DNA of 64,000 nucleotides from Glandiceps talaboti. Its lineage: Eukaryota; Hemichordata; Enteropneusta; Spengelidae. The notes beneath the pieces are model-generated. The model was not told the origin of the DNA. It worked only from the letters and a program-made list of their open reading frames with translations, and did not search any database. The position numbers and the translations under genes were made by a program. Shown piece by piece: positions 1 through 64,000 of the stretch; the first letter of the stretch is position 1, and each line of letters opens with the position of its first letter. The stretch is taken from positions 26,926,676 through 26,990,675 of the forward strand of contig NC_135550.1 in the NCBI RefSeq assembly GCF_964340395.1. Reading direction: 5' to 3'.

Positions 1-1252
1 CTATTAAATACAAAGTTTGATCAGCTTATCTGAGATCAATAATTTGTTATAAATTATATATAAAGAAGTAGTGGTATACATGATGATATTTTTACATTGA
101 TTAATAAAAATATTTGTTTCTCAACTTCTGAATATTGCTAATTTTTATATATAAAACATGTCCCAAAGATCAACTGGTATAAAGCTAAAATGACAAGTTA
201 AGATTTTGTGATTTGTTCACTGTCTATATATCTTGCAATATAACGAAGAACTGAGGTACATGTTGTCATTGTTTATTAAATATATTACGTTACACTTCAT
301 ATTTTTAGTAGCATTTTCTATGATAATTTTACAACTTCTGAGAAATTTGTGTCATGGTGAACCAAACTAGAAAATTCCAAATAGATTAAGTTTGTCATGT
401 ATTGCACTGTTGGTTTAGTCTTCTTGCCCAGATATTTGTTGTCATGGTCACCTGAGACAATCAATCTCCAAACAGAATAGAGCCCGTACTTCTGAGATTC
501 AACCTTATTATTGCTAATTATTAAAATTCTTTTCATTTCAATTGCAGTGAGATATTTCAAAGATTGACAGCCCTTTTTGAAAATAATAATTAATTTTCAT
601 TTTCAAGGCAAAATTTTTCTTACCATAGAAAAGTAATGTTTTGACAGCATATTGACATTATATGTAAACAATGAGTCTTAACTACCTGTATGTTGTCTTG
701 TGGAAAGAAAATTTCAACCCAAAATATCAAAATTTAGAATCTTTTAAGACATGCATACAGATAGAATTGTCTTTACATTTCTGGTTGACCATAGTAATCA
801 GTATATCACTATACTTATTAATCTCTCTTTTCCTATGACAAACTAGTACAAATACTTTTCCGTCAATTTAAATTTTAAATCACTATCTGTGTACTTTTCT
901 TTGGTTTTCCTAGACTACATTTCTTACATAAAGAACAACGTGTTATAAGCTCCTTGTTCCAGGTCAAACATTACACATTAAAAAATCAACATGTCATGCA
1001 ACTTGTTAAGATATGCAACAAGTTGTTCAGTTGCATACTTTGTACTACCCTAATGAAAGTCAAGTTTAAAGTACCTACCCTACATTTCCTGAAAACAAAA
1101 TCTAATAACCTGGAGTACAAAAAAACATACAAAATATAAACAAATGACAAAAACTAGAAGAAACTGAACTAATTTTATTTGCAGCTATAGTTAAACTTTT
1201 GGCACAGATTTTTCACAAATACTAATGAAATCTGGTTTTATAAGTTTGTTTT
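1..1252. other. Intergenic, 3' flank of SGPP-A
   Basis: AT-rich DNA with no convincing coding exon; the short open frames here have no recognisable similarity. The right end is the 3' flank of the minus-strand SGPP-A gene. A reverse-strand AATAAA polyadenylation signal lies at 1174-1179, about 75 bp past the stop codon, and probably ends that transcript. Confidence 0.6.
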
Positions 1253-2592
1253 TCAAATTAATCCCAGGTATTTGTGAATGACAGGAATAAGTACTATTGC
1301 ATTCAGCGATACTACCATGTAGGTGAAAAACTTTCTTGGTAACTCAATCACAACTAGTTCTGTGGCCTTTGCATCCGAGTGTTGGATGTTCAGAAAGAAA
1401 CATACAATGTGATATATAACCTCTTTCATAACCACTTTAGTGATCAACATAATGATAACACCTACTAAAGTTTTCAACACCATAAACATCAACCATTGTA
1501 GATTAAGGGTAGGGATTTCATATGGGAGAGGTTCCACTGGATCAAGGGGTAGGATGTTGTAATTGATTTTGAACCACATTCCTACCACAGCACCTGTACC
1601 CACCCCCAAAATGAGAGTGGCATCACCCCTAGCGGCACTCCATCTATCCAGTGTTGGGTAACAGACAGCCATGGTTAGTCCAATCAAAAATCCCGTCACA
1701 GCTCCATATTTGTGCTCTGTTAAAAACACATCAATATCACCAAGGTACGGATTCACTATTACTATGATGACTGTGGCAAAAATAAGTCCGACGATTACAT
1801 CCTGAAATTCAAGATACACAAAGAAAATTACTTAACTTCTTGCATACATACTATAATATATACAATAACAGCATGCAATCTAGTTGAATTTACACAAAAG
1901 CACAATTTATTATCAGTTGCAGTTTGCCACTAGAGGGCGCAGTCACGTCTCAAAATCGTCTTGAAGTTGAGAAATTGGATATGCAGTGGAATGCATGTAA
2001 ACGGAAATTTTTACATCAGCATCTGGCCATAACACAACACTTTGAAAATTTAAAGTTACACCTAATTAAAGTGTTATCATATGACAGATGTACCTTTTTT
2101 GATAAAAATTATTCAGTTTTACCAATTCTTTAAAAGATTGTAATAAACTTGTGGCTCTCTTTGTCATGGGGAGGAATATTAAGACTTTGAAATATTCCAA
2201 CTTTATTAAACTCAAAACTATTTTGAGATGAAGAATTTTTGACACAAATCTTATATTATTGCTAAATGTTATATTCCGATTTTTAAGTATAATACGGAAA
2301 ATATAAATAGCATATTGCAGCACAACTGACTACTGAATATAAGAGATGAAATATGAAATAAAATCATAGTTGCAATGCCTACTTGTCAAGGTTGCTCAGA
2401 GATTTCACATATTGTATTTTTTCCCATGATAAAACTTGTTTTCATACTTTCATCAAAGGTCACATTTAGTTTGCTTATTGAAGATAGGGTTATCATGTCT
2501 TCAAATTGCCATGAACAGTCCTTCAACTACTAGTATACAGACAAATAAACCAAGGCAATAAAGTCCATAGAAAACTATGGCAATCTGCCAAG

Positions 2593-2650
<58 letters not shown>

Positions 2651-2687
2651 AATTGTTTTAGGTCATTTGAACACACAGACACAGACA

Positions 2688-2741
<54 letters not shown>

Positions 2742-3691
2742 CAGTGATTGTCTAATGACATATTACATACAAGACCTTAAAAAGATCATATTTTATATAT
2801 ATAGTGTTCAATATACAAAAAATTGTTTTTTTAATTGCTCTTTTGTACCATATACTTAACTCTACATGAATAATAATGTTATAATAATAATGTTAGTTTT
2901 TATATAGCACTTTCCTGCTCTGTGCTCAAAGCACTTTACAATTATTACCCCTGGCTTGGATCTATATCGGCACAATGGCCCTTTACACTTCCTCAATAGC
3001 ATTATTGTCATTTTTTGCACACATTCATTGGGAGATAATAAATGAAACCATTCAGATAATTGGATAACGTAACAACCTGGATGTTATCCAGACTTATCTA
3101 ACATGTATTCTGCATAGCCAGAATTCATTACAAGTTAGCTGTCATTCAGCCATATGCTAATCAGTTTTCAATGTATAATATATTAGTTGCTATGAATATA
3201 TGAAAGTTTCAATTTCCTCTCCTTTGTCAGCAGCAATTACATTTCTTTTTTAAAAATAGAACTTACAAGAACTCAAAATTGCTGGTTAATAAACAAACCC
3301 ACACATTATATTAATACTACCGGTAGTAAATTAGGAACTACATGACGACAGAGTAGGTACAGATACTTGAATGTAATTATACTGTGTCTATGATTTTTGC
3401 AGAGATGGGATTGTGTCATGTTACATAATATATATTAAACATACTTTGAGAGTAGTATTTATAATGCTGATTATTAATTCATAATTATTTATAAATGTCA
3501 CAGATAGAATTAGTACTAGTTAAATTTTGTTATTTTATTAATTTCTATAATTATTTATAAATAAAACTAATAAAACATGTCTTCAATCGGAGACATGGTC
3601 AAACTGGTTTGTTGTATGGCACAGTTATAGTGAAAATTTGAATGATGTCTCTAGATACAATACCAGTTGGGCAATTGTCTTCAATAAAGGC

Positions 3692-3725
<34 letters not shown>

Positions 3726-6700
3726 CAATGATGATGACAAATAATGTGAATTTAATATTTGATATATTGTGGCTATCTTTTTCATAGGAGAGACTATGCT
3801 GTAAATAATGTATGTTGCCATAGTAACTACTAGGCGTGGACATTGACTTCATTGAATGATTATCTAAACTACACACATTATCTCTTAAATAACTTCCTTC
3901 TCTAACAAATTTGGCATGCTGTTTGATTTAAAGTTATCTAGTAATAGATGGACGTCATCAAGAGCACACCACACCAAACTAAACATTTAATACCATCATC
4001 ACTATGGACATTTTAGTTGACAACTTTGACATTTGGATAGTCAACACAGTTCCAAAGCTGATAATGCTGTTGATATCAATACATTTTCTATGCTGGTATA
4101 CTTTTTTTTGGAAGTGCTAATACTAGAAATAGAAATATAATATTATACTTTGTTCCTGCTTCATATTTTGATATTTTGATATCAGAATAGACATGACAAT
4201 TAACAGAAAACTTATATTCGTGTCAACTAGATATCTACAAGACCTACATTGATTGATAACTACAAACATTATCATCAGGATTATCATCAGCCAGGAATCC
4301 CAGGCTCTTCTATCTTACATGGAAACAAAGTGCCTTTAACTGTCATAGGTGTACTTCCATACTATGAACCTTTATATAACAATCTCAGTCAGTTTACATC
4401 ATTTGTATATTCACCTTCATTTGAAAGGCTAGGTCAATACTGTTGTGCAGGTTGAGATATCAATATATCTGAATATCAGAATATTAAAATGCATATTTTA
4501 TTTTCAAAAATGTTATAAAGGGAACTTAAATTATTCTGAAATAATATTTTATCATTTTTGATTTGCTATAAACTGAGTTCATCAATATGATTAGCTTATC
4601 TCCTCTTCTGATTCTGTTGGACAAGATCATGACATTAAATTCCATGAATTGGACCCTGGTCAGTCTACTGTCACTACTAATTTGTAACAAAATTGGGACA
4701 GTCTATTGGCTTTCCTACATGATTTTGTTTTATCCCAAATCAACTATTCAAATCAAAATAAAACAATTTTTATTTCTATTCCAGGAGTTGTGAAGGACTG
4801 TCAACCTATCTGAAAATCCAATTTGACAACTTGATCACAGTCAGACATGCCAAGGTATAATCCAAATGGCAAACATAGCTTTAGTAACATTGTAAAGAAC
4901 AGTTTTTTATTGTGCTGAAGACACATATTTATTCACTATTTTTCAGTGTTTGTTAAAATATGATTGATAGTTATTTCTTACATGCTGTCTCATTGTAATA
5001 TGATGCACAGATGTTTACTGACTAGACTGTTGAAGTAATGCATGCATGGACATCTACTTACCAACACACTGTGCATTCCAAGATAAAAGCGACTAAGGCA
5101 CACCACTGTACACCAGGATACAGCTACCAATAGACCAAGAATGAATGGGTACTGTCATAAAGAAAGGAAAGGAAGGTGAAATAATGTAGTTATAAACATT
5201 GCTCACTTGCACATGTCAACAATTACTGATCTCCACTGTCTCAATAAATTTTCATTGTCAACATAACTGTACAATACCCATTATGTAAAGCTTTGAATTA
5301 ATTACTCCTTTTAACAGTTTACACTATAGAAACATATGCATATGTCTATTGTTAACAGAAGACTATTTATTCCATTTTTGCCCATGCTTCCAACAAAATT
5401 TGTTACTGTAACAAAAGGTCATCATTATCTCTCTCTCTCTTTGATCTTGTAAGACCTGCCCTTGTACATGTTATTTTGCCCTTTGTTTTAAAATAAATAT
5501 TCAAACATGCAATATTTACTATTCATGTTTGACATTTTATATTTTGTGAACTTTTTTACTCATGCAGGCATGAATTTTGAGTTATTTTCATGGAATAATT
5601 TGGCGAGTTTCATGGTTGACATTAATAATCAACAATTTCGTGTTTAATGTGATAGTTCAAGTCGTTCATTATATAGCTAAAGTATTTGTACAGCGACGGT
5701 GTTTGTTCATGTTTTGTTTATTCATTAGAGGATAAATCTAAACGTGACCATAGCAGTACGTATATGGGTTACCAGGGAGGAGAGACTACGTGTCGAAACC
5801 CCGTATACATCCAGAACTAGGGTTACCTATGACCCCCTTCCTGCTATGACTCACTCAGCGAATTCACACCTACACATGGTATTTGTTCACCTACTTATAA
5901 TTGGACTCATTGACACCGACACATGTTTATAACCAAAAATACGACTAGCAAATGATTGCATGTGTAAAACAGTAAAATAGAATGCGCGCGAGCGACAAAA
6001 ACTATTCAGTGCCTGTCCGCCCTCGAATATATTAATTTGTCATCGTTTTCGTTTCAGTATTTTACTTTTCATAACAAAATAACATTTTCAGTACGAACGA
6101 CTGGTTGGCCTAGTAACGAATATTTCTTTTCGCAATGAGTTAATGAGAAACCCACCTGGTACCGATCCATTGTTAAATAGAGAATTGTAAATGGTAAACT
6201 TAGTCCCATCATAGCGTGAGTGGACGGCATACCATACTCTTTTTCGTAAAGATGTTCTAGTTTTACCACAGGGGGTGAAGTTGGTCTTGGCCACTTGATG
6301 ATATCTTTAGCTCCCTGGCCAAGGTATAAGACAATTGCCCATACTATGACCAGTCGACGAATCACGAAAAGCGATAAATTCCACCCACAAAACGGTATGA
6401 ATGCTATGAAAAATACTTCATTTCCGAGAGAAGCACCAAATAAAAACAAATAGTACCAGAATCTGTTGTGGATTTTATATTCTACTTTCGGTTTATCCGA
6501 AGATGAGCTAGTTTCTCCGGTTTCAGAGTCTACGAGGGTGTCAGACGATATATTGTCAGTGCCATTCTCGGAACCAATGTTCCCTCTTTGACGAAGTCTC
6601 TTCACGCCCTCGCCGTATTCATGCGTTGATAGGTGAGTACCATTCCCCGTAGAGGTAACATTCCCGTTGGTGTTCCCATCCTTGCCTTGGGTAGTGGCAC

Positions 6701-6890
6701 TTGGTGCAGTCGAAACGTTCGGACACCTGTTGCCGTCAGCGTACGAATCAAATGGGCGTTGGTGACCATCATTATCCTTGCTGTTGTCAGTTACTCCACG
6801 GTGATCTGCCTTGATTATTTCCACCCCAAACTGAGTTTGAAACTTGGCAATAGTATGCGAACTCCGAAGATAATCTATCCACCCCTCCAT
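1253..6890 (-). CDS. SGPP: Sphingosine-1-phosphate phosphatase-like, copy A (3 exons)
   Basis: Likely ER-membrane lipid phosphatase that removes phosphate from sphingosine-1-phosphate (PAP2 superfamily). Exons on the minus strand are 6156-6890, 5062-5151 and 1253-1801; both introns are GT-AG and phase 0, giving 457 aa against 441 in human SGPP1. The catalytic motifs are complete: KxxxxxxRP (KDIIKWPRP, residues 195-203), PSTH (222-225, written PSGH in other PAP2 enzymes) and SRxxxxxH (SRFYLGMH, 265-272) followed by D276. Residues 1-140 are a hydrophilic low-complexity tail; the rest is a chain of hydrophobic membrane segments ending in LGLI. I chose M at 6890 because the residues after it align with the SGPP1 N-terminus. 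An in-frame M at 7010 would add 40 residues but lies next to a dispersed repeat. The tandem copy B lies 10 kb to the right. I cannot tell SGPP1 from SGPP2 orthology. Confidence 0.9.
1925..1942 (+). promoter_or_regulatory. CTCF-like motif in SGPP-A intron 2
   Basis: The stretch GCCACTAGAGGGCGC matches the vertebrate and bilaterian CTCF core (CCASYAGRKGGC) at almost every position. It lies 124 bp upstream of exon 3, on the strand opposite to the gene. Binding is inferred from the motif only. Confidence 0.4.
2593..2739. repeat. (GTT)n and (CA)n microsatellites
   Basis: About 58 bp of GTT repeats (2593-2651) is followed by about 50 bp of CA repeats (2688-2739) in SGPP-A intron 2. A second GTT run lies at 3690-3725. 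The poly-N open frame that crosses it is a by-product of the repeat. Confidence 0.95.
2876..2962. repeat. LINE/SINE 3'-tail-like fragment
   Basis: AATAAT repeats are followed by TTTTATATAGCACTTTCC and a later CAAAGCACTTTACAAT. This style is typical of the 3' ends of CR1/L2-like LINEs and their partner SINEs in invertebrates. The LINE at 9.4-10.8 kb carries the related AAAGCGCCTTACAAT. No coding part is attached. Confidence 0.4.
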
Positions 6891-7009
6891 CCTTATTTTT
6901 CGATAAACTCCTGGGTGGAAATCGGAAACTACTATTCCTTGATCGAAGACCAGGTGGTCGATGGAGCTAATAACAACCGTGTTACGACCTTTGGACAGGT
7001 GATAGATCA

Positions 7010-8250
7010 AGTCGTCCTAAGTTGAACTCGTCCCATTTTCAGCTCGAAAGGTTCAGTCGTTGTTCCGCTTATGTAACCATTCGCGAGAGCTATTACAAAA
7101 CGGAACTTGCACAACGACTAGATCTTTCCGACTAATGTTCAATTAGTCCCAGTTTTGTAACTCGTTCTATTTTCAGCTAGCCTTCAAATAATTACATGAA
7201 CGTAAAGTAACCACTAGTATTAGTTAACTATATCCAAATTTCATACCAGTGGCCATAATTTTCAGTCTTATATATATTATTCGCTATGTAGTTTTGTGAC
7301 AATATAATAAACTTTGCTATTGCCAGTGTATTTTTTCTCTCATGGAAGGTAGTAACTCAGGCCACTTTTCTATAGTGCTCTGAGATAGTAAAAATAAATA
7401 AACCTAAATTATCATACATCCAATATGTGAATTCTCCGTACTTCATTTTAGTAAAATTAAAGCTACTTTATTCTGACATTTATTAATCAAGGTTGTTAAT
7501 GATCATGGTAAGTATATCAGGTTTTCGTTGTGAGATAAGAACTACTAAATTTGGTGCCGTCAATGTTCTTTGCAATAGGTGAAGGCTGGTCGAGTTGACG
7601 TCGGACATTCTCTTTTTTTAAACAAAACAGGATAACACAAACCAGTTTTAAAACTTATTTCCATTGTGGTCCTTTTTGTAATACACAAACAATCTGATAA
7701 TCAGATCAATTAAATACACTACATACACATGTAAATGATATTGAAAATACAAACACAGACAAGACTACAAGTGAATGAATGAATGAATGAATGAATGAAT
7801 GAATGAATGAATGAATGAATGAATGAATGAAAAACAGAAATTAAGACTATTGGAAACAAATATTAAGTTCACTTCTAATTCTAATTTCTTTACAAAAAAT
7901 GTAACCGTTCTCTTCAAAAGCAAAAAAGAGCTCTCATCATTAATATCTGGAGATCGACTGTCCCAGATTTTAGCACTGGATACATGGACTGAGTACTGAA
8001 AGTCAAGCGATTGATCTGCTCCTATGTATATTTAACTGATTTTTTTTTTGAGTGACATTGGTATCATTACGCACAACATTTAGATTTGGCAGGATTAGGG
8101 TTAATACGCTTATATTTTGAACCAAATAAAATTAATCACCACTATTCTTATATCTTGTAGATGTGTAAAGGATTGTTAGTGTTACCGTAACGAGTTGAAT
8201 TGGGACGACTTGAAACTAGGGGGTTGAACTGGGACGAAGTGCATCGCACC
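7010..8250. mobile_element. Dispersed element with inverted AACTCGTCCC motifs, copy 1
   Basis: The left side carries AACTCGTCCCATTTTCAGCTCG (split over 7025-7046) and a weaker repeat near 7145. The right side (about 8189-8240) carries the same motif in reverse, ending GGGACGAAGTGCATCGCA. An almost identical right end (GGGACGAAGTGAATCGCA) closes the better copy at 11849-12556. Between them is AT-rich DNA with a (GAAT)n run at 7773-7829. The left part abuts the 5' end of SGPP-A. Exact ends and target duplications are not clear. Confidence 0.4.
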
Positions 8251-8426
8251 CTTTTTGACCTTTTGACATGCGTGTACGAGTCATCTCCACGTGTAGAACG
8301 TATAGCTGTTTACACTCTGTTAATATAAACTAACGTGTGTTTTTTGAATGCAAATTTTAACTCTAGGCAGTGAGATTCCCCACCAAATAAACGCCAAGCG
8401 GTGTTTTTCTGGAAGGTTTCACCAAA

Positions 8427-8428
8427 CA

Positions 8429-8473
<45 letters not shown>
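8427..8473. repeat. (CA)n microsatellite
   Basis: A near-perfect CA run of about 46 bp in the SGPP-A/SGPP-B intergenic region. Confidence 0.9.
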
Positions 8474-8475
<2 letters not shown>

Positions 8476-8499
8476 CCATGCCTATATTAAACATGACTA

Positions 8500-8861
8500 A
8501 ATCAATTTAGTTGTACTAAAAAGGAAAGTATGAGGGACAACACAAAACGATGAGTACGTCGGTCCATTGAAAGGAAAGAAATATAGCAATATATATCGGA
8601 TCAAAAGAAGGAAGGTGTGGCGGACCAAAAGAAGGAAAGAAAATATGACAGACCAAAATAAGCCTTGAAGCTAAGAGGAAAGTATTTCGGCCACACGAAA
8701 AGAAGGAAACTTAAAGTATCACAGATTAAAAAAGGTAAAATATGGCGGATCGACCGAATGAAGGAAAGTATGATATGGATTTAATATACTTAGAAAAGTA
8801 TGGCGGACCAAAATATGCCTGCAAAGAATAACGGACTTATTTTCGTGGTCTGAGGACGGAC
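8500..8861. repeat. Degenerate GGAAAGTATGGCGGACC repeats
   Basis: Six or more diverged units built on AAGGAAAGTATGGCGGACC, spaced roughly 35-60 bp. The same motif resumes at 12752-12840, beyond the 3.9-kb inverted-repeat element. This suggests that the element inserted into an older repeat tract. Confidence 0.6.
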
Positions 8862-9029
8862 TAAGGGACCGGTCAGTTTCTTCGGCCTGGGGTGGATTTG
8901 TAGGGGGTCACCCTGTTTTTTAAATTGGAAGTGGGGGGGGGGGGGTCATGCTGTTTTGAAAATTGTGGATAGGGGGGTCATTGTGTTTTGGATTGTGATG
9001 GAAAACAAAATCCCTTTTCTACAATGGCA

Positions 9030-9390
9030 TATAGCCTTGTCTGAAATGTGGTACATGTAAATATTTGTCCTTCTCCCTGTTTCTTACATGAATTCTTTAA
9101 TATTACTTATTAGTTCAAACATAACTATACATATACATATACATGTATTTCCTAGCTACCACACTAGTTACAGAACATGGCTGTTTCACAATCAATGCTT
9201 CACTTATATTGCACTTTGGGGCAAAAGTGAACTTGAAGGTTTCGTAATGGTAATCTTCATCTAGATAATTTATAAAAGAAGTTAATCTAAATTGTGCTAC
9301 TCGTCAGTATGAACTTGCCAGAAGGGATTAATACACTTTCTATTTTGGACACTACATCTCATTAGATTCCAGTTTCTATTATACACTAGG
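9030..9390. repeat. Repeat core shared with 24300-24680
   Basis: About 360 bp is clearly alignable with 24300-24680. It includes the shared CTAGCTACCACACTAGTTAC and GGGCAAAAGTGAACTTGAAG. The order relative to the GGGACC...GTCAGTTTC terminus is the same in both copies. It therefore looks like internal sequence of the element family at 8865, with a second, truncated copy inside the 24.0-kb element. Confidence 0.7.
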
Positions 9391-9436
9391 TGTGACCACC
9401 TAAGGTTCTCTAACATACCGGTGACTTTACTATACA

Positions 9437-10790
9437 TGCAATATTAATAATACTAATAATATGTATTTCTTAAAAAGTGAACGCTTTCCATATAAAAACT
9501 TCTCAAAGCGCCTTACAATGCTACGACAAAAAGGCAATAAAAAAGATGTAAAACACAATGGAGGAATCTGCCAGTAATAAAACAGTCATTCAAATAAAAA
9601 GATATGACTTAAAAACGCTAATATTCTCACTCAAACGGAGTGACAGTGGCAGCCTATTCCACAAATGTGGAGCACATGTCGAAAACACCCTATCCCCATA
9701 AAAAGCTGTTTGGTGAAGTGTGCATGCACCTTCAGTGGAGGATCGAAGTGTGCGGCCAACAGAGCGTATATTCAAGAGTTCCCTCAGGTACACTGGGGCC
9801 TTATTATCTAACACCTTGTACAGAATCCTTTTCTCACCAGGGAGCCAATGCAACCTGTTCAGTACTGGGGTGATATGTTCAGTTTTCCTTGTTTTTGTAA
9901 CCAAACGTGCTGCGGCATTCTGAATAGATTGTAGTTTAGTATAAATCTGATAATTTGGTAGGCCATAAAGCAGACTATTACAGTAGTCAAGTCGAGAAGT
10001 GACAAAAGCGTGTACTAATTTTTCTGTTGAACCCTGGTCTAAAAGGTTGCGGATTTTGCCAATTTTCCATAGAGCAACGCTGACCTGCATAGATTGGAAT
10101 ATGTGATGCCATGGTCATTGATTCATCGAGTGTTACACCAAGGTCACGAACTACTGAAGCTGAATGAACACTGGCGCCCCCAACTTGTATGTCGCATCCC
10201 CGTGGCCGGTCCCCATTACCAAACTTTGAAGAGAATCGTATAACCTCAGTCTTGCTGTCATGCATGTAAGAGCGAGCATGTTATCATCCATCCATTGTCG
10301 AATTTCGTCGACACAGTTCTCAATTTTTGCATTTGGGACACAATCACGGGAGCAAACGACATACAGCTGAGAGTCGTCAGCATAAAACATACATTCTAAA
10401 CCGTGTTGTTTTATCATGTCTTCAAGAGGTGCAATATACAGACTAAATAACACAGGGCCAAGGACAGAGTCCTGGGGGACACCACAATTGAGGGGTTGTG
10501 CTTCCGACATCACCGACCCAACACACACTCTCATTGTTCTATCTTGCAAATATGATGTGAACCATTTCAGTACAGTACCGTTAATGCCAAACCTAGAACA
10601 TAAACTGTGAATCAAAATGTTGTGGTCGATGGTGTCGAAAGCTGCAGATAGATCTAGTAAAATTAAAATCACGTCGTCCCGCCGATCAAGAGCCCGTAGC
10701 ACGTCATTCTTGACTTGACAGTTTCAGTACTGTCGCCTTCTCTGTAGGCCGACTGACATTTAGCATACAGATCATTACAACACATACATT
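9437..10790 (-). mobile_element. 5'-truncated CR1/L2-like LINE
   Basis: Minus-strand non-LTR reverse transcriptase fragment. The RT part (about 10165-10702) shows DLSAAFDTIDHNIL, GVPQDSVLGPVLF (usually PQGSVLGP) and the active-site box FYADDSQLY. The C-terminal part (9590-10090) has SRLDYCNSLLYGLP, AARLVTKTRK, HWLPGEKRILYK and PHLWNRLPLSLR, the typical tail of CR1/L2-type ORF2 proteins. The reading frame changes at least twice (near 10262 and near 10085), and a further break lies upstream near 10705. The endonuclease domain and 5' end are absent. The 3' end (9437-9580) has AATAAT repeats and an AAAGCGCCTTACAAT tail motif. It lies inside the 8865-12748 element, whose core repeat is interrupted at about 9400. 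Confidence 0.9.
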
Positions 10791-10849
10791 AATGCCCCAA
10801 TGTTACGGGCCCATTTTTATGTGACATAGGAAACTGATTTAAAACTTAC

Positions 10850-11720
10850 ATTTACGTTAGCTTTTCGAAGCTTGGAAATTTTACCTCAAAGGCTGTGAAT
10901 AACCTAAACATTGCCTTAATACAAGCAAAAAACTCCAGATCTGCCAGGGGGAAAACCCCAAGGACTCCCTCACCCCCAGACGTCACTCATGCATTCAACC
11001 AACAATCAGATGCACCAACAACCTTTTTACTAACGTAGTGGTATTACACTTTTCTTAAATATTTTCACCCTATTCTAATTTGAGATGATATTGTCTTTTA
11101 AAGATGTGAAATGTTTGCCAAGATAATATAAAATTGCCTTGAACTCCAAATCTCCCCTACCAATGATACTACCATTAAATGGGCTGACCTTTACTACATG
11201 TATATAATGATGCCATTTAACTTTTTAAGAACATATTACAACCCTATGTAAGTTATAAAGAATAGTTTCTGATACTTGATGGTGCTGTCTTGTAAAGCAT
11301 GGATTAAGTTATTGCTTGAAAGGTCTGAATAGCCTAAATATTGTCTTTAAGAGTAAAAATCCTCCGGGCTTCTAGAGGGATAGCCCCTCGGACCCCCCCC
11401 CCCCCACATGAGGTGGACATATCCCAGTCTCAAGCTCTTCCCCTCTTACTGTCAAGATGCTATCAAAGTATATTTCTAAAGTATTTCAACCCTATGTAGT
11501 TGCTTTTTACATGTTGGCGCTGTCTTGTAAAGCTTGGAACTTATTGTCTGAAAAGGTCTGAATAGTCTTAAAATTGACTTTTCGAGTAAAACACCTCCAG
11601 GGCTTCCAGGGGAGACCTCTACGACCCCCATAAGAGATGTATATATTCCCTTCTCAAGCTTCCCCCCAATCTTTCACTGTCAAGATGCTATTAAACTCCT
11701 TTTGGAATATATTCACCCTG
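10850..11720. repeat. Degenerate tandem repeat, three units
   Basis: Three diverged units begin near 10860, 11290 and 11520. Each holds a CTTGGA / AAAGGTCTGAATAG.CT block, a CTCC-GG-CTTCCAGGG block and a C-rich GACCCCC block; the last two also share TCACTGTCAAGATGCTAT. Units are about 230-430 bp, and no open frame runs through them. Confidence 0.6.
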
Positions 11721-11848
11721 TGTAGTCAATAATTATAATTATGAAGCCAATAATTATAATCATGATAGTGCTAACCCGGGATCTTATAAAGAAGATGCAA
11801 GACAGTCAAGCAGTCCACACTGAGTCACGATAAAAAATGGTGACGGAT

Positions 11849-12556
11849 CAACTCGTCCCAAATTCAACTCGTCCCATTTCAACTCGTCCCACTCAACTCG
11901 TCCAATTTTCAACTCGCCCCAATTTCAACTCGCCCCATTTTCAACTCGCCCCAACTCTTTGCAATATAATTTACCTGTGCATATATGAAATCGAAGCTAG
12001 TAGTACTCAGTTTGGAGGGTCTGTGGTATCTCGTATTCCACTAATGAAGTACCACTTGCGCTGTAAACACATACTACAATACTTATAATTGCAATTGCGT
12101 TAACTAGGGAGAGGAGACACGTCTCCAAAACCCGTACGCGCGGAAGTCGTAAGCGTGTCAGTCACTAATATTCTCCCTGGTTATTATCATTATTATTTCT
12201 TATTTGGGTTGTAAACATTAAGTCCTAATGTGAAAAGTGATATTCCATGACTGAGGAAATTTAAAGTTGTTGTGCTAGTATAAGTTCTAGATCTACCAAA
12301 CACTTAGCCAAAACCCACACCACTTTCTGCTACGAAATGTTACATTTGCTACGCTTCGACTGGCTACGTAGGTAAAATCATGTAAATGTTTCGGTCTCCG
12401 TACTTCGAGTCCATGTATCGTTTAGATTTATAAACGTTTCCCAGTGTTGTTGGGGCGAGTTGAAAATGGGACGAGTTAAAAATGGGGCGAGTTGAAAATG
12501 GGGCGAGTTGAAATTGGGGCGAGTTGAAATGGGACGAGTTGAAAATGGGACGAAGT
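11849..12556. mobile_element. Inverted arrays of a 16-bp CAACTCGTCCC motif
   Basis: At 11849-11955 the motif CAACTCGTCCCATTTT (with CGCCCC variants) is repeated six to seven times. At 12454-12556 the same motif is repeated six to seven times in reverse orientation, ending GGGACGAAGTGAATCGCA. The two arrays face each other across about 500 bp. A short GGAGAC/GTCTCC segment near 12107 resembles one at 5768. The layout suggests a small transposon with repetitive inverted ends; a related copy is at 7010-8250. Open frames across the arrays are repeat artefacts. Confidence 0.6.
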
Positions 12557-13080
12557 GAATCGCAATCATAAAAAATACCTGTCATGTGAATGTTATATAT
12601 GGGGGGGGGGGGGGGGTCATCATGTTTTAGAATTAAGTGATAGGGCCTAGGGAGGGGGTGTCAGCCTATTTTTGGTTTTACAGATAGGGGGGATTTTGTC
12701 GGCTCGATTTAAGAATCCACCCCCAGGCTGGAGAAACTGACCGGTACCTAAAAGAAGGACCACACAAAGGTAACTTATGGCGGAGCTAAAAAGGAAAGTA
12801 CTAGTATGACAGACTAAAAAGCGGAAAGTATTTGGGCAAGCATGCACATCAAATGAGACTCTTACAAAACACCAGATAGATATTTTGACTCGTTGATACG
12901 GTAGACTTGTATTCTGATAGCAGACAAACATCTCCATTATAGTAAACTTAGTGCTTCACAGCATTCAGTACGGTAGGTTTTTATGTCTAAAGAATATCAT
13001 GTACAGTCATGCCATACCTTGAATGTTTCGCATGGTAACATCTTAAAAATAATGGGTTGGTCGGTTAAAAAAGAGAATGC

Positions 13081-13159
13081 GTGTGTGTGTGGGGTGTGGT
13101 GTGGGGGTTGTGGTGTGGTGTGGGGGTGTGGTGTGGTGTGGTGTGGTGTGGTGTGGTGT

Positions 13160-13206
<47 letters not shown>

Positions 13207-13222
13207 TGTGGTGTGGTGTGGT
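13081..13222. repeat. (GGTGT)n and (GT)n tract
   Basis: GGTGT pentamers flank a (GT)n run of about 40 bp. The long glycine, cysteine and valine frames on the plus strand and threonine/histidine frames on the minus strand are by-products. Confidence 0.95.
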
Positions 13223-14239
13223 CAGTGTGGTGTCCAGTGGTGTATGTTGGTGATGCTTTCAATTTATAATCTCACTTTTAACGGTGTTTGTCTCTGAAAT
13301 AAATACAACTAAAGTTAGAAGGACATTCTACACCGTTTAAATTATCAGAATGTTTCCAATAGAATGATCAATCTGCTATCTGTGAAATGTTTTTTATGAC
13401 CTGGTCGTACATCGTTAAATCTGTTGTCAGATTGTCACTTTAAATAGGGTCAGTCAGGTCATATAAAACATCGATATGTAAATGGACTCGGTACTACGAA
13501 TTTAAATCATGCTCCGAGTGGTTAGTACATACACTGTGTAATTTTGAAACCAACCTAATCGCAAACAGTGATCATCCATACATGTATGGTAATGTTGTAT
13601 ATATGTTTTCAAAATTTAATCACATTTCATTGATGCCGTTTTAAAAATACTCGAGGATGCATTACATACACGCAAGCTAAATCCGAACCAATCCGAATGA
13701 TATTTTGAGTTCAGGTCTTTTGGCCCCAAAATCGCACTTTTCAAACCTAATTTCATACCATGAATAATATCACCTTGTCTTGAACAGGTAGACTTTCCAA
13801 AGAACACCCCAGTAAGTATATTAGATAAGTTGTTAATTTCTTTTGACTAAAAGCACATTTGTTTTACCTAATTAAAAATACTCTTAAATCTCAAGTAACA
13901 TCCAAGTCACAGAAACAAAGGTAGTTTAATGGTCCATTCAAACACAGAACCATACAAATCCACATAAAAGGAAACTTTATGAATTTGTAATTACTTTGTT
14001 TGGATTCAGACATGACCCTGTTTATACATGTCGCCAAACACCTAGTTAGAGAAAAGAATATGGCTCACATGGATGTCAAGACAATAGGTACACTAATATC
14101 GTATGTCTGGAGATGTCATTCAAGTTAAAGTTTAGTGTCTTTTGTTTCATTTCCATGACGCTCATAACTATGCATGACATATTGTTATCTTATAATAGGA
14201 AGCTCATCTCATATGCGTGACTTACCGTGATTTCATTAT

Positions 14240-14398
14240 TGTTACGACCATAACGTCGTATGTTTGCAATTGAGGACTTGAGTTTTGACCGCGGAGCTGC
14301 CGGGGAGCACCTGTCTCTCCTAGATCTGGGCTTTAATAAAGTCTACGTTCCAGTCATACTCCATATATCGTCTCTATTCAGTTTATCCTTTTACTACA
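14240..14398 (+). mobile_element. Possible solo LTR (fossil)
   Basis: A 159-bp segment begins TGTTACGACC and ends TACTACA (TG...CA termini) and has an AATAAA polyadenylation-like signal in its second half. It is richer in GC than its surroundings. This resembles a short Gypsy-like LTR. No retroviral-type coding sequence is next to it and no clear target-site duplication is visible, so the call is weak. Confidence 0.3.
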
Positions 14399-14806
14399 AT
14401 ACGGGCTGATCTAAAATTTCTAATATTATCATGGCTAAAACATGACTGGAATTCAGTTGTACAAAACAACAATTCAGAAAATACTCCATACAACTTTGTA
14501 ATACAAATCTGTTTTAACATGCACAAAACAAACAAATGATGAACACACAAAAAAACACACAATGCTTTGGGTTGATATACATATACACAAAATACAGACT
14601 ACTCCATGGTTTCTTTGTAGACATTTTGATCTTTATTTCCAACACCTATTACGTCAATGGGTACACAAGCACTGTTTTCTGATTCAAAATAATGGACCTC
14701 TGCTAATGTGGCAGTTTGTCAAATACAAAATACATACATATATACATACATACACATGAAAGTACACACACAAAAATGGAGAAGGCACATAGTCAAGTAG
14801 TCTATC

Positions 14807-14915
14807 TGCTAGACCTCGGATGTTCTTCCGATAGAATACGACACATGACCGAACATCGCCCTCACTGCGAACTTCGTTCGCTTCCAGTATCGAAAGAAAG
14901 CCCGAACGTCTAGCA
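14807..14915. mobile_element. Small hairpin element (109 bp)
   Basis: The ends TGCTAGACCTCGG and its inverse (right end ...GTCTAGCA) form imperfect inverted repeats of about 25 bp, continuing through a TTCCGATA/TATCGAAA pair. GCGAACTTCGTTCGC near the middle is itself palindromic. It looks like a MITE-type insertion. Confidence 0.45.
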
Positions 14916-16907
14916 GCAAGACTAACAGTCAAGCTGAAATCACTAAAATCAATGATTTATATGATTTAGAGTCTAACAGCATTATATTCCGTTGTCAAAT
15001 TATGTAGGAACAATTTTGAGTAGATGAACAACATTCAGCTCCACTAAGGCTTCATTAAATCATGGGGTCAGAGGTCAAATAATATTGGGAGTGGAAAATG
15101 TTTATAACTACAGAATATGCCATCGTGTAAGAAAGGATATCATGGGGTGAAATACTAGTTCAAAGCTAGAACAAAACAGAAGTTCGTGCAGTAATCAAGT
15201 AATCATGTCACGTGTGCTTCCATTTTAGTATAATTCTGTTTCCAAACTAGTCTGGATGCCAACATGATCTCTAAGAGAGATCTTAAAGATTCGATGAAGG
15301 GTAACACTAAACTATTTCCAAACAAGAGCCTGCCAACAAACAGGGAAGTTTGGAAATGACAAAGGCTAACAAACAAACAAACAAACTCCCAACATACTGT
15401 GTACAAAAAATTAACAAATTAACAAGTTGCGAAAAAAAAAGACTGCAGCTATCTTCCGTACACTTTGAGTGTTAGGCAGCATTTAAAAAAACACAATCCA
15501 AAAATACTAGCACAAATATGATTTTTAAAAATCTAATATTCTCCTTTGAATGATTTAATTAGATCTTTTTACTTTCTCTCCATTCATCTAATAATATCTA
15601 CTTTATAAGTATTTCATTTCATTTTATTTCTAACAGTTATGATAAAAAAGAGAATCAAATTAATGTGTATACTATATTAATATTAATCAATGTAATACAT
15701 TCAATGAATTGAAACAAGTTTTAAATCAAATCTTCATATCTAAATTCCAACCATGAAATAGACAAGACTAAAAATGGAAGATTTCAACGAAATCTGAATG
15801 ACAGGTAGTATCTCGAGAAGATAGGTGAATTACATTAAAATGAGAGTCTGGGCAAACCATAACAAATAGCATAGTCACTGAAATAAAAATATTAAATTTT
15901 GAAAAGAAATACATGTTTTAAAGAACAATTAGAAACTCAATGTGTAAATCTCTGCTGTCTTTTGTATAATGATCATAATTGCATAAGATATTCTATGACA
16001 ATAACTCAAAAGCATTTTAAAAATGTACTATTTTTTTATTCCAAAGAATTTTTATATGAAAAACAATTTCCATGTCACTGATATCAGTAAAGATGCACAA
16101 CACGTACAAATTACTGATGAACTCACACATGTGGTTACACCCCCCCCCCCACTGACAAACACACATGCACATCCATACATATACATAAGAAATCACACAC
16201 ATGTACAGTGTTGCTGGTTGGCTTATACTAGTCAAAATAAACAGGACTACCATGAAACTACCAGTACGGTATGGTATTACAAAGAATGGTGTTCTTTTTT
16301 ATTTGAAACTGCACTAGCTGTAACTGGACAATCAAAATATTCATTGAAAATTGTTAAAATATCAATAATTTGAATGTTAATTAGAGATTGATTTTATCCA
16401 TATAAGTTTTACAGTAAAAAGTTGGAATTGTCATCAACTTAGGGGCACTGATTTGAGGATGCTGACCCAGAAAATCAATTTGATTTGATTTATTATAGTA
16501 TACCATACTATGGGTAAAGCTACACAAATATATTTATCACAGGTGATGATTCAATACCTGTTCTGGGTGTTTGGCATTATGAGCAAGTAATTTCAAACAA
16601 AACAGTGTAGCTCTTAGAAAGGTCAATGTACTACGGTATGTAAGATATCATTATCTAGAAATTGTACAATGTCATGTTATGTATGTACAATTTTTAAGTA
16701 CTATCAAGAAAAAGATAAGTACAAACCAGTTTGAATCCTTGATCAGTGTTGCATTGATTTTTAAATAATGAAATTTTTGTACATGCAAACTTACTGAAAT
16801 CACTACAAACGTGAAACTGGTGAAAAGGTTTTTATGTGGTAATTGGTGTTAAAGATTTGAGAAAACTTATGAAATATTCTTAGATTACCAGTAGTCATGG
16901 AGATTGT

Positions 16908-19900
16908 CTAGATAAGCCCAAGATAAACAAAGAGCCAGGGACAAAGTACAGTTGCATTGATAGCAACCATTATATAGGCAAAAAACTTCCTTGGTAATTC
17001 AATGACTAGTTGTTCTGTAGACTTGGCTTCAGTACGTGAAATCCCAAGTAAAAAGCCAATAACACCACAAATAAAGCTGCTAACTATCTCTTTGGTTGTC
17101 AATAAAATAACCCAACCCAGCATTGAACGTAGTAGCATGAAAACAAGCCAAGTAAAATTGGGTACCAGAATATTATATGGTGGTTCTTCTGTTATGTCTA
17201 CAGGTCCAATGCCATATTCATTTTTAAACCACTTGCCAACCAGAACGCCAACACCAACACCAACAATAAGTGTGGCATCAGCTCTAGCGTTACTCCATCT
17301 GTCTAGCGTTGGATAGCATATGACCATACCAAGACCTAAACTGAATGCAGCAGCAGCTCCATATACATGTTGGGTGAAGAACTCATCAATTATATCCAGG
17401 TATGGTAGAAGAATATACATAATAATGGTGGAAAAGATCACTCCAACTAGAAGATCCTAAAATCAAAATGAAATACAAAATGAATAAATTGACCACATTA
17501 TATTCATTTTACAATGTATTTGTTTGTGTATTACAGCACAAACACTACACTATTCTTGCCAGCCCAGTATAAAGCAAAGACTGTTTTGTGTTACATCTTT
17601 TTTTTTTATAGTCTAGAGGTTTTAGGTTTAATTTGAATCTGAAGATGTCATGGGGTAAAGAGATCTTCACATTCAAACCCAACAGCTCCTCTCTAGACTA
17701 GATTATAATCTATCACTACTTAGTGTTTTGTTTGGGGTGAATTTTTTATATCATTAGCTGAGCAGTCATTGTTTGAGTGGTTACCATGGTAACAGACAAT
17801 GTTTACAGGCAGAGGATGATATTTTTGTCTTTTAAATGTATGTATTTGCAACTTTAATTATACATAGTATTATAGTTCATTAATATTTACAATATAGCTT
17901 ATACCCTAATAGCTGTCAAAATGTTGACTCTGTGTTTGACATATACGGGATTAGCAGTCCTCTACCAGAGCTAATATTAAAGTTTGTGTAGCTGGTTATA
18001 ACCAACTCCTTGTCTGAGATGCTGCTGAAGTCTTATTAGTATTGGATAGTGTAAGACAAAGGGGGATAATATTTACGGACAGAGGATGATATTTTTATCT
18101 TTTAAATTGATGTATTTACAACTTTAATTATACATAGTATTATACTTTATTTAATTATTAATATTTACAATATAGCTTATTAATTTGAATAGACCAATGT
18201 CCACAAACTGACTATTACTATCTTGCAGTCATTGTTCTATTCTGAACAGCTTTTCAAATTTTTGTTTACATCTCATGTTCCCATATGCCCACACATTGAG
18301 TAGCAGTGCAGAAAGAGCTGTGTAAATTTACCTTTGTCTGCCCATTACCATGTAACATGTAACCTTTCACCTATTATGTCATAGCACTGATTACACATGT
18401 CATAATATACAAATTTCCCTACTGTATGACCTCCTATCATGTCTCCTATCAGTACATATCTCTCCTATACTATCATTTCATAATAGACTTAATAATCATG
18501 ATAAATATGAACTGTATATAGAAATTAAGTCAAGTCTCAGACAAGACTGTCGACAGTCGTTTGTGCCTTTTTTGCCACGTTTCATCTAAAACAAAGTCAT
18601 CGCCTCGCTCCGTAGCACTGATGGAACAGTGAGTGTCGAGCGCACGCTGGCTCCGGCACTCACTGTTGCTATCAGTATGCGGTTATAGTATTGCTCGGGA
18701 TCGGAGCGAGGCAGCGACTTTAGTTTTAGATAAAACGTAGCAAAAAAGGCATGAATGACTGTTGACAGTCTAGTCTCAGAGTATAAAACATTTTCAGTGT
18801 TTATATTAATGAGATACTACCGGTACACGAGGAACTGGTAACCACAGGTACATTTCTGCCTAGTTTTGCACTTTAAAGGTATTTCTTGGGCTATTTTGCC
18901 ACAAGCGGAAAATGAAACTTTTGCTTTTTGTCACTTGATCATTGAGCAAACATTGTCTTGTTTAACTGTTTTTCTGGATATATTTCCCCAACTAGATAGT
19001 TTTGGTAATAGGACAGAGAGTATGGAAAATATCCTGTAAGATTTCCATTCATGTAAATCACACGAAAAATGGGGAATACTTGTTAATGTCACCATGTATA
19101 TTTAACGTGTACTAAATGTGGAAGGTTTTGATACCTCACTCTTTTCATACAGTTTTATTGTTTTATTCAAACATGTGATTGTCATTCTAATGTAACATAC
19201 AGTTTTCTTTTTTTAAATGAAATAACATGGTATTCCAGGAATTTGAATTTTTTAAAATGAAAGATTTAAACTATTTGTAGCAAAGAAGTATTGCCTATTA
19301 GATATTGAATGAACAACTCATATATCATATCATGACAGTGCATCACATACAGGCTGCTCATGTGCTGAATGTACAATGATTGAAACTTATCGAGAACAGT
19401 GGTCGAATTTAAGAGTAGGAAAGCATTCATTACTACATTTCCTTCCTACAAACCAACCAGCTTAATTCTATCTGTAATTAAATATTGTATTCTGATTGCT
19501 TTGCTGCATTTCAAACCAATGGAATATCATAAACTTGTAAGTTACAAATGAGACATTTATAAACCCACAAAGTGAAATATATACTATCCCCTAGTTGTTC
19601 AGAGTCTTCAAGTCAACCCTGTGTTACAACTTTTAGGTGTCCCAAGCCAAATGATCTACAGATTACTTCCTGCCTTTTGAAAACTGACCAAAAGAAATTG
19701 TTGAAGCTTTTTTCAAATGAGATGTTAAATGGGTCCTGCCTGAAAACTGAGGTTGTGACCATTTCTTGTCCAAGGGAAATCCAAAGGAAAACATGCTTAG
19801 TCCTCCAAAATGCATCTAAGATGCAACTTTTGAAGATCATTGATCATCAGGTGAAGATTGTTGAAAAGAATAAGAGCAATGAATAAGACTTCAGAGTGAA

Positions 19901-22900
19901 GATGTTGTGTTTGGTGACTTACAAAATATCACACAGTGAGGTGTCCTGTACAAACATATTATCTGAATATGTAATATAGCCATAGTGACATGGATTGACA
20001 TAACTCCATGGTCTACTCTGACACAAATCTTAAGTTCATAAGAGTCATGTAGACTGTGACTAAGAAGTACATACCTCATAACAAGAGCGAGTATGGACTG
20101 AGTGTTACACAGAGACTGAACAGGTTGACTGAAATGCTATATCCATGAGTAAACACATTGTTTGACATAACTAGAATATATGTGCAAATGAAAGTAAAAG
20201 CCCATGCACACTCAGACTTGTAAACAGAGACTTTTGACCTCTGTGTAGAATAAAGCATGTCATAAAACACATATATCTATCAAACAATTTGTTATTTATT
20301 ATTGTAATGAGTACATTGTTTTTACAAATCATAACTTCAGTTTGGAAAAAAAAATCCAACTTTACTATACTATGAGTATGATCATACCTTGCAAAAAACA
20401 CTTATAAAGAGTTTCAGGACTGACTTCAGACTTACCAAGAAGTTATGCATGCCTAGATAAAGTCTGCTGCAGCATACAAGACAACACCATGTAATAGATA
20501 CAGCTACACCAACAGAGAAGGGATACTGTGAAAGAAGAAAAAATATCCAGATGTAAACTGAATGTCTTTCATAAGACTTTTCCATTAATTCCTTCATGTA
20601 TTCTGTGTAAATTTCTGAGCTACTGTACATATTAAATCACTAAATTTGAAAATATCATCAATTATGCAAATGACTAATTAAAATTAAAACTGCTATATAC
20701 AACATATGTGCTCTGTTATAAGTGTATGTACCAAATTATATGAAATTATAAGCTTGCATTCTTCAGATATTGTCTAATTACTGAAAATAATTAATTATGC
20801 AAATGACTCATTAAAACTAAAAGCTACTGTGTTTTCATATCATCAATGAAATGTACCAAAGTATTTTAAATTTGAAGCTGGCATTTTAAAGTGCCTAATT
20901 TCCAAAAATGATTAATTATGCAAATTATATGAAATTTGAAGCTTTCATTCTTCATTTCAGATATTACTTACACAAAATCACATAATATGCAAATCACTCA
21001 TTATGATTAAAAGCTACATCAACAAGATTTGCAACTTTGTCACCATTACTGTACATACAAATGTAATGAAATTTTGAAACTTATGGGATATTGCCTAATT
21101 AAAGAAAGTCATTATTTATGCAAATAAAACAGCAAATATTTTGAAACACAAATGTTTTGTCACTTGAGTGAATGATTGTGAAACAGTGGTTAGATTGCAT
21201 ATAGGGTGACTATGTACTAGTACCTGGGAAAAATTGAAGAAAAGGTTGACCATGTTTTCCTTCACATGAAAAACAAATTCAAACATTTGAAGATTTTGAG
21301 ACAAAGGAAAATTCTCCCAATGGACTGTGCTAGCACTAGTAGGACTCTGCCAGTACTAGTAGGACTGTGCCAGTACTAGTAGGACTGTGCCAGTACTAGT
21401 AGGACTGTGCTTGTACTAGTAGGACTGTGCCAGTACAAGTAGGACTGTGCCAGTACAAGTAGGACTGTGCAAGTACTAGTAGGACTGTGCCAGCACTAGT
21501 AGGACTGTGTCAGCACTAGTAGGACTGTGCCAGTACTAGTAGGACTGTGCCAGCACTAGTAGGACTGTGCTAGTACTAGTAGGACTGTGCTAGTACTAGT
21601 AGGACAGTGTCAGCACTAGTAGGACTGTGCAAGTACTAGTAGGACTGTGCCAGCACTAGTAGGACTGTGCTAGTACTAGTAGGACTGTGCTAGTACTAGT
21701 AGGACTGTGCCAGTACTAGTAGGACTGTGCAAGTACTAGTAGGACTGTGCAAGTACTAGTAGGACTGTGCTAGTACTAGTAGGACTGTGCCAGTACTAGT
21801 AGGACTGTGCCAGCACTAGTAGGACTGTGCTAGTACTAGTAGGACTGTGCTTGTACTAGTAGGACTGTGCCAGTACTAGTAGGACTGTGCCAGTACAAGT
21901 AGGACTGTGCAAGTACTAGTAGGACTGTGCCAGCACTAGTAGGACTGTGCCAGTACTAGTAGGACTGTGCCAGCACTAGTAGGACTGTGCTAGTACTAGT
22001 AGGACTGTGCTAGTACTAGTAGGACAGTGTCAGCACTAGTAGGACTGTGCAAGTACTAGTAGGACTGTGCTAGTACTAGTAGGACTGTGCTAGTACTAGT
22101 AGGACTGTGCCAGCACTAGTAGGACTGTGCAAGTACTAGTAGGACTGTGCCAGCACTAGTAGGACTGTGCTAGTACTAGTAGGACTGTGCTAGTACTAGT
22201 AGGACTGTGCCAGTACTAGTAGGACTGTGCCAGTACTAGTAGGACTGTGCTAGTACTAGTAGGACTGTGCTAGTACTAGTAGGACTGTGTCAGCACTAGT
22301 AGGACTGTGCAAGTACTAGTAGGACTGTGCTAGTACTAGTAGGACTGTGCTAGTACTAGTAGGACTGTGCTAGTGCTAGTAGGACTGTGCCAGTACTAGT
22401 AGGACTGTGCCAGCACTAGTAGGACTGTGCAAGTACTAGTAGGACTGTGCCAGCACTAGTAGGACTGTGCTAGTACTAGTAGGACTGTGCTAGTACTAGT
22501 AGGACTGTGCCAGTACTAGTAGGACTGCAAGTACTAGTAGGACTGTGCTAGTACTAGTAGGACTGTGCCAGTACTAGTAGGACTGTGTCAGTACTAGTAG
22601 GACTGTGCCAGTACTAGTAGGACTGTGCCAGCACTAGTAGGACTGTGCTAGCACTAGTAGGACTGTGCTAGTACTAGTAGGACTGTGCTAGTACTAGTAG
22701 GACTGTGCCAGTACTAGTAGGACTGTGCCAGTACTAGTAGGACTGTGCTAGTACTAGTAGGACTGTGCCAGCACTAGTAGGACTGTGCCAGTACTAGTAG
22801 GACTGTGCTAGTACTAGTAGGACTGTGCCAGCACTAGTAGGACTGTGCTAGTACTAGTAGGACTGTGCTAGTACTAGTAGGACTGTGCCAGTACTAGTAG

Positions 22901-25900
22901 GACTGTGCCAGTCTAACTTGTAGTGTATTACACAAACTAATATAACACTTAGATAGGCAATGTATAATCTTATCTTGCCTTTATCCTTCTTAGATTCCAC
23001 TAATCTTGTCATCAGTGTCTCAATGTAATGTTTGTGAGGCTTTATGATGTCAGCACTTTATAGGGTGAAGAAACTTTACAGATGTCCATCACTTTGCTAC
23101 AGTCATGCGAGAATGTGATTTAATTATTTTTTTCTCATTATAATTGTAATTGGTAACTGGTTCAACTAACTGCATTGTTGTAACTGACTATTATTTTTTT
23201 GACCTGACAACCAACAATATATATTCTAATAAAATTTAGCTATCAATAAATAGGCCTTGTACATGTTAATTGTGGATTAATTGTTATAGTATAGTAACAG
23301 GTTAACACTCTTGATTGCATTTGCCCACTGATTTTTTTGGTTGCAGACCCAAAAATCAATTTTATATATTGTACCATGTACAACAAGCTGATATTGTTAT
23401 AGCACATCCTCCATGTAATGTGTGCAGCTGCACAAATCCGTTTACCCACAGTACTGTTCAGGGTATATAGTACCACTGTCCATCTATGTGATAGAAGGAC
23501 TGTGATCTAACAAAAACCCATTCCACTTGCAGCTAGAGCAGCTTTAATCATTATCTCTACAAATTAATTTGACAGTGGGAATGAAATTAAGCTCAAACGC
23601 TTTTCATGTAATTAAATGTTGTTTACTCATTTATGTAATTATAAAAATGGGTACAATCATAACATAACATTAGCTATCCAAACAGTGATTTTAATAAAAA
23701 ATCAAAGCTGGGTGTAAATTCAGAACTAAAACATTGGTGTGTTTTTTCAGAATACCCATTTCGTAATCTGTAAACCACACTCTTATCATATCAGCTCCAG
23801 AGCTAAAACAGATAAAGAACCCATTGCATAAATATGCAAGTTGAATCTAACCTATATGTAAATTATAGTATATTGTAGTATTGCTAAAGTATGATAAAAG
23901 GCTGAATCATGACTGCAGATGTATTGCTTCCTTAGTTCTAGCAATATATATATATAACTATGGTGTATTAATACATACATAGTATAATGAACCATAGACG
24001 CTGGAGAAAGACTCCAACCACCATCTTTGTGAATATTAGGGGTGGACCATTTGATATCCTGGGGAGGGCTTGGAAGATTTCGGGAAAAAAAAGATGCCAA
24101 ATGGATTTGCTAAAAAAAAAATCCGGATATAAGTGGGTGATAGAAAAAAAAGATGGACCTGCTGCTAGAAAAAAAAATGTCTTGGCAAGGAAATGATGCA
24201 CAGGTTGGAGTATACTGTTCAACCTGCTCGTACCTCTCCAACCAGGATACTTGTCAAATCATGACAAACAGTTTCAAACACATATCAGGGACCAGTCAGT
24301 TTCATTAGCCTGTGGTACATATATATATATATTTGTTCTTGTCTCTGTTTCTTTCATAAATTGTTTAAATATTACTTCATGTACGGGTTCAAACATAACT
24401 ATACATAAAATTATACATATAATACATAGCTACCACACTAGTTACAGAACATCATGTCATGTAAGTGTTTGGCTGTTTCACAATCAGTGCTTCACTTATT
24501 TTGCACTTTAGGGCAAAAGTGAACTTGAAGGTTTTGTTATCGTAATCTTCATACTATTAGATATTTTATAAAAGAACTTAATCTAAATTGTTCTAGTCTC
24601 TTCAGTATGAATTTGTCAGAAGGGGTGAATATACATCCTATTTCAGAAACTACATGTATCGACTACAAATCAAATTCAAGTTTCTATAAAATCCGAATAT
24701 CTCAAAGAAGCAAAAAAAAAAAGTTGCCAGCATAAGCGAAGGAGAGAAAAAATAAATCTCAGGCAAGCAGGTGGGGAAAAAAATGACTCTCCACCAATCT
24801 TCCAAGCCCCCCCCCCCAAGATATCGAATGGTCTACCCCTTAGTCAACTGATGGTCACTGATACATTGTCTCCAAAAGACAGTCGGTATTTCTACAATGT
24901 AGGCCTAACGCTTTGATTTACTAACGATTATCAATAACTCGTGTTAATTATTCTCTCCTTTTGCTACAGCAATACTATTCGAGGGATGTTCCATAAATGC
25001 ATGTACTTGCTGTAAACGGGCGACTAAAACTTACAACCATGTTACAACAGAGGCCAAAAAAGATTTGTCTTTGAATTTTCTTTTTCACCAATCGATCGAT
25101 AATCTTGCCAGACCATACCCGACTTCCATGACTTGGTTGTTGAAAATATCACTTTCTCATTAGTAAAGAGAACATATGTCCATGGGCCCCAAAATGAACC
25201 CAAGGATTTTCGTAGCCCCTCCCCGGCTACACATATTTTAATGTGTAATTATACAGTTACCCCCCCCCCCCCCGCTTCACTTCACAGATGTACAGTATGG
25301 TATACTACATTAAAAGAATTTTAAAAAGTGAACGCCCATATATGCATGCACCTGGTACATGTAAATGAATGGGCTTTCATTTCGTTGAAAGCGAGATGCG
25401 AATTCAGTAGATTCAGCAACTTTATAAACCACCGTCCAAAACGAACCACAGAAATGTGTGCTCTGGCATGGCATGCGAGAATTTAGATTCTCAGGTAAAA
25501 GTACTAAACATGTTGACAAGACCGGGTGATTTATAGGATTCATTTTAATGTTTAATAAAGTAAAATAGTGGCGGTTTTACAGAGGGAACTGGCAATGGGC
25601 GGTCAAACAGTTATGTAAAAACTATGTCCAAGGCCAAGATCGATATTAGTTATTATCGTTCGATAAAACATTCTGACTGTTGCTTGACGTTGCAGTCCAC
25701 TTTACACGTGTTACACGTTCTTACAGCAAGAGATATAATTTTAATTTGCTGGGTTATTTTTATTATAATTGATTAATACACTTACCTGGTACTTATCCAT
25801 GGTCAAATTAAGCATTGTAAAGGGTATACACACGGCCATCATTGCATGGGTCGAAGGCATACCGAATTCGTTCCAGTACAGATTTTCTAATTTCGCCACA

Positions 25901-26472
25901 GGTGGAGAACGTGGTCTCGGCCATCTTACAATATCTTTAGTACTTTGGCCGAAGTACATTACGACAACCCACATGACGATAACTCTGCGCGTCAACCATT
26001 CCGACATGTTCCACCAACACCAAGGTAAAAATGCTATCAAAAAAGTCTCGTTTCCGAGTAAGGCACCAAAGTGGAACACATAAAACCACAATTTCGAATT
26101 GATCTTGTATTTAAGCTCCTTGTCATTTTCTTCTTCACTGGCATGTTTTCTCTGCAGAGTAGACGGTGTTTCTGTTGACGTTTCATTCGCAAATTCTGCA
26201 TTTGTTTTGACAGCTCCGTGCTTGTTTGGTTTCTTTCCAGAACGCAAATTATATCTGTGATAGCTTCCATTATTGACTCGTAGGTCGGGAGTAGTACTAT
26301 TCGCGTTCCCATCAATTTCGTCAAGGGTTGCATCATGTGCAGTCTGTACCTTGCCATTCAGCAGCTCTTCTGAAGTTCTCAGGTCGTGATGATCGTCTGA
26401 CTCGACTCCAAAAAATTTCTGTACTCTTGCGACATTGTAGTCACTTGTCATGAACTTCACCACCTTATCCAT
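16908..26472 (-). CDS. SGPP: Sphingosine-1-phosphate phosphatase-like, copy B (3 exons)
   Basis: A tandem paralogue of the gene at 1253-6890. Exons on the minus strand are 25786-26472, 20436-20525 and 16908-17456, joined by phase-0 GT-AG introns. Exon 2 (90 bp) and exon 3 (549 bp) have exactly the same lengths as in copy A. The 441-aa product keeps all PAP2 residues: KDIVRWPRP (179-187), PSTH (206-209) and SRLYLGMH (249-256) followed by D260. The N-terminal 120 residues are hydrophilic and unlike copy A apart from a short RVQKFFGVE-type segment also seen in SGPP1; the membrane core is clearly homologous. Intron 1 (5.3 kb) carries a 1.6-kb satellite and an 801-bp inverted-repeat element, and direct repeats flank exon 1. 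The enzyme should act on sphingosine-1-phosphate in the ER membrane; substrate preference is inferred from the family. Confidence 0.9.
17811..18185. repeat. Direct repeat pair of about 100 bp
   Basis: Segments 17811-17905 and about 18078-18185 are near-identical, sharing AGAGGATGATATTTTT and TTTAATTATACATAGTATTA. They are about 260 bp apart in SGPP-B intron 2. The function is unknown; this is probably a local duplication. Confidence 0.75.
18533..18780. mobile_element. MITE with about 70-bp inverted repeats and 9-bp direct repeat
   Basis: The element body (about 18542-18771, 230 bp) has arms of about 70 bp: left AGACTGTCGACAGTC..., right its inverse, then GCCTTTTTTGC and GCCTCGCTCCG in both arms. 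A second, inner palindrome (ACAGTGAGTG / CACTCACTGT) lies at the centre. The direct repeat AGTCTCAGA is at 18533-18541 and 18772-18780. The size of the target repeat fits Mutator-like elements. It is GC-rich compared with the intron around it (SGPP-B intron 2). Confidence 0.7.
20640..21130. repeat. Diverged repeat with five ATGCAAAT octamers
   Basis: Old tandem units of roughly 120-135 bp, each with AATTATGCAAAT followed by ACTCATTAAAA-like sequence. The octamer ATGCAAAT occurs at 20664-20671, 20797-20804, 20918-20925, 20987-20994 and 21118-21125. This is the consensus site for POU-domain (Oct) factors. The tract lies in SGPP-B intron 1, about 115 bp from exon 2. Confidence 0.6.
21321..22913. 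repeat. 1.6-kb satellite, 20-bp unit (about 80 copies)
   Basis: The unit is AGGACTGTGCCAGTACTAGT. Variants are confined mostly to a few positions: C/T/A after GTGC, AGTACT versus AGCACT, GTGC versus GTGT, and rare ACAAGT or ACAGTGT. The phase is exact except for one 2-bp loss near 22527. Every unit has the palindrome ACTAGT and most have AGTACTAGT. Rare variants recur in the same order about 420-440 bp apart, which shows higher-order amplification. All six frames contain stops, so it is non-coding. It lies in SGPP-B intron 1. Confidence 0.97.
24039..24839. mobile_element. 801-bp inverted-repeat element, PIF/Harbinger-like
   Basis: The left end is GGGGTGGACCATTTGATATC and the right end is its inverse (GGGGTAGACCATTCGATATC on the opposite strand). 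Both continue into a poly-G tract and GGCTTGGAAGATT. The flanking target duplication is a perfect TTA (24036-24038 and 24840-24842). The middle (24287-24680) is a truncated copy of the 8865-kb family, starting GGGACCAGTCAGTTTC, so one element appears nested in another. There is no transposase. It lies in SGPP-B intron 1. Confidence 0.65.
25062..25313. repeat. Direct repeat, left copy, next to SGPP-B exon 1
   Basis: This 250-bp segment begins GATTTGTCTTTGAATTTTC and is near-identical to 26732-26983, including CCAATCGATCGATAA and CATGGGCCCCAAAATGAACC; the main difference is the length and make-up of the C-run. The two copies face the same way and bracket SGPP-B exon 1 (25786-26472). Confidence 0.9.
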
Positions 26473-26731
26473 TACATAAATCAGTGTGCCTCCTTCAGTA
26501 CATACACAGCCTCCAAGCCCCGAAAAAAGCTACTCAAAATCTATACGTGGTAACTGAAATGAATTTCGCATGAATTGTTAAAGTACCGGGTGAGTGTTTG
26601 TGCATGCGGACAAACAGCAAGTGATAGTAACTTAGCATATGACATGTAGTGACGAACAACTCCTGTCCAAATAATTGGATGTCAAAGAATTAGACAATAG
26701 AGTTCTAGAATTACGTAATATTGTCGTTAAT

Positions 26732-26983
26732 GATTTGTCTTTGAATTTTCTTTTTCACCAATCGATCGATAACCTTGCCAGACCATACCCGACTTCCATG
26801 ACTTGGTTGTTGAAAATATCACTTTCTCATTAGCAAAGAGTACATATGTCCATGGGCCCCAAAATGAACCCAAGGATTTTCGTAGCCCCTCCCCGGCTAC
26901 ACATATTTTAATGTGTAATTATACAGTTACCCCGTCCCCCCTCTTCACTTCAGAGATGTACAGTATGGTACACTACATTAAAC
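26732..26983. repeat. Direct repeat, right copy, upstream of SGPP-B
   Basis: Partner of the 25062-25313 copy, 260 bp upstream of the SGPP-B start codon. The short frame that runs through each copy also matches between them. Sequence outside both copies is unrelated. Confidence 0.9.
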
Positions 26984-28086
26984 TAAAATGGTAATCAACT
27001 CCAGCAGACCATATATATTATCGAAAGCCATAGAGTACTCGAAAATTGTCTTCAATACCTCAATTTTACTAGAGTTAGCATACAACTGTATACAGGCTAT
27101 AATACCTACACACTTTAACTTACCTATGCCAAAATAAATTTATATTATATAGGTAAGGCTGCATTCACAAATAATGGGAGGGGGGGGGGGGTTCGGAGGA
27201 ATCATGACAAAATTAGATTTTTTTTCAAGCCCCCAAAACCCAAAAAATTCAGACCCCCCCCCCTCCACATGGTCAGAAATTTTCAAGCCCCCCCCCCCCC
27301 CACACACATTTATTTTTGGCCGAGTCTGCTGACAAGCTCTTGTCACTAGAACAATATGCTGCTGACAAGCGTGACCTTTGACACCCATTATGATGTGTTT
27401 TGGCGTCAAGTGTAAAACGTTCTTATTACCCTTGAAATTGATTGCACTTTATCACTTTATCAAACACCATCAGTTCTTAAAACTGTTAATTTACGTGTGA
27501 TAGCTCCTGTTTTTTCCAACAACCGCGAAGTCCGCCGCGTACACACATTACATGTACACTTCACCGCCTATATGCTCCATGGCCATGGCCGCGTATGTGA
27601 TGTAGTACTACGTGCAACGTGTAAACAGTAAAGGTAATTAATCTAAAACAACTAAAGTTTGTTGCATCAATAACATTCATTATTGTGAAGGACAGGTAAA
27701 ATGCGTATAGTTTTTGTGGTGTTGCGTGGTCTTTTTTACTTGTTTTATCCCATGTGCAGTGATGGCCTCAAAGTAATGACATACAGCTGACGACAGCTCA
27801 CCGGCCGCGCAAGTTAAACGCCGAATCGTGAAATAAACATTAAATCTCAAGTACTATTAAAGCTGGGGTGGGAAACTTGAAACTACTACAGGAAAACGAC
27901 ACGGTGACGGTATAACTCCATTCCGGGCCTTAATTGTGTCAAAGGTACGGGTCAGTACTAGTGCACATGTTGACGTCGACCAGGCTGTAGTACACATGTA
28001 CGCTCGGCGCTTGTCACGAGAACAATATGCTGCTGACAAGCGCTTGTCACCAGACACTCCGTTTATTTTTATAACATATATACATT

Positions 28087-28167
28087 GTATAGCCACACAC
28101 ATACACATGTGTACACACACACACACACACATACACATACACATGTGTACACACACACACACACACA

Positions 28168-28199
<32 letters not shown>

Positions 28200-28318
28200 C
28201 CTACATACATACATACATACATACATACATACATACATACATACATACATACATACATACATACATACATGTACATACATACATACATACATACAATTAC
28301 ATACATACATACATACAT
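28087..28318. repeat. (CA)n and (TACA)n microsatellites
   Basis: Alternating CA runs are followed by about 130 bp of TACA tetramers. Frames rich in histidine/threonine and in methionine/tyrosine/valine/cysteine on both strands come from the repeat. Confidence 0.95.
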
Positions 28319-28948
28319 TGTCTCTAATGTAATTGCATGAACATGTTTACATTTGGAATCTCCAGATTTTACTCATTTGCACAGATTTTAACATTTTATA
28401 CTGAGTGTATATTGAAGCTGAACACAGGGTAATTAATGTTAGTTGTTTTTTATACAGGAACTTGTGTATATACATGTTTTGCACCCTTTTTTGTTAAAAC
28501 GCTGTCAAATTTTGAAATGATTTTTAGTTCTCCAGTTTCACTAATGTTTTTTGGCTGAACAGTGCTGAATTATTTGCATAGTGTTTTTAAAATTAATGGA
28601 TCTCGAGACAATTAGACTACTGTACAGTCTTTTGCAAACAGCATATACAAATTTGCATTCAAAATAAAAAAAATACATGTAAACTTTTAAAATATGGCAA
28701 CTCTGTCCTTTAAGCCAAACACTGACAGTCTTGTATGTATTCCGAGCAAATAAATACACACCATGGTAGCTATGATGCAGATCCATGGAAATAACAGGTA
28801 AAATGGTGGCCATAATTGTATATAATGTTTCAGTTTGCAACAATTCTTTTGTAATTGACTGTCTCTTTGTACAACTATTCATCAATTCTTGGTGATGGTG
28901 AGAAAGTTGAGAAAGATAGTGATGGAAATGCTGAAAATGACGATAATG

Positions 28949-29036
28949 ATGAAGAAGAAGAAGAAGAAGAAGAAGAAGAAGAAGAAGAAGAAGAAGAAGA
29001 TGATGATGATTATGATGAGGAGGAGAATGAGAATGA
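28949..29036. repeat. (GAA)n/(GAT)n tract
   Basis: About 50 bp of GAA triplets pass into GAT and GAG triplets. The acidic Glu/Asp frame through it is a by-product; nothing else supports a gene. Confidence 0.9.
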
Positions 29037-30409
29037 GGAGTAAGCTATTGAGAGTGACAAAATGGACAGAAGTGCAGTAGATGGTTGTAGAGACTAGACA
29101 AAATCATGTTGCTGAGGGGTTATTTTAAATATTGCCTTGTTTTTTTATATACTTTAAAATTTCATATATTGCATTGTTTTATTTTTTTGGATAGGAGAAA
29201 GTTTCACTCAATAGTATTACACAATGAGCTCTGCATCTCTAGACATTTTAGATGAGCCTAATTTGCAAAGACTATTAGTCCGTGTGGTTATTAGCCCTAT
29301 GAAGGGTCTCAACAACAATCTTATTTGTAACTATGTATTTGTATTAGTATCAAACCTGTTGATCCACCACCACCAACCAAATATCAGTGACAGCCTGACA
29401 GGCTATTTATACTCATTTCACATTTATCAAAATATGCCTTCAGATGCAGAGCTTGATGTCCTTTGCTCAAAACTTTCAATAATCAATCAGGTACAAATGG
29501 ATAACAAATAATTAAGGGATGGTGTAAATTTAACTTTTAAACGATTAAACTATTTAATTTTTACAAAATTTATTCATATTTATACATTTTTTATTTACCA
29601 GTTTACATTCATTTTACAAATATAAATTGTAAGAAATGTCACAAGTACTTTCCACCTGAAATCATAAAGGATTTTATATACATGTTTTTTGGAAGAGTTT
29701 TATTTATCATTGTTATTTATTTATCTATTTATTTATGTAGTTCAAGACAGTTCAAAACGTTTATTTAAAAAATTAAATTCACTTCAGGACAGTTCAACAT
29801 GCCATCAGCCGATGTCGAGTATGATAAATAGTGCAATGCTTTGAAATTGTCCATAGACTATGTCATACTCATTTTGCAGTGATTTTGGGCTATCTATATT
29901 GTGCAGTCTCTTCCTGTGCTCATTTTACAGTTGTGATCAACAATGGGTGAGATAAGCAACTCAACACACACTTAAGTTATAAAAAGACATTGGGGATCTC
30001 AAAATGTGTTTTCATCATTATTATATGTGGAAAATATTTTTAGGTCCCCCCCCCCCCCCCCCCCCCCCCGAACCCACCAAAAATGTTCAACCCCCCCTCC
30101 AAATGTTCAAGTCCCCCCTCAATTCCTCCGACCCCCCCTGCCCATTATTTGTGAATGCAGCCTAAATGTGTACTATTTTGCAAACTACAAGGTAAACGAC
30201 TGCTCCTGAGGTTTGAATGTTCAAAAAGTCTCCAGAGAGAGAGAGACAGACAGAGAGACAGACAGACAGAGAGACAGAGAGTGAGAGAGATAGAGGAAGG
30301 CATACACAAGTACATTCGCATGGCTGTCACCTAACTCATCACTGAATATAGTATAGGTTTAAGAATGTATGTCCCCATACATAAAATATTACCAGATTTA
30401 AACTGAATG

Positions 30410-31760
30410 CCTTCCGTAAGGATTTATGCAAGAAATTTAGCTCTATATCTGTGATTCATCAAGTCCCAATGAAAGTTAGTTGTCAAAAATGTTGTTCAAA
30501 TGCCCGCCACACCTCCTATTCTCAGCACAGGAAAGCTTGCCATCCTTGACTTCACTCGGTTTTCGTGATCCCCTACATCCCCGGGATATGGCATGTGCGT
30601 GTTGAACTTCCTTCTGTCCCACCACAAGTTTACACATTCCTCACTACACTAATTATATAGAGGTCAATGTATAGGTCACCATTATTGATATATTGTTGCG
30701 AAATTTTCTTTGTAAGCTATAGGTGAGGCTTGGTCTATTTTCCATATTTTGACCACACATTTGGGTATAAATTATAGATTATTACACTTGATAAATATGT
30801 GAGAGTGTATTTATATCCTGAGATACAGAGGTAGATAAATGATTATGTACAAGCCTTGCAACAAACAGCGTTAGTTTGTTATCGACAGAAATTGGAAAAG
30901 AACACGGTAAAAAGGAGATGGTTTGAGGTCAATATAATACTTCCTAAACTTCTTATCGAAAATCTAAAAAGACACGATTTCTCTTTATTCATCTGCGCAT
31001 CAGTGTGTGAAATTTGAAAATGATGTCCATATTTGACGAAATTGAAACGATGATAAATATTTCACCTGTTTGTGAACTCCGCGCTCATTGTAAACCTATT
31101 TTAAGGCCAAGAAAAAAAATTGTTTTCTGGCGAGTTTGAATCACTTAAATACCCTGCCTCGGTCTTCTTTTTTCTCGTGTTTGTGCAGCCAATGCAGATT
31201 GCAGATCCAAGGGAAACACAAAATAAGGTTGGCACGAAACCCCTGAAAACAGAGTCTTTCTCAGTAGTGTAGAGCATGAGTATAAAGTTGGCGTCAGATT
31301 CAGATTCAGATCTGAGGCCATCTGACTGCCTCTGTCTTCTTTTTTCTCGTGTTTGTGCAGCCAATGCAGAGTGCAGATCCAAGGGAAACACAAAATAAGG
31401 TTGGCATGAAACCCCTGAAACCAGAGTCTTTCTCAGTAGTGTAGAGCATGAGTATAAAGTTGGCATCAGATTCAGATCTGAGGCCATCTGACGCTCAATA
31501 TAACGTTCATAAGATAATGCTACCTGAAACTGAATCTGAATCTGCCACCAACTTTATACTCGTTCGATAGATTAATTACTCAAATTGGCCATTAATATTC
31601 ATCGGATTATTACCAAAACCTAATCAGTTCTGGCCATTAGCCTATGGAACATGTCTATGAAATTTCGTTTGAATTGATGCAGCCGTTTTTTCAGATACCG
31701 TGATACAGACACACACACACACAGACTTCGTCGGTATATTATAACCTTCCTTACGGAAGG
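30410..31760. mobile_element. Probable dispersed repeat with CCTTCCGTAAGG ends
   Basis: CCTTCCGTAAGGA at 30410-30422 faces its inverse (CCTTACGGAAGG) at 31748-31759. The right end also has CACACACACAGACTTCGTCGGTATATTATA-type sequence (split by position: CA run 31711-31721, then GTCGGTATATTATAAC). That kind of stretch is common in mobile repeats of invertebrate genomes. It contains the 172-bp tandem duplication. The ends are not certain. Confidence 0.35.
31157..31495. repeat. 172-bp tandem duplication
   Basis: Two near-identical copies start at GCCTCGGTCTTC (31156) and GCCTCTGTCTTC (31328). Each carries TTTCTCGTGTTTGTGCAGCC and ATGAGTATAAAGTTGGC. Frame-shifted open frames run through both on the minus strand, but there is no recognisable family. 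Confidence 0.85.
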
Positions 31761-32712
31761 TAAAAATGTAAGGACACTGAACAATCCATTGACTTGCTCT
31801 GGTTTTATACCATATTGCACTTTTGTATTCAATATTTTCAATAGACGACATCTGGCTAAATTTTCTTTCTCTAGTTATTACAAGATAGTCTGAAAAAAAT
31901 TACAAAATAAAAGAACATGTCTCTGGGGAAAAGTTAAGTTATTGGCAATTAAGAACAAACTTTGTCTTTTTAGTGAAAATTCATGTTGGAACTTTCAGTT
32001 GAGTGAGACAACAGGCAACTTGTAAAAAAATGTTGCTCTGTGCATTGAAATTTGACAAGACATGGCATTATGTCATGTCACAAGATTTACATCATACATA
32101 TATATCACAAAATATTTTATGTAAAAGAAATATAAGTTTACACTTGGGGAGCAATTGCAACCTTTTTAGCTGCAGATAAAGAATTACATACATATCAAGT
32201 CAAAATGTTGTAGTTGACAAAATGTTTGAAACAAATACATGATAAGATTTTTAAAATTTCTACTCACAAACATTTTCATTTTAGTAACTATAAACCCACA
32301 GTCCATGAACATTCATTTATGTAGCTGACAAAGCTGTACTTATGTTCAAAATTAAACAGAACAAAATTACTTGATACTACTTTATACTGTATACATGTAC
32401 TTGTAACTTATTACCCCACTCAAGGTTTATAAACACTTTCTGATCACTATATCATTACATGATAGCCAATGATTGATGCAAGGACTGAACTAAACTCCAG
32501 ACTCCTCATTCCTGTGTGTCTGTGAAATCTCTTCAATTATGTGATTGGTTATCAGTCTAGACATAGTTTGAAGGAACACCACAACAACACGAATCACTTT
32601 ATAAAATTTCAAACAGTCTTCACTTATCCCATCATTCTTGACATGAAGATGTAAGGTCAAAGGTCAGGTCATAAGGAACTATCTTTATCCATACACTGAA
32701 CCATATACACAC

Positions 32713-32910
32713 ATTAACACTGTACTAGAATAGTTAAATAAGGATTTTATGTTTCCAGTATATTCATCGAGGACATTCATTGACATTAACACTATACTAG
32801 AATAGTTAAATAAGGATTTTATGTTTCCAGTATATTCATCGAGGACATGCATCGACATTAACACTGTACTAGAATAGTTAAATAAGGATTTTATGTTTCC
32901 AGTATATTCA
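32713..32910. repeat. 72-bp unit, three tandem copies
   Basis: Near-identical units begin ATTAACACTGTACTAGAATA at 32713, 32785 and 32857. The differences are a few substitutions, and the third unit is cut short. It lies about 280-480 bp past the COMMD1 stop, so it may be in the 3' UTR or just beyond it. Confidence 0.9.
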
Positions 32911-33191
32911 CTTGAGTATATAAAAAGCCTATATGCTCAGTATGTGACACTTTAGCGAAGCTTGTCTTTTATGTCTCCTCAGTGTTTTAGTGTGCAGATA
33001 CATTGGAAAGCAATCTAAGGATTAATGCAGCTGTGTTACTAAGGACTAACTGTGGAGACTGTGAATAGAGCATAGCCATACAAATTGATGATGCATTGGA
33101 TATACTAAGTGTGGAAGATGCACTTTGTATTGTTTTCTATAGAATATATAAAATATAGATAATATATCTAGTGTCTTAAAGGAAGATTGAA

Positions 33192-33643
33192 TCACTGACA
33201 ATGCACACTAATCTGTTTTTCTATGTCTTCCAATTTCTTGATTACCCCTGACAGTTTATCTTCATCCATTTCAAACCTAACAACCTCTGTCTCCTGAAAA
33301 AAAAAAGTCATCAAAGTCATGAAATTTACATCTTTTGATACAAATACTATTTGTATCTATACAATATCAGTTCAAATACGTAAGTGAGCAACTAGCTATT
33401 TGACCTTGAAGTTGAAGGTTAAGGGCTAAGATCATCTGAATGGAGTCTCTGTGCATTCAAGTTAATTTATGGCCAAAAATACTAATTTTGAATTTTTACA
33501 ATAACTATGGCTGTTGTTTGGCAACAATGGTCAGTCATCAAAGGAAGTGATGTGCATATGTACTCTATAACATCTGACATTTGTGCTGGTTTGGTTGACA
33601 GTGAATCATTCATAGGTGTCAGAGATAGGGCTGTTCATGGAAT

Positions 33644-33706
<63 letters not shown>

Positions 33707-36700
33707 TGATGCACAGACAGATGGACATGGCTCATTCCTACAGCTCCTGGGCTATGTCCACTGGGGTTGACAATCTGATGTGGTTGTTATTAAAAAGTGA
33801 GCAGTGCTTTGGAGGCCAGAACACATTGAATAGTAACTATAAGGTTAATTTTTTTATACAGCTTGACAGTACATAAATTATCACTGCTATGTTTAATATC
33901 AAACATTAATCAAGATAAGTTATAATTCATCTTGTTATCAAGGTACATGTATTAATATTACATGGCATGCAACTGAAGTAATCTATTAAAACTGAAAGTG
34001 TTTATTCAGTCAGTTACTACATAGTTACAGTCACATACAGTGATTTATGTTACAGGCCACAAGAGGTGATTGTCTAGAGGAAATGTTCGGGAGGGACATT
34101 GCAATGATTCTCTTCCTCTAAATCCAAAACAACTTGTTTTATTGGACTTTGTATCACAACTGAGTATGTTACACATTTGATTACACATGTTTTAAGAAAA
34201 GGAGTCTGTAAAAGTCAATAATTTTAATCGTCTATGGCATTTCACATTGAATAAATATTTGCATGAATGTCTGCCAAGATCCATTTGTAATTTTTGTTAT
34301 AATGAATAAATCAGAACTCAAAATATAAGAATTAGCAGGAACTATCGTTATAATGTTTATGGAACTATACATCTATGTTAGGCACACTGACAAGTTTTTA
34401 CATTGACTTTTCACTACCTTCTGTACAAGTTTGTTTTCTCTTATATTTTTTGACACTGTAATGTATAAGAGGTTTTGTGTCATGTTACTTTGTTATTCTC
34501 TGAACTGGAAGTTCATTATAAATTTAGTAACAACAGCTATTGTACTAGTCTTTGCTGACTTTATCACACATCATCTACAAATCTGACAGGGTTAGTTGGA
34601 ACAGTTATGACACATTGATTCTTCATGTTTCACCATTTCAAAAAGTAAACAATTTACAGTATTTGAATGTTTCTTTGTTAACACTTCTCTAAAGGTTAGT
34701 TGCATAAATGCATGGGAGGTGACTGTTATCAAAGTAGGTAAAGACAGATCATTGAGTAAATACTGATTGTTAACCACAAATATGGCCACCATTATTGGGT
34801 CAAATTTGCCCATATGAAACAAAGAGACATTCAAATATCCCATATATGTCAGCTTTATGCCAGGTTTGCTTGAACTCGGTTCCATATTACATGGTTGAGA
34901 AATGACGTATCATGAATGAATGCACATATGGATGGACTGACAGAGCCCATCATAATAGCCCCTCCTTTGGGGGCTAAAAAAGTTAGCAGTACCTATAGCT
35001 ATGTCACTCCCACATAATTAAAATATGTCAATTCTGCTAGATAAGAACAACTGATTTCTGGTTTCTTACTTTTGTTTTCTCTTGTCCGTTGGCTAGTTGT
35101 AGTTCTACAATAGCAGTGGGTGCATGTAACTGGTCTATGTGCCGAGCCTGTGTTTTCAGATCAATTCGCCAACTCACATTCTTCAATGTGTTATTCCATG
35201 TACTCTATAATATGAAGAAATATATATGAAAGGGAAATATCATTTTGAAAGAATATATGAAAAAGAAATTCAATGTACATTTTGTTGACTCATAACAAAG
35301 CAAGAAAAGTTTGCTCATAATTTCAAACCTATTTCTAATGTAGCGAGTGTGTACAACTGTAATGTCCATATACTCAATTGTGTTTTTTTTCTCCATGTTG
35401 TGAGTAGTTTTCTAAAAGTACAAGTACTCGTAAACCAAAACAGCAGTAATCATAAAAACATCACATCAATGACCCCATACCATTGACAAGAGACCTAACA
35501 AACCCACTGAGGCTAAAAATAGCTGGGTCAGTAAGAGGACACAGGACTGGTTGAGTAAACATAGTATGACTGTACTATCAGAGCTGAATAGAAGAATTAC
35601 GATGACAAGTCTCCTGGTTGCTATCATTGACATTGCTGGCATTTTTGAACTAATGACCAATGACTTGTGACATGGCAAGTGTCACATGACTGTCATAACT
35701 GTCACATGACTGATTTATCAGCAACAATATATAGCCATGTCAACTTTGAGTCAATCTGATAATAATGTAGAAAGCAACAGTTTCAATTAAACTGGGTTAA
35801 AGAACTATACATATTGCATGATCAATGAAGTTAGACTAAGATACATCTGTCACTTCACTCTCAATGACCTTGCTCTACAAAGGGTTGGCTGGTGTGAGGG
35901 CGCCATGACATACCTTAAAGACTATGATGAAGTAATTATGTATGAAGGTTAGAGAATGTAATAATCATGTGAAAATATATGACATGATGACTTATGAAAA
36001 TGAAATTTACTTCTTATTGAGCAAAAGTTTTGCCTTATAATTGATCTAAATTTATACGTAGAGGAATAGAGCCCATGAACCTAATTTTATTTTTTCTTCA
36101 AAAAGTTCAAGGAGCTAAATTTTCAAAATACAAGAATGTTCAATTTTTTTATATATGAAAATTAGTATTTGATATTTTACTGTCAAAGCTTATGTCAACT
36201 GTCAAATGAGAAGCAAGTATTGAATTTATTGTTTTGTGTTATTGTCTGCCATTACTTTTGTACATTTGTTTTGAGGTCCGCATTGATACGTGTTTGTCAA
36301 CTGTGTGAACTGCCTGATTGATGTCCAAGCTAAATTTATTTTATTTTATTTTTTTAAAGGCATAAAGAATGTCCTGAATACTGACAATATTTTTATGGTT
36401 CCCAAGTGATGCAGTAAAAGTATTCTATTTATAAGATGTATCAGTGTCTTATACCACCATCTATTACATGTATAACACAAAGTTTGCTTACCTGGCTCAC
36501 AATACTTTCATGAATTTTTGCCTTGTGATTCTTCCAGAATTTTGCGAACACTGCAGCTTGTTCCTCAGTAATGCCACCTGCTCGTTTCTTTGTGTGTGAA
36601 GTCAAAAAGGCTTCCAACTGATTAAAATCCATGTCAGCTGATGCTATGCTCTACAACGCAATCAACAAAATGCAATATATTAGAACTGTACATGGCATCT

Positions 36701-38486
36701 ACTTCTACTACGCACTGTTGTAAAGAGGCTAATGGTTAATGACGGTGGTAAGACAAGGAAGGACTTCATAATTTATTTTTTGATAGTAGGTTATATGCAA
36801 GATTTTTTAAATAGCTAAACTAAAATTCACTTTGTACTATAAACTTTGTTGTTAAATTGGATGTTCATCATATATAATTATATTTCATCAAGGTCAAAGT
36901 TTAATATTAGGTCTTATTTTGATAGATCAGGGAATGCCATTTGTATTGCGTTACATCACTTCACTAGACTATAGACCCCTTCATCTTTCATGTTTCTTTT
37001 TCAGATTCTTTCAATGATGTTTCCCTCACATTTTGACATCACATGTATTTTTGCTTGTTTAAAATATGTGTAGCTTAATGGTCATTTTTTTATTTGTCAA
37101 TAAATGTCAAATGGAATCCCTACATTTTCTTTATATTTGAAAGTGTGAGGTGTTGATAGCATTGTTAGCACTAATAAACAAATACCTTTACAACTACTGC
37201 AATAATACTCCTCGATTAATATTAAACATTATATTATAGCATTACCAATTCCAGTGAATTTTGTGACGTCATCGCTGCACATTATTACTGATAATGTACT
37301 CCGTTATTGGGCATCGCGGCCCCGGAACGAGCATAACAATACAAGCTTATGTCCATAAGGCAATAAAGGTGTGGGAAATTATGGGGTAAACACCATAACA
37401 ATTTTTTTTTAAAGATTCAAATTAAAATGAAACAAAATCTGTGTTCACAGAAATGTATATGTGTGTGTACGTGTACGTACGTGTGTCGCTATGATTAGTA
37501 TTCAGCTTCCGGGCCGAACATGGCAGACAATGTTCAGCGCTGTGTATAGTATACGTTGTTTAGCGTTTCTCGGTCTCCAAATTCACTGGAATTGGCAAAA
37601 CTATAAAATAATAACAATAATGTATGCCCTCCCAGTCCATAATGGACTCAAGCAAACTTTGCACTCCATAATGGGCTCGGCTGTCGCCTCGCCCATTATG
37701 TCGTTCAAAGTTTGCTTTCATCCATTATGGGCTGGGAGGGCGTACATTATTGTTTAAATATACAAACTTATCCACTCAGGAAGGAATAGAAGCAAACTGA
37801 CTCCATAAAGAAGCTGCCCTCATGTACTTGGGGACACAAAGATCTCACTATATCTTTGCAGCTTCTATGATTTCAAGGTGCCAAATTGATTACTTGGGAA
37901 AAGGAAACGACAGGCATGGCATGGCGCATTAACAGCAAACCTTTGGGAACAGTTTAAAAGATTATATCACATCTTAAAAGTTGTAAAGCTACACAGTATT
38001 ATTGGTAATATTACATTTCACTATACTAAGTATTTGATGGGCATAAATGTGTATGCATTATCACGATTATGAGCATAAGCCAAAGAGCACCCTCATGGTT
38101 TCGCCAAAAATTCTCAATTCTCATAATTTTGATCACGAATATTGGCGGATTTAAGTTACCGTTTTGTAGGATGATTCAATCTAATTAGAGATCGCACTGA
38201 ACTTTGTTTTGATGCAACAACACCGGCTCGGCAGTCTACTCCCCCTGTGACCTATATTAAGTTACGAGGAGGCGGATTTAGTCCGAGTGCACATCGCGAA
38301 GTGTGATCTGTTTACCTTTAGAAGTGATGTACATTTGGTAAGGAGAGCTTGAAATTCATCTAATGACATGTTTGGATAAAGCTCTTCCTTTAGAAAGTCA
38401 TTGGTGACATCAATGTCGCCATAGTATGTTGATTTCGCGATTCCGTTCAGCAGTCCAAGCAGACTTCTGCTTCCTTGGTCCGCCAT
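33192..38486 (-). CDS. COMMD1: COMM domain-containing protein 1 (4 exons)
   Basis: Scaffold protein of the Commander complex, with family roles in copper handling, endosomal sorting and NF-kB turnover. Minus-strand exons are 38316-38486, 36492-36650, 35070-35204 and 33192-33293, all joined in phase 0 by GT-AG introns. The 188-aa product compares with 190 in human. Matches to human COMMD1 include LLGLLNGIA near the N-terminus, SIASADMDFNQLEAFLT in exon 2 (identical in human for this stretch) and SWRID/PTAIVELQL of the C-terminal COMM domain in exon 3. I chose the start at 38486 (MADQGSRSL); an in-frame upstream ATG at 38669 would overlap the COQ6 coding start and lacks similarity. It is divergent from COQ6. 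In human, COMMD1 is next to CCT4. Confidence 0.95.
33638..33706. repeat. (GACA)n microsatellite
   Basis: Seventeen or so GACA tetramers in COMMD1 intron 3; the Thr-Asp-Arg-Gln frame through it is an artefact. Confidence 0.95.
34590..34980. repeat. Possible dispersed repeat in COMMD1 intron 3
   Basis: A minus-strand frame of 97 codons and the tail GCCCCTCCTTTGGGGGC (a short palindrome) resemble mobile repeats seen in invertebrate introns. There is no second copy in this window and no recognised family. Confidence 0.25.
37613..37754. mobile_element. 142-bp hairpin MITE in COMMD1 intron 1
   Basis: Nearly the whole element folds back on itself. The left arm, AACAATAATGTATGCCCTCC, is matched by the inverse of the right arm with one change in the first 20 bases; CCATAATGG and GCAAACTTTG recur in both arms. 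Arms are about 65-70 bp. The target duplication could not be resolved because the flanks are AT-rich. Confidence 0.75.
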
Positions 38487-38641
38487 GATGTCGTCTGGTG
38501 ATAATAGCCAATCATAATTGGCGTTATAGTTCACGTCTTTAATATCGATATGATGATTGGACGAGATGGGGTTTGGTTGTTTTCTTGTGTTTCCTCTGGT
38601 GAAATTTCGTGTTACGGAATCAAAACACATGAAACAAGGAC
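38487..38641. promoter_or_regulatory. COMMD1-COQ6 divergent promoter with paired CCAAT boxes
   Basis: Only 155 bp separate the two start codons. Two CCAAT boxes face each other: GCCAATCA (38507-38514) and ATTGGC (38517-38522) within AGCCAATCATAATTGGCG. Paired CCAAT boxes are common NF-Y sites in bidirectional housekeeping promoters. No TATA box is seen. Confidence 0.55.
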
Positions 38642-46590
<7,949 letters not shown>

Positions 46591-47602
46591 AATGATAACT
46601 TTGTACTAGCTTCTCAGCAAATTGCAAAGAACTGCAAGATTATCTTACAATGTAAACATAGTATATGTTACCTAGCATCACACAGGAGTGAATTATTTAC
46701 AGAGCAATGCTACACATCAAGTATTTCTAGAAAAGGAGTTTTATGTAATGTGCCTGTACTAGTGTAGTTTTTTTTCCACTCAATAAACTGATTTTTTTTT
46801 CAACACTGGTTTAGTTATCATTTTGGACATATTGTGTGTGTAGAAGTGTGGATTTACAATGGCTATTAATTTTGTAACCGATCAGAATTTAGTCAGATGG
46901 CCATGGGAGTGTTTCAACAATGTGAATTGTAGTGATAGTATAGCACTGTGAGGATACAATATCTGATAGCAGGGACTATCACTTGTGCTGTTACGACAAG
47001 GTTGAATTAGTGTACTGTAAGCCATATGGAAGGGGAACATGATTTCTTGCCTGCCAGAAGGCTTGTACAAGTATTTGACTTTGCAAATGCTATCAGCTCA
47101 ACCCAAAGGTGGATACTATGTTGGATCGGATTCTGTCCATGTATGTGTGCACAAGTCTGTCCATTTGTCGCTCTGATATGAGCAGGCCAAATTCAGTAAA
47201 ACTTCCTCCATGTATTCCATTACAAATCACTTCAAATACTCATTTAAACGAAAATGTTGTTTTATTACTTTTTTGTACAGAAAATTGCAAAATGAAAACA
47301 AAGAGCAAACAAAGTTCTACTAAGTTCAAGTGCCACAAATACATTGAGACGAGACAAATGACCCCCAAACACCTTAGAAGAGTCATGAATGTAAAGGACA
47401 CACTTCAAATATACAGACACTAATAAATACAGCAAGTCATTGCATTGACATGATTGTGTTGATACTGGGATTTACATAGAGCAAATACACTTATTTCAAT
47501 GACAATTAGGATAATCAAGAGAAGAGCTGAATGTTCTGTTGTAACTGCAAAGACAGGATGATCTTCATGTCAATGTACTGGGGTGTTTTTTTTTCTGTCC
47601 GA
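46591..47602. other. Tail-to-tail COQ6-CCT4 intergenic region
   Basis: Holds the COQ6 3' UTR with AATAAA at 46782-46787, and the CCT4 3' UTR on the other strand. A reverse-strand AATAAA-type signal at 47261-47266 lies about 340 bp past the CCT4 stop. No coding exon or repeat is recognised. Confidence 0.6.
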
Positions 47603-50600
47603 CTATCTTGTTCCAACCTACAAGAGATGAGAGAGAAGTGAGAATGTTAGTAGAGGAAACATACACATCAAACTATAACACTATGTGCTGGTTTTCATGA
47701 CCTGACCTTTCACACAAATCCTACATGAAAAGATTACTAGTTAGTAAGTGTCTCCTTAAATAGTAATAGTAATTGATTTGATAGACAGCATCAATTGGAA
47801 ACCTTGGTCTAAATATATTTGTATCATGTACATGTCAAATATTTTACTGGAGCACTCTTCAGCGCCATCTTTGCATAACTATGGCTCTGCCAGACAACTA
47901 ACTGTTCTCCACACCCTAATTATTATCCTAACCTGACATGGGTCTTGAACAACCATCAATTTGACTTCTTCTTAGAACAGCTATGCGCCCCCCTCTTTCA
48001 AGTGATACTAATACTTGCCTAAATATCCAACAAGTTTCAGAGTTAGACAGGCTTGGTATAATTTTACATCGTAACTATGTCAAAATCACTTATAGTAATG
48101 CACAGATTGATACTTACTATATCATCTATCTTCATGATACTTCTAACACATTCTGATGCTAACTCGATGCAACTAGTTGATACCAACAATGGTTGTACAA
48201 CATTCTCATCCAAGATATTGGTGATGCACCCCTGAATTAAAAGTGAAAACAAAATACAATGATTACTTGCAGTCTTCAAACACCAGATTGTAATAAAAAG
48301 TATTGGTATATGCAAGTTGAACTGTAGATCGTCAGAACTTTTAATCAAAACACTTGTTATCCTCATCATCATCAGATGAGGGAAAGGTTTGTGTCATCAT
48401 TTGATACTACAGTAGGCAAACCTGTCAATGGAAAATGATGGCCATCTCCTTTGAATAATTTCATGATAATACCATCTAGTATGTGCTTTTGTTGGAATTT
48501 GTACTATTAGGCATTCCATCCCAGTGTATTACTTTTTTCAACTAAAGGACACATGAATTACATAAACACACTTGTTATCAACATACCTTTCTGACATTGA
48601 TTCCTGCAGACTTTTCTCCTTGTGCATGTCTATTACGTAGTTCAGTTACTACAGATATTGGATTGAGACCAGCATTCTCAGCTAAAGTGTATGGTACCAC
48701 TTCTAATGCCTCTGCAAATGCCCTGAAGCAGTAGCCCTCCATGCCAGTCAGTGATCTAGCAAACTCCATCAGACGAAGTGACATTTCAGTTTCTGGAGCA
48801 CCTCCACCTGCAATCAATGCCCTACAAAGAACAACAGACAGGCTCAAAACTTGTGTCATGTTATGCAGCTTCCAGATAACTTGAAAACTTGTATCAACTT
48901 GCCTTAAAGTTACTCATCTGCCTGTTACATAATCAACATTACTGATGTCTTAGATCTAGTAAATCGAGATGACTATCCAGTATATGTGATTTTCACACAG
49001 CTGTTAGCATGCTAAACACCATGTTGCCTTTACTAGCAATATGTTGATTTTCTTCATTACAGTAAGATAAAGTCATTCATATTGTCCTCAGGTAGGGTTC
49101 AAGGCTGCTTTCCTCAATTGAAATCAGAAGAGGGAGCCCTATTTTCATCACAGGACATTCAGTAAGCAAGCAAGCAAGCAAGACAAGACACAAGTCACAC
49201 CTCGACCAATAACCACTAACAAATGGTACAATGACACTAAATTACACTTACTTCTTTTTAACCAAACATCTGATGACACACAAAGCATCATGTAGGGATC
49301 GGTCAGCCTCTTCAATAACAAGCTTGTTAGAGCCTCTGACTAGAATAGACACAGTCCTTCCTGCATTGGCTGCACCAGTTACCTGTATGATCATAACAAG
49401 AAGAAACAATCATGAATGATTCCAAACACTCATGGATTGGCATTTACACCAATGACATGTTCTGAACATGTTGAATAATGCTGACTTTTTGAGCTGTAGG
49501 TCGTCAGAAACTTTAGTTTGAACACTTTTTATCCTCATCATCATCAGATGAGGGAAAGGTTTGTGTCATCATTTAAAACTACAGCATGAGAATGATTTCA
49601 TATAGACAGTATCATCAGTCATAACACTAAGTACAACGCAACTTTTATGGGAAATTGTTGTCTGTATGTGTATAGGTCTATCCACAATTTGATAGGATTT
49701 TTTCAGTTGGAGATTCTTTCTACAAAGCACTTCTAACCTTCAAATGTTTCCAAGGCAAAAGCAAATTCAATTGGTTTAATATATATATATTGTGTGCATG
49801 TAAAGTGTAGAAAATTGGAGATAATGTAGGAACAACATGATATAGGAAACTGAAAATCAGAAAATGGTCAAATTACCTTTACTATTTTACCAGTTCCAGC
49901 AGATACTTCTTCCACAAGTTCTGCAGTTGCAAGATGCTCTGGTAGAAAATGATCTACACTTGCAATGGGTCTACATCCTAAACTCTGAAGAAAAATAAAA
50001 TAACCTGTACAGTTAACATGAACAAAAAATCATGCCATCTAAAAATCTGAAAACATTTTTGACTCCCTAAAATATCGATCAACCTAAAGATAATAACAAA
50101 AGTTTAATATGGAAACTGATTGTGTCAAGTTCCTTTATTGCTTTGATATGTTGAATTCTATGGGTCGACATCAATGTTTTAACCATTCAGAATGAGCATG
50201 ACATGTTCTCAGGTTGGGTACAATTCTGGTCTCCTCGCCTAGATCAGAAGAGGGAGCACTGTTGTCATCATAGGATTCTGATCAATGAATAAATTTTATT
50301 CTGTGCTGTCGCCACAAAGAATTACCCATATTGGAATAATAGATACATTGCAGCATTGTATTGAAGAGAAAACACAGCAATCTTACCTTACAAATGAATT
50401 CAATATCCTCCCTTTCAACATCTTTCACAACCATGATCTTCATTTTAGCGAGGAAATGAAGTGCTAAATCATTCACAGCATCTCTGTATCAAGATACAAT
50501 CAATGGACATGTATTGTTATGGTTTCACATAGAAATGCTTCATAGGAAATCAATTATTTTGTTCAAACTACTATATCACAATTTTGAAACCACTCAAGAG

Positions 50601-53600
50601 TTGGCTACATGTGAATACTTCTTGTTTTGCATGATGACAAAATAAAATGTTTCCCAAAGATGTGCTCAAAACACTGTAAACTTGTCATCAAAAGTACACG
50701 GAGTCCAATTATTACCTTTGGAAGTAACATGATCCAAAATGAAGGTAACTGCACCCTGTTCATCTTTCTGACAAATTATCAGATATATTACTTATACCAA
50801 CCTCAATATTGATTTTTGGATCAGCAATACATTGCATCCAGCTTTCTTAATTTGCTTGACTAGATTTAAAATATATTGTCTTTCTTCTCGTAAAACTCTA
50901 TCCATTTGTGCATAATCAGAAACTACAACTTGGTTTTCCATCTGCAACAACAACAACAACAAACAACTTTTTTTAGGAAAAGATGCATGACAATCTACAA
51001 ATTCAAAATTCAGAAGGCCCCCCTTCTAAGTTTGATAATGTAAGTAACCTCCAAGTACCCTGAACACAGAGAAAATGAAAACATTGTATGCACTGTCGTA
51101 TTGAATTAATGAGGGCCCTTGTCTTTCCAAGAGTAAAATTTATTGTATCTCCCACTTCTGTAGGTACTTTGTAAGTTCTGCAACCAAAGTACAAGTTTCT
51201 CTTCTCTTGTCTTCAGTTTGGGTTCAAGCTTATATCCTCATCTAAATCAGAAGAGGGAGCTTTGCTGTCATCACAAGACAAGTGGTAAATATATCTGTCA
51301 AAAAGTAACATCAACCAACTTGGAAGGTCAAATTACTGCGTTAACTAACATGTCTTGAAAGAAGAACTTACATCTGTCTTGGGTGGTGACAGGCAAAATT
51401 GTATCAATCCTATTTTTGCTTTCTCAATCTTATGTAAACCAATGCTGGCTAACTTTTGGGTAAAAACTACTCCTTCCACAAGTTCTATGTCTTCCATGGT
51501 ACCTCTGAAATTACAAAAAAAGTGACAGGATTTGCAAGTGCAAAATGCTAAAAATATTGGTAACCTGTGTATATAGAAATTCAACTCTAGACACATACTA
51601 CGATTACGTTTTTAAAAGGATTCATTTTATGTCTACTGCACAGTTATATCTATTGAATATCTTTCTTCACATGTCTTAACTTCCACACTGCAATTAAAAG
51701 TGTTGATAGTGACCAGTTACTAGTGACTAGCCACACTTGTGTGCCAAAACAGTACTGATGATAACATGAAAGAAGCAACACTAGTGAACATCTTACCCTA
51801 GTTTCTGGATGACTTTGATATCTCTAAGGTCTACATTGTCTGCCCTTGCAGGGTCAATAACTTTCAGGACTGCATCCACTGCAATTGGTGCTAGTAGATT
51901 GGAATACTGGGATACAACCTAACAATAATCATGAAAATACAATATACAAAAATTACAAAAACGACAATACAAAGTAACATTCTAAGTTGCAGAAATCTAT
52001 TAAATACTCGACATGAGAGCCAAAATGTTCAACGGCTAGCTTGGTCACCTACTAGTGGTCAGCTGTAACTAGGAAATTTGTCATCTTGATGATGATTGTT
52101 GATCAAGGCAGGTCAAAAGCTTAATTTTAAAAATACTTCAAACGGCTTGTGTATCACATAACATGTGTAAATCATTTTACGTGAGAGATTGTAATATTCC
52201 CACTTCTGGATAACCAACACAATAAGATGACCCTAAATAATCAACTCAAAATTACACAGTGCTTCAGGATTTGTTGTAAGAGCCCATTTCATTCACAGGA
52301 ATTCTTAACATGCCTAGTAAAGTAACAACAGCATTTCAGTTGTTAATTAATATTGTATGCATCAGAGGTTCCTTTGAACTGTGTTTCAGCATCTACCATG
52401 GATAGTAACTTAGCGTTGGATCTTTACATTCATCATGTGCATACATTATTTCTTCATTTTTAACCAGACAAGATGAAGATTTTCAAGATCAGATTTAGAA
52501 CACTTACTTTAGAAGAAAGTGATGTGGTAGCACTCTGGATTAGAGCGTCCCTATTACTCAGATCAACTGGTACAGACATGCTTTCTAAAATTTCAACAGC
52601 TTTACTGGAAGCCTTCTGGAATGATTCAGAAATTGTTGTAGGGTGGATACCTGAAATAAATAAATATACAAATGTTATTATTGTCATGAAAATTATCTTG
52701 GCACGTTTAGAGTCCTATAGTCAACGTACCAAATCTCCATGTTTATGATGTGCATGTTTATGAGCTGGATTGTTTATTACATCTGCACTTCAATCATTCT
52801 TGCATTTACTCTCATTGCAGTAGATCCCTGTATATGTAACATAATCTCACCTTTAGCTAGAAGTTTTGCACTTGCATCTAATAGGCTTCCAGCAATAACA
52901 ACAACAGAAGTTGTACCATCTCCAGCTTCAATATCCTGTGATTTGGATAATTCTACAAACTAAATGGAGAACAAAAATAAAGTGAATTTAGTAAGAAAGA
53001 CCATATTATTCTAAAACAGGAAAGTTTTAACACCTTGCTATATGCTATGTAACCTTCTTAGGGCATTTTTTTAAGTATCCTATGAAAGTTAATACAAGCA
53101 TGACTGTATATTCAAACCAACTGCTGAAACATTTTAATAATTTGGAAGAGCATAGTATCTACCATATATCAGTTTATCAAATCTAAACTATGCAGACCAT
53201 GTGATTATTCTTTGCGCATGTACGTCTGACAAGTAGCAGCAGTATATGGTGGAATTAAACTTGTGATTTAATTACAACAACCAAGTTTTACATTTGTGGA
53301 GAAGTCACCAGTATTTCTCTAAAAGCAATACTGGTTCCCAGATAAGTATATTTACTATTGGATATCATGTACATTTTGATTTTATTTCAGCTTTCTGTGA
53401 CAGACCTGAAACTACTGTATGTTCAATTTCATGAAGTGCATCAGAGGTTCCTTTGAATATTCTCTCCACAGAAATCTCAGAGTTGGATTGTTTATTACAT
53501 CATCTGCACTTCTATTATTTTTACATTTTACACTTCACAACATTGTGAAGTCCTTTTTGTAGTTTGTAGACACCATTGCATAATGCAGATATTTCATCAA

Positions 53601-54855
53601 AAGAATAATTTAGCCATTCTCCTCTATGACAGAATATTGACACATGTTCAGGTTACAGTTACTACTGCATGAAAATATGTCCAATCACACACTTGATGAC
53701 TTTCCAAGACAGAATTGCTTGTTTATCTTACCATTTTTGCTGCTGGATGCAACACCTGCATCTGTTTCAAAATAGTTGCACCATCATTTGTTATTGTCAC
53801 ATCACCATTGGGGCTTTGGATCTATAAAATCAAATGTATACATTTCAAATAAACAAACATACTTCACAATTTATGCTTTATCTTAATTCTACTCACAAAT
53901 GCAATTTGTCAAAGATGACCAATGTGTTCAATTCTTTGTATCAAATCAATTCATACATGTAACTTACCATCTTATCCATGCCCTTTGGTCCGAGACTTGT
54001 GCGGATTGCATCTGCAACAGCTGGAATTAATGAAATGGATCAATGTGGAGCTTCTTAGTTTATAATCAAAATATGTATAGAGAACTAGGATACAGCAATG
54101 TTCAATACATTCACACTTCATACTGAAACACACTCATTGTTGATTACAAGGTAATACCCCACCCCCATGTTACCCTGCCAGCATTCTGACATGCATGCTG
54201 TAAATAACAGGTTCATTTTTAGGTTTCGTTGGTCCTGCTTGCAGATGTAGTAAGTCGAGAACTCTCCTTTTTCTTTTTTTTAGTTTAGGAACATTGTCAG
54301 CATCTAGTCTTGTCCTCAGTGTGCAAGCGCTAGCAGGACTAAAGTTTCAAACTTTCACTAAATAAATGCCAGTCATCCTACAGGCTACAACACGTACATC
54401 ACTAGTAATAATGTTAAATCACAAGTCTGTCACCTCTTAACTTAATTCCCCTATTGCTCGCGCTCGCCTAGTAATCAATGAATCGTTCCATGCATTAACA
54501 TAAACAATGACGTTCACACCATTACCTGAAAGTGAATTAGTGAACATCTTTCCTTCTAGAATATGATAATCTGACATTATAAGGCTTCTTAATACGATAC
54601 TCCACATGCCATGCTGTCAGAATATCGCAGTGTCGAGAAAACACATTACGCATTGGCCACTTCTTAGCCATAATATTGTAATGTTATTTTTTTTTAAAGA
54701 AGAGGTTGAGATTTCGACAAATTTTACCACCATTAGAGACTAGTCGGGTCTCAATAATTAATAGCCCAAATACCTTTCGCTGCGACGATGTTGCTCTCAC
54801 GAATTTGAGTTGGTTTTTCTTTATCCTTGTATTGACGTCCTCCATATTCCGGCAT
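47603..54855 (-). CDS. CCT4: T-complex protein 1 subunit delta (14 coding exons)
   Basis: Delta subunit of the cytosolic TRiC/CCT chaperonin, which folds actin, tubulin and other proteins. Minus-strand exons: 54774-54855, 53968-54020, 53732-53821, 52851-52959, 52508-52650, 51797-51918, 51372-51504, 50802-50941, 50387-50483, 49877-49984, 49252-49382, 48587-48821, 48118-48231 and 47603-47617. All junctions are GT-AG and in frame, giving 523 aa against 539 in human. Group II chaperonin motifs are intact: [28 protein letters not shown] (ATPase), LIAGGGAPE and the C-terminal [18 protein letters not shown]. The last exon codes only four residues (VGTR), as in the human ending VNTR. It is divergent from FAM161A. 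At least seven introns or intron parts carry C/D snoRNA-like sequences, making CCT4 a snoRNA host gene. Confidence 0.97.
48322..48412 (-). ncRNA. C/D-box snoRNA-like, family A copy 1 (CCT4 intron 12)
   Basis: In sense with CCT4. The terminal stem is CTGTAG (5') with CTACAG (3'). Box C is ATGATGA, followed by D' CTGA, then C' TGATGAG three bases later, and box D CTGA. The guide before D' is AACCTTTCCCTCAT and is identical in copy 2. The sequence before box D differs between copies. The target is not identified. Confidence 0.75.
49084..49156 (-). ncRNA. C/D-box snoRNA-like, family B copy 1 (CCT4 intron 11)
   Basis: Terminal stem GTCC/GGAC, box C GTGATGA, D' CTGA, C'-like TTGAGGA and box D CTGA. 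The D' guide GGGCTCCCTCTT could pair with the conserved 18S rRNA stretch GAGAGGGAGCC. The layout matches family A (CAAA..TCCCTC.TCTGAT..GATGAGGATA), so A and B are probably one lineage. Confidence 0.7.
49493..49585 (-). ncRNA. C/D-box snoRNA-like, family A copy 2 (CCT4 intron 10)
   Basis: Terminal stem GCTGTAG/CTACAGC (7 bp), box C ATGATGA, D' CTGA, C' TGATGAG and box D CTGA. The D' half is the same as in copy 1 (48322-48412), while the D guide has changed. Confidence 0.78.
50205..50278 (-). ncRNA. C/D-box snoRNA-like, family B copy 2 (CCT4 intron 9)
   Basis: Box C ATGATGA, D' CTGA after GTGCTCCCTCTT, C'-like GCGAGGA and box D CTGA. The terminal stem is weak here, so this copy may be decaying. 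Confidence 0.6.
51206..51282 (-). ncRNA. C/D-box snoRNA-like, family B copy 3 (CCT4 intron 7)
   Basis: Terminal stem CTTGTCT/AGACAAG (7 bp), box C GTGATGA, D' CTGA after AAGCTCCCTCTT, C' GATGAGGA and box D CTGA. This is the best-formed member of family B. Confidence 0.78.
52354..52445 (-). ncRNA. SNORD42: SNORD42 (U42)-like C/D snoRNA, copy 1 (CCT4 intron 5)
   Basis: Terminal stem TGTATGCA/TGCATACA (8 bp), box C ATGATGA, box D CTGA, and an internal CTGA usable as D'. The guide before box D is TTCAAAGGAACCT, complementary to 18S rRNA GGUUCCUUUG near its 5' end. The base pairing with the fifth nucleotide before box D is the second U of GGUU, which by my count is human U116. That is the known SNORD42 methylation site. 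In human, SNORD42 sits in RPL23A introns. Confidence 0.8.
52763..52802 (-). ncRNA. Decayed SNORD42-like 5' half (CCT4 intron 4)
   Basis: The minus strand reads GAAGTGCAGATGTAATAAAC then AATCCA, matching the 5' stem and box C region of the copy at 53433-53512. Box C is damaged, and the rRNA guide and box D are missing. This is a fossil copy. Confidence 0.5.
53433..53512 (-). ncRNA. SNORD42: SNORD42 (U42)-like C/D snoRNA, copy 2 (CCT4 intron 3)
   Basis: Terminal stem GAAGTGCA/TGCACTTC (8 bp), box C ATGATGT, D' CTGA, box D CTGA. The guide before box D is TTCAAAGGAACCT, identical to copy 1. The two stems differ from each other but each is self-complementary, which is covariation that supports a real RNA. 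Confidence 0.8.
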
Positions 54856-55298
54856 ATTTGTAGATATATGTATCAACCTACTCGGGAAACCAAAAGAAAT
54901 GCACTGCCTTACTGGAAAAGTAAGGATGAATGTGGATTTTCAGACCTTTCTACTGAAGAATCACGTTTTCGCCTGTCATGCAAGATCCTGGGAATGCAAT
55001 ATGGCCGCTCTTAAAGTAACGCGAGATACGTGACCAGTACTTCTCGCGAGACATTTTTGTCCTCGCTCAATCTTGCACGAACTTGCTGTGCAAGTTATGA
55101 CAACATCCTACGTATCCAGGCGTTATAGATATATATGTCATGCTCGCGTATATTTGGTAGACAATTTTTCGAGGTAGGGCTGACTTTTTGAAATTGTATT
55201 TCAATCGTTTTGTGCATACAAACCTTGACTAACCTGTATTCGTTAGTCAGTGCCCGAGATCGAGACTAAGTGTTGTAGTTGTTTGAAAGCAATCAAAC
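54856..55298. promoter_or_regulatory. CCT4-FAM161A divergent promoter with TCTCGCGAGA
   Basis: 443 bp separate the start codons. TCTCGCGAGA lies at 55042-55051, with CGCGAGA again near 55021. This palindrome is a strong activating element of CpG-rich housekeeping and bidirectional promoters in vertebrates, bound by BANP. The segment is clearly richer in CpG than the introns. No TATA box is seen. A 102-codon plus-strand frame over CCT4 exon 1 (54706-55014) is antisense shadow. Confidence 0.6.
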
Positions 55299-58200
55299 AT
55301 GGCAACCGGTCATGGCTTGTCCGTTATCACAAATTCATGTGTGAGAAATCCCGTAAATCCAAGAAGTAGACTTGCCGCCACCCTTGACGAGAGAGGGGGA
55401 ACACTAAGGTCTTCATGGAAAGGGGAACTTGGGATAAATGGTGAATATCACCTGGACAACACAAGTCGGGAAGAGGAGGTGGATATCGTACTCGCTGAAC
55501 CCCCAGGTCAAATATCGCCGCGGACTCTCAATTTGAATTCGACCGACCAGATGATAGAGACTCTAACCGATGAAGTAGGTAATCTTACTGATGAAGAATT
55601 TTATCGAAGATTGCAACAATTAAAACATGAACATAAAAAGACGCTCAAAATGGTTGAAAAACTGTATAGTGAAAAGGTAACAACAGAGTCTTATCCGGGT
55701 GAGAGCATTCACCTTGCAGATCACCACAAAACAAGACATATTGATGAACAGATCGAAGACGTAAACAGGGATCTGGGAGAGTTGCAAAAGAGCTATAGGT
55801 TAGGATCTCATTTAAAAGACAATGTACGAGACATGTCGGCCAAACCACCACTCCCACGAAGCTCGGGTGCACCTCACTCCCACTCAGCAAAGAAGGCTTG
55901 GTCATCCCCAGCTCGCAGATCTAGCCCAGGTAAACTTCGTCGTAGTGGTAGCTATTCTGGTGAAGACTGGAGTGACATTACCTGGAATTCCAGTAGTTTA
56001 GATGCCAGTGCCAGACAAGATGATGATGCAGCAAGCATATCGTCAGCCCCTGCCCAGGAACGACCATCATCAGCTCAGGCACGCATTGATGACATGTGGG
56101 AAGGATTCTCAGTGGATGACTATGCTCCACGTTCTCGCACTCGTGTTCGGCGACATAGCACCAGCTCCAGGGCATCGTCAGTCTCAAGTTCAAAGAAGGA
56201 ATGGTCACCAAAGATAACAATTCCAAAACCATTCAAAATGACTCTCAGAGACTCTTGTAAAGTGAAGAAAAAGACCAGGGCAGCAGAAGAACTAGAAAGA
56301 CAGCTTCTAGAAAAGGAGAAAGCAGAAGAGGCAGAATGCCAAAAGAAGTTCAAAGCAAGTCCAGCACCTGGTCACACATTTGTCCCCCTGTATGATGAAA
56401 TCATTGAACAACAGGAACATAGAAGACGACAAAACAGAGAGTTTAGTAAAGAAATGGTGAAGTCTGTTCAAAAACCATTCAAGTTCTTAGAACGAGATGA
56501 AGAAAAGAAAAAGCATCGCCGAGCCATGTCACTCCCACTAACTGAAAATAAAACCAAACCCAAGCAGTTCAGAGCAAAACCAGTACCACAACATATGTAC
56601 AACACCTCAATGTCTGACAAAATAGAGGAAGAGGAGGAATACAGGAGGATCAGGATTAAAATGAGGGCTGAGGAAATGCTAAGACAATCACAGTTACCCC
56701 AAAATATGCAGATCAGGGGAAGAGAATATACTGATGGCAGATCAAGACACAGAATGTTACAAGACCGTGAAAACAGGGCATTCATTACGAGGGAACACAA
56801 ATTCAAACCAAAAGTCAATCATGAGGTTCCAGATTATGACCTACTCTATCGGAAATTCCAAAAGAAAGCATCAAAGAAAAAATATGAGAAAGAAGCAACA
56901 GCTGTCCAACCATTCAATCTTCGCACTGAAAGGATGAGATCAAGCAAGGAAAAAATTTTGAAAGAAATGGAAGAAGATGAAATGAGATTAAAGGAGCAGC
57001 GTTGGCCATATAGAAGTGTACGATCCATGTCACCAACACCAAGAGGGAGCATCAACATACCAAGTGACTCGATCCCAGCAAAGATGACACAGTCAGCACA
57101 ATTGAGAGAGAGTTCAGTCAGAAAGAGCATTGAAGAAAGAGTGGAAAAACAGAAAGGAGATTTGGAGAAAGAAAGAATGAAAAGGTTGAAAGAGAGAAAG
57201 TTAAGAAAATCTATTTCAGAGAAAGCTGTGGCCAATGATCAGTCAGAAACAATGAGGTCTTCCCAGAAGGATAAAGTGAAGAAGTTCAAGTAAGTTATTA
57301 TCATTGTTTGTGTCAACAAAAATCATTGTTGTTTATGCTAGACTACATTAGTGCAAACACATTTAATGACAATAAAATGTGATAAAGTCTCATCAAGAAA
57401 TTTCCACCTTCAATTCTTTATAGTTATTTTTTGGATACATACAGAAAAAAGTGAACAGTGGAGTTAATATCATGGTATTGCTTTATCGTGTTACTTTGTT
57501 TTGTCATGATACACTGACAGTGTTCAATATCATCATGACATTCTATATGTCATGTAGTACTACTATACCTTATTTTATTTCAACAGAGCAACATATACAA
57601 CTGGCAAGTGAAACTATTTTCCAACTAAGAATGACATACCCCATTGTTCTATTGACTGTTGAAAGTAATGGCCACCTCCTGAGATTTTCGTGAAATGGTT
57701 CACGTCATGTAAATGGACAGTGAACACAATCAACAGCTGCATTTTGTCAATAGAATACATGTACATGTACTTTCACAATCATTAATTTCGTTGTTAAACT
57801 AAGTTAAGAATTGGACACTTCTTTCAGGCAATCTGAACGGTCAAGACAGGAAGAATATGAAAGAGAATTACAAGAAATGATGACAAGAATTGAAAGCAGA
57901 CCTCTGCTGTTTGAGAGAGAATCACAGGTAAGTTGTTTGATAGACTCATCTGTTTGTGCCTAGTGTTGCTCACCCAAATATTTCCATACTGTTATAGCAT
58001 GTAGACAGACTAACTAAAAGATTAGAATGATGTGAAGGGAGAGGGGTTCAAAATGACTTTAGATGTTAAATGTTCGTTCATTCGTATATCAGTCAGTCAG
58101 TGTTATTATATGGTCTATTTACAATAATGTTGGAGTAAAATGTAATATAATGTGCCTATTATTAACTTTAAATTTCCAGACAAATGCCAAGCGAGAGGCA

Positions 58201-58473
58201 GAAAAGAAGTATAAGAAGGCTCTGAGAGAAGCTGGTGTACCAGAAGAGTTTATCCTTAGAAAGAGTGGAGGGAAAGCATCTGCCAGAGCTCTTGAAGACT
58301 ATAGTGATGGTGACGATGATGACCATGATTATTCCTTCTCATTCTCTGGCTCCACCAGCCATTCTGCATCAGCCAAAGAAAGAGTTTCATCTCAAAGAGA
58401 TGATGATAATGACTCAGATGATGATGTAACTGTTAGTTCTATACACAGTGATATTGACAATGATGCAGACTAG
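55299..58473 (+). CDS. FAM161A: FAM161A-like ciliary/centrosomal protein (3 exons)
   Basis: Exons are 55299-57289, 57828-57927 and 58180-58473, joined in frame by GT-AG introns, giving 794 aa. FAM161 proteins bind microtubules at the basal body and connecting cilium; FAM161A loss causes retinal degeneration in humans. Recognisable parts: a coiled segment with DEEFYRRLQQLKHEHKK near 97-113; a Ser-rich linker; and the UPF0564/FAM161 domain from about 300 to 560 (PKITIPKPFKM, FVPLYDEIIEQQEHRRR, KPFKFLERDEEKKK). It is followed by long basic and acidic helices (EEEEYRRIRIKMRAEEML, YERELQEMMTRIESRP) and ends in an acidic Asp-rich tail. The domain alone cannot separate FAM161A from FAM161B, but the position beside CCT4, COMMD1 and XPO1 matches human FAM161A. 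AATAAA at 58763-58768 is a likely polyadenylation signal. Confidence 0.9.
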
Positions 58474-61400
58474 AAGGGTTTTATGAATACATCTCATGAC
58501 TGCCCTCTGTAGGCAGATACAAAGTATTGTCTGTCCATAAGTTTAGTTTACAGTGTAACAATTTAATGTAAATATATCTAATAATTTCTAGAATTCTGAT
58601 TACCACACTATTATTTTTAGTTTATACTACATATGATTCTGTGAAGAAAAATTAAGTTTAAAAGATAAATGTTGGAGATGACAATACCATTCCATAATAG
58701 TTATCTTTGAGAGAAGAGTAGCTTCTGAGTTAACACAGATGATAGTTATGTAATACTAATACAATAAAAGGTTGTATGACCAGCATCTGACTATAATTGG
58801 TTATTGTCAGGTAGATGCAAATGTCCACAATACTTAGCCAATTACTCAAAAAGGAAATAACCAAAAGATTATAGGGAGTACCTTGAAGAGATCATATAGT
58901 TAGATGTACAGTAATTAAGATGTTATATGTTATATTTATCAATATAGGAAACTAATCTGTCTGTTAATATTTTTGTATTTTCCATTTCTTGACAAAAACC
59001 AGTGCTTTATATATGTGTGTTTATATTGGTTGATTATACGGCAAATCTAACTATCTTTTACAACTTATAGATGAAAACTTGAGCTATTAAATTAGACAAA
59101 TTGAATCAGGGATAATGTGTCTATTATTTTGGCATGGTTTTTGACCAACCCTTTGTAATTTTGGTTATTACTAGATCATAGATGACTTCATTAAAAGATT
59201 GTAACTTCGAAGAATTTGAATGTTATTTTTGCTTTATCACGGGGAAAGATTTGAAATGTGCCTTTTGTAATTGAAATGTTAGGCTTAGAATAAAATGTTT
59301 TGTAGTTGATCAAAAATTTATCAAATTATGTAATACATGTATATTTAATTTTCAGTTGAAAACTGTAAGGAGAAATCACTTTTGTCACAGTTAAATCAAA
59401 TAAAATGTCTTATACTTCCAATATCCTGCATCCAAGTATATTTACTGCTCTACAAACTATAACTTATATAATGATGGACAAGAATGATAGACAGAAACTT
59501 AGTATAACACAAGCTCTTACACACTAATGGCTGTCATTTTTTATTTCATCATTGCTGCTTGGCTGCTCAGTGACTTGTGAATAAGGTGACAGCATACATC
59601 CATCTCTCACTACATAGTGTAAACATATGCAGCACTTTTTTGCCCATAAAATTGGAATTTATTGTTATCAAGAGATGGTGGGTGGCCCTGAACAGTGTTC
59701 AACCATAGACCCTATACGGTCTATGGTTCAACATTATGTTTATGGGCCACCCAGCATATAATATGTCAATATTTTATTCCTTTGCAAAGGTTATGAGTAT
59801 GTTGTAGATTATCTGGAAAACTTTGGGCAAAACTTTGGTTTTGAATTTGATACCATGTTAGTTTCGACTTGTATATGGTTGTATTCATTAAATATTCAAT
59901 ATTTAGGCCCACTTTGCAGTCTTGGTAATCCCCACATATCATTTCACAGTCAATGTGTCTCATATAAGTTTTCAGGTTTGTGGGAAGTTCAAAGTGTTAT
60001 GATCAGTGGAGACGCTGATGTAAGGTTCGTACTGTAAAATGGTCATTACACTAGTTTACCATATGGTACATGCTTAAATAATATGTATATGGTATGTGGC
60101 CATGTGTACAGACAGCTACACATACAAGTTGACTTGTAATGATTCCATACACCTCATGGTGTACAATATTGAGAGGGAAGTCATTATCATTGACAAATGT
60201 GTTTCAAAATATACTCCAGTTGCAGCTTCATTATGGTGACCCCATACATTATATTTTATTCTAAAAAAATTAAATATAATTTAGTGAGCAGAGTTTGTAC
60301 ATATGTAGAGTTTATTGTTAACTTCAGAATGTACACTTAGCCTTCAATAAGTGTAAATTATATGTAGTGATGAAAATTTCTACTGTCGAAGATTTCTTGG
60401 AAGCAAATCCCAGGGGGAAATCAAAATTTAAAATCCCCATCCCACCAAATTTTCACTGATTTCTCATCAGCATTGCCAAGGGTGTGCTACATTTTATCTT
60501 GACTGATGACCCACAACAGTACTGTACACCTTACCATGGGATAATGATGAAATGTTTTTTGTGAAAATAACAAAACCACCCACACAAAGACAACTCCTAC
60601 ACGTACAGATAATAGGTTCAACTTTTAATATCTTTAACTGTTTTCTCTTTAGACTTGCAAATAATCAGTCCTCATGTTAAATCTCTTTTTGACTTTACAA
60701 AGAAACATGCTGTGAACATTGATATATTCCGCAACACTAAAAGCCTACTACATATAAATCACTACTTCATGTATCTACTAACCTTGTGTCCAAAAACAAA
60801 GTTTTACAAATAAACTTCTGTTATATACTTTGATGGAAAAAAAGATAAGAAATTCCTTGAAAAGTAACTGATGACATACTTGTCTTCACAGCACAATTAG
60901 TGACACAACTTTTAAAAGTAAACAAAAAACCTCAATGCAAAACTTATGCTTTGTTCATGCGCCAACATAGTGTCACAACCTGGCCTTTCATCCCTGCATA
61001 TATATAGCTTGCTTTGACCACAAGGATAAACTTGTTGGTGTTACCGTTAACATAAAAGTCCTGGAATTCAATGTACAGCAATTCTTTGGTAAACGTGTCC
61101 AGATTTAACAAACTTGGATGATAACTTGACAACATGGCAAAATATATCACAGTTTTGCATTCACTTCATATTCATAGATATATATACAATAACGGTTTTG
61201 TCTTTCCTAGGGACTTCAAATTATGGTTTTATGAGCTAAATCACATGTTACTGCCCTGTGATCAATTCTCCATACAGTCTAGACTCTCACAGTCCACTGC
61301 CTTCAATAAACTCATTACTTTACTTTAACCTGGACTAATTAGCTGTGAATTCAGAAAGTGGTGTGTCCTCATCAGTTACATCTGTTGTTCATGGCAACAG

Positions 61401-63400
61401 CTCTGTCATAGTGGGCAATTAGTTCTTTGTAATCAATGAGGGCATGTTATAAAAGTGAACTCAACAGTTATAACTGTAAATGACAATTCAGAAAAGTCAG
61501 CAGACTGTGTGAGTCTATATGCAGCCAGAATCACATGATAGACCTATTTTCTCGTTGAAATTCTGCATTGCTTACATTGAATCAGAGATTGGAATTCTGT
61601 ATCCTACTTTCGAGATGGGTGTAACAGTGGCAACTTGCTTATAGATAACACAAATAGCAAAACACCTCAACACTTTCTAGTGCAGTTGTTGTTGATTCAT
61701 CACTGTCAAAAATAGCTTAGAGGTATAGCTTCTGCAGTTTTACACAGTGCGTATTGCTTTATATAACCAGCTTAGATGGTATGTAAAAGCTGTGAAACTA
61801 GTTTTGGTCTGGGTAGAAGTTCAAGCTTGTGAAGGGTTCGCACATCCTACAACTTACTTCCATGTCTATAGTTATTGAATTCCTTACAGAGGTTCTATTT
61901 CTTTAGCTTGGTGTTCATATAAGGTGGGATGGGCCAAACACTCATGGACACATACTCTAGCCTATCAACTGGACAACTTGAAACAATTATTTACAGTCTC
62001 ACTACACATCTTCCACAATGCAAATTATCTAAGCTACAGTAAGTGGCCGAGCAAAATGCAGCCATGTTTTAGAGAAAATAGAAAAAAAATACATTTATGG
62101 AAAATTCTCGTCATCTATTTTGATCTGCTTACAGCATAATAAACTACAGCTACAAAAACATTGCACCATGTATCTACATATCGGTATCTGAAATACAAAG
62201 GCTGGCACACAACTGTGGCGTTACAAAACCTTACAAATTTCAATGTTTGATACATGGTATCAAAATGGACTCCTCAGTATACTGAAGTCTGAAAATCACT
62301 GTTCCAATATGTAACCACATGCTTTACTAAACCAACATCTTACCGAGACAAAATTCAAAATTGAAATCTGCCATTGAAAGATTCTGAAGTCTATAAAGCA
62401 GTACTGGTCAAATTTTTTGAAAAGTTAAAACAAATATGATGTATTGGCAACTTGTCAATTGCAACAGTGCCATAGACAATTAGAGAAAGTCTGTTGTATT
62501 GAATTTAGACTCATTTTTATACAACTTACAAATGACATCTGACAAAGACAATATTCAGGATATAGTTTTAGTTTTTATGAAATTAATGTATCAAACAAAA
62601 TATTGTTTCTTAATAAATACTGAGAAAATTGTACCAAAAATAATGACACTATAAACACTGAAAAAGAAACAAACAAATATTTCAAATCCTGACATTCATC
62701 AACCCCTATCCCAACCCTGGAAAGCACCATTTCTTTGATTTTATATAATCAGCCCCTCTTCATTGTTAATTATTTCCCATTATTTTCTATTTTTTCAAAG
62801 ATTATGGTCTTTTTAGATGCTCAACAGTAAAGCTACTAAACCTGTAAATATGTCTGTACAAGGAAAATATCCCTTACAGGGACATGATTTCTAATGATGC
62901 ACTACAATGTCACTTCTAGCAACTGTCTCCCATACAAATCTAAAAATATCTACCATCTATCCGACAAATGAAACTTTCCATTTATGATAATCTTGAAACC
63001 CACAAATTTGTTATCCACGGCTTACTAACATATCTTTATTTTTTTTTAAAAATGAAAAAATTGATCAAGGGTTATTGGGCAAAATATGATGACAGGTCTC
63101 CCAAGAAACATATAGAACTGTACAAATATTTCTTTGTCTTGAAAAATAATTTCCCAGAAAATTTGTTAAATTACTAACACTAACACTATTGCTTTCCTAT
63201 CCATGCAGCGACTGTAATTCAAATTGACTTGTTTCTCTAGTAAAGTAAGTAGAATATCTGTGTAAGCAGGCTTGATTAAACCTGTATGGAACTATGACTA
63301 ACTATGGTATTTGACAGAAAAACAGAATGCAAGCATTAAACCACTACAATGCATGGCAAGAACAACTGCATGATGTGATAATCACTTGATTCCCATATAT
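58474..63400. other. Tail-to-tail FAM161A-XPO1 intergenic region
   Basis: Contains the FAM161A 3' UTR (polyadenylation signal 58763-58768, another AATAAA near 59291) and, on the minus strand, a probably long XPO1 3' UTR that runs leftward from 63400. No coding exon is recognised. The only structured feature noted is the hairpin at 59680-59752. Confidence 0.6.
59680..59752. mobile_element. 73-bp hairpin
   Basis: GGGTGGCCC...GTTCAACCATAGACC faces GGTCTATGGTTCAAC...GGGCCACCC across a 6-base loop, with one mismatch in the inner 15-bp stem and a looser middle. It may be a tiny MITE or a 3'-end structure. Confidence 0.55.
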
Positions 63401-63547
63401 CTAGTCTTGCATTTCTTCTGGCATATCATGAGGATTTATTATTCCAGGCACTGCCATCTGAATTTTCCTCTTCTCTTCCACTGCTTGTCGCAAGGCAGTT
63501 TCACGCTCTTCAAGATAGAGATCAGTTGTATCATCACCTGCAAATTC
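63401..63547 (-). CDS. XPO1: Exportin-1, last coding exon (partial gene)
   Basis: The C-terminal 48 codons plus stop of the CRM1 nuclear export receptor, which carries NES cargoes with RanGTP. The exon begins after a minus-strand AG acceptor at 63548-63549 and codes EFAGDDTTDLYLEERE, then ALRQAVEEK, and ends PGIINPHDMPEEMQD. Human XPO1 ends very similarly (PGIFNPHEIPEEMCD). The acidic C-terminal helix that tunes NES affinity is present. The rest of the gene lies beyond the window; 63548-64000 is intron with no other exon seen. Confidence 0.93.
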   Translation of the reverse strand, partial: EFAGDDTTDLYLEERETALRQAVEEKRKIQMAVPGIINPHDMPEEMQD

Positions 63548-64000
63548 CTGTATCAAAAAAAATTCAATTTATTAACATCATGTGTACTCATCATATTGCA
63601 AGCACGACAGTGCAAAGTAATATCACCAATAATTATAATATTATATTATTGTCAGGGTAACAGGGCTCGTAATATTTATAAGGCTATTGCTAAATTAGAA
63701 CAAACAGCTATTTCATTTGCACCCAAACCTTGAATGTTTATAAGTCATCTATACATACTTCTTATCTTAGTCAATTTAGAAATTGGGTCATTAGATATTA
63801 TCCTCGATATTTTCCAGCTGAATGAAGAAAGACATAATTTATGAAAACTCATAAAAAATTATGGTAATTTGAAAGAGTTTGACTAACACTTCATGCACTG
63901 CTGAATCAGTGACATAGATGTGAGTTATCATGATATAGAACAACTACGGTATAAAAACATATATTTTTATTTGAACCCGACATGTGTGTGTGTGGTACAA

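Follow-up and report, generated by a model that had tools for sequence, protein, structure and literature searches.

The CCT4 gene and its introns

The window, a stretch of 64,000 nucleotides of DNA from an acorn worm (a hemichordate), carries the CCT4 gene on its minus strand, in 14 exons. All 13 introns start with GT and end with AG, and the joined exons form an open frame of 523 aa, whose best matches in PDB are to TCP-1 subunit delta (residues 5-523, E 6e-254). Seven segments resembling box C/D snoRNAs lie within this gene between 48321 and 53512, one each in introns 3, 5, 7, 9, 10, 11 and 12 and all on the sense strand. They fall into three groups: SNORD100-like (introns 7, 9 and 11), SNORD42-like (introns 3 and 5) and a pair of 28S guides (introns 10 and 12). 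The earlier note had divided them into two families; its five-copy family is composed of the three SNORD100-like copies and of two copies carrying another D′ guide. Likeness within each group was reached by none of 500 box-keeping shuffles. The features are as follows, E values for RF00609 being those of a 13-kb search:

47606..54855, minus strand: host gene CCT4, with coding exons 1-14 and introns 1-13 (joined frame, PDB matches)
53433..53512, minus strand: candidate SNORD42-like C/D snoRNA, intron 3 (RF00150 32.8 bits, E 0.05, below the gathering score of 39)
52762..52798, minus strand: decayed remnant in intron 4, a 5′-half copy of the type found in intron 3 (85% identity to the latter across 40 nt)
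52354..52445, minus strand: candidate SNORD42-like C/D snoRNA, intron 5 (8-bp stem; 21 identical nt with intron 3)
51206..51282, minus strand: candidate SNORD100-like C/D snoRNA, intron 7 (RF00609 45.9 bits, E 2.1e-7)
50187..50281, minus strand: candidate SNORD100-like C/D snoRNA, intron 9, with outer stem (RF00609 27.2 bits, E 0.038, match 50206-50276)
49493..49585, minus strand: candidate C/D snoRNA in intron 10, member of the 28S-guide pair (88.5% identity to intron 12 across 96 nt; stem GCTGTAG/CTACAGC)
49081..49159, minus strand: candidate SNORD100-like C/D snoRNA, intron 11 (RF00609 53.8 bits, E 1.3e-9)
48321..48413, minus strand: candidate C/D snoRNA in intron 12, other member of the 28S-guide pair (likeness to intron 10; stem ACTGTAG/CTACAGT)

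The seven copies are located 89-473 nt from the 3′ splice site. Vertebrate intronic C/D snoRNAs lie 70-80 nt from it, and the CCT4 distances are mostly longer.

Box C/D grammar of the copies

All seven copies have a box C towards the 5′ end and, towards the 3′ end, a CTGA box D. The terminal stem adjoins the boxes in four of them, is separated from the boxes by a gap in two (about 6 nt in intron 10 and 4 nt in intron 12) and is an outer one only in intron 9. The full C/D plan had been ascribed to every copy, but some depart from it: intron 3 has one mismatch in box C (ATGATGT), D′ is poor in intron 5, the inner stem is missing from intron 9 and those of introns 10 and 12 are set off.

We used a strict rule demanding a box C that departs from RTGATGA in no more than one position, a CTGA box D, an inner CTGA and, adjoining the boxes, a stem with five or more Watson-Crick pairs. 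Over the 13 CCT4 introns it gave four matches in sense (introns 3, 5, 7 and 11) and none in antisense, compared to a mean of 0.015 and a maximum of 1 in 200 dinucleotide shuffles. The rest of the window contains a single match, at 42696 on the minus strand, for which no Rfam match was listed. When the stem could lie up to 12 nt away from the boxes, six of the seven copies were recovered (all but intron 9), again with none in antisense; this relaxed rule revealed neither further copies in introns 1, 2, 6, 8 and 13 nor an intact one in intron 4. On the shuffles and the empty antisense strand we reject a chance origin of the C/D segments, and the earlier claim of seven sense segments, all in introns, is borne out with a grammar far above shuffles.

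Stems were compared in three within-group pairings omitting intron 9. Of 23 pairs, one is broken and the other 22 have Watson-Crick pairing in either copy; seven of these have changed on both sides and still pair, in agreement with the earlier observation that stems differ between copies yet stay self-complementary.

Rfam C/D models, the check that had been proposed for these introns, did return SNORD100 and SNORD42 matches, although none of the seven copies reaches a gathering score (58 for RF00609, 39 for RF00150; the former is a curated cut-off and no biological trait). H/ACA RNAs were searched for through Rfam alone.

Predicted targets of the three groups

At least one guide complementary to rRNA stands upstream of D or D′ in each of the seven copies. 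Guides were scored against provisional 18S and 28S reference sequences; 28S targets are given without position number because the 28S reference is incomplete at its 5′ end. Depending on which of the 14 guides was shuffled, between 2 and 156 of 200 shuffles reached the observed best score, so that pairing alone is weak. The animal's own genome yielded rDNA fragments only, with no exact 18S word, and no rRNA words were found in viral contigs.

The copies of introns 11, 7 and 9 align with the whole RF00609 model (SNORD100, HBII-429) and have its D′ guide GCTCCCTCT in common; we call them SNORD100-like because their scores (53.8, 45.9 and 27.2 bits) are below the gathering score. The earlier note had rightly taken these TCCCTC-core copies for C/D snoRNAs, their SNORD100 identity having gone unnoticed. 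As in SNORD100, N+5 falls on 18S G436 for the D′ guides in introns 7 and 11. G436 is their best-scoring site (for intron 7, this score was reached by 32 of 200 shuffled guides) and the site given for SNORD100 (PMC3412847). For intron 9, G436 comes second, another 18S site scoring above it. From their guides, we predict 18S G436 as the site of these three SNORD100-like copies.

In the second group, the box D guide CAAAGGAACC of introns 3 and 5 is shared with SNORD42 (U42, RF00150) and places N+5 on 18S U116, the site given for U42, with 10 Watson-Crick pairs and one G-U pair in each copy. This makes the earlier identification of two SNORD42-like copies right for the box D guide, with 18S U116 as predicted site; we keep the suffix '-like' because intron 3 scores below the gathering score and intron 5 is not matched by RF00150 at any E up to 10. 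Intron 3 carries an 8-bp stem GAAGTGCA/TGCACTTC and a D′ guide fitting 28S GUUGGAUUGUU; a 28S stretch of the animal's own genome contains GTTGGATTGTT. Intron 5 has CTAA at the expected first D′, the CTGA found by the strict rule sitting elsewhere, and the guide before this poor D′ fits 18S G683. In chicken, by contrast, the U42 D′ is assigned to U4 C8. The decayed eighth copy noticed earlier is real: the remnant in intron 4 matches intron 3 with E 5.5e-5 against the window, its box C is damaged and its 3′ half is gone.

Some copies, intron 9 being the likeliest, might be unexpressed or failing relics, in which case the working array would be smaller than seven. The intron 4 remnant shows that decay of copies happens, intron 9 is without inner stem and intron 5 without a proper D′. 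Nevertheless, intron 9, which is 78% identical to intron 11 and 76% to intron 7, has kept its box C, D′, D and guide and is closed by an outer 7-bp stem past box D (TCAGAAT/ATTCTGA), and we consider such a reduced array rather unlikely.

For the intron 10/12 pair, the best site of the D′ guide is 28S GUGAGGGAAAG, and the predicted nucleotide is the first G of GGG in 28S UGAGGGAAAG; 28S fragments of the animal's own genome contain TGAGGGAAAG. Since neither D′ guide has 18S G436 among its three top-listed sites, the pair was not filed as SNORD100. We know of no methylation at this 28S G. SNORD26 and SNORD81 have their sites in this 28S stretch too (GGGAAAG), probably a few nt downstream of the predicted G; chicken U81 is assigned 28S A413. 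No match of the pair to the SNORD26 or SNORD81 families was listed at E up to 10.

In introns 7, 9, 10 and 11, the box D guide has no convincing rRNA target. An Rfam snR78 likeness of the intron 10 guide (25.7 bits, E 2.3) was rejected, with no good target and a best score reached by 156 of 200 shuffles. The box D guide of intron 12 scored well on 28S UUUAAUUAAAACA (reached by 3 of 200 shuffles) and was discounted, as it pairs solely from N+5 outward.

Origin of the array and comparison with known systems

Used as DNA queries, three of the seven copies, those in introns 11, 10 and 3, matched 3, 2 and 1 places in the 590-Mb assembly, all in CCT4. For these three copies the counts led us to reject a mobile repeat. 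More generally, several alike copies within one gene could evoke a mobile repeat or a chance likeness, with no guide function at all; the confinement of these queries to CCT4, the shuffle counts under the strict rule and the compensated stems make this highly improbable. The SNORD100 family search matched the assembly in CCT4 only (intron 7, E 2.2e-6; intron 11, E 1.3e-8). As only 61 of 28684 candidates were scored and none of 14 control genomes matched, a diverged SNORD100 copy may still lie elsewhere. The SNORD42 search gave no match, missing the CCT4 copy itself, and likewise matched none of 14 control genomes, so that its negative outcome carries no weight. Around RPS12 (9.2 kb) we found no Rfam match for SNORD100, model matches of E 0.58 or worse and no GCTCCCTCT; around RPL23A (5 kb), no Rfam match for SNORD42 at E up to 5 and no AAAGGAACC.

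In every testable respect the CCT4 segments look like box C/D snoRNA genes, a class of stable RNAs bound by fibrillarin, NOP56, NOP58 and 15.5K. Very probably, each of the seven introns houses one such gene guiding 2′-O-methylation of rRNA, the copies having arisen by duplication within CCT4. From the sequence we infer expression, processing, protein binding, methylation and an order of duplication: most likely, each RNA would be released from the spliced intron, trimmed back to its terminal stem and assembled with the C/D proteins, and would then guide methylation of rRNA by fibrillarin. Duplication inside CCT4 would have made the copies, one of which is decaying in intron 4.

The origin of the 10/12 pair is less clear-cut. 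A sequence model of the introns 7, 9 and 11 copies had as sole other matches in the window introns 10 and 12 (E 1.8e-4 and 7.3e-4, rough values), the likeness covering the 5′ half only. The earlier placing of all five in one family is partly supported: it agrees with the likeness over this half, and the predicted target of the pair differs. Because of this 5′ resemblance, the pair may be a SNORD100-like duplicate retargeted from 18S to 28S, which we hold to be about an even bet. With equal weight, it could be a 28S guide of independent origin which came into CCT4 on its own, resembling the others through shared boxes and a chance need for TCCCTC: both targets require TCCCTC, the likeness ends after the C′ region and, against intron 11, the scores were reached by 47 and 21 of 500 box-kept shuffles. 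On the other hand, none of 500 shuffles reached the score of either member against intron 7, only 4 and 1 did so against intron 9, and the three-copy model picks out just this pair beyond its own copies. Under the retargeting alternative, a duplicated SNORD100 would have kept its 5′ frame, changed its D′ guide from 18S to 28S methylation and been duplicated again, with CCT4 as the lineage's workshop for new guides; we put forward this fuller scenario tentatively, at somewhat less than even chances. CCT4 is proposed as a workshop because SNORD100 and SNORD42 are both housed there and were not found in the stretches searched around their vertebrate ribosomal-protein hosts. If true, the gene would play the part ascribed to gas5-like genes in vertebrates.

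Duplication inside a single gene is a well-known source of intronic arrays, and the CCT4 array joins that kind: gas5-like and other multi-intron hosts also hold paralogues in successive introns (PMC2653536), whereas CCT4 is a protein-coding chaperonin gene. Its snoRNAs are of an ordinary type and leave the accepted view of how snoRNAs work unchanged; what is unusual is their host, the number of copies and, in one case, an apparent change of target. In chicken, SNORD100 is hosted by RPS12. It occurs from sponges to vertebrates and reportedly tends to reside in RPS12 where animals retain introns (PMC3412847). Here, three copies, all under the gathering score, lie in CCT4, a counter-example to that tendency as stated there. 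Similarly, U42 is hosted by RPL23A in chicken, and the array brings two widely conserved guides into a new host while escaping the Rfam gathering cut-offs. Among the few papers retrieved on CCT4 and snoRNAs, none is, by its title or abstract opening, about CCT4 as a C/D snoRNA host, in line with the earlier note. As a snoRNA duplicate that seems to have acquired a new rRNA target, the 10/12 pair is a small case open to test. Two CCT relatives, TCP1 and CCT6A, are tabulated in chicken as hosts of H/ACA RNAs.

An intronic C/D snoRNA array in CCT4

The host gene, CCT4, lies on the minus strand, where 14 joined exons give a 523-aa open frame whose match to TCP-1 delta spans nearly the full length; its introns start with GT and end with AG in 13 of 13 cases. 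It stands head to head (54855-55299) with a FAM161-like open frame at 55299-57290 (+), with ~0.44 kb between the start codons. Among the matches listed for this frame (best 120 of 380), the closest come from Ptychodera flava, at 73% identity, and Saccoglossus kowalevskii, at 69%, which places the window in an enteropneust hemichordate. Human FAM161A and CCT4 are neighbours too.

The C/D snoRNA array in the CCT4 introns is real and well formed, and its kind is a known one. A strict rule (box C RTGATGA with at most one mismatch, CTGA box D, inner CTGA and a Watson-Crick stem of at least 5 pairs beside the boxes) gave four sense matches in CCT4 and none antisense; when the intron sequences were dinucleotide-shuffled 200 times, the mean was 0.015 and the maximum 1. 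One further match occurred in the window outside CCT4 (42696, minus). When the stem was allowed anywhere within 12 nt, six matches were obtained (introns 3, 5, 7, 10, 11 and 12), with nothing antisense or in the remaining seven CCT4 introns. The earlier note had counted seven snoRNAs: six are thus recovered by this relaxed rule, and the intron 9 copy joins the array because of its likeness to introns 11 (78% over 73 nt) and 7 (76% over 72 nt). The Rfam search proposed there singled out SNORD100 by E-value in three introns and, weakly, SNORD42 in a fourth, with no match anywhere in the window reaching the gathering score.

Rfam family model matches in CCT4 introns
Intron 11, SNORD100: 53.8 bits, E 1.3e-9
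Intron 7, SNORD100: 45.9 bits, E 2.1e-7
Intron 9, SNORD100: 27.2 bits, E 0.038 (whole-window E 0.19)
Intron 3, SNORD42 (weak): 32.8 bits, E 0.05 (whole-window E 0.24)

Sequence anatomy, paralogy, guide complementarity and placement in the genome were observed directly; expression, processing and rRNA methylation we infer.

Three groups of copies and their stems

Judged by sequence, the copies sort into three groups: introns 7/9/11, which are SNORD100-like, introns 3/5 and introns 10/12. The intron 3 and intron 5 copies have 21 identical nt in common, spanning the box D guide, those of introns 10 and 12 match each other at 88.5% identity across 96 nt, and within-group likeness was matched by 0 of 500 box-keeping shuffles in every group. 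Of the two families originally proposed, the SNORD42-like pair (3/5) therefore stands, and the family of five splits into 7/9/11 and 10/12. The decayed eighth copy was recovered as a 40-nt remnant of intron 3 type in intron 4. The claim that stems differ yet still pair also held: in three comparisons (3 vs 5, 7 vs 11, 10 vs 12; intron 9, without inner stem, was left out), 22 of 23 pairs were Watson-Crick in both copies, seven of these changed on both sides, and one was broken.

Predicted guide targets and origin of the intron 10/12 pair

The 14 guides, two per copy, were compared with a provisional human 18S reference (1869 nt) and provisional 28S core pieces. In introns 3 and 5 the box D guide is predicted to target 18S U116, the site given for U42 in PMC2653536. 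For introns 7 and 11, the D′ guide points to 18S G436, assigned to SNORD100 in PMC3412847; for intron 9, G436 comes second to a longer, mismatched pairing at 18S 1167. The intron 5 D′ guide, ahead of a poor CTAA box, fits 18S G683, which we infer to be the chicken-numbered G644 of HBII-108 (PMC2653536), since the offset of 39 equals that of G436/G397. The intron 3 D′ guide forms 11 Watson-Crick pairs with 28S GUUGGAUUGUU, and introns 10 and 12 have the same 18-letter D′ guide, which forms 10 plus one G-U with 28S GUGAGGGAAAG. No convincing target was found for the box D guide in introns 7, 9, 10 and 11 (score matched by 41, 98, 156 and 74 of 200 shuffles), and that of intron 12 pairs with 28S only from N+5 outward. 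Across all 14 guides, between 2 and 156 of 200 shuffles scored as high as the real guide, so the weight of the case falls more on concordance with published sites than on the pairing scores.

Concerning the references, GAGAGGGAGCC was present in six of six eukaryotic 18S loci, themselves retrieved with a longer word containing it. The 28S word TGAGGGAAAGTTG belongs to a primer that recurs in the literature, and the animal's own genome has it, as ATGAGGGAAAGTTG, in a fragment resembling 28S; GTTGGATTGTT lies in a 28S stretch there. Scattered fragments resembling 18S and 28S occur in the assembly (at least 30 matches to an 18S query, 71-91% identity among those listed). Since the exact conserved 18S word was not found in it, the assembly seems to lack the main rDNA array. 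Eukaryotic 18S also occurred inside six records titled bacterial genomes or MAGs, probably by contamination or mis-binning.

A sequence-only model of introns 7/9/11 matched, elsewhere in the window and up to E 10, only introns 12 (E 1.8e-4) and 10 (E 7.3e-4), in the 5′ half only and with rough E-values. Box-keeping shuffles reached the scores against introns 10 and 12 in 0 and 0 of 500 trials for intron 7, 4 and 1 for intron 9, and 47 and 21 for intron 11. Part of this likeness may be convergent, since both the 18S and 28S targets need TCCCTC. The chances that the pair descends from SNORD100 look about evenly balanced; that a SNORD100 duplicate switched its D′ guide from 18S to 28S is a tentative reading, to which we give somewhat less than an even chance.

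Genomic placement, hosts and neighbouring features

Searches covered the 590-Mb assembly (47 contigs). Used as DNA queries, the intron 11, intron 10 and intron 3 copies found three, two and one places respectively, all in CCT4; the intron 3 query missed the copy in intron 5, so such a search can overlook diverged copies. The SNORD100 family model found two places, both in CCT4, with 61 of 28684 first candidates scored and no match in any control genome, which leaves room for SNORD100 elsewhere. SNORD100 was not found in 9.2 kb around RPS12 (Rfam, three-copy model, guide word), nor SNORD42 in 5 kb around RPL23A (Rfam, guide word). Two guides that chicken houses in ribosomal-protein genes (PMC2653536) thus appear in CCT4 here. 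SNORD100 tends to sit in RPS12 in animals retaining RPS12 introns, according to PMC3412847; with at least two RPS12 introns, each of ~2 kb, the acorn worm departs from this tendency.

The array resembles chicken snoRNA expansion, described in PMC2653536 as occurring mainly by intragenic duplication, with related copies spread over several introns of a single host and gas5-like hosts as a hotspot. In the tables of that paper chicken TCP1 and CCT6A carry H/ACA RNAs, whereas the acorn-worm CCT4 introns hold box C/D genes. Movement of snoRNAs among broadly expressed hosts is the theme of PMC3511168. The earlier note knew of no report of CCT4 as a C/D host with this many copies; among the titles listed on CCT4 and snoRNA or on hemichordate/deuterostome snoRNAs, in literature with few subscription papers, none reported this array. 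The array combines a moderately interesting change of host with a possible change of target.

Elsewhere in the window, a TGATGA microsatellite (39146-39239) imitates box C/C′ words and accounts for most window matches of intron 10 and 12 queries. A long near-perfect foldback (38939-39127, arms ~70-90 nt) looks like a short inverted-repeat element; either strand matches miRNA families of plants and animals with scores below their cut-offs, probably owing only to its hairpin shape. The words CTGCCCTCTAGTGGTG and CCGCCCTCTAGTGGTG (45610-45626 and 45773-45789, ~160 bases apart) apparently fall in an exon and in the intron following it, within the gene to the left of CCT4.
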